Under the pieces are notes generated by a model that saw only the letters and a list, made by a program, of their open reading frames with translations, was not told where the DNA came from and made no database searches. Below, one piece after another: positions 1-64,000 of a stretch of 64,000 bases of DNA (within the stretch, counting starts at the first letter, position 1; every line of letters begins with the position of its first letter). The translations under genes were made by a program, and so were the position numbers. Source of the stretch: Actinomycetes bacterium (GTDB taxonomy: Bacteria; Actinomycetota; Acidimicrobiia; IMCC26256; JANYLB01); contig JANYLB010000022.1 of NCBI GenBank assembly GCA_025363815.1, forward strand, positions 19,155 to 83,154, given 5' to 3'.

Positions 1-2
1 AC

Positions 3-164
3 GCGCTGGTTGCCCTGGCCGAGCACGCGTTCAACCTCGCGACCGACGGCCAACGCGCGCTCGACACGCTGGCAATGGTGGCCGAGACTGCTGCATGCTT
101 CCGCCTGGTCAGCGCCGATCCCGACGCCGCCTCCGCCCTCATCTCGACTGCAATCGCGACATGA
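3..164 (+). CDS. C-terminal fragment of an unidentified protein, truncated by the window edge
   Basis: Open frame 3 reading ALVALAEHAFNLATDGQRALDTLAMVAETAACFRLVSADPDAASALISTAIAT then TGA at 162-164; upstream in the same direction as the next two genes. Confidence 0.35.
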   Translation, partial: ALVALAEHAFNLATDGQRALDTLAMVAETAACFRLVSADPDAASALISTAIAT

Positions 165-243
165 GCAGAACGCACAGTCGCTCGGCGAGACGACCATCTC
201 CGCCCGACCCGGACGGCCGCCGAGCGGCGCGTCACCTCGGGCG

Positions 244-1374
244 ATGACAGTGAGAACCATGAGGCCGGATGAGATCGACGCAACCTTTGTTCCGCGTCGC
301 CGCGACGAGATCGCGACGGCGACGCTCGACCACGAGGCCGTGATCCACGACCAGGCCCGACTCTTTCATCTCGATCCAATCGCGACGCTCGTATGGGAGT
401 GCTGCGACGGCACGGTCTCCGTCGATGCGCTCGCATCCGAGCTCAGCGCGACGTTTCGGGTCGACGCCAATACCACGCGTCGCGATGTCCTGCGCGCGGT
501 CCGCGCGCTCGCCGCCGACGGGTTGCTCGATGGCATCGAAGGCTCGCCCGCCGACAGCCCGCTGGTTCATGAAACCCCTCAGGTTGCGTCTCCGAACGCC
601 GACGGCTGCGAGCTCGAGGTCCGGTTCGACGTGGGCGGCCTATTGCTAGGCGTGTCCACCGACCACTCGGGCGCGCGTGATGCACTGCGAAAGATTCTCG
701 CCGCGCACGTCACCGACGACCCCGGCGAACCCGCGGCCTCGTACGCAATTTCGTTCGCCGACGCAACCGCGGCCGGCGCGCCGTCGGCGCGCCACACCCT
801 GTACGACCAAGACGGGCCCCTACTCGAGACTCTCGATCCGAGACGTGCGCTTCGCGCTCTGCTGACCTCGCTCGCAAGCCACGGAGACCTCGCCTCGGCC
901 GGGGTCGGAGCGCTGCCCGCGTGGGTGATCGGACGGGGCGATCGCGCGGTCCTCGTCGCCGGCGCGCCCGAGCTTCCGCTCGACGGCGAGGTGCTGGAGC
1001 GCCATGGCATCGCAGTCGCCGATGGCACGATCGCGTTCGTCGACGACGATGGGTCGGTAGTCATTGGAGCCCCCGGAGTCGAGGCCGACCTTGACGCCCT
1101 CGATCACTTCGCTGCAACACTCCCCAGCGGAAATGACGCCGTCACACCACTACCGTGGGGCCGCGCCCGCGTCGTCGCGCTCGCCACCGACGTCGCCGAC
1201 GAACCCGGCCACGCGCTGCTGGCGTTCGGTCCGCTCGCCGACGACGACACCCCCGCGTTCTCTGGTGCCGAGCGCGCGCTCGACGCCTTGCTCGACCTGC
1301 TCGCGACGGTGCCGGTCGTCGCCGCAGGCAGCTCACAATTCCTGGCCGCGGCGCTCCTGGAGACGTACCGATGA
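244..1374 (+). CDS. PqqD-like domain protein with a C-terminal degenerate HprK-like region
   Basis: Likely ATG at 244 (track ORF starts at 10). N-terminus ARLFHLDPIATLVWECCDGTVSVDALASELSATFRVD...DVLRAVRALAADGLL resembles PqqD/RRE. Confidence 0.6.
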   Translation: MTVRTMRPDEIDATFVPRRRDEIATATLDHEAVIHDQARLFHLDPIATLVWECCDGTVSVDALASELSATFRVDANTTRRDVLRAVRALAADGLLDGIEGSPADSPLVHETPQVASPNADGCELEVRFDVGGLLLGVSTDHSGARDALRKILAAHVTDDPGEPAASYAISFADATAAGAPSARHTLYDQDGPLLETLDPRRALRALLTSLASHGDLASAGVGALPAWVIGRGDRAVLVAGAPELPLDGEVLERHGIAVADGTIAFVDDDGSVVIGAPGVEADLDALDHFAATLPSGNDAVTPLPWGRARVVALATDVADEPGHALLAFGPLADDDTPAFSGAERALDALLDLLATVPVVAAGSSQFLAAALLETYR

Positions 1375-2129
1375 GCCGGACCGAATCGCTGCGCAACATC
1401 GCCCGCAATGCAACCCGCCCCGACTACCTGCCGGTGATGGCCAGAAAGGTCGCGGCCCGGTTGCGACCCAGCCACCGTGACGCTGCGCTCCGTTGGGCCG
1501 CCGACGTGGCCGAGGACCTGGGCGAGTTCGCGAACTCGCTCGATGCCGCTCTCTGGGCCGAAGCCGAGGAGTGGAGTCGGGAGTTCCGGCCCCTGGCCCG
1601 GGCACGACTCGCGGCACTCGGCGTCGAGCTGGGTGGTGGTGGGCACTTCCAGCTCGTCTACTTCCTCGTGCGCCATCTGAAACCGACGGTCGTTCTCGAG
1701 ACGGGAGTGGCCGCAGGCTGGACCTCATCGGCCATCCTCACCGCCCTAGAGCGCAATGGCGGAGGAACGCTCTACTCCAGCGACTTTCCGTACTTCCGCC
1801 TCGAGGAGCCCGAACGTTATGTCGGGTGCCTGGTCGAGAACCGGCTCCGAGCCAACTGGCACCTGGGCCTGAAAGGAGACAGGGCCAACCTGGCCGAGTT
1901 CCTACCGGCGATAGATCGGATCGACTTCGTGCACTACGACTCCGACAAGACCGCTGAAGGTCGGAGCTACGCGCTGGAGACGATGGCGCCGAAGCTCGCA
2001 TCGGGAGCACCTGTGATGATGGATGACATCGACGACAACACGTTCTTCCGTGACTACGCCACCACCGCATCGGCGCGGACCCGGGTCTTCGCTCGGGGCC
2101 GCAAGTACGTCGGCCTGGCCGGGCTCTAG
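1371..2129 (+). CDS. Class I SAM-dependent methyltransferase
   Basis: ATGA overlap with the upstream gene; VVLETGVAAGWTSSAIL glycine-rich SAM motif; FVHYDSDK and MMDDIDDN. Confidence 0.65.
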   Translation: MSRTESLRNIARNATRPDYLPVMARKVAARLRPSHRDAALRWAADVAEDLGEFANSLDAALWAEAEEWSREFRPLARARLAALGVELGGGGHFQLVYFLVRHLKPTVVLETGVAAGWTSSAILTALERNGGGTLYSSDFPYFRLEEPERYVGCLVENRLRANWHLGLKGDRANLAEFLPAIDRIDFVHYDSDKTAEGRSYALETMAPKLASGAPVMMDDIDDNTFFRDYATTASARTRVFARGRKYVGLAGL

Positions 2130-2171
2130 CCGGAACCCTCGTCCGGGGGGTACCAAACCACCATCAGGGGT

Positions 2172-2723
2172 ATGATCTCGGCTGGGAGCGGACGTCCAAC
2201 ACCCGCTGAGTCGATCAGGAGCACGATGCTTGGCGTCGCGCGCGAACAGAGATACCCCGAGCGCGCGTGGCGGGGAGCCACTTCCACTCATCTCGCGGAG
2301 CTCCGCGCCTGGATGCTTGCACGGCACTCACGCCGCCACTCCGACGAGCTCGAACACTGGATCGGCGCGATCGCCGAGTGGCGACCGCCGCCGTCGCTCT
2401 CGCACCACAAGTTGCGATGGTTCCGCAGCGTGTTGCTCCGCTACGGCCCTCCGGCGAGACGCTTGGATCAGCCCAACACCCCCGACGGCATTTACCGCAA
2501 GCTGATCCGCGCCATGCGTTCGGCTCGGGTTCGCCGTCAGAACGAGCGGAAGCGCAAACCTGCGCCGCCGCGCACGTCGCATTCACATCCGAGCAGCGAC
2601 ACGGCAATTGCCACCGTTGCGGGATCATCACAACGCACAAGCTCGCGAGCACCATCGAGCTCGAATAGCACCGAGGCGCAGCCGACACCGCCGCGCGAGA
2701 AGGAATCCACGCCTCCGCACTGA
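2172..2723 (+). CDS. Hypothetical protein
   Basis: Open frame with protein-like central part (LAELRAWMLARHSRRHSDELEHWIGAIAEW...) but low-complexity C-terminus; start uncertain. Confidence 0.3.
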   Translation: MISAGSGRPTPAESIRSTMLGVAREQRYPERAWRGATSTHLAELRAWMLARHSRRHSDELEHWIGAIAEWRPPPSLSHHKLRWFRSVLLRYGPPARRLDQPNTPDGIYRKLIRAMRSARVRRQNERKRKPAPPRTSHSHPSSDTAIATVAGSSQRTSSRAPSSSNSTEAQPTPPREKESTPPH

Positions 2724-2771
2724 TGATCCACCGGGCGGGCGCGTATCGACGCCGCTCGAAGAGGATCCCGA

Positions 2772-4067
2772 CTAGAGGATCTCTCCGGGGAAGTCGCGTC
2801 CACGCAAGATGCCCTTCGCGTCGAACACCAACCGCGCGCTACGACAGATCTCGTCGGCGTCGAAGCTGGGGTGGTCGACCAGTACGACGACAAGATCGGC
2901 CGCGGCCAGCGCCTCGGGCCCGTACTCGACGAGATCCAGACCGAGCGTCGAGGCCAACGTGGTCGCGACGTGAGGGTCGCAGGCGCCAATTTCGGCGCCC
3001 AGCGCGACAAGGCGATCTGCGACCGCAATCGATGGTGACTCGCGCCAGTCCGACGTCGCCGCCTTGTACGCGACGCCGAGCAGCAAGATGCGCGTTCCCT
3101 TCACGGCGCGGCCGTGCCGGTTGAGCAATCCGATTATCCGCTGCACGACGTAGTCGGGCATGTGCTCGTTCACGTCGTTCGCGAGCTCGACGAATCGGAA
3201 CGCGTGGCCCGAGCGACGCCGCACGCTCCACGAAAGGTATGACGGGTCCACGGGCAGGCAGTGGCCCCCGACGCCGGGACCGGGAGTGAAGCGCAGGAAG
3301 CCGAACGGCTTGGTCGACGCCGCGTCGATCGCGCTCCAGATGTCGACACCGAGATCACCCGCGAACATCGCCAGCTCGTTCACGAGCGCGATGTTGACGT
3401 GACGGAACGTGTTCTCGAGAAGCTTGACGAGCTCAGCCTCGGCCGTCGAACCGACCGGGACAACCTTGTCGACCAAAGCGCCGTAGAACGCCTCGACCCG
3501 CCGGAGCGACTCGGCGTCGATCCCCGAAACCACCTTCGGCGTGTTCTCGAATGTCCAGCTCGGGTTCCCCGGGTCAATCCGCTCCGGCGAGTAGCCCAGG
3601 AAGAAATCGGTCCCGGCGACCAACCCTGCGACCTCGAGAAGCGGCCGAACCAACTCCTCGGTAGTACCCGGATACGTTGTCGATTCAAGGACCACGAGCG
3701 CGCCGGGGCAGAGACGCGACGCGAGGGTCGACGCTGCCGCACGGACGTAGCTGAGATCGGGCGCACCGTCGCGCAATGGGGTCGGGACCGAGATCACCGC
3801 GACGTCGAAGTCGGCGAGATCGTCGGGTTGATCGGTGACGCGGTAGCCATGCTCCCTTGCCGCTGCCACCCGATCATTCGAGACGTCGGCGACGTATGAG
3901 CGTCCTTGAGCGAGCGCGGCGACGCGTTCGGGATCGATCTCGTAGCCGGTGACTGAGAAGCCCACCTCGACCGCGCGCATCGCCAGGGGCAATCCCACAT
4001 AGCCCTGGCCGACCACCACAACGCGCGCGGCGCGATCTTCGATTCGAGCGAGCAGGTCAGTCGTCAC
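2772..4067 (-). CDS. Nucleotide-sugar (UDP-ManNAc/UDP-glucose family) dehydrogenase
   Basis: GTG start at 4067; VVVVGQGYVGLPLAMRAVEVGFSVTGYEID, YSPERIDPGN, FTPGPGVGGHCLPVDP; reading frame upstream of 4067 is not protein-like. Confidence 0.88.
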   Translation of the reverse strand: MTTDLLARIEDRAARVVVVGQGYVGLPLAMRAVEVGFSVTGYEIDPERVAALAQGRSYVADVSNDRVAAAREHGYRVTDQPDDLADFDVAVISVPTPLRDGAPDLSYVRAAASTLASRLCPGALVVLESTTYPGTTEELVRPLLEVAGLVAGTDFFLGYSPERIDPGNPSWTFENTPKVVSGIDAESLRRVEAFYGALVDKVVPVGSTAEAELVKLLENTFRHVNIALVNELAMFAGDLGVDIWSAIDAASTKPFGFLRFTPGPGVGGHCLPVDPSYLSWSVRRRSGHAFRFVELANDVNEHMPDYVVQRIIGLLNRHGRAVKGTRILLLGVAYKAATSDWRESPSIAVADRLVALGAEIGACDPHVATTLASTLGLDLVEYGPEALAAADLVVVLVDHPSFDADEICRSARLVFDAKGILRGRDFPGEIL

Positions 4068-4083
4068 CGTGAGCCGCGACCGG

Positions 4084-5607
4084 TCAAGGACGGCAGTAGA
4101 CGAGCACGATGCACTCGTGGTCACCGAGGTGACCCACGTGCGGGTAGCGGACCTTGTTCGCCTTGGGTTCAGCGTTGTGTTTGATGGTCGACGTGGGTGT
4201 CTGTGGCGGCGCCGGAGCAGGCACCACCGGTGGCGTCGTGGTGGTCGTGGTCGTGTCGGCCACCGGCTCGTTGGGGTCCGTTGGCGGAAGGGTCGTCGTG
4301 GTCGTCGTGCTCGTCGTGCTCGTTGTCGTGCCACCCTTCGGATCCTTCGGGTCTTTCGGATCTTTCGGATCTTTCGGATCCTTCGGCGGGGGCTTCGGGG
4401 GCGGAGGCAGACATGCACTCGTCGGCGCCGGCGGGATCTTGAGCCCGAAGGCGGGTCCGTACCAGGCGATGACAAAGTTGTCGGGAAACTTCAGGTTCCA
4501 GGGGAACGGGGCCTTCGGATCCGGAGTGCACTTGGTGGGATCCCACGGCGGTTCGGTGCCCGGCCTCGTCGTGGTGGTCGTGGAGGTCGACGTGGAGCTG
4601 GAGGTCGAGGTCGAATCTGAGCTCGTCTCATCAGGCGGGGGCGGTGCATTGCTCGGCGTAGGAGCCGAGGACCCGGGCCCGCCGACGCGAGACGACGGAT
4701 TGTTCGGCGAAACGACATGATCGGGGCCGGCCCTGCCGGGGCTGCCGCTACGACCGGTGTAACCACCGACGCGTTCGATGACGGTCGGGAAGATCACGCG
4801 GCGCCCGCGCTCCGAGTTTGGCGCGTTCGGGTCTTCATAGCCGTTGCTCCCGAAGTAGTTCCCGTCCTTGTAGCAACCGAGCACGAGACGATAACGGCGC
4901 GACCACCAGTCGGGAAGCGCAGGCGGCGCGGGGAGCAGGCACGCCCACGCCGAGTCGCCCATCTGGGTCAGCTCCGGACGACGATCAGGTGCTTCGAGCT
5001 TGATGCCGGGGTTCGCGTACACCCAGTCGATTACCGGAGGCGGCAGCGGATCCGGGAGATCGGCGCCGATTCGCTGAGCGAACTGTTCGGAGTCTGGCAT
5101 CTCCGGGTCGTCTGCTGCGATGGTCGCATCGTCGACAGGCACGCCGGCAACCGTCGGAGTGCTGCCGGTCGTCGAATCGCCGGTCGTCGAATCGCCGGTC
5201 GCGGTTTTGCGACCGAAAGAGACCGACTGACCGGGGCCGGCGATGACCGCCGGAGGCGCGTAGGTGTAGGCGCGGGTGTTCGCGGGCTTCGTCGGAACTT
5301 GACCCCACGGTGGTTCACCGTGGCCGTCCCAGGGTTGTGACCAACCGTTGCCGGCGGCTTCGGGTTGCCAATTCGCCGGTAGATTCGCCTGACCGTCGGG
5401 GAATACCGACCACGTTCGGTTCGACGCGTCGACCGCGACCACGAAGAATCGCGTCGCCGGGCGCTCGGTCCCGTCGGACGCGGCTGCGTACGCGGTGCTC
5501 ATCCGGATTACGGGTGCCGCCCACGCGACTCCGGCGAGAACGGCGCCGCGCGTGAGCACCTGTCGACGGGAGAGACCCCCCTTGCCGACCACCGCGCTCT
5601 CGGGCAT
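4084..5607 (-). CDS. Tat-exported, repeat-rich secreted protein
   Basis: ATG at 5607; LSRRQVLTRGAVLAGVAWAAP twin-arginine signal; Thr/Ser/Pro linkers and (KDP)n repeat. Confidence 0.7.
   Translation of the reverse strand: MPESAVVGKGGLSRRQVLTRGAVLAGVAWAAPVIRMSTAYAAASDGTERPATRFFVVAVDASNRTWSVFPDGQANLPANWQPEAAGNGWSQPWDGHGEPPWGQVPTKPANTRAYTYAPPAVIAGPGQSVSFGRKTATGDSTTGDSTTGSTPTVAGVPVDDATIAADDPEMPDSEQFAQRIGADLPDPLPPPVIDWVYANPGIKLEAPDRRPELTQMGDSAWACLLPAPPALPDWWSRRYRLVLGCYKDGNYFGSNGYEDPNAPNSERGRRVIFPTVIERVGGYTGRSGSPGRAGPDHVVSPNNPSSRVGGPGSSAPTPSNAPPPPDETSSDSTSTSSSTSTSTTTTTRPGTEPPWDPTKCTPDPKAPFPWNLKFPDNFVIAWYGPAFGLKIPPAPTSACLPPPPKPPPKDPKDPKDPKDPKDPKGGTTTSTTSTTTTTTLPPTDPNEPVADTTTTTTTPPVVPAPAPPQTPTSTIKHNAEPKANKVRYPHVGHLGDHECIVLVYCRP
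4336..4389. repeat. 9-bp tandem repeat (about 6 units, cttcggatc-like) encoding KDPKDPKDPKDPKDPKG
   Basis: Direct reading: cttcggatc cttcgggtc tttcggatc tttcggatc tttcggatc cttcggcgg. Confidence 0.95.
5164..5193. repeat. 15-bp tandem duplication gccggtcgtcgaatc x2 (encodes GDSTT GDSTT)
   Basis: Direct reading; both copies identical. Confidence 0.9.
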
Positions 5608-5854
5608 TGCCCCCCGTCGTCTCTCTCGGCTCGTCCGGGCCACCACGACCGACCTCCTGTCACGTCGAGTCGTAGCCAAAGAACCGTTGATGCGACTAAC
5701 GATGCGGCCCCGAAAGCCGCCCTTCACCGTACCACGTGCCCAGTACGGCCCAAAGCCGCAAGTCGCCCGCCGCGAGAAGCCCAGAAGGCCCGTCCGCTAT
5801 CGTCGAACGTGCCGCCCACGCTGTTCCCGTCACCCGGCGGCGGAGGAACGAACG

Positions 5855-6313
5855 GTGCGCATCTCCGCCAAGGCCGACTACGCCGTTCGAGCCGCGGCCG
5901 AACTGGCGCTGGCCGCGCCGGGCACGCCCACCAAAGGTGAGCAGATCGCCAATCGGCAGGAAGTGCCCCTGAAGTTCCTAGAGAACATTCTCGGTGCCAT
6001 GCGGACAGCCGGGATCGTCAACACCCGCCGAGGGGCCGAAGGTGGATACCTCCTCGCCCGGCCGGCCAAGGAGATAACAGTGGCCGACGTGATTCGCGCC
6101 GTCGACGGACCTCTGGCCGCCGTCCGGGGCGAGCCGCCCGAAGCCCTCGCCTATCCCGGGGCGGCGGAGCACCTCGTCGAGGTCTGGATCGCCGTTCGAT
6201 CGAGCCTCAGGGCCGTCCTGGAGCGGATCACGATCGCCGACCTCGCGAGCGGTCGCCTGCCCGCCAATGTTCGCCGCCTCGCCGCCGAACCCGAGGCTTG
6301 GCAACGCAGGTGA
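5855..6313 (+). CDS. Rrf2-family transcriptional regulator lacking cysteines (CymR-like)
   Basis: GTG at 5855; VRISAKADYAVRAAAELALAAPGTPTKGEQIANRQEVPLKFLENILGAMRTAGIVNTRRGAEGGYLLARP. Confidence 0.85.
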   Translation: MRISAKADYAVRAAAELALAAPGTPTKGEQIANRQEVPLKFLENILGAMRTAGIVNTRRGAEGGYLLARPAKEITVADVIRAVDGPLAAVRGEPPEALAYPGAAEHLVEVWIAVRSSLRAVLERITIADLASGRLPANVRRLAAEPEAWQRR

Positions 6314-7062
6314 GCCCGACTCTAAGCGATCACGCGCTGGCGGCCGAGCTCGCCGAGCAGGCCGGACGGCTACTGCTCGAGCTGCGAGAACAGATCTCCG
6401 ACCCGGCCAAGCTCAAGGCCGCCGGCGACCACCGCGCGAACGAGCTGATCCTCGCCGGTCTGGCCGACGCCCGACCCGATGACCCGATCCTCTCCGAGGA
6501 ATCACCTGACGATTCGAAGCGCCATGGCGCCGACCGGGTCTGGATCGTCGATCCACTCGACGGAACCCGTGAGTTCGGAGAACCGGGCCGCACTGATTGG
6601 GCCGTCCACGTGGCCCTGGCCGAACGCGGTCGGGCGACCGTCGGCGCGGTGGCGCTGCCCGCTCGGGGGCTGGTGCTGTCGACCGATCCCGCGCCGGTTG
6701 TGCCGGCGCGGCCCACCGGACCTATCCGTCTGCTGGTCAGCCGCAGCCGTCCCCCGGCCGTGGCTGAGCATCTCGCGACAATCCTCGATGCCGTGCTCGT
6801 GCCTATGGGATCGGCGGGAGCGAAGGCAATGGCCGTGGTCCTGGGCGACGGCGACGTGTACGCGCATAGTGGCGGCCAGTACCAATGGGACTCCGCGGCT
6901 CCGGTCGCCGTGGCCCTGGCCGCGGGCCTGCACGCGACCCGCCTCGACGGCAGTCCCCTCGTCTACGGCGAACCCGATCCATGGTTGCCTGACCTGCTCG
7001 TATGCCGGCCCGAGCTTGCGCCGAGCGTGCAAGCGGCGTTGCGCAAGGCACCATCGAGCTGA
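6310..7062 (+). CDS. cysQ: 3'(2'),5'-bisphosphate nucleotidase / inositol monophosphatase family (CysQ)
   Basis: ILSEESPDD, WIVDPLDGTREFGEPGRTDWAVHVAL, GGQYQWDSAAPVAVALAAGLH; GTGA overlap with upstream gene. Confidence 0.85.
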   Translation: MSPTLSDHALAAELAEQAGRLLLELREQISDPAKLKAAGDHRANELILAGLADARPDDPILSEESPDDSKRHGADRVWIVDPLDGTREFGEPGRTDWAVHVALAERGRATVGAVALPARGLVLSTDPAPVVPARPTGPIRLLVSRSRPPAVAEHLATILDAVLVPMGSAGAKAMAVVLGDGDVYAHSGGQYQWDSAAPVAVALAAGLHATRLDGSPLVYGEPDPWLPDLLVCRPELAPSVQAALRKAPSS

Positions 7063-7149
7063 AGGGCGGTGGTGCCGTCCGAACGACCACGGAGCGTTGT
7101 TACACTCGCGCCCTTCCCGTCACCCGAACCAAGCCCGGGGGCCCGTTGC

Positions 7150-8058
7150 ATGACGGAAACCACTCTCTCCCACCTAGACGCGCTCGAGGCCGAATCGATC
7201 CATGTCATGCGTGAGGTCGCGGCCGAGTTCGAGCGGCCGGTACTGCTCTTCTCCGGGGGCAAGGACTCTGCCGTGATGCTGCGACTCGCGGAGAAGGCAT
7301 TCTGGCCCGCGCGCGTGCCGTTCCCGCTGATGCATGTCGACACGGGCCACAACTTCGATGAAGTCATCCAATACCGCGATCGTGAGGCCGAGCGCCTCGG
7401 TGTGCCGCTCATCGTGGCGTCGGTACAGCAGTCGATCGATGACGGTCGGGCGATCGAGGAAAAGGGTTTGAAGGCGACCCGCAACCGCCTCCAGAGCGTC
7501 ACGCTTCTCGACGCGATCGAGGAGCACGCGTTCGATGCCGTCTTCGGTGGTGGTCGACGCGACGAAGACAAGGCGCGCGCCAAGGAACGCGTCTACTCAT
7601 TCCGCGACGAGTTCGGGCAGTGGGATCCGAAGAACCAGCGGCCCGAGCTCTGGAACCTCTACAACGGGCGGCATCGCAAGGGTGAGCACATCCGAGTGTT
7701 CCCCATCTCGAACTGGACCGAGCTCGACGTCTGGCAGTACATCGAGCGGGAATCCATCGAACTGCCGTCGATCTACTACTCCCACAAGCGCGACGTCTTT
7801 CGACGCGACGGCATGCTCCTCGCGGTGACGCCCTACGTCACGGTGCTCGACGACGAAGAGGTCGAGCACCTCACCGTCCGCTTCCGCACTGTCGGCGACG
7901 CCACGTGCACCGGGTCGGTCCAATCGAGCGCGTCGTCGCCGGCCGAGGTCATCATCGAGGTCGCAGCGTCGCGAATCACCGAGCGCGGGGAGACCCGCGC
8001 CGATGACAAGTTCAGCGAGGCAGGCATGGAAGATCGCAAGCGAGAGGGCTACTTCTGA
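7150..8058 (+). CDS. cysD: Sulfate adenylyltransferase subunit 2
   Basis: PP-loop LLFSGGKDSAVMLRLAEKAF; FPLMHVDTGHNFDEVIQYRD; RRDEDKARAKERVYSFRDEFGQWDPKNQRPELW. Confidence 0.95.
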   Translation: MTETTLSHLDALEAESIHVMREVAAEFERPVLLFSGGKDSAVMLRLAEKAFWPARVPFPLMHVDTGHNFDEVIQYRDREAERLGVPLIVASVQQSIDDGRAIEEKGLKATRNRLQSVTLLDAIEEHAFDAVFGGGRRDEDKARAKERVYSFRDEFGQWDPKNQRPELWNLYNGRHRKGEHIRVFPISNWTELDVWQYIERESIELPSIYYSHKRDVFRRDGMLLAVTPYVTVLDDEEVEHLTVRFRTVGDATCTGSVQSSASSPAEVIIEVAASRITERGETRADDKFSEAGMEDRKREGYF

Positions 8059-9311
8059 TGGAGCTTCTCCGCTTCGCGACCGCCGGCTCCGTCGACGACG
8101 GCAAGAGCACCCTGATCGGTCGGTTGCTCCTCGACAGCAAGCAGATCTTCGAAGACCAACTCGAAGCGGTCGAGCGCACCAGCCGCGAGCGCGGCTTCGA
8201 CTACACGAACCTCGCTCTGCTCACCGACGGCCTGCGCGCGGAGCGGGAGCAGGGCATCACGATCGATGTCGCCTACCGCTACTTCGCGACGCCGACCCGC
8301 AAGTTCATCATCGCCGACACCCCCGGGCACGTGCAGTACACACGCAACATGGTCACCGGTGCGTCGACTGCCGATCTCGCACTCATTCTGATCGATGCCC
8401 GCAAGGGCGTGCTCGAGCAGTCTCGCCGTCATGCGGTCATCGCGTCGATGCTCGGCGTCAAGCACCTCGTGTTGTGCGTGAACAAGATGGACCTCGTCGA
8501 TTTCGATGAAGCGACGTTCGAGCGCATCTCGACCGACTTCAGTGACTGGGCCGCCAAGCTCGACATCCGCGACCTCAACTTCATTCCGATTTCCGCGCTC
8601 AACGGCGACAACGTCACCCAGCACTCGCCCAACACCCCGTGGTACGACGGCCAGACGCTCCTGCACCACCTCGAGCACCTCTACATCGGCTCCGACCGCA
8701 ACCTCATCGACGCGCGCTTCCCGGTGCAGTGGGTGGTGCGCCCGATGTCGAACGAGTGGCACGACTACCGCGGCTACGCGGGCCAGGTCGCCGGCGGAAC
8801 ATTCCGGCCGGGCGACGAAGTGCTCGTGCTCCCATCGGGTCTCACCACCACGATCGAGTCGATCGACCTCTACGGCGGGTCGATCACCGAGGCGAAGCCG
8901 CCGATGTCGGTCACGATTCGACTCGCCGACGACCTCGAGGTCAGCCGCGGCGCGATGCTCTGTCGCCCGAACAACGCGCCAACGGTCACCCAGGAGCTCG
9001 ACGCGATGGTCTGCTGGTTCAGCGAGCATCCGATGCAGGCACGGAACAAGTACATCGTGAAGCACACGACCCGGAGCGTCCGAGCCTTGGTGCGCGATCT
9101 CCACTACCGCCTCGATGTGAATAGCCTGCACCGTGACGAAACGAGCGCCGAGCTCACGATGAACGAGATCGGCCGGGTGTCGTTGCGGGTGACCGAGCCA
9201 CTGTTCGTCGACGAGTACCGACGGAACCGGACGACCGGGAGCTTCATCATGATCGACGAGGCCACGAGCGAGACCGTGGGAGCGGGAATGGTTCTGGGAA
9301 CTGGGACATGA
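8058..9311 (+). CDS. cysN: Sulfate adenylyltransferase subunit 1 (GTPase), no fused APS kinase
   Basis: GSVDDGKSTLIGRLL, DTPGHVQYTRNMVTGAS, NKMDLVDF; ends at 417 aa; stop/start overlap with cysD. Confidence 0.95.
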   Translation: MELLRFATAGSVDDGKSTLIGRLLLDSKQIFEDQLEAVERTSRERGFDYTNLALLTDGLRAEREQGITIDVAYRYFATPTRKFIIADTPGHVQYTRNMVTGASTADLALILIDARKGVLEQSRRHAVIASMLGVKHLVLCVNKMDLVDFDEATFERISTDFSDWAAKLDIRDLNFIPISALNGDNVTQHSPNTPWYDGQTLLHHLEHLYIGSDRNLIDARFPVQWVVRPMSNEWHDYRGYAGQVAGGTFRPGDEVLVLPSGLTTTIESIDLYGGSITEAKPPMSVTIRLADDLEVSRGAMLCRPNNAPTVTQELDAMVCWFSEHPMQARNKYIVKHTTRSVRALVRDLHYRLDVNSLHRDETSAELTMNEIGRVSLRVTEPLFVDEYRRNRTTGSFIMIDEATSETVGAGMVLGTGT

Positions 9312-9772
9312 GCGGCTCCGCTCTGGCCGGGTCGCCAGGTCGGGGTGGCGATCGCCGCTACGACGCATCGCCGCGCACGCAACTCTTCAAGAGGGTGGCG
9401 ATCGCCGCGGTCATCGTCGCGGTGGTTGGCGACGCCGCGTTCCTCCTCATCGCCGCGAACGAGTCGAGACCCTCCACCGCCAACGAGATCGCCGCGGCCG
9501 CGCCGCCCAACCAGGCGACACCCGCCACCGTGAAAGCCGCAACACCCTTGGTTGCGAAGGCCGCCGCGACTCCCGCCAGCCCCACGAGTCCGGACGCATT
9601 CTACGCGGCGCTCTCGAAGCTCGCCCAACAAACCCCCGTCGTTCCCGGTGCGACGCCTTCCACCCCGAGCGTAACGACGTCTCCATCGGCCAAGTCCGGC
9701 GCCGGCAAGGCTCGGGTTTCCCGTCCGGGCCAGCGCCTCCGCGCCTCCCGCGCCAAGTCCACTGGCGGATGA
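9308..9772 (+). CDS. Single-TM, Ala/Pro/Ser-rich hypothetical membrane protein
   Basis: One hydrophobic segment (RVAIAAVIVAVVGDAAFLLIAA); overlaps cysN stop and next start. Confidence 0.55.
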   Translation: MSGSALAGSPGRGGDRRYDASPRTQLFKRVAIAAVIVAVVGDAAFLLIAANESRPSTANEIAAAAPPNQATPATVKAATPLVAKAAATPASPTSPDAFYAALSKLAQQTPVVPGATPSTPSVTTSPSAKSGAGKARVSRPGQRLRASRAKSTGG

Positions 9773-10353
9773 CCCCGCTCCGCATCCGTTGGGGCGCCGG
9801 CGTACTCGCCGCCCTCGCCGGCTGTGCGCTGCTCGTCGTAGGCGTGTTTTTCGGTCCGTCACCCGCCGAGAACGCACGTACCGCTGCGACCCGGCGCCCC
9901 AACCCCACCCACCATTCATCGGCCGCCACCCCCGGCCACCTAGCCGCCACCTCCACCATGCCGCCACCGATCGCCCCTTCCCCGACGGCGCCGCCGCCGC
10001 CGACCGTCGCGGTCCCCACCGAAGCCGAGGTGCCGGCAGGGGAGATCACGGCAGCGGAACCCACCCCGCGGTTCGACCCACCCCCGGGAGCCGGGGCGAC
10101 GAGCGACCCCGCTACCTGCACATGGGACCGAGCCGATGGAGGGACGCTGCGCGCGTCCGGCACGCTCACCAACACCGCGAACGACGAAGGCACCTGGCTC
10201 GTCTCCATCAATTGGTACGACGGTCGGGGCCTCCTCGACAGCGAGAGTGACTTCTTCGAAGCAGGCACCGGACAGTCGGTGGCGTGGTCGTTGACCGTCA
10301 GCGACGCCGACGCTCCGACGGGCGCACTGAGATGCGGGGTCCAGCTCGTTTGA
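9769..10353 (+). CDS. Single-TM, Pro/Thr-rich exported hypothetical protein with FxLYD-like C-terminal domain
   Basis: GVLAALAGCALLVVGVFFG; C-terminal GTLTNTANDEGTWLVSINWYDGRGLLDSESDFFEAGTGQSVAWSL. Confidence 0.55.
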   Translation: MTPLRIRWGAGVLAALAGCALLVVGVFFGPSPAENARTAATRRPNPTHHSSAATPGHLAATSTMPPPIAPSPTAPPPPTVAVPTEAEVPAGEITAAEPTPRFDPPPGAGATSDPATCTWDRADGGTLRASGTLTNTANDEGTWLVSINWYDGRGLLDSESDFFEAGTGQSVAWSLTVSDADAPTGALRCGVQLV

Positions 10354-11717
10354 CGCCGGCGGCCTTCGGCGCCGTCGGCTTCTTCCTCGTGGTCACGCTC
10401 CTCGGCGTCATGTTCCTCGCGCCCGTCGGTGTCTCCCGATCCAGCGGCGCAACCACGAGCATCGCCGTACCGGCCTCGGTCGACGCGACAGGGACGCGTG
10501 ACGTCACCGCCGCGCTCACGATCTTCTTCGCCGGGCTGGGCCCCGGGATAACGGTCACGTTCCCGTCGGCCGGGCGCTACCGCGCTGAGGGCACGGTCAT
10601 CGTCGCCGGCTCCGTCGACCTAACCATCGAGGGCAACGGTGCGACGATCTTCGCGAGCACCGACGGGAGCAACGCGGCTCCTCCCCGACGTGGATTCAGC
10701 TCCCACTGGCCTCGCCGCCGCGAACACCTGGAGTTCCGCCAGACGACCGGTCTTGTGGTGCGGAACCTCACGATCCGCGGCGCGAATCCACATGCCGGAG
10801 CCAATAGGGCTGCGTACGTCCCCGAGCTGGAGGGCCAGGCGGGAATCGCCCTCATCAGCTCGCGCGACGTGGTGCTCGACAATGTGTCCGTCACCCACAC
10901 CTTCGGTGATCTCGTCTACATAGGGGGCGGCACGATCGGCGTCACGATCACCCGGAGCCGCCTGACCGACAGCGGTCGGCAGGGGGTAGCAATCGTGAAC
11001 GCCACCAACGTGACCGTCACCAACACCGACATCTCCGGCATCGCCCGCTCCGTGTTCGACCTCGAACCGCCCGGGCGGGCTCTGGCCCGTGACATCCGGC
11101 TCGAGGGAAACCGCATTGGTGAGTACGTCAACTTCCTGCTTGCGGCCCAAGGTGGCGGACCGGGCGTTGAAGGTGTCCAGCTCGAGAACAACCGGGTCTC
11201 GGCCTCGCGCGGCCTCGCGGTCGTCGCGGGGGTCACCCGGGTGACGCGTCACGATCTGCAGATCACCGGGAACCGCGGCACCGCCCGCGCCCGTCCGCTC
11301 ACAGGATTCGGCTCGGGCGCGATGATCCAACTCACCAACCTCGACAGGGTCATCATTCGCGACAACAACCAGCCCGTCGTCACCGCCACCAGTGCGGTCA
11401 GCCTCGACCGGGTGTGCCATCTCACGATGAGCGGCAACGACTTTCCGGGTGCCGGCGGTGCCCCCCAGGAGCTGGCGCCGTGCGGCGGACCCGCCGGTCC
11501 GATCACGAAGGCCCCGGTCAGACCGAACCCTGGTGGTCTCGCGCTCCGGGCGGCGACCGGACCAGACACCACCCACGGCTCGACGAACACTGGGGTGATC
11601 CTGGCCGCGGCCGGGCTCGGGCTGGCCGCTGGGCTCGCGCTGGCCGGGGTGATCTGGTGGCTCGTGCGCCGGCGCGCCAACCGAGGTGACCGCGCCGACC
11701 CGGTCGATCCCGTCTAG
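10332..11717 (+). CDS. Membrane-anchored right-handed parallel beta-helix protein (pectate-lyase-like fold)
   Basis: N-terminal and C-terminal TM segments; repetitive VDLTIEGNGATI / VVRNLTIRG / VTITRSRL / NVTVTNTDISG rungs. Confidence 0.7.
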   Translation: MRGPARLTPAAFGAVGFFLVVTLLGVMFLAPVGVSRSSGATTSIAVPASVDATGTRDVTAALTIFFAGLGPGITVTFPSAGRYRAEGTVIVAGSVDLTIEGNGATIFASTDGSNAAPPRRGFSSHWPRRREHLEFRQTTGLVVRNLTIRGANPHAGANRAAYVPELEGQAGIALISSRDVVLDNVSVTHTFGDLVYIGGGTIGVTITRSRLTDSGRQGVAIVNATNVTVTNTDISGIARSVFDLEPPGRALARDIRLEGNRIGEYVNFLLAAQGGGPGVEGVQLENNRVSASRGLAVVAGVTRVTRHDLQITGNRGTARARPLTGFGSGAMIQLTNLDRVIIRDNNQPVVTATSAVSLDRVCHLTMSGNDFPGAGGAPQELAPCGGPAGPITKAPVRPNPGGLALRAATGPDTTHGSTNTGVILAAAGLGLAAGLALAGVIWWLVRRRANRGDRADPVDPV

Positions 11718-12643
11718 CCCGACCCGTCGCGCAGCCACTCGATGTAGCGCTCGATGCCGGTCTCGAATGACACCTGGGGTTGCCAATCCAACGCGGCCAT
11801 CGCCTTGCTCGCATCCGCGCAGCTCTGGTGGATGTCGCCGGCTCGCGCCTCAGCGAATACCGGCGTCGCGTCGACACCGGTCGCTCGTCCCAGCGCCGCG
11901 AGCAGGTCGAGCAGCGTGTGGCTGGTGCCCGGTGCGACGTTGAACACCTCACCGCTGACCTCGGCCGGCGCGCTCGCGGCCGCGACGTTGGCGGCGACGA
12001 TGTCGGACACGTAGGTGAAATCCCGACTCTGGAGGCCATCCCCGAACACCATCGGCTGCTCACCAGCGAGGAGCGCCGAGGCGAAGAGCGGAATGACGGC
12101 GGCGTAGGTCGAGTCCGGCCGCTGGCGGGGACCGAACACGTTGAAGAAGCGCAACGAGACGGTCTCGACCGGGAACAGCTCTGCGAAAACCCGGCAGTAC
12201 CACTCTCCTGCGAGCTTGCTCACTCCGTAGGGCGAACGCGGACGGGTCGGAACGGTCTCCGGCGTCGGAATGACCGTGGCCCCGCCGTACACACTGCTCG
12301 ACGATGCGAAAACGACTCGACGCGTGCCGGCATCTCTGGCCGCGGTGAGCACCGTGAGCGTGCCGTGGGTGTTCACGCGGTCGGTCGAGAGCGGATCGGC
12401 CACCGAGCGGGGAACGGCGCCGAGCGCGGCCAGGTGGAACACGACCTCTACGTCGTCGACGAGAGCGGCGACCGCGCCGGCATCCTCGACCGAGGCCACC
12501 GAGAGGACCGCGTCATCGGCGACGTTCTCGCGTCGCCCGGTCGAGAGGTCGTCGAGAACACGCACCGCATGCCCGTCGGCTAGAAGCCGATCGACCAGGT
12601 GCGAACCAATGAAACCGGCTCCGCCGGTAACGAGCACGTTCAC
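11714..12643 (-). CDS. NAD-dependent epimerase/dehydratase (UDP-glucose 4-epimerase-like)
   Basis: GTG at 12643; NVLVTGGAGFIGSHLVDRLL, YGVSKLAGEWY. Confidence 0.88.
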   Translation of the reverse strand: MNVLVTGGAGFIGSHLVDRLLADGHAVRVLDDLSTGRRENVADDAVLSVASVEDAGAVAALVDDVEVVFHLAALGAVPRSVADPLSTDRVNTHGTLTVLTAARDAGTRRVVFASSSSVYGGATVIPTPETVPTRPRSPYGVSKLAGEWYCRVFAELFPVETVSLRFFNVFGPRQRPDSTYAAVIPLFASALLAGEQPMVFGDGLQSRDFTYVSDIVAANVAAASAPAEVSGEVFNVAPGTSHTLLDLLAALGRATGVDATPVFAEARAGDIHQSCADASKAMAALDWQPQVSFETGIERYIEWLRDGSG

Positions 12644-12780
12644 GCCGTCTCCCCACAGTTGCAGCGAGCGGCGACCGTACCAGCCCGGGTCACGGCCACA
12701 TCCGGGCACCTCGGCCCACCTTCGACCACCTGACCGATATCAACCTCAACCTCATGTAGAGGGTTAGCCCCGTCGGTCGA

Positions 12781-13272
12781 TCACTCGACGCCGGCCGGTC
12801 GGAATGCGGCGAACGATTCCTCGACGATTCGGGTCGCGGCCTCGCGATTCTCCCAGCGACCGGGTTCGGTCGACTTGCCGGGTTCCGTCTGCTTGTAGAC
12901 GGCAAAGAAGTGGGCGATCTCCTCGAGCAAGAAGGGCCCGACGTCCTCGAGCTCGGCGAGGTGTGACCAGCGCGGGTCTGTCGCGGGGACGCAGAGAACC
13001 TTGTCGTCGCCGCCCATCTCATCTCGCATACGGAACACACCGATCACCCGCGCCTTGATGTGGCAACCAGGGAAAGTCGGCTCGTCGAGTAGGACGAGCA
13101 CGTCGAGCGGATCGCCGTCGTCGGCGAGCGTCTCCGGGATGTAGCCGTAGTCGGCGGGGTACTGGGTCGCGGTGAACAGCATCCGGTCGAGCCAGATCGC
13201 CCCCGTGTCGTGATCTGCTTCGTACTTGTTGCGAGACCCTCGCGGGATCTCGACGATCGTCACGACCTCCAT
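12781..13272 (-). CDS. ppa: Inorganic pyrophosphatase
   Basis: ATG at 13272; IPRGSRNKYEADHDTGAIWLDRML, YPADYGYIPETLADDGDPLDVLVL. Confidence 0.95.
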   Translation of the reverse strand: MEVVTIVEIPRGSRNKYEADHDTGAIWLDRMLFTATQYPADYGYIPETLADDGDPLDVLVLLDEPTFPGCHIKARVIGVFRMRDEMGGDDKVLCVPATDPRWSHLAELEDVGPFLLEEIAHFFAVYKQTEPGKSTEPGRWENREAATRIVEESFAAFRPAGVE

Positions 13273-13322
13273 GACCCGAGCGTACGACAGGCCCGGCGAG
13301 ACATGGGTCTCGGAGTTGTCGA

Positions 13323-15026
13323 TTACGTCCGCTGCTGTTTGGCCAGTCCCATCAGTCCGCCTTCTCGAGGCGGTGCGACGCGGTGACCGGCTCTCGCCGC
13401 TACGGCCATCAATCCGACGACTGTCGCGGCGATGGTCGCCACCGCAACATCTGCGAGCATCGAGCCGACCCCAGCGGGAACCTTCGATGCGTTGAACGCC
13501 TGCACGATCACGGTCGTGAGCACGCCGACCGCGGCGACGGGGCCGACGATGTACCAGCCAGCGAGGATGAACACCCCGGCGTCGCCGATCGTGACGACGA
13601 GCTCGAGCGGCAAACGACCCTTGTACGCGTTGAACAGCGCCGCCGCGACGAGCGGAGGAGCGCACAGCGCGACCACGGCCACCCCCGACCAGCCGAGGCC
13701 CGGTTCGAGAAGTACGCCCGCGACCCAACCCACCGCGCCGATCACCGCGAGGAACACCGATGGCACCACTGCGTGACGAACCGCGATCCCCGAGAACTTG
13801 ACCGGGAGTTGCGACGCGATCTGGGGGGCGTCACCGTCGAGACGGGCCGTCTCCACAAGACTCGAGGCGGCGCCGTAGGCGAGGAGCACCGCCACCGCGA
13901 TGATCAGTATCGGCGGCTTCCCATCGGCCGAAGCAGCGGCACCGGCGGCGATGACCCCGATCGCGCCGAATCCGAAGGTGGCCGACCACCCCAGTTGACC
14001 GGGGCTCCGGATCACACCGGTGAGGTCGCGCCACATCACTACCAAGTGCGACGAACGGGGCAGGCGTACGCGGGTCCGCGCCCTACCGGCTTGCGCGCGG
14101 CTGGCGCGTATGCTCAGCCTCGCCTGGCGCGCATCGCCCATGAACACGGCGGCACCCACGTTCGTCGCGGTCCTGGCCCGTACCCGCAAGCTCTGCGTAG
14201 GGATAGCGCCACAGGCGCGGGCAGCGGCCACGACCGCGACGAACGTGATCAAGCCAAGGGCCAAGAGCGCGACGAGCGGGCCGGTACCGACCGAGCCGGC
14301 GCGACCCACCACGCCAATCGGGTACGCGGCCCAACCCCACGGCCCCGACCAGGTGATCACGTCGTCGACCCATCCGGGTCGGGATCCGTTCGACGCCGAG
14401 ATCGCGGCGACCGCGATCAGCGCGGCACCGAAGATGAGGGGTACCACCGACCAGCGTTGGCTGAGCCGCTCGAGCCGAGGTGATGCCTCTACGAGCAAGG
14501 CCAACGAGACGCCGAGCACGCCCACGAGCGCGCCCACCAATGGGAACAGCACGACCAGCGCGATACCTGTCGCCGGGCGCAGAGCGTGGAGCACGGAAGC
14601 GCCGAGGAGCCCGAGGATCGCGGCGCCGATCGCTGTGATCGCAGCGGTGGCGAACAACCGGGGGCGCAGCACCCGACCACGATCCAACGGCAGCGGTAGC
14701 AACCAGCCGACGTCGGCGGCTGCGACCACGACCGGACCACGCCAGCGCGCGTTGCGGATGAACACGCCGAGCGCAACCAACACGAGGCCCGCGATCGCCG
14801 GCAACACACTTCGAACCACGACGGGGCCGGTGTCGGCGCGCAGCTGTGTCTCACCGAGAGTCCGGCGCGCCCAGTCGAACACCGGATAGCCGTACAGCAC
14901 GACCACGAGTCCGACCACATAGCCGGCGTAGACCGCCTTGCCGAGCTTGCGGCGACGCAGACCCCTGGTGCGGCGGAGCCATACCAGCACCTCAGTCGTC
15001 GACACCGTGGCGGTGGTCGCGGTCAC
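13323..15026 (-). CDS. ABC transporter permease (about a dozen TM segments)
   Basis: Multiple hydrophobic segments; adjacent to and co-directional with an ATPase; GTG at 15026. Confidence 0.7.
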   Translation of the reverse strand: MTATTATVSTTEVLVWLRRTRGLRRRKLGKAVYAGYVVGLVVVLYGYPVFDWARRTLGETQLRADTGPVVVRSVLPAIAGLVLVALGVFIRNARWRGPVVVAAADVGWLLPLPLDRGRVLRPRLFATAAITAIGAAILGLLGASVLHALRPATGIALVVLFPLVGALVGVLGVSLALLVEASPRLERLSQRWSVVPLIFGAALIAVAAISASNGSRPGWVDDVITWSGPWGWAAYPIGVVGRAGSVGTGPLVALLALGLITFVAVVAAARACGAIPTQSLRVRARTATNVGAAVFMGDARQARLSIRASRAQAGRARTRVRLPRSSHLVVMWRDLTGVIRSPGQLGWSATFGFGAIGVIAAGAAASADGKPPILIIAVAVLLAYGAASSLVETARLDGDAPQIASQLPVKFSGIAVRHAVVPSVFLAVIGAVGWVAGVLLEPGLGWSGVAVVALCAPPLVAAALFNAYKGRLPLELVVTIGDAGVFILAGWYIVGPVAAVGVLTTVIVQAFNASKVPAGVGSMLADVAVATIAATVVGLMAVAARAGHRVAPPREGGLMGLAKQQRT

Positions 15027-15045
15027 GCGGCGACGCCGATGAAGC

Positions 15046-15756
15046 TCACAGATCACCCTCGAACGATGCCAGATCGTCGCGAGAGAGGTGCCCGGCGAAG
15101 CCATCGCGCAAGACGAGAGCCCGATCGGCCGCGACCCGAGCCACCTCGATCTGATGCGTGGCGAGCACGATCGCAACACCACGGTCGGTCTCCGCTCGGA
15201 GCAGCTCCGCAAGCCGACCGCGGGCAGCGGGGTCGAGGTGCGCTTCGGGTTCGTCGAGGATCACGAGCTCACGCGGGCGCACCAGCACCCCGGCGAGGCG
15301 CAGCGACTGTTGCTGGCCGGCCGAGAGCACCGCGGGGAACTTGTCGGCGTGCTCTGCGAGGCGCGCCCACGCAAGCGCGTCGTCGACGAGCTCCGCGACG
15401 TCGGGAGCGCCGTGACCCAACGCGACGAACTCAAGATGCTCGCGCGTGGTGAGATCAGGGTAGAAGGCCGACGGCCCGGCGACGACGGCCATCTTCTCGC
15501 GTACCGCCGGTCCGTTCTCATCCACGGGACCACCGGCGAAGGTCACCCGCCCGGATGTCGGAATCTCGCGACCGGCCATCAGGCGCAGCAGCGTCGACTT
15601 GCCCGATCCATTGGGCCCTACCACCGCGAGGCACTCCCCGCGAGCAACCTGGAAGTCGATGGGCGACAACGCGACCACATCGCCGTACTCACGACTCGCG
15701 CCGACCACGCTCAGCAGCGGTTCGTCCGACGGATCACCCGTCGCCTCGTCTGACAC
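15046..15756 (-). CDS. ABC transporter ATP-binding protein
   Basis: Walker A VGPNGSGKSTLLRLMAG; LSAGQQQSLRLAGVLVRPRELVILDEPEAHLDP. Confidence 0.93.
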   Translation of the reverse strand: MSDEATGDPSDEPLLSVVGASREYGDVVALSPIDFQVARGECLAVVGPNGSGKSTLLRLMAGREIPTSGRVTFAGGPVDENGPAVREKMAVVAGPSAFYPDLTTREHLEFVALGHGAPDVAELVDDALAWARLAEHADKFPAVLSAGQQQSLRLAGVLVRPRELVILDEPEAHLDPAARGRLAELLRAETDRGVAIVLATHQIEVARVAADRALVLRDGFAGHLSRDDLASFEGDL

Positions 15757-15957
15757 CCGGCTCCCCTTCCGATCGGCCCATACCGATCCGACCAGCGCGT
15801 TCCGACCAGCAAAACTCCGATCGTGGCGTGAGCCTACGGGCGGTTCAGCCGAGATCACCTACGGCCGCCGGGGTAGAGATGCGCGTGGCCGAACCGCCTG
15901 TGTGCCCGCGGCGCGGTATCCGCGGTTTGCGCGCACTCTGGCCGTATCCTGGCCCTC

Positions 15958-16131
15958 ATGACAGAAATCATGGACGTACACATCGAGGATCCCGGCGATC
16001 CTCAGGGCACCGCCGTCGTCGTCGTGATGTCGAACGGCGTCGTGCTCCGGGACCGCCTACCCACGCTCGAACAGGCCCGCCGCAAGGTGTTGGCGGTCCA
16101 GGCGAAAGCGTGGCCCGCCGCACGACCCTGA
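15958..16131 (+). CDS. Small hypothetical protein (57 aa)
   Basis: MTEIMDVHIEDPGDPQGTAVVVVMSNGVVLRDRLPTLEQARRKVLAVQAKAWPAARP; not in supplied track (short). Confidence 0.35.
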   Translation: MTEIMDVHIEDPGDPQGTAVVVVMSNGVVLRDRLPTLEQARRKVLAVQAKAWPAARP

Positions 16132-16403
16132 CCTCTCACGGGAGGAGCGAAACCTCGGGCCGGCGCCGCTATCCACGCTCGAACCGCTGCGAGAGCGGGC
16201 GCGATCTCGACCCCGCCAACGCGGTGGTAACCTTCTGAAGACGTCCCCGCTCATACGGGCGGCGTCGACGGCCCTGGTCAGGCCGGCACCCGGAACTCCG
16301 GCCCCCGACGGCCGGCTCCGAAACGGTGATGAGCGTGACGCTCAAGTCGCGCAGGCCCTCTGGGATGGCCATTCCCGGCGCAGCGGACGACGAGACAGGG
16401 TGC

Positions 16404-19157
16404 ATGACCGCTCCCATCACAGAACAGGAAACGAGCGAACCGGCGACGGCGCCGCTCACCGTGCGCATCCTCGACGACCGTCTCCACCTTTGCGCGCTGA
16501 CCCTCGAGCTGCTGCCGCAGACCGGCGATGACGCACCCGTCGACCTCTCGGCGATTCGGCCGGTGCCGGTGCTCCTCGACGACGGGACCACGAGCCGATG
16601 GCACGGTGTTCCGGTCGTCGGCGCGCTGCGCTTCGTCGACTGGCTGTGCACCAGCCGACCCTCGGTCGACGTGACCGTGACAGCCATCGCGTCCCTCATC
16701 GTCGAGGCCGCGGAGCTCACGGCACAGGGCGAGGTCGTTCCTGACCTGGCCACCGACACCACCGAGCGCCGATGGACCTGGCGCCCCGCGCCCGGCATCG
16801 AGGCCGCCGCGCGCATCGGGAAGGTTTGGACCGCGGCGTCTGACGCCATCGACGACGGCGATCCCGATGACGTGCTCGCAGGTTGGTTTGCCACCGCCGT
16901 CGGAGAGCTCGCGACCGCCCGGCTCGGCCAACCTCCGATCACCTCGTCGGTACCCGAAGCGCGGGTGCACCGGTGGGCCGATCAGGTCTCGGCCCGCGTG
17001 GGCGCGGGGGCCAGACTGCGCTTCCACCTGAGCGCGCCCGACGATCTCGAAGGTCATTTCCTGCTCATCGCTCGACTCGAGTCGCTGACCGATCCGACCA
17101 TCGTGCTCCCGCCTCTGGGAGCCGAGACCGCCGACCTGCTCGGCACCACTCCCCACGAGGCCGTCACGCTCCTGGCCTGCGAGTGGGACATCGCCCGACG
17201 GCAATGGTCGACACTCCCCGACCGTCCGGCCGACGAGCTCGTCGTAGACGCCGGCGAGGTAGAGGACCTCCTCGAGAACGGCCTCGCCGGCCTCCACGCG
17301 TCGGGCATCGACGTTCACCTGCCTTCGGCGATGCTGGCTCAGACGTCGCTGGTGCGCCGGATCGTCGTGGCCGGCGCCTCCGCCGGGCTTGACGCGAAGA
17401 CCCTGGCACTCACGGGTGAGGTGCTCGTAGACGGCGAGCCACTCACCGCAGCCGAGCTCGACACTCTCGCCAAGGCGCGCAGCGAGCTCGTTGCCGTGCG
17501 CGGTCGATGGATGCGTATAGACGAACAGACGCGCGCCGCGACGCTTGCATTCGCGAAGCGCGTCGCCAAGGGGGGCGCGTCGAACGCCGAGGTGCTCGAG
17601 CTCGCAGCCACGGCCGACGAGGTCGACACCGCGGCGGCAACTGGTTGGGTCGCGAAGGCTCTCGCCGGAGAGTTCCGACCCACCCCGGCTGAGCGCGTCC
17701 CGCCACCGAAGTCGTTCACCGCGACCATGCGCAACTACCAGGAAGACGGCTTGGCTTGGCTGGCCTGGCTCGAGGCCAACGGCCTGGGCGGGATCCTCGC
17801 CGACGACATGGGGTTGGGAAAGACCTTGCAGGCGCTGGCGATCATCTCCCACGATCTGGAATCGATGAACCCACCGACCGCGCCGACACTCGTCGTCGCT
17901 CCCACCTCGGTCGTATCGAACTGGCTGCGCGAAGCCGAACGGTTCGCGCCCGACCTTCGGGTTGCTCTGCACCACGGCTCCGGGCGCGACAACCCGGCGG
18001 GCTACGTCGGCGAAGTAGATGTAGTGGTGACGAGCTACGGCGTGATGCGACGTGACGAGCAGCTCCAGGCCATCGACTGGCATCGCGTCGTGCTCGACGA
18101 AGCCCAGGCGATCAAGAACCCGACCACCGCCACCGCCCGCGCCGCCCGCAAGCTCTCCGGCACGCACCGCCTCATCGTGACCGGCACCCCTGTCGAAAAC
18201 CACCTCGGTGAGCTGTGGAGCCTCATGGCATTCGCGAACCCGGGCCTGCTCGGGACGCAGGCGGCGTTCAAAGCACGCTACGCGAACGCGCTCGACGCCG
18301 AGCAGGCCGCCGCGCTCGAGGCCCTCCGCAAGCGCATCGCACCGTTCGTGTTGCGCCGCCACAAGACCGACCCCGGGATCGCCGACGAGCTTCCCGAGCG
18401 CATCGTCGTTCGAGACGACTGCACCCTCACCCGGGAGCAGGCCGCGCTCTACCAGGCTGTCGTCGACGACATGCGATCCGATGTCGCCGACGCGACCGGC
18501 ATGAAGCGACGTGGAAAGGTTCTCGCCGGGATCACGAAGCTCAAGCAGATCTGCAACCACCCGGCGACCATCTCCGACGACGGTGGTGAGGGTGAGCTGG
18601 CGGGACGCTCCGGCAAGCTCGATCGGCTCGTGGCGCTCGCCGAGGAGATCATCGAAGAGGGCGAAGCGGTCGTCGTGTTCAGCCAGTACGCCACGTTCCT
18701 GCGCCGGGTCGCCGAGCATCTGCGAACCGAGCTCGGCGTCGGGGTCGAGAACCTCGACGGCAAGATGAGTCGAATCGCCCGCGACGCGGCCGTCGCCCGC
18801 TTCAGCGAAGAGGGCGGACCACCGGTACTGTGCGTCTCGCTCAAAGCCGGCGGAACCGGGTTGAACCTCGTTCGGGCCAACCACGTCATCCACTTCGACC
18901 GTTGGTGGAACCCTGCGGTCGAGGACCAGGCATCAGACCGCGTGTGGCGAATCGGTCAGACCCGCGGTGTGGTGGTCCACACGCTCGTGTGCCCGGGCAC
19001 GCTCGAGGAGCGAATCGCCGATCTCCTTGATCAGAAGCGCAACCTCGCCGACGCGGTGGTCTCGTCGTCGCCAGAGCAGCTCATCAGCGAGCTCGACGAT
19101 GCCGCGCTCGCCGCTCTCGTCGAGCTCGATGCCGACAGGGCAGGGGGTCTGCAGTGA
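16404..19157 (+). CDS. SNF2-family DEAD/DEAH helicase
   Basis: MRNYQEDGLAWLAWLEANGLGGILADDMGLGKTLQALAI, VVLDEAQAIKN, LVTGTPVENHLGELWSL, helicase C VFSQYATFLRRVAEHL and VWRIGQTRGV. Confidence 0.95.
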   Translation: MTAPITEQETSEPATAPLTVRILDDRLHLCALTLELLPQTGDDAPVDLSAIRPVPVLLDDGTTSRWHGVPVVGALRFVDWLCTSRPSVDVTVTAIASLIVEAAELTAQGEVVPDLATDTTERRWTWRPAPGIEAAARIGKVWTAASDAIDDGDPDDVLAGWFATAVGELATARLGQPPITSSVPEARVHRWADQVSARVGAGARLRFHLSAPDDLEGHFLLIARLESLTDPTIVLPPLGAETADLLGTTPHEAVTLLACEWDIARRQWSTLPDRPADELVVDAGEVEDLLENGLAGLHASGIDVHLPSAMLAQTSLVRRIVVAGASAGLDAKTLALTGEVLVDGEPLTAAELDTLAKARSELVAVRGRWMRIDEQTRAATLAFAKRVAKGGASNAEVLELAATADEVDTAAATGWVAKALAGEFRPTPAERVPPPKSFTATMRNYQEDGLAWLAWLEANGLGGILADDMGLGKTLQALAIISHDLESMNPPTAPTLVVAPTSVVSNWLREAERFAPDLRVALHHGSGRDNPAGYVGEVDVVVTSYGVMRRDEQLQAIDWHRVVLDEAQAIKNPTTATARAARKLSGTHRLIVTGTPVENHLGELWSLMAFANPGLLGTQAAFKARYANALDAEQAAALEALRKRIAPFVLRRHKTDPGIADELPERIVVRDDCTLTREQAALYQAVVDDMRSDVADATGMKRRGKVLAGITKLKQICNHPATISDDGGEGELAGRSGKLDRLVALAEEIIEEGEAVVVFSQYATFLRRVAEHLRTELGVGVENLDGKMSRIARDAAVARFSEEGGPPVLCVSLKAGGTGLNLVRANHVIHFDRWWNPAVEDQASDRVWRIGQTRGVVVHTLVCPGTLEERIADLLDQKRNLADAVVSSSPEQLISELDDAALAALVELDADRAGGLQ

Positions 19158-19993
19158 CCGCTTCCACCGGCGACTCCAGCGGCGGCGCGACGCCACCGTC
19201 GAAGCGTGCTCGTCGCCGACGTCGGCGACCGGCGTCGCAGCCCGATGCTCCCAACCGCGTGGCCTCCGACCGCCTGGAACCTGGCCCGATTCTCGCCGCG
19301 CCCGAACCGGGGAACAGCCTCGATTCCCCCGGCCAATTGTCGGGCCAGCCATCGGGAACGAAGCGGCGGCGTCGATCACGACGTCGGACGCGATCCGAAT
19401 CCGCCGACAGCACCCAGCCCAGTGGCAACGGGCCGCAGATCGCCATCGTTGCCGACGGAGCAGCTCCGGTGACCGAGGCATCAAGGGCACTGTCGGAATC
19501 GTTGCAGGCCGCCGTCTTCGGCCACACGAGCGGAGCGGTGCTCGCTCGGGGCCGCGGCTACGTCAAACGCAACCGAGTCACGGAGTTGCGGGTGAGCGCC
19601 GGCCGGATCCGCGCCCGGGTGCTCGGATCTGATGGAGAGCGGTACCGGGTAGAGCTGACGGCGCCGCAGACACCCGCCCCGCCGGTCATCACGAAGATCC
19701 GGTGGAACTGCGACTGCCTCTATGCCGCCGAGCACCGGCGGGGTACGTGCAAACACGTGGTCGCGGTGGCGCTGGTCGCGGCTCGACGCTTCGAACGCGC
19801 CGACGCGCTGCGCCGACGCTGGATGGGCGGCGCGGCCGCGGAAGCACCCGAAGCCGAGCCCGAGGAATTCACCGCGCTCGCCGAGCGACTGCTCGCCGCG
19901 TTCACCGCGCCACCCGTCAGCGCTGAAGACGTATTAGTTCGAGCAATCGCGATCGCGCCCCCGCCCTTCTCCGTACGCGAAACACGCGTCTGA
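19154..19993 (+). CDS. SWIM zinc-finger protein
   Basis: CDCLYAAEHRRGTCKHVVAV = CxCx(n)CxH; overlaps SNF2 gene stop. Confidence 0.85.
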   Translation: MTASTGDSSGGATPPSKRARRRRRRPASQPDAPNRVASDRLEPGPILAAPEPGNSLDSPGQLSGQPSGTKRRRRSRRRTRSESADSTQPSGNGPQIAIVADGAAPVTEASRALSESLQAAVFGHTSGAVLARGRGYVKRNRVTELRVSAGRIRARVLGSDGERYRVELTAPQTPAPPVITKIRWNCDCLYAAEHRRGTCKHVVAVALVAARRFERADALRRRWMGGAAAEAPEAEPEEFTALAERLLAAFTAPPVSAEDVLVRAIAIAPPPFSVRETRV

Positions 19994-20023
19994 GACGAGG
20001 GTGGCCCTGGCGCGTGGCCGGCG

Positions 20024-21010
20024 CTACTTCTGCTGGTACACCCGGAGGTAGTCGACCTCGAGCTGACGCGTGAGCGTCGGGTCCTGCAGTCCCACTCCCC
20101 AATCCCGTTCCCAGGAGTGGTCGACCATGAGGTCGAGAATGATCTGCATCGGCCCGCTCTCGATGGTGCTCGGGTCACCGTCGAACTGACCACATTTCAC
20201 GCCGTCGAGGTACCAGGCGATGTGATCGGGCTGCCAGTCGAGACCGAAACGCGAGAAGCCCTTCGAGTAGTCCTTGACCGCGCAGTCCCCGTTGTTGCCC
20301 GAACCGGTGTTCGGCGAGTACCCGGTATTGCGGTCGGGCATGCCGTGGTAGTTCATGTACATGGTCGTCGGGTCGTAACCGAGGGCTTCGGTGATGTCGA
20401 TCTCGCTGCGGTAGTTGAAGTCGCGGGCGGCCGGTAGCATCCAGAACGCCGTGAAGAAGCCCGGCGTCTGCGGTGGCAGCTTGAGGCGAGCTTCGACGTA
20501 ACCGTAGGTGAAGGAATACAGGTAGTTCGGGTCGTCGATATTGTGTCGTGCCGTCGACAACATCCCCGAGCGGTAGGTGCACCCGGGGGTCTGGCATACG
20601 TTGTTGTCGGCACCGGCCGAGGTGCCCGGCGTCGCGACCAACTTCGCGGTGCCGTCGCTGACCTTGACCTGGTCCGGCGAGTACCACTCACGACCGTTGT
20701 TGAACGAGCCGGTGCAGCTCCCCGTGTTCCAGTCGAAGCACGGCGTGAGCTTGGAATGGTCGTAGTCAGTGCCGTTGAAGTCTTCGTTGAAGGTCAGATT
20801 CCACTGCTTCCCGGCCTCGGCCGGCGCGGGAACATCGCCAACTGGCACCACCTCGACCGGTGGCGTGGTCGTAGGCGTAGTCGGATCCGTCGCCCCTACG
20901 CCAGAGCCCGGCTGGTCCCAACTGGTCGGCGGCGCCGAGCCGGCCGTCAGCGGGGTGCATGCGGCCCCGACGAGCGCCAGCATGAACGTCAGCACCAACA
21001 ACTTCTTCAT
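20024..21010 (-). CDS. Glycoside hydrolase family 16-like lipoprotein
   Basis: Lipobox ALVGAAC; catalytic-type EIDITE (SEIDITEALGYDPTTMYMNYHG); FTYGYVEARLKLP. Confidence 0.87.
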   Translation of the reverse strand: MKKLLVLTFMLALVGAACTPLTAGSAPPTSWDQPGSGVGATDPTTPTTTPPVEVVPVGDVPAPAEAGKQWNLTFNEDFNGTDYDHSKLTPCFDWNTGSCTGSFNNGREWYSPDQVKVSDGTAKLVATPGTSAGADNNVCQTPGCTYRSGMLSTARHNIDDPNYLYSFTYGYVEARLKLPPQTPGFFTAFWMLPAARDFNYRSEIDITEALGYDPTTMYMNYHGMPDRNTGYSPNTGSGNNGDCAVKDYSKGFSRFGLDWQPDHIAWYLDGVKCGQFDGDPSTIESGPMQIILDLMVDHSWERDWGVGLQDPTLTRQLEVDYLRVYQQK

Positions 21011-21216
21011 TCGAGGTTCCGTAACCCTTCGCGATCGCCGGTTCCGTGATGACCGGTGGTGCAACACGTCTCCCGATGTGGTCCGACGGTGTATCGGTCG
21101 CTCATGGGACCGCGCTTGAACCCGGAACGGGATTCCTCGCAAACTCTCGACGCTCGAACCGTCAGATCTGCGCCCGAAAAGCAGCCTGTCCGACCCTCCC
21201 CGGCCAGTCGCCGGAA

Positions 21217-23622
21217 TCAGAGGTAGTCGTGGCGGGCGAGATGCCGGGTCGCGAACCAGCCCGGGATAGCGGGGAAGTAGTAGAACGCGAATTGGTTGGC
21301 GAGCGCGGCCGCGACGGCAATGTCTCGGCTTACGCCGAACGAAACCAGCGCCGCTGAGAGCCCGACCGTCCCCACGGCGGTGCCGCCTCCGGGGATCGGA
21401 ATGGTGGAGGCGATCGTCATGATCGCGATGTTCGCCGCGAGCAGTTCCCAGAACGACGTATGCCCACCAAAGGCGATCAGGCAGGCCTGAAGGCACAAGG
21501 TCGAGAGGAGGATCGCCATGACGTTTCCACCGATGAGGAGCGCGAGGTGTTGTGGTGAACGCAGCGCGCTCCACATCGTCGACGCGCCGCGGCTTACAGG
21601 TGGAATCACCATTTGGCGCAGCCGGGGAACCAGGGCGACAAGCGCACTGATCAGCGCGACGACAACCACGAGGATGAGCGTCGAGAGGAGGAGCCCGCCG
21701 GTCGGGATCAGCGAGAGATCGACACGTGCGGGTTCGAGCGTCAGCGCGATGACGAAGAGGCCGGCCGATGCGACGAGCGCGCCGGCCGCGCTGAGGATCC
21801 CCCCGGCCGCGACCGCCGCGCTGAGATCGACGCCGACCTTCTGAAGGAAGCGCACTTGCATCGCCTGGCCCCCGATCCCCGGGATCGCGAGGTTGGAGAA
21901 TGACATGCCGAGCTCAACCTCGGTGGTCGCCAACAACGGCAGTCGCACCGGCACCGTCCCTTGAAGACCGATCGCGTAGGCCACGTTCGACCAGAGCGAC
22001 AACACGAGCGCGAGGGCGATCCACGGCCAGTCCGCGCTGCGAAGGGTCTCCCCCACGGCAACGGGATCACCGATGCTGGCGAGGAGCACCGCTACGGCCA
22101 CAAGAGCGCCCATCGCCATAGCCGCGCTCGTGAGACTGATCCGATGCAGGTGCGTGGGCTCGGGCGGCTCGATGCCGACCGCCTTCGCGCCCGCGTTCCG
22201 GAGGCGATCCAGCAGCTCGACGAGTGCGCGGCGTCGGTCACCCGCGAACCCGTGAGTCGTGCTGTTGAACACCGCCGGCTGGAGGAACGGAAGCGCAGCC
22301 GCCAATTTCGGGCGTCCGAGCACGACCGCTGCGGCCCTCACAGCACGCTCCTCGCCCACGATCGCGGCGGTTCCCGCTAGGAGCACGGCAACGTCCTGCG
22401 CCATCCGTTCCGCGCTGCCCGACGACACCGCATCGTCGAACCCGACGATCCACGGTTTTCGATCCACCACAATCACGTGCTCGGGGTCAAGGTTGTTATG
22501 AACGACGCGAGCGTCGTGCAAGACCACGACGCTCTTCCAGATCCGATCCAGCAGCTCGTCATCAAGCGACCCGGAGTCGAGCTCCGAGAGGCGGACGCCC
22601 TCGATGGGTCGCTGCACCAGCACCGCGGCGCGAGACCCTGCCGCACCCGCGGCAACGACTCGAGGAACATTCACCCCGGCCTGCGCAGCGACGAGAATGA
22701 GATACGCCTCGTGCTCGACCTGTTCCACGCGCGTGAACGCGAGCCGCGGGCCCGGGTCCTTAAAGAACATCGTGACCCATACCTTCGATAACAGTCGAGC
22801 TTGAGCCTCGTCACGCCCGATCACCTTGACTCTGAGCGGACCCTGGTCGTCCGTCGCCGTCATGACGGTGCAACGGCCGGGTTGTTCCGGCGCGATCCGG
22901 GCCTCGCGGGCGTCGATCCCCAGAACCGCGAGCGCGGCGATGACCTGCGGGATCGTCGGCCGCATCCCGGGCGATCCGAAGATCAGATGCACAGCCGCTC
23001 CGACTCCCCACCCGAGCACCAGTCCACCGAACAGGTCCAGCGGAAAGGCGGCTCCGAGATAGAGGGCTGACGCGCCCGCCGCCACCACGGCCAGCCAACC
23101 GACAACCCGCGTCGGCCGGGTCACGTAAGGCGACGCGACGGCGATCACGGCCACGATGACGGCGACCCTCACCGATGGAAATGACGCTGATCCTCCGACG
23201 CCCGCCACGATCCGAACTGCGCGGGAGATGACGATGGGAGCATCGATGATCCCGTCCAACGAGCGGGCAATCGCCCAAGCCAGGACGCCGGCGACCAACA
23301 GATCTCGCGCCAAACGCCAACGCCGACCGACCAGCGCCGCGACCGCTACGAGCCCGACTGCCCACAGCGCTCCAAGCCGATAGAAGCTACGGAAGAGTGG
23401 CATCAACGCAACGGGCAGTGTGTTGAACAGATCGAACAACGCCCGCTCGCTCGCGGTGACGTCGCCGGCTTGGCGCGCCGCGAGCGCCAGCAGGACCAGC
23501 GCGATCGCGACGCGAACCCAATCGCTGCTCCTGCGCCTGAGGTCTCCCTCGCCGGCGCGACGAAACAAGCGGCGCCTCCAACCGATCCGCGGCTCGGTCG
23601 AACGCGTGCTTGCAGAGCTCAT
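21217..23622 (-). CDS. Multidomain membrane protein: N-terminal PAP2-like TM region, kinase-like domain, C-terminal UPF0104/lysylphosphatidylglycerol-synthase-type TM domain
   Basis: PFRVKV...LVQRPIEGVRL and HNNLDPEHVIVVDRKPWIVGFDDA between two polytopic regions; GIGGQAMQVRFLQKVGV; start among several candidates. Confidence 0.7.
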   Translation of the reverse strand: MSSASTRSTEPRIGWRRRLFRRAGEGDLRRRSSDWVRVAIALVLLALAARQAGDVTASERALFDLFNTLPVALMPLFRSFYRLGALWAVGLVAVAALVGRRWRLARDLLVAGVLAWAIARSLDGIIDAPIVISRAVRIVAGVGGSASFPSVRVAVIVAVIAVASPYVTRPTRVVGWLAVVAAGASALYLGAAFPLDLFGGLVLGWGVGAAVHLIFGSPGMRPTIPQVIAALAVLGIDAREARIAPEQPGRCTVMTATDDQGPLRVKVIGRDEAQARLLSKVWVTMFFKDPGPRLAFTRVEQVEHEAYLILVAAQAGVNVPRVVAAGAAGSRAAVLVQRPIEGVRLSELDSGSLDDELLDRIWKSVVVLHDARVVHNNLDPEHVIVVDRKPWIVGFDDAVSSGSAERMAQDVAVLLAGTAAIVGEERAVRAAAVVLGRPKLAAALPFLQPAVFNSTTHGFAGDRRRALVELLDRLRNAGAKAVGIEPPEPTHLHRISLTSAAMAMGALVAVAVLLASIGDPVAVGETLRSADWPWIALALVLSLWSNVAYAIGLQGTVPVRLPLLATTEVELGMSFSNLAIPGIGGQAMQVRFLQKVGVDLSAAVAAGGILSAAGALVASAGLFVIALTLEPARVDLSLIPTGGLLLSTLILVVVVALISALVALVPRLRQMVIPPVSRGASTMWSALRSPQHLALLIGGNVMAILLSTLCLQACLIAFGGHTSFWELLAANIAIMTIASTIPIPGGGTAVGTVGLSAALVSFGVSRDIAVAAALANQFAFYYFPAIPGWFATRHLARHDYL

Positions 23623-23734
23623 CGTCGTGCAGTCTGGCCTACCCCCGAGCTCCACGAGCGCATACGACGATGTGCTCAAAGACGCCTAGGCGTCCGAGCC
23701 GCACTGACCTTGTCCGTGACACCGTCCTGGGGAC

Positions 23735-24199
23735 CTACCCCCAGGCGAGCTGGGTGACGAGCAACAGAGAAACCAAAGCGAAACAGAGCAGGTGGTCACG
23801 GAGCACGGACCGGCAGAGCCTGAACTGGGTTGCCACCGGGTCCTGCCGAGCGCCCAAGCGAATCGCGCTCGGCACTGTTCGTGCCGCCGCGAGTCCGATG
23901 GAGACCACCGCCGAGATCGCCGACACTGCGCTCACCCAACGGGGAGCATCGTTTTGAACCGCCTGCACGACGATCGCGAGCAACATCGCAAGCATCACGG
24001 CTGCGATCAGCCGGCTCATCGGCCTGCTATCGGTCGTGACCCGTCGGTAGTAGCTCCCGATCGATGCCAGCACCGGTTCGCTGACCTCAGCCGGGACACC
24101 CTGGGCGAGACGGAACGCCTGCACATCGAACATCAGGTCCATCCAGAGCACTGCGAGCAGGAAACCGGCCCCGGTGGCCACGACTGACTGCATGCTCAT
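23735..24199 (-). CDS. Small polytopic membrane protein
   Basis: MSMQSVVATGAGFLLAVLWMDLMFDVQAF... with about four hydrophobic segments; upstream part of track ORF not protein-like. Confidence 0.6.
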   Translation of the reverse strand: MSMQSVVATGAGFLLAVLWMDLMFDVQAFRLAQGVPAEVSEPVLASIGSYYRRVTTDSRPMSRLIAAVMLAMLLAIVVQAVQNDAPRWVSAVSAISAVVSIGLAAARTVPSAIRLGARQDPVATQFRLCRSVLRDHLLCFALVSLLLVTQLAWG

Positions 24200-24308
24200 G
24201 AGGTCTACTCCGAAGAGGCTGGCGCGGAGCCATCCACGCCCCGGTCGGTGAGAACCCAGCGGGTGGCCCGGTCCACGGGAACTTCTCGGCGGTTGTCCCT
24301 CCGGTCGG

Positions 24309-25307
24309 TCAACCGAAGTTGGGCTCGCCCGACGGGAACGAGAGCGGTGAGGTGAAAAGGAAGCGGTCGTATCCGCCGCCGACCTGTCCGGACATCCACG
24401 CGCTGTACGCGAGTTGGGTTGTGCCATCGCCCGCGCGAAAAGGGAAAGGTCCCCCCGGTCCAGCCATCGAGCCACGCGACTTGATGATGGGCGACGAGTA
24501 GACGCGCGCGCATCCGCCGAGCGGCGACGAGCACGCCGCGACGCCGATCGCGTAACGCGGCGTGTCGTAGTTGTTCGCCGAGTAGAAGAGCCAGTACCGA
24601 TTGCCGGAGCGCGCGAGAGCCGGGTTCTCGATGACCGTTCCCTCCCATGGCTGGGCCGTCGCCAAGAGCATTCGGGTGTCACTCCCAGTCGCCCACGTCG
24701 TGCCGCTCGCCGTGAGCTCGCGCGCCCAGATCATGGTGGGCTCCACGTTGACAACACCCTCGGTCTTCCACAGCAGGTAGTTCCGACCGTCGCTGTCGGC
24801 GAAGAAGAACGGGTCGATGGATCCTCCGTCGGAGGTCATACAGACGAGCGGTTCACTGCGCGCGTCGGTGAACGGACCGACCGGACTCGACGACATCGCC
24901 ACCGAGACGCAGCGGCGCGGCGGGTTCAGTGTGTGGTTCAACGCGGAGTAGAAGAGGAGGTACGTGCTCCCGACCCTGGCGACGGTCGGCGCCCAGAACT
25001 CCCCGTCCGTCGTCCAGGCCGGTGGATGAGGGAACGCGTCGGCCTGCCAGCGGAGATCGCGCAGGTTGCCGGTCGTGCTGACGAGTACGGGTACGTGGGA
25101 GGCCCGGGTGCCGTAGAGCCAGTTGCTGGCGTAGGCATAACTCATTGCTCCTTCGACGAGAATCGACGGATCGGCAAGACCGGCGTTGTCGAGAGATCGC
25201 TGTGGGTCGGTGGGGCCCGAGAAGGGCGCGACGCGCAGGCACCCACCGAGGAGCGCGGCGAGCACGGCGAGGGCAGCGGCGAGGCGCAGGCGGCTTCCGT
25301 TCCGCAT
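24309..25307 (-). CDS. Glycoside hydrolase family 43-like lipoprotein
   Basis: Lipobox ALLGGC; LADPSILVEG, EFWAPTVARVGSTYLLFYSA, GSIDPFFFADSDGRNYLLW, five-bladed propeller style motifs. Confidence 0.8.
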   Translation of the reverse strand: MRNGSRLRLAAALAVLAALLGGCLRVAPFSGPTDPQRSLDNAGLADPSILVEGAMSYAYASNWLYGTRASHVPVLVSTTGNLRDLRWQADAFPHPPAWTTDGEFWAPTVARVGSTYLLFYSALNHTLNPPRRCVSVAMSSSPVGPFTDARSEPLVCMTSDGGSIDPFFFADSDGRNYLLWKTEGVVNVEPTMIWARELTASGTTWATGSDTRMLLATAQPWEGTVIENPALARSGNRYWLFYSANNYDTPRYAIGVAACSSPLGGCARVYSSPIIKSRGSMAGPGGPFPFRAGDGTTQLAYSAWMSGQVGGGYDRFLFTSPLSFPSGEPNFG

Positions 25308-25419
25308 GGATGGCTCCCGATGGTGTGGGTGCAGGGCACACCGCCATCGGCGCGCCCCCTGGAGGATCGGCCGAAGAGCACGTTAACTTGATTCGAGGTC
25401 TCTGACCTGCGGTTCCTTG

Positions 25420-25491
25420 TGGGCGGTAGAGGATTTGAACCTCTGACCCCTTCCGTGTCAGGGAAGTGCTCTACCCCTGAGCTAACCGCCC
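25420..25491 (-). tRNA. tRNA-Val(GAC), CCA not encoded
   Basis: GGGCGGTTAGCTCAGGGGTAGAGCACTTCCCTGACACGGAAGGGGTCAGAGGTTCAAATCCTCTACCGCCCA folds as cloverleaf; anticodon loop CTGACAC. Confidence 0.95.
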
Positions 25492-25624
25492 GAGCGGCCA
25501 CGTCGAGACGCGAACCGGCGGTGAGCTTAGTTGACCAAATGATGGCTTAGGTCTCTGCATGCGGCGCCGATAGGAACCGTGTACGGCCGGTACGTAGGGT
25601 CAGGGAAGACCAGGGGGAACCAGC

Positions 25625-26956
25625 ATGTGGCTGCACCGATTCCCGTCGACCCGGCGGCGCGTCGCGTCACCCGTCGTAGTCGCGGCGGCGCTCATGATCC
25701 TCGGCGCAGCATGTGGCCCGGGTACCGGTGTGCCGATACCGACCGTTCCCAGCGGCGCCGGGCTCTCTTGTGTGGCCACGACGGGATCCTCGGCCGGCAG
25801 CGCGGCGGCGGCGTCCACCCCGTCCACAACGGGACCGACATCTCCTGGCGTCATCCTCTCTGCTTCGGCCGCGGCCGCGCTCGCAACGACCACATACCAC
25901 AACGAAGCCGCGACGCCGACCGACACCGTTCCAATCGTGACCGTTGAGAACACCCCCACCGGCCCGCGCGTCGAGACCCACAATGTCGACTCAGCCGGAG
26001 AAGCAGCCGTCGTCGCGACCAAGGCGGCGCGTGGTGCCGATCTCGTCGGTCTCGAGGCCGACAGTCCGGTCGCGGCTTCGGCTGCACCGAACGATCCGAT
26101 GCGCCCTCAACAGTGGGGCATCACCGAGACGACCTTCGGCTCCCTCTGGCCGACCGTAGTGGGCACCGGAGTGACCATCGCCGTGCTCGATACCGGCGTC
26201 GACGCGACACACCCCGACCTCGCCGGCAGAGTCCTGGCCGGGTGCCAGTTCCTGGGCGGCCTGAACACAGGCGCGCCCGGGGCGAACGATGACTACGGTC
26301 ACGGAACCCATGTCGCCGGCATCGCCGCGGCGCTGACCAACAATGGCCGCGGCATCGTCGGCGCCGCGCCCGGCGTACGGATCCTGCCGGTCAAGGTCCT
26401 CGACAAAACCGGTCGGGGTTACTCGTCCGACATCGCGAACGGCATCGTGTGGGCCACCAACAATGGCGCCCAGGTGATCAACATGAGCCTCGGTGGCCCT
26501 TCGCCGAGCACTGCGATGACGGAAGCGGTCACCTACGCCCGCTCGCGCGGCGTGACGGTCGTCGCCGCCGCGGGTAACTCCGCGCTGGTAGACAACGCGG
26601 CGAGCTACCCAGGTGCGACAGAGGGTGTGCTCGGCGTCGGAGCCGTCGACCGGAGCATGCAGCGCGCGACGTTCTCGAACGCCGGCAGCTACGTAGCTCT
26701 TGCCGCCCCCGGGGTCTATATCCTCTCGACGCTACCGGGTGGCACCTACGCCTCCTGGAGCGGCACCTCGATGGCATCCCCTTTCGTGGCCGCGGCGGCG
26801 GCAATCGTGAAGGCCGCGCATCCGGGGTGCACCCCCGACGGCGTCGGGGCTCGACTCGAGCTGGGTGCGACAGATCTCGGAACGCCCGGCCGCGACCCTT
26901 CGTTCGGCTTCGGCCTGGTAAATCCGCTGCGCGCGCTCTCGGTGAGCGGCTGCTGA
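25625..26956 (+). CDS. S8 family subtilisin-like serine protease, lipoprotein-type signal
   Basis: Catalytic motifs VLDTGVDATHPDL, YGHGTHVAGIAAA, SGTSMASPFVAAAAA; signal ILGAAC. Confidence 0.93.
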   Translation: MWLHRFPSTRRRVASPVVVAAALMILGAACGPGTGVPIPTVPSGAGLSCVATTGSSAGSAAAASTPSTTGPTSPGVILSASAAAALATTTYHNEAATPTDTVPIVTVENTPTGPRVETHNVDSAGEAAVVATKAARGADLVGLEADSPVAASAAPNDPMRPQQWGITETTFGSLWPTVVGTGVTIAVLDTGVDATHPDLAGRVLAGCQFLGGLNTGAPGANDDYGHGTHVAGIAAALTNNGRGIVGAAPGVRILPVKVLDKTGRGYSSDIANGIVWATNNGAQVINMSLGGPSPSTAMTEAVTYARSRGVTVVAAAGNSALVDNAASYPGATEGVLGVGAVDRSMQRATFSNAGSYVALAAPGVYILSTLPGGTYASWSGTSMASPFVAAAAAIVKAAHPGCTPDGVGARLELGATDLGTPGRDPSFGFGLVNPLRALSVSGC

Positions 26957-26959
26957 GCG

Positions 26960-29539
26960 CTACTCGTTCGCGATCGCCTCGAGCACGTGCAGGCGGCCCG
27001 CTCGCCAGGCCGGGATGATCGCGGCGATCACACCGGCTATGGCGAACACCACAACGAAGACCGCCAGCTGCGCCATCGGGATGCTGAACTCGTCGACAAA
27101 CTGGCCGCTCAGCGCGCTGACTACAGCCCATCCCCAGAGCATGCCAACGACGACGCCCACGAGACTCCCGATCACAGCGATGACCACCGATTCACCGCGG
27201 ATCATCCTTCGCACCTGCCGACGACTCATCCCGACCACCCGCAGCAGGCCGAGCTCTCGCGTCCGCTCGTACACCGAAAGCATCAAGGTGTTCACGATGC
27301 CGAGCACTGCGATCAACTCGGAGAGGAAGAGCAGAGCGAAGAACACGTTGAGGAACTGATCGATGGTCCGCTCGCGTTCCGCACGGTACTGGTCGACGGT
27401 ATGGACCGACACGTTGGGGAACGGCCCCGCGAGCCCCCGTTCCAAGGCGCCACCGACCGCCTTGACCTGTCCGGGCTGCGCTTTCACATAGACGAGCGTG
27501 TCCTGCTGCGCGCCGCCGAAGCCCTGTTCGAACATGTCCTGGGCTATCACGACATCTACCGGGAACGCGCCAGTGACCCGGCGGTTCTCGTAGACACCTA
27601 CGACCGGCAGGTCCTGGGATCCGAGTCGGGGAAACGAGACCGTAGCCCGGCCCCCTACCTTCAGCTTGTAGAAGTCGGCCGTCTGCTGCGAGAGCATGAC
27701 TCCACCTCCAGACAGGCCCCCGGAGCCACCTTGGGAGTACTTCAAGTCGAAGACCTTGTCGATGCCGCGTGCATCGGCGCCGGTGATCGTCTCGCTGTGC
27801 TTGCCGACCAGGGCGTCGGCGAAGCGCAGCGCGACGAGCGCCTTGATGCCCGGCACCGCAGCCGCAACTCGAGCGGCTTCGGGGGAGAAGCCGCCGAACT
27901 GCGGTGCGGCGATGATGAAGTCGGCGCGCACGCTGCTCGCGAGCGAGCTACGGACTGAGGTCTTCACCGAATCGGCGAATATGGCGACCAGCGAGACAAG
28001 GCCAAGGCCGACGACGAGCGCGGCGGCGGTCGCCGAAGTGCGGCGCGGGTTCCGCATCGCGTTCCCACGAGCCAGCGTGCCGGTTACCCCGAGCACCATC
28101 GGCAGCGGACGCCCGATGATCCCCGACATCCGACGCGCAAACAGCGGACCGAGCACGACGAGACCAAGGAAGACAACGAACCCGCCGGTGAATGCGGCCG
28201 CGACGGCGTACTGGGTGGTGAGACCTCCGAGCAGCGCGAACGCGATGACCCCGCTGCCGACCAACAGCACCCCAACGCCGATGATCGAGCGCCATACCAA
28301 TGGTGCGTTCCCCGTTGGCCGGAGATCTCCGATGGCCGCGATCGGTGCCGTGCGCGAGGCACGCAACGCAGGCGGAAGCGCCGCCGCGATCGTGACACCG
28401 ATGCCGACCACCGCGCACGCGATGAGAGTCCGCGCGATGACTACAAGCTGGGTGTCGGGAACCGTCAGGCCGAACCGAGGGAGGAGCCAGAGCAAGAACT
28501 TCGCGAGCGCTATCCCTGCGCCGAACCCCACGGCCGCCGCGATCATGCCTACCACCGCGGCCTCGACGATCACCGACCCGACGACCTGGCGACGCGACGC
28601 ACCGAGCGCTCGGAACAGGCCGAGCTCGCGCGTACGCTGCGACACGAGAATCGTAAACGTGTTGAAGATTATGAATGCCCCTACGAACAGCCCAATGCCC
28701 GCGAAGCCGAGCAACGCGTCGTTGAGCGTGTTGAGAAATTGGTCTACCGGCTTCTGGATCTCGGCCGCGACCTTTTCGGCCGACGTGACCTGGTAGCCCG
28801 GGCCGAGTTGGCGTTCGAGCGCGGCGCGCAGCGACGACACCACGGCTCGGGGTCTCGCCTTCACGATGACCTGGTCTACAAGACCGGGCGCGGCAAACAC
28901 GCGCTGCGCGGTCGCAGGATCGAACGCCGCGGCGCTCACCGAGCCGAGGTCGAACTGATCACCGAGACCGAAGAGCCCGACGATGCGGAACGCCTCGGCC
29001 GGACCCTGGGAGAGCACCTTCACCCGATCGCCAACCGCGAAGCCGTTCCGTTGGGCGGTGCCCTCGTCCATCACCACCTCGCCATCGCGCTGCGGCGGCC
29101 GGCTCTTCCCGTCTTCGAGGATGCGCAGCGGCCCGACCGCGCCGTCGGACGAGGACCACGAGAACCCGAGCGACGGCGCACCACCGGACCCGATCGCGGT
29201 CTTTGCATCCTTCTTCACGAACTGCGCGTACCCCTGGAGCGAACCCTCCGCCGCGCCGACGCCCGGCACCCGACGAACCTGGCCGACGACGGTGTCGGGC
29301 ATCCGAGCCCGGCTGGTCAGCCCTTCCGCGCCAGCCTTGCTGTCGAACGGTGCCTGGCTCCGGACCACGAGATCGACGTTGATGGCGGTCTGGGCGAAAA
29401 CGTGCCCGAACGATTGCTTCAGCGTGTCGGTGAGTACGTAGGTCCCGCTCACGAACGCGACGCCAATCACGATCGCCAATGCGGTGAGGGTCAGACGCAC
29501 CTTCCGCGCGAAGAGGCCCCGGACGGTCGCCTTCCACAT
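26960..29539 (-). CDS. FtsX/MacB-type ABC transporter permease (double-length)
   Basis: KVRLTLTALAIVIGVAFVSGTYVLTDTL; two copies of SQRTRELGLFRALGASRRQV / YERTRELGLLRVVGMSRRQV. Confidence 0.88.
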   Translation of the reverse strand: MWKATVRGLFARKVRLTLTALAIVIGVAFVSGTYVLTDTLKQSFGHVFAQTAINVDLVVRSQAPFDSKAGAEGLTSRARMPDTVVGQVRRVPGVGAAEGSLQGYAQFVKKDAKTAIGSGGAPSLGFSWSSSDGAVGPLRILEDGKSRPPQRDGEVVMDEGTAQRNGFAVGDRVKVLSQGPAEAFRIVGLFGLGDQFDLGSVSAAAFDPATAQRVFAAPGLVDQVIVKARPRAVVSSLRAALERQLGPGYQVTSAEKVAAEIQKPVDQFLNTLNDALLGFAGIGLFVGAFIIFNTFTILVSQRTRELGLFRALGASRRQVVGSVIVEAAVVGMIAAAVGFGAGIALAKFLLWLLPRFGLTVPDTQLVVIARTLIACAVVGIGVTIAAALPPALRASRTAPIAAIGDLRPTGNAPLVWRSIIGVGVLLVGSGVIAFALLGGLTTQYAVAAAFTGGFVVFLGLVVLGPLFARRMSGIIGRPLPMVLGVTGTLARGNAMRNPRRTSATAAALVVGLGLVSLVAIFADSVKTSVRSSLASSVRADFIIAAPQFGGFSPEAARVAAAVPGIKALVALRFADALVGKHSETITGADARGIDKVFDLKYSQGGSGGLSGGGVMLSQQTADFYKLKVGGRATVSFPRLGSQDLPVVGVYENRRVTGAFPVDVVIAQDMFEQGFGGAQQDTLVYVKAQPGQVKAVGGALERGLAGPFPNVSVHTVDQYRAERERTIDQFLNVFFALLFLSELIAVLGIVNTLMLSVYERTRELGLLRVVGMSRRQVRRMIRGESVVIAVIGSLVGVVVGMLWGWAVVSALSGQFVDEFSIPMAQLAVFVVVFAIAGVIAAIIPAWRAGRLHVLEAIANE

Positions 29540-29624
29540 CAGCGACGATTCTTCCTTATTCGCGACCCGACCTCGGGTCAGGGCAGCAGGTTCTACGATC
29601 CGAACCCGATGAAGGGAGCCCGCC

Positions 29625-30461
29625 ATGGGGCTGGTCAACGGAGTTTCGGTCAACGGACATCTGGTCAATGGGGGTCTTCTCGCCGGCCACCGTGCGGTCA
29701 TCACCGGCGGAGGATCAGGGATCGGACGCGCCACCGCCCGCCGCATGGCTGCCGAAGGCGCCCGGGTCACGGTGCTCGACATCGATGGTGAGGCGGCGTC
29801 GGCCGTAGCAGAGGAGATCGGTGGCCACGCGTACCGCGTCGACGTCACCGACTACGACGGACTCGAGTCGGCTCTGCATCGCGCGGCCGAGGCCATGGGT
29901 GGCCTCTCTCTGTTGTTCAACAACGCCGGGACCGGCAGTATCGGCCACATCCACGAGACCACGCTCGAAGAATGGTCTCGCCTCATTGCCATCAATCTCA
30001 CCGGCGTCTTCCACGGGTTCCGCGCCGGCGTGCCGCTGATCCAGGCCGCAGGTGGCGGTGCGATCGTCAGCACGTCTTCGATCAGCGGGATCCGACCCGC
30101 CGCGGGCGAAGCCGCGTACTCGGCCGCGAAGGCCGGCGTCGCCGCGATGACTGCCAACGCTGCGCTCGAGTACGCGCCCGACATACGCGTCAACGCAGTC
30201 GCGCCCGGGATGATCCGCACCGCCCTCACCGAGCCGCTGCTCGGCGGGTTCCCGCATCTCACCGAGCGCTACGAGCGCTCGACCCCGCTCGGTCGCCTCG
30301 GCGAGCCCGAAGACATCGCCGACGTCGTCGTCTTCCTCTGCTCCGAACAGGCCCGGTTCATCACCGGCCAGAACATCGTGATCGACGGCGGAATGACCCT
30401 CCACGGCTCCGGCGTAGACGGAGTCCTCGACGAGGTGCACAAGCTCATGGGACGCGCCTGA
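29625..30461 (+). CDS. SDR-family oxidoreductase
   Basis: AVITGGGSGIGRATARRMA, NNAG, YSAAKAG, active-site Tyr. Confidence 0.93.
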   Translation: MGLVNGVSVNGHLVNGGLLAGHRAVITGGGSGIGRATARRMAAEGARVTVLDIDGEAASAVAEEIGGHAYRVDVTDYDGLESALHRAAEAMGGLSLLFNNAGTGSIGHIHETTLEEWSRLIAINLTGVFHGFRAGVPLIQAAGGGAIVSTSSISGIRPAAGEAAYSAAKAGVAAMTANAALEYAPDIRVNAVAPGMIRTALTEPLLGGFPHLTERYERSTPLGRLGEPEDIADVVVFLCSEQARFITGQNIVIDGGMTLHGSGVDGVLDEVHKLMGRA

Positions 30462-30608
30462 GCGCCTACGCTGGCCGCACCATGTCGGTCGATCTGCGAA
30501 CCCGCATATACGGCACCCCGGCGCGCGCTCCTGAGTCGGATCTCCACCTGAGGTCGAGACTCCAACACCCTCGACCTCTACTAGAGCTTGACTGTTCGTG
30601 TGATCTGA

Positions 30609-32009
30609 ATGACTCGGCGCGTTGACCTGAACATCATGGATGACCTGGCGGAAGCGCTCACTCAGATCGTCGGCGTCGACCATACCTACGTCGGCAATGC
30701 GATCTCCGACGACTACGCACACGACGAAGCGCTGACCGCTACGGCCCAGATGCCGGCGGCGGTAGTTCAGCCTTCGACCACAGCCGAGGTTGCCGCGCTG
30801 CTCCGCCTCGCAGTCGAGCTCGGCGTAGCGGTGACGGCGCGCGGAAGCGGAACCGGTCTGTCGGGCGCATGCACCCCTACTGCCGGCGGCATGGTCGTGT
30901 CGTTCGAACGGATGAACACGATCATCGAGATCGACGAGGAGAATCACGTCGCCGTCGTGCAACCCGGCGTCACACTCGCCGAGCTCGACGCTGCGGTCGC
31001 ACCCCATCACCTGATTTATCCAGTGTTCCCCGGCGAGTACGGCGCGAGCCTCGGCGGAAACGTCGCCACCAACGCGGGCGGGATGCGCGCGGTCAAGTAC
31101 GGCGTGACCCGCCATCACGTGATCGGTCTCGAAGCCGTGCTCGCGTCGGGCGAGACGATTCGCACCGGCGGCAAACTGGTCAAGACGTCGACAGGCTACG
31201 ACCTCACTCAGCTCCTCATCGGGTCTGAAGGCACGCTCGCCTTTGTAACCGAGGCCACGCTGAAGCTCTACCCCCGGGCCGACTTCCAGGCCACCGTGCT
31301 CGCACCGTTCTCGAGCATCGACGCGGTGACCACCGCGGTGCCGCGGGTAGTAGCGAGCGGAGTGGGACCGCTGATCCTCGAGTACATCGACATGACCACG
31401 ATGTCGGCCATGACGTCACATTTCGGCTTTGATCTGGGTATCCCGGCCGACGTCAAGGACAGCGCGTTCGCCTACCTCGTGGTGATGATGGAAGGCCACG
31501 ATGCCGAGCGCCTCGAAGCCGACGTCGCTCGGCTCGCCGAGCAGCTCACCGAGCTCGGAGCCATCGACGTGTACGTGCTTCCCCCACCGGCGGCCAACGC
31601 GCTGATCGAAGGGCGCGAGAAGGCGTTCTGGCTCGCAAAGGCGAACGGTGCCGACGACATCGTCGATGTCGTGGTGCCGCGTGCGGCGATCCCCGAGTTC
31701 ATGACGAATGTCGCGGAGCTCGCGGCCGCGACAAGCTCCTGGATCGCGGGGTGTGGCCACGCGGGCGACGGAAACGTCCACCTTGGCATCTTCCAACCCG
31801 ATGCCGAGGTCAGGGAACGACTCCTCCACAGCCTCTTCGCGGCCGGCATGTCGCTCGGCGGCGCGATCTCGGGCGAGCACGGGCTCGGCACCGAGAAGCA
31901 GCGTTACTTTCTGGAGCTCGAGGACCCGGTGAAGATCGATCTCATGCGCCGCATCAAGACCGCGTTCGACCCTCACGGGATCCTCAATCCGGGAAAGATC
32001 TTTGGATGA
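30609..32009 (+). CDS. FAD-binding oxidase (GlcD-like 2-hydroxyacid/D-lactate dehydrogenase family)
   Basis: ARGSGTGLSGACTPTAGGMVVSFERMN, GASLGGNVATNAGGMRAVKYGVTRHHVIGLEAVLASGE, CGHAGDGNVH, GAISGEHGLGTEK. Confidence 0.93.
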   Translation: MTRRVDLNIMDDLAEALTQIVGVDHTYVGNAISDDYAHDEALTATAQMPAAVVQPSTTAEVAALLRLAVELGVAVTARGSGTGLSGACTPTAGGMVVSFERMNTIIEIDEENHVAVVQPGVTLAELDAAVAPHHLIYPVFPGEYGASLGGNVATNAGGMRAVKYGVTRHHVIGLEAVLASGETIRTGGKLVKTSTGYDLTQLLIGSEGTLAFVTEATLKLYPRADFQATVLAPFSSIDAVTTAVPRVVASGVGPLILEYIDMTTMSAMTSHFGFDLGIPADVKDSAFAYLVVMMEGHDAERLEADVARLAEQLTELGAIDVYVLPPPAANALIEGREKAFWLAKANGADDIVDVVVPRAAIPEFMTNVAELAAATSSWIAGCGHAGDGNVHLGIFQPDAEVRERLLHSLFAAGMSLGGAISGEHGLGTEKQRYFLELEDPVKIDLMRRIKTAFDPHGILNPGKIFG

Positions 32010-33580
32010 CTGATGCGCCGATGACTCAGCGATCGATGAACGGTGCGCGAGCGCTGATCCGCACACTCGTCGACTCCGGCGTCGACGTGTGCTTCTCCAA
32101 CCCCGGCACCTCGGAGATGCACTTCGTCGCTGCGCTCGACGATGTCGCCGAGATGCGGGCAGTTCTCGCACTCTTCGAGGGTGTGGTGACCGGTGCCGCC
32201 GATGGGTACGCCCGCATGACCGACCGACCCGCAGCCACGCTCCTGCACCTGGGCCCGGGCCTCGGCAACGGCATCGCCAACCTGCACAACGCGCGTCGAG
32301 CCCGCGTTCCCGTTGTCAACATCGTCGGCGACCAGGCGACACACCACCACAACTTCGATGCACCCCTAACCTCCGACATCGACACCCTCGCCCGCAATGT
32401 GTCGGGCTGGCTCCGCACTTCGACCAGCCCCGGCGGCGTCGCCGCCGACGCCGCCGACGCCGTCGCGGCCGCGCTGACGCCGCCGGGCCACGTCGCGACA
32501 CTCGTGCTCCCCGCCGACGTCTCATGGGGCGAAGGAGCCGCACCGGCCGCCCCCCGGCCCACCCCGAAGCCGTCGCCGGTGCCCACCGACATCATCGACG
32601 CGGTCGCGAAGGTGCTGCGCTCCGGCGAGCCCACCGCGTTGCTGCTCGGAGGACGCGCCGTCCGCGAGGCCGGGCTCGTCGCCGCGAGCCAGATCGCCAA
32701 CGCCTGCGACGCGAAGCTCCTGGCCGAGACGTTCCCGACCCGGCTCGAACGGGGTGCGGGCCGGCCGGCTGTGAGCCGGCTCAGTTACCTGGCCGAGTTC
32801 ACGGTCGCCCAGCTCGCGGGCTTGCGCCATCTGGTGATCGTCGATTCCAAGGCGCCGGTGTCGTTCTTCGCCTATCCCGACAAGCCGAGCTACCTGGTTC
32901 CCGACGACTGCGAGGTGCACATGCTCTGCGCGCCGGGCGATGACACAACCGACGCGCTCAATCAGCTGGTCGACGCAGTCGGCGCCGCCGACACCGCGCC
33001 GACACCGCAGCCCGCGCTGCGCCCCGACCGCCCGACGGGCCCGGTGAACGGTGAGACCGTCGCCGCCGCGCTCGGCGCCGTTCTCCCCGAGGCCGCGATC
33101 GTCGTAGACGAGAGTCAGACGCTGGGGATTTGGGCGTCGGGCGCGACCGCGGGCGCGCCCCGCCACGACTGGCTCACCCTGACCGGCGGCTCGATCGGCT
33201 TCGGACTTCCTGCCGCGACCGGTGCCGCAGTCGCGTGTCCTGACCGCCCTGTCATCTGCCTCGAGGCCGACGGCAGCGCGATGTACACGATCCAGGCGCT
33301 GTGGACGCAGGCCCACGAGGGGCTCGACGTCACCACGATCATTCTCAACAACCGCTCGTACGCGATCCTAAACATGGAGCTGGCGCGCGTCGGGGCCGCG
33401 GATCCCGGACCGAAGGCCCTTTCGATGCTCGATCTCTCCGTCCCGCCGATCGACTTCGTCGCCATCGCCCGGGGCTTGGGCGTGCCCGCGGTGCGGCCCG
33501 AGTCGGCCGAGGCGTTCACCGTCGCGCTCGAACGAGCAATAGCCGAACCCGGCCCGCACCTGATCGAGGCGGTCATCTAA
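32006..33580 (+). CDS. ThDP-dependent enzyme (acetolactate synthase/benzoylformate decarboxylase superfamily)
   Basis: ATGA overlap with upstream gene; GVDVCFSNPGTSEMHFVAAL, GSIGFGLPAATGAAVACPDRPVICLEADGSAMYTIQALWT...NN. Confidence 0.9.
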   Translation: MTDAPMTQRSMNGARALIRTLVDSGVDVCFSNPGTSEMHFVAALDDVAEMRAVLALFEGVVTGAADGYARMTDRPAATLLHLGPGLGNGIANLHNARRARVPVVNIVGDQATHHHNFDAPLTSDIDTLARNVSGWLRTSTSPGGVAADAADAVAAALTPPGHVATLVLPADVSWGEGAAPAAPRPTPKPSPVPTDIIDAVAKVLRSGEPTALLLGGRAVREAGLVAASQIANACDAKLLAETFPTRLERGAGRPAVSRLSYLAEFTVAQLAGLRHLVIVDSKAPVSFFAYPDKPSYLVPDDCEVHMLCAPGDDTTDALNQLVDAVGAADTAPTPQPALRPDRPTGPVNGETVAAALGAVLPEAAIVVDESQTLGIWASGATAGAPRHDWLTLTGGSIGFGLPAATGAAVACPDRPVICLEADGSAMYTIQALWTQAHEGLDVTTIILNNRSYAILNMELARVGAADPGPKALSMLDLSVPPIDFVAIARGLGVPAVRPESAEAFTVALERAIAEPGPHLIEAVI

Positions 33581-33598
33581 CCCGCCACCCCCGCCGAG

Positions 33599-34408
33599 CT
33601 ACTTGCCCTCGAACTGAGCCTGCTCCTTCACGGCCTTGGCCCGGTAGCCCTCGGCCATGTCGTCGGAGACGAACTGCGGGGCACTGCTCGCCGCCTCGAA
33701 CCGGAGCGCTTCGGCAAGGCCCTGCTCGGCCCGGAAGTTGATCGTCCGCTTGATTGACTGCACCGCGAGTGGGGCATTCGCCGCGATCTCGGCCGCCAGC
33801 GCCATCGTGTGGGCCACCAGGTCGTCGAGTGGAACGACTTCCTGCACCACCCCTATACGCAGCGCGCTCGCGGCATCGATGTGTCGACCCGTGAACGAGA
33901 GCAGGCGGGTCCACCCCGCGCCGATCTCGTGAAGGAGACGGAGATCTCCGGCGGAGTCGATCCCGACACCGACGGTCGCCTCCGGAAGCCCGAACTTGGC
34001 GTCGTCGGCGGCAATGCGAATGTCACCCATCATCGCGACCTCAAAGCCCGCACCAAGGCAGTAGCCCTGCACCGCCATGATCACCGGCTGCGGAAGGTTC
34101 GAGAACACGTGGAAGCGCTCGTGCACCCAGCGGAACTTCTCGTAGTAGTTACGGGTCTTCTCGGCGGGCGACCGCCCGGTGATGCGATCCTCCGGCATAC
34201 CGAGATCGACACCCGCGCAGAACGCGCGGCCCTCCGCCTTCACGACGACGACGCGAACGTCAGGCGAAAAACGAATCTCGTCGGCACGCGCGGTGAGTTG
34301 ACGAGCCGACTCCCACGACCACGCGTTGAGCTTCTCCGGCCGGTTCAGCGTGATCGTCGCGATGTGACCGTCGACGGCCAGGTCGATGAACTGCTCACGT
34401 TCGGTCAT
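33599..34408 (-). CDS. Enoyl-CoA hydratase/isomerase family
   Basis: ATITLNRPEKLNAW, AFCAGVDLG, GYCLGAGFEVAMMGDIRIAADDAKFGLPE. Confidence 0.93.
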   Translation of the reverse strand: MTEREQFIDLAVDGHIATITLNRPEKLNAWSWESARQLTARADEIRFSPDVRVVVVKAEGRAFCAGVDLGMPEDRITGRSPAEKTRNYYEKFRWVHERFHVFSNLPQPVIMAVQGYCLGAGFEVAMMGDIRIAADDAKFGLPEATVGVGIDSAGDLRLLHEIGAGWTRLLSFTGRHIDAASALRIGVVQEVVPLDDLVAHTMALAAEIAANAPLAVQSIKRTINFRAEQGLAEALRFEAASSAPQFVSDDMAEGYRAKAVKEQAQFEGK

Positions 34409-35271
34409 CAGCGCCCCAATTGTTCGCGAATCGGCGTGAACTCAGGCAGCAACATTGCTCGACGCTGCCAATTCGCTCCGTCCACTACGAGGGTGTGGCC
34501 CGAGATGTACACACCCCACGGCGAGCACAGGAACACCGCCGCCCACGCGAGCTCTCGCGGCGTCCCGACCCGACCCGCCGGCACGCGCCGGTCTTCGGCC
34601 TGGCCCCGACCGGGAACCCCGCCTTCACCGACGATGTGCTCGGCTTCGTCGGCGTGCGGGATCAAGCCAGGGACGAGTCCGTTGACGCGAATCCCGTACG
34701 GTCCCCATTCGACCGCGAGCGTCTCGGTCAGGTTCTTCACCCCGGCCTTGGCTGCCGCCGAGTGCGCGAAACCCGGCCCGCCCGTCCACGCGTACGACGC
34801 GCCGATGTTCACGATCGACCCATCGCGTCCGGCTTTGATCGCCCGTCGTGCCAACTCACCGGAGCAGAAGAAGGTCCCGTCGAGCACACTCTGGGTCACT
34901 GCGCGCCAACCGTTGGGTGACAGGTCTTCGGCCGGAACCGGGAAGTTGCCGGCGGCGTTGTTCACCAACACGTCGACCGGACCGAGGCCGATCTCTATCG
35001 CATCGAACGCGGCCTCGACCTGCGCGGCGTCGCGTATGTCGCATGCCACACCGATCGCCCGAGCCCCAACGGCCTCGCATGCCGCGATGCCCGCAGCGCG
35101 ATGTTCACTGCTGCGGCTCACGATCGCGACCGCGGCACCGAGGCGGGCGAACTCGGTCGCGATCGCCTTGCCTAGACCAGTCCCGCCCCCGGTTACCAGC
35201 ACCACCTTGCCGGTAAACGTGTCGGGTGGCAGCGGGGTCGATCCCTCTGGCGGAGGTTCGGGAAGCGGCAT
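34408..35271 (-). CDS. SDR-family oxidoreductase (2,4-dienoyl-CoA-reductase-like)
   Basis: VVLVTGGGTGLGKAIATEFARLGA, NNAAGNFPVPAEDLSPNGW, SAAKAGVKNLTETLAVEWGPYGIRVN. Confidence 0.92.
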   Translation of the reverse strand: MPLPEPPPEGSTPLPPDTFTGKVVLVTGGGTGLGKAIATEFARLGAAVAIVSRSSEHRAAGIAACEAVGARAIGVACDIRDAAQVEAAFDAIEIGLGPVDVLVNNAAGNFPVPAEDLSPNGWRAVTQSVLDGTFFCSGELARRAIKAGRDGSIVNIGASYAWTGGPGFAHSAAAKAGVKNLTETLAVEWGPYGIRVNGLVPGLIPHADEAEHIVGEGGVPGRGQAEDRRVPAGRVGTPRELAWAAVFLCSPWGVYISGHTLVVDGANWQRRAMLLPEFTPIREQLGR

Positions 35272-35307
35272 GCGCGAGAAATCTAGGTCCTGGTCTCAGC
35301 ACCGCGC

Positions 35308-35898
35308 TCACTCCGGCTCGGGTGACCGGGGCGCGGCGAGCAGCACTGCAATCCGATCGACCAGGTCGTCGAGCAACGCCGGCGGATGGGAGCCGAGCGG
35401 CTCTACGCCGAACACCGCCTCGGTGATCCCGGCCTCTTCACCTGGTTCGAGATAGATGATCAGCGACGTCGCCTGGGTCGGGAGCGGCGTCACGATCACC
35501 TCGAGCACGCCACTCCCCCTGTCGACATACGACACCGCGCCGACGAGATGAGCCACCTCGAGCAGAGCGATGAACGCATGGTCGAACGAGGCGTCGAGCA
35601 ACACCCGTCGGGAATCGTCGATGGCGTCTTCGAATCGCCACGGTGCCCGTTTGGAGCCCCGATCGACCGCAGGCCGCGCTGCGCGCTCCCGGCTCGACGC
35701 GAGAAGGGCGTAGGCCTCAGTGATCTGCGCGGTGCGAACAGTGCGGCGGCCTACGTCGGCGAGATCGACCGCGGTGTCGGGATGATGTTCACGGACGAGA
35801 CGGAGGTAGGTCGCGCGCACCTCGGGCCACGGCGCGCCGTGTGGGAGCCCGAGCATCTCGAACGCGATTCCCTGACCCATGCCCGGCGCCGGTTCCAT
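35308..35898 (-). CDS. J-domain-containing protein
   Basis: EMLGLPHGAPWPEVRATYLRLVREHHPDTA (HPD motif); start uncertain. Confidence 0.7.
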   Translation of the reverse strand: MEPAPGMGQGIAFEMLGLPHGAPWPEVRATYLRLVREHHPDTAVDLADVGRRTVRTAQITEAYALLASSRERAARPAVDRGSKRAPWRFEDAIDDSRRVLLDASFDHAFIALLEVAHLVGAVSYVDRGSGVLEVIVTPLPTQATSLIIYLEPGEEAGITEAVFGVEPLGSHPPALLDDLVDRIAVLLAAPRSPEPE

Positions 35899-36140
35899 GA
35901 CCGGATCGTCGCGTAGCCCGGCCGACGGCGCCATCGAGACAACGCCATAGAGATGCCGTACCTGGGCGAATCCCGATCACTGCCCGGTGTCCAGGCCGTG
36001 AGCACCAGGCCATCCTGGCCTTGTGCTGCAGCCGATTTGGGCCCGTCAGGGAGCCCGGCGCTCCACCAGCGCGGATTTCGCCCTAGGCTGGTGGCGTGAG
36101 CAGGTCACAAGGGCCCGCTCCACAATGAGAAGAGAATCAG

Positions 36141-36341
36141 TTGGCTACAGGCACCGTGAAGTTCTTCAACGCCGAAAAGGGTTTCGGCTTCATCTCCCGT
36201 GAGCAGGGCGACGACGTGTTCGTCCACTTCTCCAGCATCCAGGGAACCGGCTACAAGTCGCTCGACGAGGGTCAGCGCGTCGAGTTCGACGTCGCCCCCG
36301 GCCGCAAGGGTGAAGAAGCACAGAACGTCCGGGTGGTCTGA
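36141..36341 (+). CDS. csp: Cold-shock protein (CspA family), TTG start
   Basis: [31 protein letters not shown]; start codon reads TTG. Confidence 0.96.
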
Positions 36342-36381
36342 GACCATCCCACCGCCCCGACCCTGGGGCGTTGAAGTCTTC

Positions 36382-36413
36382 GAGGCCCTGGTCGGATATC
36401 CGGCCGGGGCCTC
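36382..36413 (+). terminator. Putative intrinsic-type hairpin downstream of the cold-shock gene
   Basis: gaggccctgg (36382-36391) / ccggggcctc (36404-36413), one mismatch, 12-nt loop. Confidence 0.55.
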
Positions 36414-36481
36414 TTGACGTTCCGGCGTTGTGCGCGACCGCCGCATCTTGGGGTGCACGACCGGGCTCGCTACGATGCAAC

Positions 36482-36937
36482 GTGATCACACAACGACTTA
36501 CGGAGCTCGGCATCGTGTTGCCGCCTGTGTTCCCACCTGGCGGCAACTATCTAGGGTGCGTGATCGACGAGTGCGTCGTGTACGTCGGCGGGCACGGTCC
36601 GATCGCCGGCGCGGAGATCATCCGCGGGAAGGTCGGTGGCGATCTCACGCTCGAAGAAGGACGCGCGGCAGCGAGAATGACTGCCTTGTCGATCCTGGCC
36701 ACACTTCAGTCGGAGCTCGGAGACCTTGACCGGATTCAGCGAATCGTCAAGGTGTTCGGGATGGTGAACGTCGCCTCCGGCTTCGATCAGACACCGGCGG
36801 TCATAGACGGCTGTTCGGATCTTCTCGTCGAAGTGTTCGGCGATGCAGGGCGCCACACCCGTTCCGCGGTTGGACTGGCGGAATTGCCGTTCGGCATGGC
36901 GGTGGAGATCGAGCTCATCGCTCGACTGCGTTCATGA
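36482..36937 (+). CDS. RidA/YjgF family protein
   Basis: VLPPVFPPGGNYLGCVIDECVVYVGGHGP...AARMTALSILATLQSELGDLDRIQRIVKVFGMVN; GTG start. Confidence 0.87.
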   Translation: MITQRLTELGIVLPPVFPPGGNYLGCVIDECVVYVGGHGPIAGAEIIRGKVGGDLTLEEGRAAARMTALSILATLQSELGDLDRIQRIVKVFGMVNVASGFDQTPAVIDGCSDLLVEVFGDAGRHTRSAVGLAELPFGMAVEIELIARLRS

Positions 36938-36977
36938 TCACGGGCTGAGTGCGCGGCGACGCATAGGCTCCGCGCGC

Positions 36978-38441
36978 ATGTCCGACGAGCTTGCGTTTCT
37001 CGATGCTCTCGCACAAGCCGAGCTCGTTCGCCGCGGCGAGGTCTCGCCGGTCGAGCTCGTAGACGCCGCAATAGAGCGGATCGAAGCACTGAATCCGCAT
37101 CTCAACGCGCTTGTCTGGTCGCGCTTCGAGGAGGCCCGCGACGAAGCAAGTCGCCGCGCGCCCGACGATGCGCCGTTCACGAATGTACCCATGCTCACGA
37201 AGGATCTCTGGGGTGCCCACCTCGCGGGGATGCCACGATCCATGGGCAACGTACGGCTTCGTGACGCCGGGTATTGCGTGCCCACCGATGAGCGCCTGGG
37301 TACGAAGCTCCGCGCTGGTGGACTCATCACGCTCGGCACGACGAACACCCCGGAGTTCGGGATGCAGACCACGACCCAGCCCCTCGCGTTCGGTCCGACG
37401 GGTAACCCCTGGGCGCTCGACCGGTCGACCTCGGGATCGAGCGGGGGCGCTGCCGCCGCGGTGGCGTCGGGGATGGTCCCGATCGCCCACGGCAGCGATA
37501 GCGGCGGCTCCATTCGTCTCCCAGCCGGATGGTGTGGGGTCGTGGGGCTCAAGCCTTCGCGGGGCCGGACCGCCTACGCACCGACATGGACAAATCGCCT
37601 GTCTGTGGGCCACGTGCTCACGCGGACGGTGCGCGACACTGCCGCCGCGCTCGACGCCGTATGCGGAAACGAGCCCGGCGACCTCTATCTCGCGCCGGCA
37701 CCGTCACGCCCGTACCGCGACGAGGTCGGTGCTGATCCGGGTCGGCTTCGCATCGGTGTTCTCACCGAATCACCGCTGGGTGTCGACTCCGCGTGCATTG
37801 CCGCAGCCGACGCCACCGCGAGACTGCTCGAGTCGCTCGGGCATCACGTCGAGGCCGTTGCTCCGCCCGACGGACTCTTCGACCCGGAGTCGCCTGGGCG
37901 AGCCGCCATACTGTTCGGCGCGATGGCCCGCGGTTGGCTCCGCCTCATCTCCGCCGTGGTCGACCGACCGGTGCGCGCCGACGACGTGGAGCCGTTCACC
38001 TGGGCGTTGGCGCGCCCCAACGAGCCGATCACGGCCGAAGACTGGCTCGCCGCCCACGATGCCGAGCAGGGCCGCGTCGCGCGCCTCGCGTCGTGGTGGG
38101 CGAACGGGTTCGACGTGCTGGTCACGCCGACAGCAGGCGAGCGTCCGGCGCCGCTCGACGAGCTCACACCTAATACCGACGACCCGCTCACGATCGTGCC
38201 GAGGCTCCTCGGCCGGATCGCCGCGTTCACGTCTCCGTTCAACCTCAGCGGTCAGCCCGCGATCTCCGTGCCGCTGTGGTGGACCGACGACTCCGAGATC
38301 AACGCCGGAGCACCGTCGATCCCCGTCGGCGTTCAGCTCGTCGCCGCGCTCGGACGCGAAGATCTGTTGATCCGCGTCGCCGCTCAACTCGAGGCCGCCC
38401 ACCCATGGAAACACCGCCGGCCGCCGACGGGGACCAGTTGA
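36978..38441 (+). CDS. Amidase (amidase signature family)
   Basis: [64 protein letters not shown]. Confidence 0.95.
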
Positions 38442-38445
38442 AAGC

Positions 38446-39162
38446 GTGAGCACGAGCAACGTCGTCATCCCGACCAGCCGGGGCCCGATGCGAGCCGCGT
38501 ACGCAGCCGCGACCGGCGCGCCGCCGCAGCCCGGCATCGTCGTGCTCCACGAGCTCTGGGGTCTGAACGATGACATCCGGCGCATTGCGGAACGGCTTGG
38601 GAGCGCCGGGTACGCGGCCGTGGCACCCGATCTCTACTCCCCCGGTTTCAAGCCACTCTGCATCGCGCGCACGCTCCACTCAATGGCCAACATGGGAGCG
38701 TGGTCGGTAGACCAAGCCGAGGCGGCGCGGGCGTGGCTGGGCGCGCGGCCCGAGGTAGACGCGAATCGCATCGGCGCCATCGGCTTTTGCCTCGGTGGCG
38801 GTTTCGCGCTTGCGCTCGGCGTGAGAGGTGACCTTCGGGCAGCGGCGGTCAACTACGGACCCGTCCCCCCGAACGCCACGGAGCTCGAGGGTGTGTGCCC
38901 CGTCGTCGCGTCGTACGGCGCAGACGACCGGCGATTCGCTGCGGAGGGTCAGCGCCTCGACGCGCTCCTCGATGAGCTCGGTGTCGAACACGATGTCAAG
39001 CTGTACGAGGGCGCCGTGCACAGCTTCATGAATGACGCGGGTCACTCCGTGCTCCAACGGTTGTTGCGCCCGGTGATGGCGTTTGCATATGACGGGCCCG
39101 CGGCAGAAGACGCATGGGAACGCATCCTCGCGTTCCTCGACCGACACCTACGCAGCGCGTAG
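38446..39162 (+). CDS. Dienelactone hydrolase family protein
   Basis: VLHELWGLNDDIRRIAERLGSAGYAAVAPDLY, GFCLGG nucleophile elbow; GTG start. Confidence 0.92.
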   Translation: MSTSNVVIPTSRGPMRAAYAAATGAPPQPGIVVLHELWGLNDDIRRIAERLGSAGYAAVAPDLYSPGFKPLCIARTLHSMANMGAWSVDQAEAARAWLGARPEVDANRIGAIGFCLGGGFALALGVRGDLRAAAVNYGPVPPNATELEGVCPVVASYGADDRRFAAEGQRLDALLDELGVEHDVKLYEGAVHSFMNDAGHSVLQRLLRPVMAFAYDGPAAEDAWERILAFLDRHLRSA

Positions 39163-39176
39163 CCGAGCAGGGGGTG

Positions 39177-40370
39177 ATGGAATCGATGCCAGTTCAAGCA
39201 TCTGCTCGAGATGGCGAAATGGAGCTGACGCCATCAGAATTCGGACTTCGAGGCGATGCCGTCGCTCGCGATCCCGAGGGACGCGTCATCTCCATTCCGG
39301 GAGCTATCCCCGGTGAACACGTTCGAGTAAAGACACTGGCGAGAAGGCGAGGGATCGTTCACACGCGAGTCGTGGAAGTCATCGAGGCTTCCCCGAATCG
39401 GGTCGATCCCCCCTGCTCGGAGGTTTCCCGTGGTTGTGGAGCGTGCCAGTGGCAGCACATCGATCTCGAAGCCCAACGTGAATACAAGCGCGAACTCATT
39501 GCCGCGGCGCTCGGGCTGTCGAATGGCCCCGAAGAGGCGCGGCTTCGGCCGACTGTGGTGCTGGCTCCGACAGGCTTCCGAACGACGGTGCACGCGGCGG
39601 TCACAAACACCCGCGCCGGATTTCGACGCTACCGGTCGCACCGCGTGGTCCCGGTCGACGGGTGTCTCGTCGCCCACCCTCTCCTCGTCGAGCTGATCAC
39701 CCACGGGACCTATGGAGATGCATCCGAGGTGCTTCTCCGATGCGGAGCGAGAACCGGTGAGCGACTGGCGATGCCGACGCCTCGGGCAGCGAAGATCGAC
39801 GTTCCCGACGATGTTCGCGTCGATCATATACACGAGCTCGCGGCCGGACGCGAGTGGAGAATCTCGGCGCGTTCCTTCTTCCAGACAAGGCCGGACGGCA
39901 TCGACGCGCTCGCCGCCGCAGTGATCACGGCCGCGGCCGAGATCGAGCCGGCGGGAAGGGCGCTTGATCTCTACAGCGGCGTCGGCGTGTTCGCCGGCGT
40001 TCTCGCGGAAGTGGGATGGTCGGTCACAGCGGTTGAGAGCGACCACAACGCGGTAGACGACGCCCGCACGAACCTCCGCCAATTCGACGCGTTGACAGTT
40101 CGTGCCGACGTCACCACGTGGAAACCCCCATTGAGCGATCTCGTCGTAGCCGACCCCAGCCGCGCCGGTTTGGACAAGCGTGGCGTCGAAGTCGTCACCA
40201 GGAGTGGAGCACGGCGCGTGATCCTCATCAGTTGCGACGCCACGAGCCTCAGACGCGACGCGGCATTGCTCCAACGGAGCGGCTACACGCTCTCGTACGC
40301 CACCCCGGTTGATCTCTTCCCTCACACGTTTCATGTGGAGGTCGTCGGCGTCTACGACCGGTCCGACTGA
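39177..40370 (+). CDS. TRAM-domain class I SAM-dependent RNA (uracil-5)-methyltransferase family
   Basis: CSEVSRGCGACQWQHID FeS motif, LDLYSGVGVFAGVLAEVG, VVADPSRAGLDKRGVE, ILISCDATSLRRDAALL. Confidence 0.9.
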   Translation: MESMPVQASARDGEMELTPSEFGLRGDAVARDPEGRVISIPGAIPGEHVRVKTLARRRGIVHTRVVEVIEASPNRVDPPCSEVSRGCGACQWQHIDLEAQREYKRELIAAALGLSNGPEEARLRPTVVLAPTGFRTTVHAAVTNTRAGFRRYRSHRVVPVDGCLVAHPLLVELITHGTYGDASEVLLRCGARTGERLAMPTPRAAKIDVPDDVRVDHIHELAAGREWRISARSFFQTRPDGIDALAAAVITAAAEIEPAGRALDLYSGVGVFAGVLAEVGWSVTAVESDHNAVDDARTNLRQFDALTVRADVTTWKPPLSDLVVADPSRAGLDKRGVEVVTRSGARRVILISCDATSLRRDAALLQRSGYTLSYATPVDLFPHTFHVEVVGVYDRSD

Positions 40371-40383
40371 AGGGTTCGCGACG

Positions 40384-40407
40384 CAGCCGGGGCCTAAACC
40401 CCGGCTG
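40384..40407. terminator. Perfect 9-bp-stem hairpin downstream of the RNA methyltransferase gene
   Basis: cagccgggg cctaaa ccccggctg. Confidence 0.65.
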
Positions 40408-40458
40408 ACCTGCGCATTCTTGGAGCGGACGACCGGGCTCGAACCGGCGACATCAACC
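40404..40458. repeat. att-like direct repeat, copy 1: 55 bp = 3' half of tRNA-Gly plus flank
   Basis: gctgacctgcgcattcttggagcggacgaccgggctcgaaccggcgacatcaacc, identical to 44450-44504; not a full tRNA here. Confidence 0.95.
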
Positions 40459-40691
40459 GCACATCGGCGGACCATAAGAGCAGGTCAGAAGCTTTTCCGG
40501 ACGGCGCCGAACACCCCCGAACGCGAGCAGCCGCGGGATAGACGCGGGATGGAGCAGCAAGATGCGAGCCACTTCCCGTTCGTGGATTCCGCAGCGGCAA
40601 CGCACGAGGCCGTTGGTGCGGCCTGTTGCGCACCGCATCAGCAACTCATAAGAACGTGCTAGTAGTCATTACAGAGCTGTTCTATAGTGCA

Positions 40692-41333
40692 GTGGTGCCC
40701 GGGAATGCGACCACAGCCAAGAAGCCTCGCCGCTACGCCTCGCCGATCCGGGCCCAGCGCGCCCAGGAGACGCGAGCCGCGCTGATGACCGCCGCCGCCG
40801 AGCTGTTCAGCACGAAGGGGTGGGCCGCGACGGGCATGCGCGACGTAGCCGGCGCCGCCGGAGTCGCGATCGAGACGGTGTACTCGCACTTCGCCTCGAA
40901 GCGGGCCCTGCTCCAAGCGGTGATCGATGTCGCGGTCGTCGGCGACGAGCGATCGTTGGCGGTCGCCGAGCGGGACGAGTTCGCCGCACTCGGCCGTGGT
41001 CGACGCAGTGCGCGGGTGACGGCCGCCGCCGCTTTGGTGCGTGCGGTCCATGAGCGCACCGCCTCGTACGCCATGGTTCTTCGCGAGGCGGCACCGGGCG
41101 ACGAGCAGATCGCCGAGCTCCTCCAAGCGACGCGCTCGCGCCAACGCGAGGACATTGAGGCCGGTGCCGCGCTCATCGTTGGTCGCCCGCCGACAGCGGT
41201 AGAGACCGACGAGCTGTGGGCGCTGCTCAGCCCCGAGCTCTACCTCCTGCTCGTAAATGAGGCGGGTTGGACTCCAGCCGCCTATGAGGACTGGGTGGCG
41301 ACAACGTTGTCTCGCGTCATCCCCCGCGCATGA
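40692..41333 (+). CDS. TetR-family regulator
   Basis: TRAALMTAAAELFSTKGWAATGMRDVAGAAGVAIETVYSHFASKRALLQAVID. Confidence 0.9.
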   Translation: MVPGNATTAKKPRRYASPIRAQRAQETRAALMTAAAELFSTKGWAATGMRDVAGAAGVAIETVYSHFASKRALLQAVIDVAVVGDERSLAVAERDEFAALGRGRRSARVTAAAALVRAVHERTASYAMVLREAAPGDEQIAELLQATRSRQREDIEAGAALIVGRPPTAVETDELWALLSPELYLLLVNEAGWTPAAYEDWVATTLSRVIPRA

Positions 41334-41351
41334 CACTGAGGAGGATCAGCG

Positions 41352-42515
41352 ATGAGGAACGATCAAGGTAGACCCGCCGACACGCGAACGATGAACATCG
41401 TCCACCAGGCACTGCGACGCGACCTAGAACGCGCGACGACCGCGCTCGAGGCGAGCCCTTCGCCGGCTGTCCGGCAGCGCGTCGCCATTGCCAGCCACCT
41501 CTGCTGGATGATGGACTTCCTTCGAGCTCACCACGACTCGGAGGACGAAGGGCTCTACCCCGTCGTGCGAACGCGATGCCCTGACGCCGTCGACCTCCTC
41601 GAGCAGATGGATGTCGACCACCAGAGGATCGCCCGATCGATCGACACGGTCGACGCCGCGGCGACGTCCTACGGGAAGGCTGACGGATCGTCGGCTCGGG
41701 CGCGATTGGTCGCGGCCATCGGCGCGCTCAACGAGGTTCTCCTCCCGCACCTTCAGCGCGAGGAGGAGCACATGATGCCGATCGTGTCGGAGGTGCTGAG
41801 CGATGCGGAGTGGAAGGCGATCGAGCACGAGCACAACGTGAAGCCAAAGAGGATCGCCGAGCTCGGCAAGGAAGGTCACTGGCTGATCGACGACGCCAGC
41901 GCGGACGATCGGGCCAAGGTGCTCGGGCTCGTTCCTGCCGTGCCGCGCTTCGTGCTGCTCCACGGGTACGGACGGATCTACCGCCACCAACGCGACGCAT
42001 GCTGGCGACCGTCGGCCGCTGTCCATCGAGTGCAGAAACACGGCCACAACGAGATCGTCGTGCCCGCCGAGCCCGACGCCGTGTGGCACGTCGTCCGTGA
42101 TGTCACCCGCGTCGGCGAGTGGAGCCACGAGTGTCTCGAGTGCTCGTTCGTCGGCGGTGCCACTCTCGCTGAGCCCGGTGCGAGGTTCCGGGGCCGGAAC
42201 CGCCAGGGCATCATTCGCTGGGGTCGCGTGTGCGAGGTGCTGAGTACCGAGGGCCGGGAGCTGGTGTGGCGAACCGTGCCGACGATGCTCTTCCCCGATA
42301 GCACCGTGTGGCGCATTCGCGTGACTCCCGCCCACGGCGGCACGCGTCTCGAGCAGAGCTTCGACGTGATCCGCGCTCCGAAGGTGCTCGACATCATCTA
42401 CGCGGCGATCCTTCCTGCCCACCGCGACCGCGCCACTGCACTCACCGACGATCTACGTCGCCTCGGCGAACTCGCCAGTGAGACGTCGACCAACGGGCAA
42501 GTGACCGTCGCCTGA
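41352..42515 (+). CDS. Hemerythrin (HHE) domain fused to SRPBCC/polyketide-cyclase-like domain
   Basis: LRAHHDSEDEGLYPVV...DHQRIARS...LLPHLQREEEHMMPIV...EHEH (His/Glu ligand pattern); C-terminal VPAEPDAVWHVVRDVTRVGEWSHECLECSFVGG. Confidence 0.82.
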   Translation: MRNDQGRPADTRTMNIVHQALRRDLERATTALEASPSPAVRQRVAIASHLCWMMDFLRAHHDSEDEGLYPVVRTRCPDAVDLLEQMDVDHQRIARSIDTVDAAATSYGKADGSSARARLVAAIGALNEVLLPHLQREEEHMMPIVSEVLSDAEWKAIEHEHNVKPKRIAELGKEGHWLIDDASADDRAKVLGLVPAVPRFVLLHGYGRIYRHQRDACWRPSAAVHRVQKHGHNEIVVPAEPDAVWHVVRDVTRVGEWSHECLECSFVGGATLAEPGARFRGRNRQGIIRWGRVCEVLSTEGRELVWRTVPTMLFPDSTVWRIRVTPAHGGTRLEQSFDVIRAPKVLDIIYAAILPAHRDRATALTDDLRRLGELASETSTNGQVTVA

Positions 42516-42572
42516 GGACCACGACACGCCAACCGGCGGCGTGATCTGCAGTGGCTGGGGAACGTTCGCATG

Positions 42573-43308
42573 GGCGCTGTTGTGTTGGTTCGGGTAAGGT
42601 CACGGTGAACCGATTTCTATCTCGTTGCGGGTCAGATCGTGCGGGCGAGTTCGGTGAACGCAGCGTCGATGCGCCGGTGGGTGCGCGCGTCGACGCCGAG
42701 TTCGTAGTGACCGCGACGGATGTTCTGCATGAGCGCGTGGCCGCGGATGATCACGCGCGCCGAATGGTCGCATTCGAGTCCGCGCACCGGGCGGAGTCTG
42801 GTGTTGAGTCGTCCGTGGTCGCATTCGACTCGGTTGTTCGCGTACTGCTCCGTGTTGTGAAACGCAGCCGGGATGAGTGCTTTGATCGCAGCCCGCAATG
42901 CGGGCGCCCGGTCGGTGACCACTTCGATTGGCTCACCGTGGGCGCGCAGTGCCGTGATAAAGAACCGGCGTGCTGCCCAGAGATCGCGCCGGGCCGAGAC
43001 GAGCACGTCGATGATCTGACCGTGATGATCAACGGCGCGATACCCATAGCGCCATCGTCCAGCGACCTTCACGTAGGTCTCGTCGACATGCCAGCGGTCA
43101 CCGACCGCATTTCGGCACGGCCGCGCCGCGTTAGCGAGTAGTGGTGTGAAGCGTTGCACCCACCGGTAGATGGTGACGTGGTCAACCTCGATCCCACGCT
43201 CACCGAGCAGCTCTTCGACGTCGCGGTGCGGGCACCGGACGGGAACGGCTGAAGATCATCCCGTCACACTCACCGGCCGGCGCGACCTTGCGCCAACGCA
43301 ACAGAGCC
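42573..43308 (-). mobile_element. IS6-family insertion sequence (736 bp) with terminal inverted repeats
   Basis: TIRs GGCGCTGTTGTGTTGG (42573-42588, + strand) and GGCTCTGTTGCGTTGG (43308-43293, - strand), 14/16 identical; encloses an IS6-type transposase. Confidence 0.8.
42632..43255 (-). pseudogene. IS6-family transposase, N-terminally truncated, no clear start
   Basis: PHRDVEELLGERGIEVDHVTIYRWVQRFTPLL...WHVDETYVKVAGRWRYGYRAVDHHGQIIDVLVSARRD...EVVTDRAP...ANNRVECDHGRL; frame open to stop at 43256-43258; DDE residues retained. Confidence 0.75.
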
Positions 43309-43371
43309 GTCGGACTCACTCACGGAACGATGCGTCTCTGGGGTGACATCGGCGGTCGGACGAAGCCCTTT

Positions 43372-43387
43372 GTCAACATATGTTGAC
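43372..43387. promoter_or_regulatory. Perfect 16-bp palindrome, candidate operator
   Basis: GTCAACATATGTTGAC is identical to its reverse complement. Confidence 0.8.
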
Positions 43388-43411
43388 GAAGGGGCCAGCT
43401 CGCAGTAAAAT
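43383..43411 (+). promoter_or_regulatory. Sigma70-type promoter TTGACG-N17-TAAAAT, ATG 8 nt after the -10 (leaderless)
   Basis: TTGACG 43383-43388, TAAAAT 43406-43411, ATG at 43420. Confidence 0.7.
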
Positions 43412-43419
43412 TACCGCAA

Positions 43420-43626
43420 ATGGATATCGAGCTGAGTGCACGGAAGCACGGAATCGACGACCCCGACATGATGCATGCGTATCGGAATCATCGGAAGGCG
43501 TTCGCCACCGACGATGACGCCGTCACGATGTACGTCGGCCCCTCGCGCACAGGTGCTCCGCTCGAGATTGGCGTGCATGCGATGGCGGCCCGATCGAAGT
43601 TCTTGAAGGGATGGTGGACACCATGA
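43420..43626 (+). CDS. Small protein, toxin-like first gene of a putative TA pair
   Basis: MDIELSARKHGIDDPDMMHAYRNHRKAFATDDDAVTMYVGPSRTGAPLEIGVHAMAARSKFLKGWWTP; followed by ATGA-overlapping gene. Confidence 0.6.
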   Translation: MDIELSARKHGIDDPDMMHAYRNHRKAFATDDDAVTMYVGPSRTGAPLEIGVHAMAARSKFLKGWWTP

Positions 43627-43892
43627 CGAAACCGACACGCGCTGCGCGAGCCGCGGCGCTCGAAGATTGGGCCGATGAAGTCGACGAGGCTGATCTGGTC
43701 GAGGTCGACAGTGCAGTGCTACAGCACCTCGGACAGTTGGCGGCGAAGCGTGACACGCTGGAGCGTGACGTTCGGGCAGCCGTCGAAGAAGCTCGTCGTT
43801 CCAAGAAGTCGTGGAGCGCAATCGGCGCGATGCTCGGCGTATCGAAGCAGGCCGCTCAGCGCAAGTACTCAACACGTACGAACGCAGCTTGA
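43623..43892 (+). CDS. Small HTH protein, antitoxin-like second gene of a putative TA pair
   Basis: ERDVRAAVEEARRSKKSWSAIGAMLGVSKQAAQRKYS: C-terminal HTH; 4-bp overlap with upstream gene. Confidence 0.62.
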   Translation: MTKPTRAARAAALEDWADEVDEADLVEVDSAVLQHLGQLAAKRDTLERDVRAAVEEARRSKKSWSAIGAMLGVSKQAAQRKYSTRTNAA

Positions 43893-43910
43893 GTTCGCGA
43901 AGACTGATGG

Positions 43911-44112
43911 CGCGTCTGTGACCAAATCCGCGATGCTCGTGAAGCGGCCGGTCTCAGTCAACGCGATCTCGCGCAACGGATGGCGACGAGCCAAGCCGCG
44001 ATAGCGCGTCTCGAATCTGGCAGTGTCGGGGCAACGCTCACGGCCGACGCTGCAGAGCGCCGCCGCGGCGTTGCACTTGAGCATCACGCTCGAGTTGCGC
44101 CCGGCAGGCTGA
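43911..44112 (+). pseudogene. XRE-type HTH remnant with a +1 frameshift
   Basis: IRDAREAAGLSQRDLAQRMATSQAAIARLESGSVGATLTA in one frame, then TLQSAAAALHLSITLELRPAG* from 44047 in another. Confidence 0.6.
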
Positions 44113-44139
44113 GGGCAATGCGGCGAGATCGCGCGGATC

Positions 44140-44422
44140 GCGGTCCGCTTAGCGAGCGCGCGTCGGATTCGTGCCACAGGCGTGCCACTTTGCACGGACT
44201 CCACCTGCACGACTACGCCACTACGGCGTCGCCGTCGCCGCGCAGTCCGGAGCCACGACGAAGGAGCTCGTGGCGCGTATCGGACACTCGACACCGCGCG
44301 CTGCGCTCATCTACCAGCACGCGGCGGTCGAGCGCGACCGCGAGATCGCCGAGCAGGTTGGTGCGGTGTTCGAGGCGTCGGCCGGGCGTGCGCGCGATAT
44401 ACGCGCGATAGACGGGGCCTGA
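44140..44422 (+). pseudogene. Tyrosine recombinase (phage-type integrase) C-terminal remnant, frameshifted
   Basis: RATLHGLHLHD in frame up to 44213, then LRHYGVAVAAQSGATTKELVARIGHSTPRAALIYQHAAVERDREIAEQVG one nucleotide out of frame. Confidence 0.78.
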
Positions 44423-44449
44423 CGCGAGGCAGCGACCCGGTTGTGGGCC

Positions 44450-44542
<93 letters not shown>

Positions 44543-44692
44543 TTGACCTGCGGTGCTTGCTTCGCATACAACGCTCCCACGCCGCTCGTCGCGTGCGTGG
44601 AGCGTTGAGGATAGCAAGGCTCCGGCGGCCTAGCCTGTCTCGACGACGAATGAGCCGTGCTCTGAGGCGGCCACAGACCAACGGGAGCAACC

Positions 44693-45601
44693 ATGCAAAT
44701 CGGGATCTTCGGCGGCGAAGCAGTCGACGGCGGCTCGATCGACGGCATCGTCGCCGACGCGCGAACGGCTGCCGACCAGGGCTTCGCCTCCTACTGGCTC
44801 CCGCAGATCTTCGGCGTGGATGCGCTGACCACGCTCGCGGTCGTCGGCCGGGAGGTTCCCGGCATCGATCTCGGCACCGCCGTCGTGCCGACATACCCCC
44901 GGCATCCGATGATGCTCGCCGCTCAGGCTCGGACGGTACAGGCGGCGACCGGCGACCGCCTCACGCTCGGCATCGGCCTCTCACACAAGGTCGTGATCGA
45001 GAACATGCTCGGCTACTCGTTCGCGAAGCCGGGCACCCACATGAGGGAATACCTATCCATTCTCATGCCGCTGATCCATGGAGAGGCCGCCGACTTCGAC
45101 GGAGAGGATCTGCACGCACACCTCTCGCTCAGTCCGATCGCCTGCAAGCCCTGTCCGGTACTGGTGGCCGCACTCGGGTCGAAGATGCTCGAGCTCGCGG
45201 GTTCCCTCGCCGACGGCACCATTCTCTGGATGACGGGGCCCGCCACCATCGCCTCGCACACGGTGCCGACTGTCACCAAGGCCGCATCGGCTGCGGGTCG
45301 GTCCGCACCGCGCGTCGCGGCCGGCGTGCCTGTGTGCGTCACGTCCGATGTCGATGGCGCCCGGGCGCGTGCCGCGAAGGTATTCGCCATCTACGGGCAT
45401 CTGCCGTCGTACCGGGCAATGCTCGACGCCGAGGGTCTCGATGGTCCTGCCGACCTCGCGGTCATCGGCGACGAGGACACAGTCACGGCCGGCCTGCTTC
45501 GGTTCGCGGAAGCGGGCGTCACCGAACTCGCCGCAAGCGAATTCGGCGGCAGCGCCGACGAACGCCGCCGGACTCGGGACCTGCTCCGCTCATTGATCTA
45601 A
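44693..45601 (+). CDS. LLM-class (F420-dependent) oxidoreductase
   Basis: DQGFASYWLPQIFGVDALTTLAVVGREVPGIDLGTAVVPTYPRHPMMLAAQARTVQAATGDRLTLGIGLSH. Confidence 0.88.
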   Translation: MQIGIFGGEAVDGGSIDGIVADARTAADQGFASYWLPQIFGVDALTTLAVVGREVPGIDLGTAVVPTYPRHPMMLAAQARTVQAATGDRLTLGIGLSHKVVIENMLGYSFAKPGTHMREYLSILMPLIHGEAADFDGEDLHAHLSLSPIACKPCPVLVAALGSKMLELAGSLADGTILWMTGPATIASHTVPTVTKAASAAGRSAPRVAAGVPVCVTSDVDGARARAAKVFAIYGHLPSYRAMLDAEGLDGPADLAVIGDEDTVTAGLLRFAEAGVTELAASEFGGSADERRRTRDLLRSLI

Positions 45602-45656
45602 CGGCCACGACAGCGACTACAAGAATGGCTGGCGCGCCGCCTGGTGCGACCCGGGA

Positions 45657-46589
45657 TCAGCTGCCGGCGAGACGGGCGACGACCGGTGCGAACGCGTCAG
45701 CTATATCGTCACCGATGACGATGTAGCTGACGCCCCACCGCTCACGCCGCTCCACCAGCGTGTCGCAGATCTCGTCGATGGTACCGAGCAGGGCGACGCC
45801 CGACCCCAGTGCTTCGTCGGCGGTGATGCCGAACGCGGGTGCCGCCGCTTCCGCGAGAGCGCGACGGTCATCAGTGACTGCGGCGAAGAAGTAACGGATC
45901 TGTAGCTCGATGTCATCGAAGCGATCACCGGCGCCCTCTTTGATCCAGCCGATCTTGCGCTCGGTCTGCTCGGCGACAGTGTCGGCAGCTTGGTCGGAGC
46001 TCAGCTCGCCGGCGCGCAGGTTCGGGTTGATGCCGATGATGTCGCCTTCGCGACCCGCAAGGGTCAACACCTTGCGTCCGCCCCCGCCGATCAGGATCGG
46101 CAGCGGTTGCTGCAGCGGCTTTGGGATGCTGTCGTAGTCGGTGATCGTGTAGTGCGTGCCCGAGAAGCTGAACGGTCCGTCGGCCCAGCAGCCTTTGATC
46201 ACCGCGAGCGCCTCTTCGAGCCGGGCTATGCGCACGCCCGGAGAGTCGTAGACCAGACCGAGCGCGTCGTAGTCGACCTTCATCCAGCCGGCACCGATGC
46301 CCAACTCCGCTCGACCTTCCGAAAGCAGATCGATCGTCGCCATCTCCTTGGCAAGGATCGCGGGATGTTTGTAGTCGTTGTCGAACACGAGCGCGCCGAC
46401 GCGCAATGTGGTGGTTGCCTCTGCGGCTATGGCGAGGGCGACCATCGGCGCGAGCCGGGTATCGATGAAGTGGTCGGGCATGAAAAGCGTCGAGTACCCG
46501 AGCGCTTCGATGTGGCGGGCGCTCTCACGCCACGCCAGCGCCGTAGGCGCGTCCGATACCTGCACTCCGAAACGAAATGATCGAGTCAC
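45657..46589 (-). CDS. LLM-class F420-dependent oxidoreductase (paralog of 47459..48400)
   Basis: FRFGVQVSDAPTALAWRESARHIEALGYSTLFMPDHFIDTRLAPMVALAIAAEATTTLRVGALVFDNDYKHPAILAKEMATIDLLSEGRAELGIGAGWMKVDYD. Confidence 0.9.
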   Translation of the reverse strand: MTRSFRFGVQVSDAPTALAWRESARHIEALGYSTLFMPDHFIDTRLAPMVALAIAAEATTTLRVGALVFDNDYKHPAILAKEMATIDLLSEGRAELGIGAGWMKVDYDALGLVYDSPGVRIARLEEALAVIKGCWADGPFSFSGTHYTITDYDSIPKPLQQPLPILIGGGGRKVLTLAGREGDIIGINPNLRAGELSSDQAADTVAEQTERKIGWIKEGAGDRFDDIELQIRYFFAAVTDDRRALAEAAAPAFGITADEALGSGVALLGTIDEICDTLVERRERWGVSYIVIGDDIADAFAPVVARLAGS

Positions 46590-46627
46590 GGGGCGAATCG
46601 TACGCAGTACGCTCCCACCGGATCGTG

Positions 46628-47425
46628 ATGACTCCCCTCCCCCCTGAATCCGCGCTCCGCGTAACCCTCGGCGGCGTTCCCGTCGACCTGGCCGAGCGCG
46701 CCACCGTCGACTCCCTGATCTCGGCTCGACTCGGCGTCGGCAAATCGGTGACCGCCGACGCGCCTCCGCTTCTCGTCGCCTCAGCCAACCTCCATCACCT
46801 CGGGGAGTTCCGGCCCGATGGCCCGCTCGGTGGCTTCTACGACCGCACCACCAACATCTGGCTCGTGCTCCTCGACGGTGCTCCGCTGGCGAACCGGGCG
46901 GCCGGGCTGACCGGCCGGCCCTGGCCGTTGCTCTCCGGCTCCGATCTTCTGCCCGATCTTCTCGCTGACGCGGCGAAGGTGGGAACACGCGTTGGATTCC
47001 TCGGTGGCGCACCCGAGCTGGCCGAGCCCCTGCGCGCAGTGTGCACATCCCGGTGGCCTGCGCTCATGCACGCGGGCCATTGGACACCGCCGCGGGCCGC
47101 GCTCCAAGACCCCGTGCGGCTCGTCGAGCTCGCTGCGGCGATCCGCGGCGCCGGCATCGAACTGCTCATCGTCGGCCTCGGAAAGCCGCAGCAGGAAAGC
47201 TGGCTCGACACCTGGGCCGTCGACGCGGGAATCCGTGTAGGACTCGCCTTCGGCGCATCGGTCGAGTTCCTCACCGGCGCGCAGACACGCGCCCCGGGGT
47301 GGGTCCGGCGGGCACGCGCCGAGTGGCTGTGGCGCCTCGGATCGGACCCTAAACGCCTCGCGCGCCGCTACCTCATCGAGGGCCCCGGCGAGTACCGCCG
47401 CCTCCGCCGAGATTCCTGCCTCTGA
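46628..47425 (+). CDS. WecG/TagA/CpsF-family glycosyltransferase
   Basis: GSDLLPDLLADAAKVGTRVGFLGGAPELAEPL, ELLIVGLGKPQQESWL, GLAFGASVEFLTGAQTRAPGWVRRARAEWLWRL. Confidence 0.9.
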   Translation: MTPLPPESALRVTLGGVPVDLAERATVDSLISARLGVGKSVTADAPPLLVASANLHHLGEFRPDGPLGGFYDRTTNIWLVLLDGAPLANRAAGLTGRPWPLLSGSDLLPDLLADAAKVGTRVGFLGGAPELAEPLRAVCTSRWPALMHAGHWTPPRAALQDPVRLVELAAAIRGAGIELLIVGLGKPQQESWLDTWAVDAGIRVGLAFGASVEFLTGAQTRAPGWVRRARAEWLWRLGSDPKRLARRYLIEGPGEYRRLRRDSCL

Positions 47426-47458
47426 CCTAAGGGCATCCGCGGTTGGCGCTCGGGCGGG

Positions 47459-48400
47459 TCAGGTGTTGGCGAGTCGGGCGACGACAGGGGCGACGTCGTC
47501 GAGGAACTCCTCTGGGAACACGTGGTAGCTGAACCCCCACCGGTCACGGCGGTACGCCAACTCCTCGACCATCGCGTCGACGGTGCCGATCAGCAGGACC
47601 GGTGTATGCAGCGCCTCCTCGGGGGCGACCCCGAACGATCCTGCGATCCCTTGCGCGAACGCGCCCGCGTCCTCGGTTCGATGTACGAAACCAACGAGCG
47701 ACTGCAGCTCGATGTCGTCGATACGGGTGCCGGCAGCTTCGCGCACCCAATCGATCTTCTGATCGGTCGACGGACCGCTGAGCGAGAGCGCAGCGTCGTG
47801 CGCGTTGGGGTCGCCCGACTTGAGGTTCGCGTTGATCCCGACAATGTCTGCCTCACGAGCCGCGTAGCTCAGCACGCGCTTGCCGCCGCCGCCGATCACG
47901 AATGGCACTGGCTGTTGCACCGGTTTCGGATGCCCATCGAGCTCGGTGATCGTATAGTGCTCACCCGCAAAGCTGAACGGGCCCTCGGCGAACAGACCTT
48001 TCACGATCGCCACCGATTCGATAAGGCGGTCGATGCGCATACCCGGTCGGTCGAGCGGGATCCCGGCCTTCTCGTAGTCGACCGTCATCCATCCGGCGCC
48101 GAGTCCTGCTTCGAGTCGACCGTCGGACAGCAGGTCGATCGTCGCGAGCTCACGCGCCAGCACCACGGGATGCTTGTAGTCGTTTCCCAGCACGAGCGAT
48201 CCCACCCGCAACGTCTCGGTTACCGCCGCGGCGGTTGCCATGGCCGGGATCGGCGCGAGTGGGTGGTCGACGAAGTGGTCGGGAACGTAGAGCGTCGAAA
48301 AGCCGAGCGCCTCCGTACGCCGGGCGAGGTCGGCGAACTCAGCCGCGGGCCTGGCGTTCTTGGCGATCACTGCGAATCGGAACGGATGGTGAGTCGACAC
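47459..48400 (-). CDS. LLM-class F420-dependent oxidoreductase
   Basis: FRFAVIAKNARPAAEFADLARRTEALGFSTLYVPDHFVDHPLAPIPAMATAAAVTETLRVGSLVLGNDYKHPVVLARELATIDLLSDGRLEAGLGAGWMTVDYE. Confidence 0.9.
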   Translation of the reverse strand: MSTHHPFRFAVIAKNARPAAEFADLARRTEALGFSTLYVPDHFVDHPLAPIPAMATAAAVTETLRVGSLVLGNDYKHPVVLARELATIDLLSDGRLEAGLGAGWMTVDYEKAGIPLDRPGMRIDRLIESVAIVKGLFAEGPFSFAGEHYTITELDGHPKPVQQPVPFVIGGGGKRVLSYAAREADIVGINANLKSGDPNAHDAALSLSGPSTDQKIDWVREAAGTRIDDIELQSLVGFVHRTEDAGAFAQGIAGSFGVAPEEALHTPVLLIGTVDAMVEELAYRRDRWGFSYHVFPEEFLDDVAPVVARLANT

Positions 48401-48419
48401 GGCCGGGAACGCTACCTGG

Positions 48420-48854
48420 CTAACGACCGGTGGACCCGAACCCGAAGGTGTCGCGGGTGGTCTCGTCGAGGCGCTCCACCTCGACCCACTCGATCTGTTC
48501 GGCGCGTTGGACCACGAGCTGCGCGATGCGGTCGCCGCGCCGAACCGTGTAGGGCTCGGTCGGGTCGGTGTTCACGAGCAGCACCTTGAGCTCCCCCCGG
48601 TACTGCGGGTCGATGAGCCCGGGCGTGTTCAGGCAGGTGACTCCGTGCTTCAGTGCCAGGCCCGACCGCGGTTGCACGAACCCGCCGTAGCCCGGCGGGA
48701 TAGCGATCGCGAGCCCGGTAGGCACCAGCGCCCTGCCGCCGCCGGGCGCAAGCTCGGCGTCTTCGCGCGCGCAGAGGTCGTACCCCGCGTCGTCATCGTG
48801 CTGCTGTGCCGGTAGGGACAGCTCGGGATCGAGTCGGGTGACCAGAAGCTTCAC
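48420..48854 (-). CDS. dut: dUTP diphosphatase
   Basis: DDDAGYDLCA, VQPRSGLALKHGVTCLNTPGLIDPQYRGELKVLLVN, RRGDRIAQLVV, RDTFGFGSTGR. Confidence 0.96.
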   Translation of the reverse strand: MKLLVTRLDPELSLPAQQHDDDAGYDLCAREDAELAPGGGRALVPTGLAIAIPPGYGGFVQPRSGLALKHGVTCLNTPGLIDPQYRGELKVLLVNTDPTEPYTVRRGDRIAQLVVQRAEQIEWVEVERLDETTRDTFGFGSTGR

Positions 48855-48881
48855 GGCGCTGAGACTACGAGACGACCAGGG

Positions 48882-49463
48882 CTAAGCGGCGAAGTCGCCG
48901 CCGATCTCGTCGCGCTGCTCCGCCGTCAACTCGGTGGATTCCTGATACTGCGGGTGATCTATCACGATCGCGACCGGGCCACCGGCGAACGCGGCCCGTT
49001 GCGCGTCGGTGAAATCGAACTTCAGGTAGTGCACCGTGGTCGTCATGTCATCTTCGCGGGTCAGTCGGTCGGCATCGGGCTCACGGCCCGTCGACCGCTC
49101 CCCGGCCACGTCGATGTGCACGTGATCCTGGATGGCGGTGAGACGCGGCAGCCAGTGCCTCAGCGCGTCGTCTTCGTTGATCTCGATGAACAGGGTCGAC
49201 GAGAGCTGGCCGTCGTCGGGGATCAGCTCGTTGTAGGTGGCGAGCTCGTGCTCGATCTGCTCGTCGCGGATGAGTCGCTCGACGCGCGCCATCTCTTGGA
49301 TCTGGAACCGCATCGTCGCCGCGTTCTCGAACACCATCGTGATGATGTCGCCGACGTGGATTCGGCGCTTCTTCTTCATCCCGATGATCTCGGCCCGGAA
49401 CGCATCGCGCTCGCGCTCGTACTCGCGCAGGTCCTTGATGTCACGGTTGGTCAGCTTTTTCAT
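48882..49463 (-). CDS. DUF3501-type protein
   Basis: [64 protein letters not shown]; start overlaps FeS gene stop. Confidence 0.8.
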   Translation of the reverse strand: MKKLTNRDIKDLREYERERDAFRAEIIGMKKKRRIHVGDIITMVFENAATMRFQIQEMARVERLIRDEQIEHELATYNELIPDDGQLSSTLFIEINEDDALRHWLPRLTAIQDHVHIDVAGERSTGREPDADRLTREDDMTTTVHYLKFDFTDAQRAAFAGGPVAIVIDHPQYQESTELTAEQRDEIGGDFAA

Positions 49464-50775
49464 TCGTGCTCCGATGCGGCGTCGTCCAAGCCGTAGGCCC
49501 GGGCGAGCACCTGCAGAGGGTGCGACGGCGTCTTGCCCGTCGCCTCCTTGATCGCGGTATTCGACAGGTGGCAGTCGCCGGCGATGAGATCAGCGTCGGA
49601 CTTGACGATCGCTTCCATCAGGGGTTTGGCGATCTTCTTCGCCATCTCGACGTTCTCGGCCCGCAGACCCCACGTACCGTCGATCGCAGAGCAGCGCTCG
49701 ATCATCGTCACCTTGGCCCCGGTCAGCTTCATGAGATCGCTGCTCTTCGGGCCGATCATTTGGGCCCGGTAGTGACAGGCGGCTTGCCAGGTGATCGTCT
49801 CGTAGGTCGATCCGCCGGAGAAGTCGGTGTCCAGCGGTGCCTTCTTGTGGGCCAGCATCAGGTACTCAGACGAGTCGTAGGTGTGCTCGGCGACGAGTCG
49901 CGCATCATCGGTTCCGAGGAAGTCGGGGTATTCGTTCTTCACGACGTATCCGCAGGTCGGCTGGGGCACCACGATGTCGTGGCCGGCCTTCACCGCCTCG
50001 GCGAGCACGGCGACGTTCTTGCGCGCGTGCTCCGCGAACTTCTTCACATCACCGGCGTCGAGCCACGGCATGCCGCAACACACCTGACCATCGGGAAGGT
50101 CGCAGGCGATGCCGTTGCGCTCGTACACACCGACGAGCGCCTTGCCGATCTCCGGGTTTTGGTACTCGACGAGGCAGGTCGGGAACAGGGCAACGGTGCC
50201 GCGCGCGGGAAGAGTCTCGGCGAGACCGCGACCGGCCCGGGTGCGAAACCACTTGGAAAAGCGCACCCTCGCGTAGGTCGGCAGGAGCCGATCCCTGGCG
50301 ATGCCGGTGGTCTTCTCGATGAGAGTCCGCACGAACTTGACGTTGTTGGTCCGGTTCACCACGGGCGCGAACGTGGTTGCGACGAGGCCCTGGATGTCGG
50401 TCCGTGCGAGGAGCTTCGCGTTCATGCCGATCTTGCCCTCGCGCTCTTCGATCGCGAGCGAGCGCAGCATCAGGCGAGGGAAGTCGATGACCCAGACCTG
50501 TTCCTGGCCCGGCGTGTAGGGGCAGACGACGTAGCAGAGCTTGCACTGGTAACACTCGTCGACGACCTGGGTGTGCTGGGCGTCGGTGAGGACCTTGGCG
50601 TCGTGCGCGCCGTCTTCGTAGTCGTCGATCATCCGGAACAGGTCCTTGAAGCTAGGACAGAACCGGACGCAGACTCGACAGTCGGAACAGATCTGAAAAG
50701 TGCGATCCCGCTCGACCCGCGCCGCGGCCGGGTCGTTGTACCCGGCCGCGAGCGGGTCGTACAGACTGGTGCTCA

Positions 50776-50776
<1 letters not shown>
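49460..50776 (-). CDS. FeS oxidoreductase with two 4Fe-4S motifs and CCG domains (HdrD/GlpC-like)
   Basis: [46 protein letters not shown] at 50776. Confidence 0.88.
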
Positions 50777-51195
<419 letters not shown>

Positions 51196-51208
51196 GTGTA
51201 TCTCCTGT

Positions 51209-51628
51209 CTAGGGGGTTGAACATTGGTCACAGATCCCGCGGAAGATCACGTCGACGGCGGCGACGGCGAACTCGGGGCGGTAGGAAGCGGGGAGCCGTG
51301 GACTCGTGTCTGCGGGGACGTCGCGCACCATCGAGCAGACCGAGCACACGAGGTGCTGGTGGTCGTCTTCGACGTTGGGGTCGACGCGCACGCTCCCCGT
51401 CCCGAGGTCGAGCAAAGTCACCTGACCGAGCTTCTCGAGATCGTGCACCGTCTGGTACACCGTCTTGCGGGAGATCGTCGGCATGTCGGCGCTCGCAGCG
51501 TCGTAGAGGGCGTCGACGGTCGGGTGTCTGTCGTTGCCGGTGAGCAGCCGGAAAATCGCCTGGCGCTGCGGCGTGACCCGGAGCCCTTGGGCCCGGAAGA
51601 GATCGGTGACCTCGGCTGCTGTCTTCAT
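51209..51628 (-). CDS. Fur-family regulator (PerR-like candidate)
   Basis: [78 protein letters not shown]. Confidence 0.93.
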
Positions 51629-51658
51629 GCGCTCGTCTTCATGACAACGAGATACTAC

Positions 51659-51673
51659 CAACAATCATTGTTG
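51659..51673. promoter_or_regulatory. 7-1-7 inverted repeat CAACAATCATTGTTG, candidate Fur/PerR box
   Basis: CAACAAT-C-ATTGTTG, arms fully complementary, 31 bp upstream of the Fur-family ATG. Confidence 0.75.
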
Positions 51674-52519
51674 TGAAGCAATCCGGGCCTCCAGGATGTC
51701 GAGGAGCGGGTCGGTGGCAATGGGCTTGCCCTCGATGTGCTGGAGCCGCGCCATGATCGCGGTGCTCCGGACCAGGGCGAACACCTCGTACCAGTCGAGG
51801 TCGTTCAGGGGCCGACCCAATCGGGCTTCGTAGCGCGCCCTGGCCTCGCGTCGCTCCGGAAAACCTGGGACCCGCTTGCCGAAGAGGTCGTCCTGCAGCG
51901 ACTCGAGCGCGAAGAACCAGGCAACGTCGTGCTCGGCCGCGCCGACCGACGCCATCTCCCAGTCGAGAACCGCGACCACAGAGGCGTCGTCGTCGAGCAC
52001 GACGTTGCCTAGCCGCACGTCGCCCCACAGCAGGACGGGCGGCGCATGAACCTCCGGCTCGTTCGCGCGACACCAGTCGAACGCGCGGCGAAGACGGCCG
52101 GGCGCGGCTTGCGACCAGGCGAGATAGTCGCCCCAGTACTCGAGCTCGTCGCGAGGTTCCAGCGCCGGGGGCAGATCGAGATGATGGATCGCCGCGAGCA
52201 CATCGAGGACGTTCGTGTAGAGGCGAGCCTGGCCCGGCGCGCCCAGCCCGGTGATCCACGGATCGAGGAACGGAACTGCGCCAGGGACGTGCCCGGCAGC
52301 GAACGGCATCACCAGGCCGAGCCGACCGCTGACGTCGGTCTGCAAAACAGTCGGAGCCGGTGCGGGAACTCCCCCGGCTGCGACATGGTCCTGCACCAGC
52401 GCCTGGCGCGTGAGGTCGTACTGGGGAAAGATGCCGGGTCCGACCGGAGCGAAGCGGATGACGCTGGATTCGTCGAGCTTGAATATCTCGCTCGACAACC
52501 CGCCGGTGAGTCGCTCCAT
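51665..52519 (-). CDS. Aminoglycoside phosphotransferase-like (APH) kinase family
   Basis: LLWGDVRLGNVVLDDDASVVAVLDWEMASVGAAEHDVAWF. Confidence 0.9.
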   Translation of the reverse strand: MERLTGGLSSEIFKLDESSVIRFAPVGPGIFPQYDLTRQALVQDHVAAGGVPAPAPTVLQTDVSGRLGLVMPFAAGHVPGAVPFLDPWITGLGAPGQARLYTNVLDVLAAIHHLDLPPALEPRDELEYWGDYLAWSQAAPGRLRRAFDWCRANEPEVHAPPVLLWGDVRLGNVVLDDDASVVAVLDWEMASVGAAEHDVAWFFALESLQDDLFGKRVPGFPERREARARYEARLGRPLNDLDWYEVFALVRSTAIMARLQHIEGKPIATDPLLDILEARIASQQ

Positions 52520-52532
52520 CAGCCGGCGACCG

Positions 52533-54038
52533 TCACGACGGGTGGCGCGCCAGGTACGCCTCGCGGAGCTTTGGCTTGCGGACCTTCCCGTTCGGATCGC
52601 GGGGCAACAGTTCGATCAGCTCGACGATACGGGGTCGCTTGAAGTCGGCCAGGTGGTCACGCACCCAGTCGACCACCGCGTCTTCGTCGATGTCGGAACC
52701 GACCCGCGGCTGCACGATCGCGTAGAGGACCTCCCCCCATTGCGGGTCGGGCACACCCAGCACCGTGCAATCGACGACATCGGGGTTGGCGAACAGGCAC
52801 TCCTCGATCTCTCGCGGGTAGATGTTGACGCCGCCCGATATCACCATGTCGCTCTTGCGGTCGGTGAGATAGAGGTACCCGTCGTCATCGAGGTAGCCGG
52901 CATCGCCGACAGTGAAGAAGCCGTCGTGATGGGCCTTCGCGGTTTTCTCGGGATCGTTGTGGTACTCGAAGCTCGAGCCCGCAGGCTTCGCGTACACCGT
53001 GCCGATCTCGCCGGCGGGAAGTTGAACGCCCGCGTCGTCGAGGATCGCGAACTCGTTGCCGGGAAACGGCTTGCCGACGCTGCCGGGATGTTCAAGCCAC
53101 TCCTCGGGGGAGATCACGGTGCCGCCGCCCTCCGACGCGCCGTAGTACTCCCACACCTTGTCGGCGCCGACGAAATCCATGAACGCGCGCTTCAGCGGCA
53201 CCGGGCACGGTGCCGCCGCGTGCACGACAAGCTTCAACGACGAAAGGTCGTAGCCGTTCCGAACCGCCTCCGGTAGCGCCAGGATGCGTTGGAAGTTCGC
53301 CGGGACCATGTGCGTGTTCGTCACGCCGTGCCGCTCGATCAACCCGAGCGCCGCCTCGGCATCCCATTGCTCCATGACGACCACCGCGCCACCGAACGCG
53401 ATGTGCATCTGGCCCCAGAACGACGGACCCGAGTGGTACAGCGGTCCGACCAGCAGGTGCACGTCATCAGGCCCGAGGTTCCACCGCACGCCCGACGCCG
53501 CCACGCCGACGGCCTGGCGTCGGAAGTCGTTCTTGCCAATCGAGACACCTTTCGGCCTGCCCGTCGTGCCCGACGTGTAGGCCATGAGGGTCGGCCAACC
53601 GTCCTCCGGATCGCCGATCTCGCCATCGGCCTCCGGCCAGGCCCCGTCGGGCATCGAGGCTTCCACCAGCAGTCGGGGAACGTCGGCGACCTGACCCAGC
53701 GCGGGGAGGTACTCGGCGGTGGTGACGACGGCTTGCGCGCCCGAGTCACGCACGATCCAGCCGACCTCGTCGGCCTTGAAGTGAGTGTTGACCGGCACCA
53801 CTACTGCCCGTAGGCGCCCGGCGCCATGCACCGCTTCGAAGAACGTCGCCGTGTTGGGGAGCATCACCGCAACGGTTCCTCCCCTCGTCACACCGGCGCG
53901 GCTGAGCGCGTGAGAGGCACGGCGGGCGCGGTCGTCGAGCTCCCCGTAGGTGAGGGCGTCGACGTCTGACCTGATGGCCAGGTGGCCGGGACGGATGCGA
54001 GCGTTGGCAATGAGACCGGCGTCCATCCGATCCATCAT
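52533..54038 (-). CDS. AMP-dependent acyl-CoA synthetase/ligase
   Basis: LMAYTSGTTGRPKGV, YYGASEGGG, GDAGYLDDDGYLYLTDRKSDMVISGGVNIYPREIE, NGKVRKPKLR; start uncertain among several ATGs. Confidence 0.93.
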   Translation of the reverse strand: MMDRMDAGLIANARIRPGHLAIRSDVDALTYGELDDRARRASHALSRAGVTRGGTVAVMLPNTATFFEAVHGAGRLRAVVVPVNTHFKADEVGWIVRDSGAQAVVTTAEYLPALGQVADVPRLLVEASMPDGAWPEADGEIGDPEDGWPTLMAYTSGTTGRPKGVSIGKNDFRRQAVGVAASGVRWNLGPDDVHLLVGPLYHSGPSFWGQMHIAFGGAVVVMEQWDAEAALGLIERHGVTNTHMVPANFQRILALPEAVRNGYDLSSLKLVVHAAAPCPVPLKRAFMDFVGADKVWEYYGASEGGGTVISPEEWLEHPGSVGKPFPGNEFAILDDAGVQLPAGEIGTVYAKPAGSSFEYHNDPEKTAKAHHDGFFTVGDAGYLDDDGYLYLTDRKSDMVISGGVNIYPREIEECLFANPDVVDCTVLGVPDPQWGEVLYAIVQPRVGSDIDEDAVVDWVRDHLADFKRPRIVELIELLPRDPNGKVRKPKLREAYLARHPS

Positions 54039-54094
54039 GGCGCGCCCGGCAGAGGTGCTGGCCATCCGAACGAGACCGGAATAGAGTTCTGGAG

Positions 54095-54703
54095 ATGCGG
54101 AACGCTGTTCCCGATCTCGCGAATGAGTTGGCCGGGCGGGCGCTGGCCGGGCGCCGCGCCTCGTACGCCGACGAAGTGCGCCGGCTCCTCGAAGCGGGGT
54201 TCGCGGTGATGGGCCGAAGCGAGAACCTCGACCCCAGGGTGAGCGACATCGTCAGGAGCTCCGGACTGTCGAACCAGGCCTTCTACCGGCACTTTCGGGG
54301 CAAGGACGAGTTCTTCCTCGCCCTGCTCGACGACGGACGGCGACGGCTCGGCGAGACGATCGACCGGCGCATGAGCCGAGCCGAAGACGACGCGGGTCGG
54401 CTACGGGCGTGGATCGAGGCGGTGTTCGCCCAGGCCCAGGATCCTGACGCCGCCGCCGCAACCCGACCGTTCGCGCTCAACGGCGAACGGCTCGCGGCGC
54501 GGTTCCCCGACGCCGCGAAGCGGTCGCAATCGCGACTCATCGCTCCGTTGCTCCCGATCGTCGGCGCCGAAGACGCCCAGGCGATTTACCACCTCGTCAT
54601 GGGTTCGATGCACGAAGCGCTCGTCACCGCCACGATGCCGAGCCGCGCCAAGGTCGCGCACATCGCAAACTTCGCACTGAAAGGCGTCGGCCGTGGAGCG
54701 TGA
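54095..54703 (+). CDS. TetR-family regulator
   Basis: LDPRVSDIVRSSGLSNQAFYRHFRGKDEFFLALLDDG; divergent from acyl-CoA ligase. Confidence 0.88.
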   Translation: MRNAVPDLANELAGRALAGRRASYADEVRRLLEAGFAVMGRSENLDPRVSDIVRSSGLSNQAFYRHFRGKDEFFLALLDDGRRRLGETIDRRMSRAEDDAGRLRAWIEAVFAQAQDPDAAAATRPFALNGERLAARFPDAAKRSQSRLIAPLLPIVGAEDAQAIYHLVMGSMHEALVTATMPSRAKVAHIANFALKGVGRGA

Positions 54704-55223
54704 GCTTCTCGTCACCGGGATAGGCGGTCAGGGTGTGCAACTCGCGGCCCAGGTCCTCGCGCGCGGCGCGACCCTCGAAGGCAGTCACGTGATGTTGTTC
54801 GGCGTGTACGCCGGCGCGATGCGGGGCATGAACACCGACGCGACTGTCGTGATCGGCGACGGCCCGTTGCAATCACCACCGCTCATCTCCCACACCTGGT
54901 CGGCTATCGGCATGCACGACAAGTTCTGGGAGCCGATCGCGCGCAAGCTCCGCCCCGAGGCGCTCGTCTTGGTCAACGACACCACCTTCGAGACTGTGAT
55001 CGCCGCCGACGCCAGGGTGTATCGCGTTCCGACGACCGAGCTCGCCGCCGATTTCAGCGCGTCGATGGTGATGGCGGGCGCGTACGCCGCCATCTCCGAG
55101 CTCGTGGGCCTTGATGCGCTCATCGCCGGGATGACGGAATCCGTCCCGTCGTACCGCCAACAGCACGTCGCGACCAACGAGGCTGCGCTGAATGCGGGCT
55201 TCACCTGGGGAGCGGCAGCATGA
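54693..55223 (+). CDS. 2-oxoacid:ferredoxin oxidoreductase gamma subunit
   Basis: ELLVTGIGGQGVQLAAQVLARGATLEG...GVYAGAMRGMNTDATVVI. Confidence 0.87.
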   Translation: MERELLVTGIGGQGVQLAAQVLARGATLEGSHVMLFGVYAGAMRGMNTDATVVIGDGPLQSPPLISHTWSAIGMHDKFWEPIARKLRPEALVLVNDTTFETVIAADARVYRVPTTELAADFSASMVMAGAYAAISELVGLDALIAGMTESVPSYRQQHVATNEAALNAGFTWGAAA

Positions 55224-55447
55224 GCAGGAGCGTCGGTACCGTCACGATCGCCGTCGAAGCGTGCAAGGGCTGCGACCTGTGCATCCCGGCCTGCCCGCCG
55301 GCGGTGTTGTCGATGTCGATCGGCGTCAACCGGAACGGCTACCACCACCCCGAGCTGCACGACGGGTGTACGGGCTGCTCCGCTTGCTTGATGGTGTGCC
55401 CCGACTTCGTCTTCACCGTCTACAGGGCCGAACGGAGCCGAGGGTGA
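55220..55447 (+). CDS. 2-oxoacid:ferredoxin oxidoreductase delta (2x[4Fe-4S]) subunit
   Basis: CKGCDLCIPACP and CTGCSACLMVCP. Confidence 0.92.
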   Translation: MSRSVGTVTIAVEACKGCDLCIPACPPAVLSMSIGVNRNGYHHPELHDGCTGCSACLMVCPDFVFTVYRAERSRG

Positions 55448-55457
55448 GGGTGATCCC

Positions 55458-56564
55458 ATGAAGAAGCTGATGGAGGGTTCCGAGGCGATGGCAGAGGCGG
55501 CCATAGCCGCGGGCTGCCGCTTCTTTGCCGGCTACCCGATGACGCCGTTCACCGAGCTCCTGGAGCACTTCGCCCGACGCATGCCCGAGGTGGGTGGCGT
55601 CTGCATCAACGCCGAGAGCGAGCTCGAGGCCGTCGGGATGGCGTGGGGCGCGCTCGCAACCGGAGCCCGCGCCGCGACCGGTTCGACCGGCCAAGGCCTT
55701 TCGCTGATGCAGGAGAGCTTCTCCGAGATCACACTCGCCGAGCTCCCGCTCGTCATCTTCAACATGGCCCGCGGCCAGCAGGATTACTACCAGTCGACCC
55801 GTGGTGGCGGTCACGGCGACTACCGCCACATCGTGCTCGCACCCGCGGATCTGGCCGAAGCGATCGAGCTCACGCAGCTCGCGTTCCACCTAGCCGACAC
55901 CTGGCGCAACCCGGTGCTCGTTTACGGCGACTACCTCACCGCGCATATCCAGGAAGCGGTTGAGGTCGATCCGCTCGAGCTTGGCCCCGTTGCCGACAAG
56001 GACTGGGCGCTCGACGGTTCACTCGGTGGCACGGGCCGCTCGCGCATCATCTCGCCGCTCGGGTTCGCGAAGACGGGCCGGCGAAGCCCCGGGATCGAGC
56101 AACACCTCCGGACCATGACCGACAAGAGCCGCCAGATCGAGGCCGCCGAGGTCCGGGTCGAGGTCGGCCATGTCGACGACGCGCAGACAGTGATCGTCGC
56201 CTTCGGGACACCGGGAAAGTTCGTGCGTTACGTCGTGAACCAGCTCCGTGCCGATGGCGAACGCATCGGGTTCGTCCGCCCAATCACGCTGTGGCCCTAC
56301 CCCACCGACGCGGTCGCAGCTGCCGCCGAGGGTGCCCGCACCGTCGGAGTGTTCGAGCTGTGCGCCGGGCAGATGATCGACGATGTTCGTCTTTCGGTGC
56401 TCGGACGCGCGCCAGTCGTCGGCATCGGTGGCATCTCCACCGACGGCTCCGGCTTTGGAGTCGGTCCCCTGCTCGACGCGGAGATCATCCGAGACCGGAT
56501 CCTTGCCCTGCATCGCGGTGAAACAATGCCACCGCTCCCCGACAACGAGAGGCTCGAGGTATGA
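55458..56564 (+). CDS. 2-oxoacid:ferredoxin oxidoreductase alpha subunit
   Basis: GSEAMAEAAIAAGCRFFAGYPMTPFTELLEHFARRMPEVGGVCINAESELEAVGMAWGALATGARAATGSTGQGLSLMQE. Confidence 0.92.
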   Translation: MKKLMEGSEAMAEAAIAAGCRFFAGYPMTPFTELLEHFARRMPEVGGVCINAESELEAVGMAWGALATGARAATGSTGQGLSLMQESFSEITLAELPLVIFNMARGQQDYYQSTRGGGHGDYRHIVLAPADLAEAIELTQLAFHLADTWRNPVLVYGDYLTAHIQEAVEVDPLELGPVADKDWALDGSLGGTGRSRIISPLGFAKTGRRSPGIEQHLRTMTDKSRQIEAAEVRVEVGHVDDAQTVIVAFGTPGKFVRYVVNQLRADGERIGFVRPITLWPYPTDAVAAAAEGARTVGVFELCAGQMIDDVRLSVLGRAPVVGIGGISTDGSGFGVGPLLDAEIIRDRILALHRGETMPPLPDNERLEV

Positions 56565-57391
56565 AGCTCGTCGGTCAGGCCAAGCCCGATCTCCTCCTGT
56601 CGCAGGAGCACCACATGTGCCCCGGCTGCGGTGAGCCGATGGCGCTGCGCGGCTATCTCGAGGCGATCTCGGAGCTAGGGCTCACGCAGCGGACGATCGC
56701 CGTCCACGGCATCGGGTGCTACACCAGCTTCTCGATGACGACCGATCTCGATCTCGTGCAGGCATTGCACGGCCGGGCGCCGTCGGTCGCGACCGGCATC
56801 AAGCGGATGCGACCCGACGCGATCGTCTTCACGCTCCAGGGAGACGGCGACATGGTCAACGAGGGCCTCCAGGAGGTGCTGCACACTGCGGCGCGCGGTG
56901 AGAACATCACCTGCGTGCTGCTGAACAACGGGGTATTCGGCGAGACCGGCGGACACATGACCGCGACGACCGTGCTCGGCCAGCGCACCAAGAACTCGCT
57001 CGATGGTCGTGACGCCAATTACCACGGATACCCGATCCTCATCGGCGATCTCATCGCCCGGCTCCAGGGCGCGGCCTACGTTGCACGAGGCTCGGTGCAC
57101 AACGCCGCCGGGTTCGCGCGGACCAAGCGCATGTTCAAACGGGCATTCGAGACCCAGGTCCGGGGCGAGGGCTTCTCGTTCGTCGAGGTCCTCACGATGT
57201 GCCCTACCGGCTGGTTCATCCCGACGACCGAAGGTCCGAGCTATATGAATGAGACCCTCGGTGAGGTTCACATAATGGGTGAGCTCAAAGTCGACGGTGT
57301 GATTCGCACCACCGACGAGCTGCATGAGGAGAACATTCGCAAAGCCGCCGAGATAGAAGCGGCACTGGCCCGAGGTGGAGTCGACGCCTGA
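56561..57391 (+). CDS. 2-oxoacid:ferredoxin oxidoreductase beta subunit (ThDP)
   Basis: HHMCPGCGEPMALRGYLEAI, HGIGCYTSFSMTT, HGRAPSVATGIKRMRPDAIVFTLQGDGDMVNEGLQEVLHTAARGENITCVLLNN. Confidence 0.93.
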   Translation: MKLVGQAKPDLLLSQEHHMCPGCGEPMALRGYLEAISELGLTQRTIAVHGIGCYTSFSMTTDLDLVQALHGRAPSVATGIKRMRPDAIVFTLQGDGDMVNEGLQEVLHTAARGENITCVLLNNGVFGETGGHMTATTVLGQRTKNSLDGRDANYHGYPILIGDLIARLQGAAYVARGSVHNAAGFARTKRMFKRAFETQVRGEGFSFVEVLTMCPTGWFIPTTEGPSYMNETLGEVHIMGELKVDGVIRTTDELHEENIRKAAEIEAALARGGVDA

Positions 57392-58539
57392 TGGATTTCA
57401 CCTACCCGCCTGAAGCCGAGGCGTTCCGCAAGGAGTTCCGCGCCTGGCTCGACCAGGAGCTGACCACCGAGTTCCGCGGTGAAGGCGCCGGCTTCTCGAT
57501 GGACATGGCGCCCGACCGCCTCGGCCAGCTCCAACGGTGGAACCGCAAGCTCGCACAAGCCCGCTATGCGGCGATCGCGTGGCCGCCGGAATACGGCGGC
57601 CGGGGTGCCGGGACCATGGAACAGGTCGTCTTCGCCGAGGAGATGCACCGCGCCGGCGCGCCGGGGACACTGAACCCGATCGGCTTGTCGAACATCGCCC
57701 CCGCGATCATCGAGCACGGCACAGAGGACCAGAAGCGGACGCTCCTCCCCCGCATGCTGCGCGGCGACGACATCTGGTGTCAGGGCTTCTCAGAACCCGA
57801 CGCCGGCTCCGACCTCGCCTCGCTCAAGATGACCGCCGTGGCCGACGGTGACCATTTCGTAGTGAACGGCCAGAAGACGTGGAACACCCTCGGACATCTC
57901 GCGAACTGGTGCGAGCTGCTTGTGCGCACCGACCCCGAGGCGCCCAAGCACAAGGGCATCTCCTGCCTCCTCGTTGACATGACGATTCCAGGGATCGAGG
58001 TCCGGCCCCTGATCACCATCACGGGCGAAAAGGAGTTCAACGAGATCTTCTTCACCGATGCCCGCGTGCCGCGCACCGCCCTGCTCGGCCCAATGCACGA
58101 GGGTTGGCGCGTCGCGATGACCACACTCGCGTACGAACGTGGCACCGTAGCGAACCTGCATCTCAGCCTCCGCGCCAAGATCCAACGGCTGCTCGACCAA
58201 GCCAAGACCCGAGGTGCCGACGCCGACCCGGTGTTGCGCCAGAAGCTCGCCCGGATCTATCTCGAGGGCGAGCTGCTGAAACTCGTCAGCGAGCGGGCAA
58301 TCTCTGGTGCGATAAACGGTCGCGATCTGGGACCGGAGTCGAGCATCGCGAAGCTGCTGTGGAGCGAGGCCGAGCAACACCTCGGAGAGACCGCCGGCGA
58401 GGTGCTCGGCGCCGACGCGAACAGCGGATCATGGGGTCGCGATCGTGTCTACATGCGCGCCCTGACAATCGCCGGTGGCACGACCCAGGTGAACAAGAAC
58501 ATTCTCGCCACGCGCATCCTCGGTCTTCCGCGCGCCTGA
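57391..58539 (+). CDS. Acyl-CoA dehydrogenase
   Basis: WCQGFSEPDAGSDLASLKMTAV, VNGQKTWNTLGHLANWCELLVRT, GGTTQVNKNILATRILGLPRA. Confidence 0.95.
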   Translation: MDFTYPPEAEAFRKEFRAWLDQELTTEFRGEGAGFSMDMAPDRLGQLQRWNRKLAQARYAAIAWPPEYGGRGAGTMEQVVFAEEMHRAGAPGTLNPIGLSNIAPAIIEHGTEDQKRTLLPRMLRGDDIWCQGFSEPDAGSDLASLKMTAVADGDHFVVNGQKTWNTLGHLANWCELLVRTDPEAPKHKGISCLLVDMTIPGIEVRPLITITGEKEFNEIFFTDARVPRTALLGPMHEGWRVAMTTLAYERGTVANLHLSLRAKIQRLLDQAKTRGADADPVLRQKLARIYLEGELLKLVSERAISGAINGRDLGPESSIAKLLWSEAEQHLGETAGEVLGADANSGSWGRDRVYMRALTIAGGTTQVNKNILATRILGLPRA

Positions 58540-58541
58540 TC

Positions 58542-60050
58542 ATGATCTGGCTGCCCGTAGGAATCGGCGCAGTCCTCGCGATCGTCGCGATCTACGACAT
58601 CGTGCAGCACAAGCACGCGATCCTCCGCAACTTTCCGGTGGTCGGTCATCTCCGTTACCTGCTCGAGGGCATAGGACCCGAGCTGCGTCAGTACATCGTC
58701 ACCGACAACGACGCCGACCGACCCTTCAGCCGCGATCAACGGCGTTGGGTGTACACCTCGGCGAAGCGAGAGAACGCGTACATCGGGTTCGGGACCGACA
58801 ACGACCTCGAGCTCACCCCCGGGTACCTGATCGTCCGCCAGGTCGCGTTCCCGGTGATGGACCCGATACCCGAGGGCGCGCCCCTCCCCTGCGCGAAGGT
58901 GGTCGGAGCCGCCCGCCAACGGGCCCACGCGTTTCGCATGAGCTCCGCGATCAACATCTCGAGCATGAGCTATGGCTCGCTGGGTGCACGCGCGGTGGAG
59001 GCGCTGAACGCCGGCGCGGCGCTGGCAGGGTGTCTACAGGGAACGGGAGAGGGCGGTCTCACCCCTTACCACCGCCAAGGTGGTGAGCTCATCTGGCAGA
59101 TCGGCACCGGATACTTCGGCGCCCGGGACGCGACCGGCCATTTCGATCTTTCCCGTTTCTGTGATGTCGTGGCGGCGAACCCGACCATCCGCGCCATCGA
59201 CATCAAGATCAGCCAAGGCGCCAAACCCGGCCTGGGGGGCGTGCTCCCCGCCGCGAAGATCACCCCCGAGATCGCCGAGCTGCGCGGGATTCCGATGGGC
59301 GTCGATTGCGTCAGCCCTCCTGGGCACACCGCGTTCCACGACGTCGACAGCATGCTCGATTTCGTGGAGCTCCTGGCCGAACGGACCGGGCTGCCGATCG
59401 GCATCAAATCGGCCGTCGGCGACGAGCAGTTCTTTCGCGAATTGGCTCGCCTGATGGTCGACACCGACCGAGGGGTCGACTTCATAACGATCGACGGCGG
59501 CGAAGGCGGTACCGGCGCGGCACCGCTCGCGTTTGCCGATCACGTCGCGCTTCCGTTCAAGATCGGCTTCGCGAGCGCGTACCGCTGCTTCGCCGAGGCC
59601 GGGATCACCGACCGGATCGTGTTCCTCGGCTCCGGCCGCAACGGCCTTCCCGTATCCGCGTTCCTCGCCTTCGCTCTGGGTTGCGACGGAGTGAACGTGG
59701 GCCGGGAAGCGATGCTCGCACTCGGGTGCATCCAGGCCCAGCGGTGCCACACCGGTCGCTGCCCGACTGGGGTCACGACCAATTCACGGTGGCGTCAACG
59801 CGGCCTCGACCCTGCGCTCAAGTCGGTGCGGTGCGCGAACTACATAGAAGCGCTGCGCCGGGAGCTGCTAGAGCTCACCCACGCATGCGGCGAGGTGCAT
59901 CCCTCGTTGGTGACGACCGATCACCTTTCGCTGCTCGGCGAAAGCTACGGCACGAGCAGTGCCCGCGAGGCGTTTGGCTACGAACCCGATTGGGGCAGGC
60001 CGTCGCCGAGCCAACAGGCCGACATTCGCGCCCTCATGTCACCCGGTTGA
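58542..60050 (+). CDS. FMN-binding glutamate synthase family protein (GltS-like, stand-alone)
   Basis: N-terminal TM MIWLPVGIGAVLAIVAIYDIV; MSYGSLGARAVEALNAGAALAGCLQGTGEGGLTPYHRQGGELIWQIGTGYFG, KISQGAKPGLGGVLPAAKIT, IDGGEGGTGAAP, RCHTGRCPTGVTT. Confidence 0.9.
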   Translation: MIWLPVGIGAVLAIVAIYDIVQHKHAILRNFPVVGHLRYLLEGIGPELRQYIVTDNDADRPFSRDQRRWVYTSAKRENAYIGFGTDNDLELTPGYLIVRQVAFPVMDPIPEGAPLPCAKVVGAARQRAHAFRMSSAINISSMSYGSLGARAVEALNAGAALAGCLQGTGEGGLTPYHRQGGELIWQIGTGYFGARDATGHFDLSRFCDVVAANPTIRAIDIKISQGAKPGLGGVLPAAKITPEIAELRGIPMGVDCVSPPGHTAFHDVDSMLDFVELLAERTGLPIGIKSAVGDEQFFRELARLMVDTDRGVDFITIDGGEGGTGAAPLAFADHVALPFKIGFASAYRCFAEAGITDRIVFLGSGRNGLPVSAFLAFALGCDGVNVGREAMLALGCIQAQRCHTGRCPTGVTTNSRWRQRGLDPALKSVRCANYIEALRRELLELTHACGEVHPSLVTTDHLSLLGESYGTSSAREAFGYEPDWGRPSPSQQADIRALMSPG

Positions 60051-61509
60051 GCGCGCCGTCGGGAACGAGAGCGACAGTGGTGCCGATCAGCTCCTCGACT
60101 TCCGCCTCGACCAGACGGTCGGGATCGTCGATGCGTGCATAGCAGCGAAGGGGCAGCTCCTGGTCCGACGACCCGACGTCGCACACCAGAACCCCCCACT
60201 CGGGACCGCCCTCGCGACCGTGCACCACCGAGTAGCCGACGACTTTCGCCTCACCCTCATAGGTGTCGACGATACGTGCACTGACCGGCTCGGCGACCGG
60301 TGGAGGCGCTCCGAGGCGACCCGGCTCGGTGGAGTAGACGCCGAAAGCGTGCTTGGTCATGTGCATGCCGACCCCGCTGACCAGGCCGATCGAGCCGGGA
60401 TCTTCTCGGAGCCGGCGGGCCATGGTCGCGATCGAGTGGGTGACGTAGTCGCTCCCCGCGCCGCCGTGGTAGGGGAGCCCGCCGGTGACAGTGAAGCCCC
60501 GGGAATCATCGATCCCGAGCCCGAGCGCGTCGCGGGCGAAGTTCACCGACGAGCCGAAGCACGAGTACAGGTCGAGGTGGGCGACGTCGTCGATGCCCAC
60601 GCCCGCGGCCCCCAACGCGGCCGCACTCGCGGCCTCCATCGCCGGGGAGCGCCACAGGTCGGGATGCTCGGCCACATACACCGGATCCAACGCGTACGAG
60701 GTGCCGCGCAGATACACCCGCTCGTTGGCCGGCACACCGAGCGCGTCGGCGGTCTCGTGCGACGCGAGCAACAGGGCGGCCGACATGTCGACGTCCATGA
60801 TCGACACCATGAACTTCGTGTAGGGGTACCCGACCATGCGGTTGTCGGTACCGGCGGTGATGATCTCCTGCGCAGTCCGCTCGACCGGAAACCATGCCTC
60901 GGGGTTGGCGGCGGCGACGCGCGTGAACGGCGCCCACTGCTGACCGAGTTGAAGTCGGTAATCGTCGAGACCGATACCGAGGTGGGCCCGCCGCGCGTTC
61001 TCGAAGATCGCGAACGTGAGCCAGGCCTGGAACACGTCGTGGGCCATCTCGGCCGGGTGGAACGGCGCCTCCCACGGGAACGCGGGCTTCTCTGCCGGCT
61101 TGAACGAGTACGGGTACCGCTCCCCCGCCTTCTTCCACCGGCGCTGCGTCGCCAATGCCTCGCCCCCGACGACGAGCACGAGGTCGAGCTCGCCGCGCCG
61201 GATCCGATCGGCGTTGTCCTGTACAAGCTGCTGGGGTGTGGTCCCTCCGATCCCCGAGTAGTGGAGGCGACCGGGTTCGACCGCGAGGCGTTCTGCGAGG
61301 CGTCGCGGCGGATCGTCGTACTGCCAGGTGTGGCAGTACACAACGTCGATCGCGTCGAGGCGTGCGAGGTGTCGACCGGCCGCCTCCCGAGCGACCTCCT
61401 CCCACATCGCCAGCGGCTCGGGTGCGCCGGCCTCGCCGACCAGCTCGGGACGCCAGGTGCGCGTCGCCTCGCCAATGAGGCAGGTCGCGCGCGGGTCGAC
61501 TGTCGGCAA
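60034..61509 (-). CDS. Thiolase-like (acetyl-CoA acetyltransferase family) protein, TTG start
   Basis: LDAIDVVYCHTWQYDDPP, GGEALATQRRWKK, VDMSAALLLASHETADALGVP, LDLYSCFGSSVNFARDALGL. Confidence 0.8.
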   Translation of the reverse strand: MPTVDPRATCLIGEATRTWRPELVGEAGAPEPLAMWEEVAREAAGRHLARLDAIDVVYCHTWQYDDPPRRLAERLAVEPGRLHYSGIGGTTPQQLVQDNADRIRRGELDLVLVVGGEALATQRRWKKAGERYPYSFKPAEKPAFPWEAPFHPAEMAHDVFQAWLTFAIFENARRAHLGIGLDDYRLQLGQQWAPFTRVAAANPEAWFPVERTAQEIITAGTDNRMVGYPYTKFMVSIMDVDMSAALLLASHETADALGVPANERVYLRGTSYALDPVYVAEHPDLWRSPAMEAASAAALGAAGVGIDDVAHLDLYSCFGSSVNFARDALGLGIDDSRGFTVTGGLPYHGGAGSDYVTHSIATMARRLREDPGSIGLVSGVGMHMTKHAFGVYSTEPGRLGAPPPVAEPVSARIVDTYEGEAKVVGYSVVHGREGGPEWGVLVCDVGSSDQELPLRCYARIDDPDRLVEAEVEELIGTTVALVPDGALNRVT

Positions 61510-62319
61510 CTACTTGCCCTGCCAGCGCGGCGGTCGCTTCTCGGCAAAGGCCTTCGGGCCTTCTACCGCATCCGCGGTCTGGAAGATCCGGCCGGCGATC
61601 TCCGCCTCGTTGCGGTAGGCGTCGCGCAGCGGGAGCCCGAGGCCTTCCCACACACTCTGCTTCGTCGCCCGCACCGCGAGCGGAGCGTTCGCGGTGATGC
61701 GGCGCGCGTAGTCCCATGCGGCGTCCATCAGCTCCTCTCGGGGCACGACCGCGTTGAGCAGACCCATGTGGAGCGCGCGCTCGGCCGGAACCAGATCGGC
61801 GCAGAGCAGGAACTCCATCGCCTGGGGAAAGGGGATCTGGCGGGGGAGCCGCACGGTCGTGCCGCCACCCGCGAAGAGGCCGCGCTTGGGCTCCATCACC
61901 GCGAATTGCGCCTCGGGGCACGCCACCCGGATGTCGACCCCTCCGAGCATCTCCATCCCGCCGGCGGTGCAGAAGCCGTTCACCGCCGCAATGATCGGCT
62001 TCCAGATCTTCGCGCCTCGTAGCACCGCCTTCGTCCCGTCATCGAGGCGGTACCCGTCGATCTCCGTCAGGCCCTCTTGCGCGATCCGGCGTTGGAGCTT
62101 GGTGATCGCCGGCACGTAGGTCTTGAGGTCGGCACCGGTGAAGAACGCATCACCGACACCGGTGATGACGGCCACCCACGCGTCGGAATCAGCATCGAAA
62201 CGCTCCCACGCCTCCCGCAACGCCTTGAAGTGATCGAGGTCAGCCGAGTTGCGCGCCTCGGGTCGATCGATCGTGATCAACACCGTGTGCTCGAGCGGTC
62301 CTGTCTCGTACCGAATCAC
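61510..62319 (-). CDS. Enoyl-CoA hydratase/isomerase family
   Basis: VLITIDRPEARNSADLD, AFFTGADLKTY, GFCTAGGMEMLGGVDIRVACPEAQFAVMEPKRGLF. Confidence 0.93.
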   Translation of the reverse strand: MIRYETGPLEHTVLITIDRPEARNSADLDHFKALREAWERFDADSDAWVAVITGVGDAFFTGADLKTYVPAITKLQRRIAQEGLTEIDGYRLDDGTKAVLRGAKIWKPIIAAVNGFCTAGGMEMLGGVDIRVACPEAQFAVMEPKRGLFAGGGTTVRLPRQIPFPQAMEFLLCADLVPAERALHMGLLNAVVPREELMDAAWDYARRITANAPLAVRATKQSVWEGLGLPLRDAYRNEAEIAGRIFQTADAVEGPKAFAEKRPPRWQGK

Positions 62320-62358
62320 AACCTGACACGCTAGTCAGGTTCGTGAGAAGGTGGCCCG

Positions 62359-63348
62359 GTGACCAGCCCCCCCAGTCAACGCCCTCGCGCCCTCGTGACC
62401 GCCCCCTTCCGAGGCGACGGCCTCGACACGTTGGCCGGCATCGCCGATGTCGTCCTCGACCCCTGGATCGATCACCGACCGCTCCGGCTCTACAAGGCCG
62501 AAGACCTTGCCGAACGCATCGTCGCCGAAGGTGCAGATCTCCTGATCGTCGAGAGCGACTCGGTAAAGGGCCCGGTTCTCGACCTGGACCTGCGCGCCAT
62601 TGGGGCGTGCCGCGGTGATCCGACCAATGTCGACATCCCCGGCGCGACTGCAGCCGGCATCCCCGTGCTGCGGGCGCCGGGCCGCAACGCCGATGGCGTG
62701 GCCGAGATGACGGTCGCATTGCTCTTCGCGGTGAACCGCGGTGTCGTGCGGGCCGACCTCGATGTGCGCTCCGGGGAGGTCTGGAGAGACGGAACGATTC
62801 CCTATCAGAGGTTCCGGGCTTGGCAGCTCGCGGGTCAGACCGCGGGCATCATCGGGCTCGGCTCGGTTGGCCGGGCGACGAAGTGGCGCCTCGAGGGCCT
62901 CGGGATGAACGTGATCTCGTACGACCCCTACAACCCGGAGGCGACCCACAGCCTCGATGAGCTCCTCGCCGAGGCCGACGTCGTGTCGATGCACGCGATG
63001 GTCACTCCCGAGACTCAGGGGATGATCGGTGCGGCGCAGTTCGAACGCATGAAGGAAGGTGCCGTCTTCGTGAACAGCGCCCGTGCGCTCCTCCACGACA
63101 CCGACGCGCTCGTCGACGCGCTCGTGACTGGTCACCTCGGCGGTGCCGGTCTCGACCACTTCGTGGGTGAGAACCTTCCGGTCGACCATCCCCTGTGCGC
63201 GATGGCGAACGTCGTCCTCACGCCGCACATCGGCGGCGCCACCTACAACACTGAGGCGAACCACTCCCGACTCATCGCCGATGACCTGGCCCGGCTCTTC
63301 GCCGGCGAACGTCCCCTACACATCTGCAACCCCGAGGTGCTCGCATGA
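62359..63348 (+). CDS. D-isomer-specific 2-hydroxyacid dehydrogenase family
   Basis: TAGIIGLGSVGRATKWRLEGLGMNVISYDPY, VVSMHAMVTPETQGMIGAAQFERMKEGAVFVNSARALL, LTPHIGGAT. Confidence 0.93.
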   Translation: MTSPPSQRPRALVTAPFRGDGLDTLAGIADVVLDPWIDHRPLRLYKAEDLAERIVAEGADLLIVESDSVKGPVLDLDLRAIGACRGDPTNVDIPGATAAGIPVLRAPGRNADGVAEMTVALLFAVNRGVVRADLDVRSGEVWRDGTIPYQRFRAWQLAGQTAGIIGLGSVGRATKWRLEGLGMNVISYDPYNPEATHSLDELLAEADVVSMHAMVTPETQGMIGAAQFERMKEGAVFVNSARALLHDTDALVDALVTGHLGGAGLDHFVGENLPVDHPLCAMANVVLTPHIGGATYNTEANHSRLIADDLARLFAGERPLHICNPEVLA

Positions 63349-64000
63349 CCCCCAAGACAACCCTGACCGCACAGGAGACCAAGGACCAGGTCCTCTGGGC
63401 CGCCCAGGAGATGCTCCGCTCCGGCCTCGTCGAAGGCACATCGGGGAACCTTGCCGCCCGGCTTCCCGACGGGAACGCGGTTCTGACTCCATCGAGCCTC
63501 GACTACATGGAGATGACGCTCGAGGATCTCGTTGTCTGCGATCTCGACGGAAACGTGCTCGAGGGCGAACGCAGCCCGACAACCGAGAAGGCGCTGCACC
63601 TCGGCGCGCTCCGGCTCCACGATGAGATCAACGCGACGATGCACTGCCACGCGAAGTTCGCCACGATGTTCGCGCTCACCCACCAGCCGATCCCCGCGGT
63701 GATCGAGGAGTTCGTCGTGTTCGTCGGTGGCGACGTCGAGTGCGCGGAGTACCGCACCACCGGGACCGACGAGCTCGGCGAAGAGGTGGCGAAGCGGGTC
63801 GCCGATCGGGCCGCGGTCCTCATGGCCAACCACGGGCTGTTCGCGGTCTCCAAGGATCCGAAGCAGGTGCTGCACGTCGCCCAGCTCGTGGAAAGGACGG
63901 CCGAGATCATCTGGGGCGCCCGTCTGCTCGGCGAAGTCGTGCCGATCCCGGAGTCGGTCAACACGACCTTCGCCGGGTATTACCGCTACGGACGGACCGG
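63345..64000 (+). CDS. Class II aldolase/adducin family protein, truncated by window end
   Basis: ATGA overlap; QEMLRSGLVEGTSGNLAARLPDGNAVLTPSSLDYMEMTLEDLVVCDLDG, ATMHCHAKFATMFA, VLMANHGLFAV; no stop before 64000. Confidence 0.9.
   Translation, partial: MTPKTTLTAQETKDQVLWAAQEMLRSGLVEGTSGNLAARLPDGNAVLTPSSLDYMEMTLEDLVVCDLDGNVLEGERSPTTEKALHLGALRLHDEINATMHCHAKFATMFALTHQPIPAVIEEFVVFVGGDVECAEYRTTGTDELGEEVAKRVADRAAVLMANHGLFAVSKDPKQVLHVAQLVERTAEIIWGARLLGEVVPIPESVNTTFAGYYRYGRT

What the first reader, a model, noticed from the sequence alone, without database searches (positions are those of the whole stretch)
43372..43892. Compact TA-like module: perfect 16-bp palindrome over the -35, leaderless promoter, two overlapping small genes
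Seen: GTCAACATATGTTGAC (43372-43387) is a perfect palindrome containing the first five bases of -35 TTGACG. A 17-bp spacer leads to -10 TAAAAT, and the ATG lies 8 nt downstream, so the mRNA would be leaderless. Gene 1 (68 aa) and gene 2 (89 aa, C-terminal HTH SWSAIGAMLGVSKQAAQRKYS) overlap by ATGA. Inference: gene 2 binds the palindrome and autoregulates, as in type II TA systems. From memory, gene 1 resembles unnamed small actinobacterial ORFs with a conserved HAM.xR.K motif. This is my best candidate for an uncharacterised small system here.
Basis: partly seen in the sequence, partly recalled or inferred. Interest (0 to 1): 0.76.

Follow-up and report, generated by a model that had tools for sequence, protein, structure and literature searches.

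The report
Decaying RelS-RelI toxin-antitoxin with conserved operator
The two small genes are a partly broken copy of a recently described actinobacterial toxin-antitoxin pair (RelS-RelI), and the palindrome in front of them is one of a family-wide set of DNA sites whose letters change with the antitoxin's DNA-reading helix, which suggests these pairs regulate themselves although the founding paper saw no sign of it.

Summary
The sequence features are as described. Both genes match the two chains of PDB 9SDC, the M. tuberculosis RelS-RelI toxin-antitoxin complex published in June 2026: gene 1 is RelS (E=1.6e-7), gene 2 is RelI (E=9e-8). The pair recurs across Acidimicrobiia, mycobacteria, Rhodococcus plasmids and phages, so the toxin-antitoxin reading holds, but the family is no longer uncharacterised. 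New here is the operator. The RelS-RelI paper found no inverted repeats in M. tuberculosis and no evidence of DNA binding. I find a matching dyad before 86 of 95 non-redundant RelI-type loci, against 3.8% of control windows. Orthologs 91-92% identical to M. tuberculosis RelS carry two dyads 28 bp apart. The half-site follows the antitoxin's recognition helix (residue 79: Arg with purine, others mostly T, at -7) and equals the EMSA-proven half-site of ClpC2 (GTCAAC), whose HTH RelI resembles. The window's RelS lacks 10 residues before its catalytic His and is probably inactive; RelI, promoter and operator look intact. The pair sits in a 4-kb degraded element at tRNA-Gly. Binding by RelI remains inferred; M. 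tuberculosis itself could not be checked.

The parts
43372..43387 (.). Perfect 16-bp palindrome GTCAAC-ATAT-GTTGAC, the proposed RelI operator; imperfect extension 43366-43393
   Evidence: clade A homologs have the same dyad at the same place; single site in host assembly
43383..43411 (+). Promoter: -35 TTGACG 43383-43388, 17-bp spacer, -10 TAAAAT 43406-43411; transcript probably leaderless
   Evidence: start site inferred from spacing
43420..43626 (+). relS-like toxin gene, 68 aa, with a 10-residue in-frame deletion relative to intact homologs; K9, H10, H53, R58 and K60 kept
   Evidence: (PDB 9sdc_C, E=1.6e-7)
43623..43892 (+). relI-like antitoxin gene, 89 aa, C-terminal HTH with recognition helix about residues 75-88
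   Evidence: (PDB 9sdc_A, E=9.3e-8)
43914..44112 (+). XRE-type HTH gene remnant, broken by a frameshift (context, probably not part of the pair)
   Evidence: HTH_31 E=6.9e-9
44171..44422 (+). Probable 3' fragment of a tyrosine integrase (context)
   Evidence: By eye only; no Pfam match; its place next to the tRNA fits
42573..43308 (-). IS6-family insertion sequence remnant, terminal repeats GGCGCTGTTGTGTTGG / GGCTCTGTTGCGTTGG, transposase frameshifted (context)
40404..40458 (.). Distal copy of the 55-bp att-like repeat of the tRNA-Gly 3' end
44450..44504 (.). Proximal copy of the 55-bp att-like repeat, overlapping tRNA-Gly(GCC) 44467-44542 (-)

Best explanation
The locus is a RelS-RelI type II toxin-antitoxin operon, toxin first, in a small degraded integrated element. 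Shown by sequence: gene 1 is a RelS homolog, gene 2 a RelI homolog, and the palindrome belongs to a conserved operator family. Inferred: RelI dimers, alone or with RelS, bind the palindrome through the C-terminal HTH, cover the -35 and repress the leaderless operon, so that loss of RelI raises transcription. In intact relatives RelS would be the RNase that M. tuberculosis RelS is, cutting 16S rRNA in the anti-Shine-Dalgarno region, and RelI would block its active site. In this copy RelS has lost 10 residues of the strand pair leading to the catalytic His, so the toxin is probably dead while the RelI repressor and its operator remain.
For: Both genes match the two partner chains of PDB 9SDC; mechanism from PMC13284704. 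Pair recurrent in order and spacing. Operator dyad in 86/95 non-redundant HTH loci vs 3.8% of control windows, strict form 65/95 vs 0.6%; shuffles give 1.3/80. Half-site follows the recognition helix. Two dyads in orthologs whose RelS is 91-92% identical to the M. tuberculosis toxin. ClpC2, HTH relative of RelI, binds CGTCAAC-n5-GTTGACG by EMSA at a leaderless promoter. 10-residue deletion in window RelS; toxins of this subclade broken in 6/10 vs about 10-17% in others.
Against: No binding or toxicity data for this locus. The RelS-RelI paper reports no inverted repeats in M. tuberculosis and an HTH engaged with RelS in the crystal. ClpC2's authors place the DNA contact in another domain. Some acIV loci keep a dyad although their antitoxin lacks an HTH. 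The catalytic residues of window RelS are all kept, so inactivity is not certain. Structure search could not confirm the RelI fold.
Confidence: 0.82

Rival explanations
1. The dyads are bound by another regulator, for example a ClpC2-type protein acting in trans; RelI only neutralises RelS.
For: The ClpC2 operator has the same half-site. acIV loci keep a dyad with an HTH-less antitoxin. The crystal shows the RelI HTH in contact with RelS.
Against: The host assembly has only this one GTCAACN{4,5}GTTGAC, so no separate ClpC2 operator of that form, and no second strong gene 2 relative (assembly 89% complete). Operator letters change with the linked antitoxin's helix. Loci with other antitoxins mostly lack the dyad: 11/46 vs 86/95.
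Confidence: 0.1
2. The window copy is a fully working toxin-antitoxin module with a compact RelS.
For: All residues matching RelS K9, H10, H64, R69 and K71 are present and the frame is open; a model with four strands is predicted at pLDDT 77.5.
Against: The missing 10 residues are most of the strand that presents the catalytic His; no other intact homolog lacks them; sister loci are often broken; neighbours are pseudogenes.
Confidence: 0.15
3. The palindrome is a chance feature or an end of the neighbouring insertion sequence.
For: An IS6 remnant lies just upstream and perfect 16-bp palindromes are expected about twice per window.
Against: The IS terminal repeat ends at 43308, 63 bp away; the same dyad precedes relS in relatives.
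Confidence: 0.02

Closest known systems
RelS-RelI (Rv2663-Rv2664) of M. tuberculosis, PDB 9SDC, Nucleic Acids Res. 2026 gkag571
   Same: Both proteins homologous, toxin first, small HTH antitoxin, catalytic residues kept
   Different: Window toxin has a 10-residue deletion; operator GTCAAC-n4-GTTGAC over the -35, whereas the paper reports no operator; mycobacterial orthologs have GTAAAG-n5-CTTTAC pairs
ClpC2 (Rv2667) autorepressor, Commun Biol 2023 6:301
   Same: Operator half-site GTCAAC, place at a leaderless promoter, partial HTH similarity
   Different: ClpC2 carries a ClpC1-like C-terminal domain and binds cyclomarin; spacer n5 instead of n4; not a toxin-antitoxin
BrnT-BrnA
   Same: RelE-like toxin encoded first, small antitoxin second; phage relatives of gene 1 are annotated BrnT-like
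   Different: BrnA is a ribbon-helix-helix antitoxin; gene 1 does not match the Pfam BrnT model

Membership tests
RelS-RelI | Toxin homologous to RelS | tested here: met
   phmmer to 9sdc_C, E=1.6e-7, residues 1-54
RelS-RelI | Antitoxin homologous to RelI (short, ClpC2-like HTH) | tested here: met
   phmmer to 9sdc_A, E=9.3e-8, residues 13-87
RelS-RelI | Adjacent genes, toxin first | tested here: met
   ATGA overlap in the window; same order in relatives
RelS-RelI | Residues needed for toxicity (K9, H10, H64) | tested here: met
   K9, H10, H53 in the alignment
RelS-RelI | Complete RelE-like toxin fold | tested here: inconclusive
   10 residues missing before the catalytic His; model pLDDT 77.5
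RelS-RelI | Toxicity, neutralisation and 16S rRNA cleavage | not testable with these tools
   Needs experiments
Autoregulated type II toxin-antitoxin | Operator dyad in the promoter, conserved with the antitoxin | tested here: met
Autoregulated type II toxin-antitoxin | Antitoxin binds the operator and represses | not testable with these tools
   Inferred from helix-operator association and ClpC2
BrnT-BrnA | Ribbon-helix-helix antitoxin and Pfam BrnT toxin | tested here: not met
   Gene 2 is helical with a C-terminal HTH; no Pfam BrnT match for gene 1
ClpC2 | C-terminal ClpC1-like domain | tested here: not met
   Gene 2 is 89 aa and ends with the HTH

The most novel reading that the evidence does not exclude
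RelI antitoxins are ClpC2-type DNA-binding repressors with a readable specificity code: residue 79 of the recognition helix largely sets the base at operator position -7, and paired operators 27-28 bp apart are bound by the RelI dimers of RelS:RelI assemblies. Each subclade would thus have its own private operator, against the published view that RelI may not bind DNA; in the window's subclade the repressor outlives its toxin.
Probability: 0.5. Interest if true: 0.66.

Novelty: new member of a known kind. Interest (0 to 1): 0.56.

Why it matters
RelS-RelI was described only in June 2026, and its authors left open how it is regulated, saying there was no evidence of DNA binding and no inverted repeats. 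The comparative data give a specific operator for each subclade, including orthologs whose RelS is 91-92% identical to that of M. tuberculosis, so one gel-shift experiment can settle the question. They also tie RelI to ClpC2, a proven autorepressor with the same half-site, and offer natural helix/operator variants for studying specificity.

Tried and rejected
The first own-genome DNA search used a mistyped query and is void. PADLOC and NCBIfam gave nothing useful for the pair. The palindrome as part of the IS6 end: rejected, the IS terminal repeat ends 63 bp away. A two-residue code with residue 81 setting position -3: written down before looking and only partly right; L140 has R81 with C at -3, and R-Q-K-Y helices pair with G, so it is not claimed. 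The blind prediction for L065 (second pair), L086, L089, L090 and L092 could not be tested because those antitoxins lack an HTH or run off the contig. Fold search of the gene 2 model against PDB gave no match at E below 0.001; 9SDC was not listed and that library stops in April 2026. M. tuberculosis itself was not among the genomes reached, and two viral-collection pattern scans got no answer. A viral scan with M. tuberculosis RelS found nothing. On the toxin tree residue 79 needs six changes but supported branches force only one, so the association is strong by count, not proven as independent events.

Full report
What is there. A perfect 16-bp palindrome alone is not surprising in 64 kb: three in the window, 2.4 on average in shuffles. 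This one extends to 28 bp with a single mismatched pair, and its pattern GTCAACN{4,5}GTTGAC occurs once in the host assembly.

What the genes are. Gene 1 matches a single PDB sequence, 9sdc chain C 'Toxin' (E=1.6e-7). Gene 2 matches best the partner chain of the same entry, RelI (E=9.3e-8). PDB 9SDC is the RelS-RelI complex of M. tuberculosis (Rv2663-Rv2664), described in Nucleic Acids Res. 2026 gkag571 (PMC13284704). There RelS is an RNase of RelE-like fold that cuts 16S rRNA between C1520 and U1521, RelI blocks its active site, and K9, H10 and H64 are needed for toxicity. Phage relatives are annotated BrnT-like toxin, but the Pfam BrnT model does not match. The pair is recurrent: gene 1 relatives occur in 43 of 247 genomes of the class (related contigs carry Acidimicrobiia titles), in Rhodococcus and Actinomyces plasmids, Gordonia and Mycobacterium phages, and in 22 of 396 genomes of the genus sampled around a PPE-rich genome, by inference Mycobacterium.

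State of this copy. Aligned with the intact homolog L003, the window RelS lacks exactly 10 residues between GV and HAM: the end of one strand, the turn and most of the strand leading to the catalytic His. The positions equal to RelS K9, H10, H64, R69 and K71 (here K9, H10, H53, R58, K60) are kept, so loss of function is likely but not certain. AlphaFold2 models it at pLDDT 77.5, and RelI at 88 with helices 6-19, 30-59, 64-71 and 75-88. In the same subclade 6 of 10 non-redundant toxins are broken, against 2/24, 3/22 and 5/29 in three other clades by a crude open-frame test, while the antitoxin HTH stays readable. The antitoxin seems to outlive the toxin there.

The operator. Upstream of relS in relatives a dyad recurs at nearly fixed places. 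Clade A, which holds the window, has GTCAAC-n4-GTTGAC over the -35. Clade B has RTCAAG-nTAn-(G/C)TTGAY ending just before the start codon. Clade C has nRCAAG-nTAn-CTTGYn, often twice. Mycobacterial loci have GTAAA(G/C)-n5-(G/C)TTKAC, mostly twice. In the final set the strict pattern is in 65 of 95 non-redundant HTH loci and the relaxed pattern in 86 of 95, against 0.6% and 3.8% of random windows from the same loci. The motif was defined on part of these loci, but the enrichment is far beyond what that could give. In the earlier set of 80, dinucleotide shuffles gave 1.3 strict hits on average and at most 6 in 200 runs, against 55 observed. Where two strict sites exist they are 27-28 bp apart in 15 of 18. 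Loci of the same toxin family with ribbon-helix-helix-like antitoxins (called by eye) carry TTTCGTAnTACGA instead.

Who binds it. The half-site varies with the recognition helix of the linked antitoxin. In the first set all 64 clear cases agree: Arg at residue 79 (window numbering) goes with a purine at -7, any other residue with T; over distinct helices it is 6:0 against 0:16, Fisher p=1.3e-5. In the enlarged set 76 agree, 2 disagree and 8 are mixed. Tree support for independent changes is weak. ClpC2, to whose HTH the RelS-RelI paper found RelI similar, binds CGTCAAC-n5-GTTGACG by EMSA, one to two nt upstream of a leaderless gene and often repeated over the promoter: the window's half-site. 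ClpC2's authors assign the DNA contact to its C-terminal domain; their crystallised N-terminal fragment stops at residue 72, before the expected recognition helix, so that point is open. The RelS-RelI paper states that no inverted repeats were found within 1 kb upstream and that DNA binding lacks evidence. Orthologs with RelS 91-92% identical to that of M. tuberculosis and the same RelI helix (L209-L211) have two: GTAAAG-n5-CTTTAC at -47 and GTAAAGGTAAGGTTTAC at -19. M. tuberculosis itself could not be fetched.

Setting. A 55-bp exact repeat of the tRNA-Gly 3' end lies at 40404-40458 and 44450-44504, bounding about 4 kb with a TetR gene, a hemerythrin/SRPBCC gene, an IS6 remnant, the RelS-RelI pair, a frameshifted XRE gene and what looks like an integrase end (by eye). 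Similar tRNA-Gly segments, some with partial copies a few kb away, occur in relatives. The pair thus sits in a decayed integrated element, a usual home for such systems.

Verdict. As a system it is a new, probably half-dead member of a known family. The valuable part is the family-wide operator, which answers, pending a binding assay, the regulation question left open by the 2026 paper.

Noticed in passing
window 40404-44504: A 55-bp perfect direct repeat of the tRNA-Gly 3' end bounds a 4046-bp degraded integrated element; partial tRNA-Gly copies near the full gene in relatives suggest an integration hot spot.
   Followed up: partly
L065, L085, L086, L090, L092: RelS homologs, several of freshwater Actinobacteria origin, are paired with short acidic proteins that lack an HTH; all but L085 still have a dyad (AGCAAC-n4-GTTGCT) before the toxin. 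Who binds it is unexplained.
   Followed up: partly
L024, L030, L109, L111, L114-L116, L160, L162-L164: Relatives of the toxin without a RelI-type antitoxin carry a different conserved dyad, TTTCGTAnTACGA, just before the start; in L024 and L030 the next gene looks like a ribbon-helix-helix antitoxin.
   Followed up: no
L006:1501-1941: The 5' half of a RelS gene is fused in frame to a complete RelI, with the clade A operator still in front.
   Followed up: no
L132-L136, L169-L174: Window-type RelI genes in genomes where no RelS was found at the chosen cut-off: possible orphan antitoxins or repressors.
   Followed up: no
L073 and L065: Two different relS loci lie within a few kb on the same contig.
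   Followed up: no
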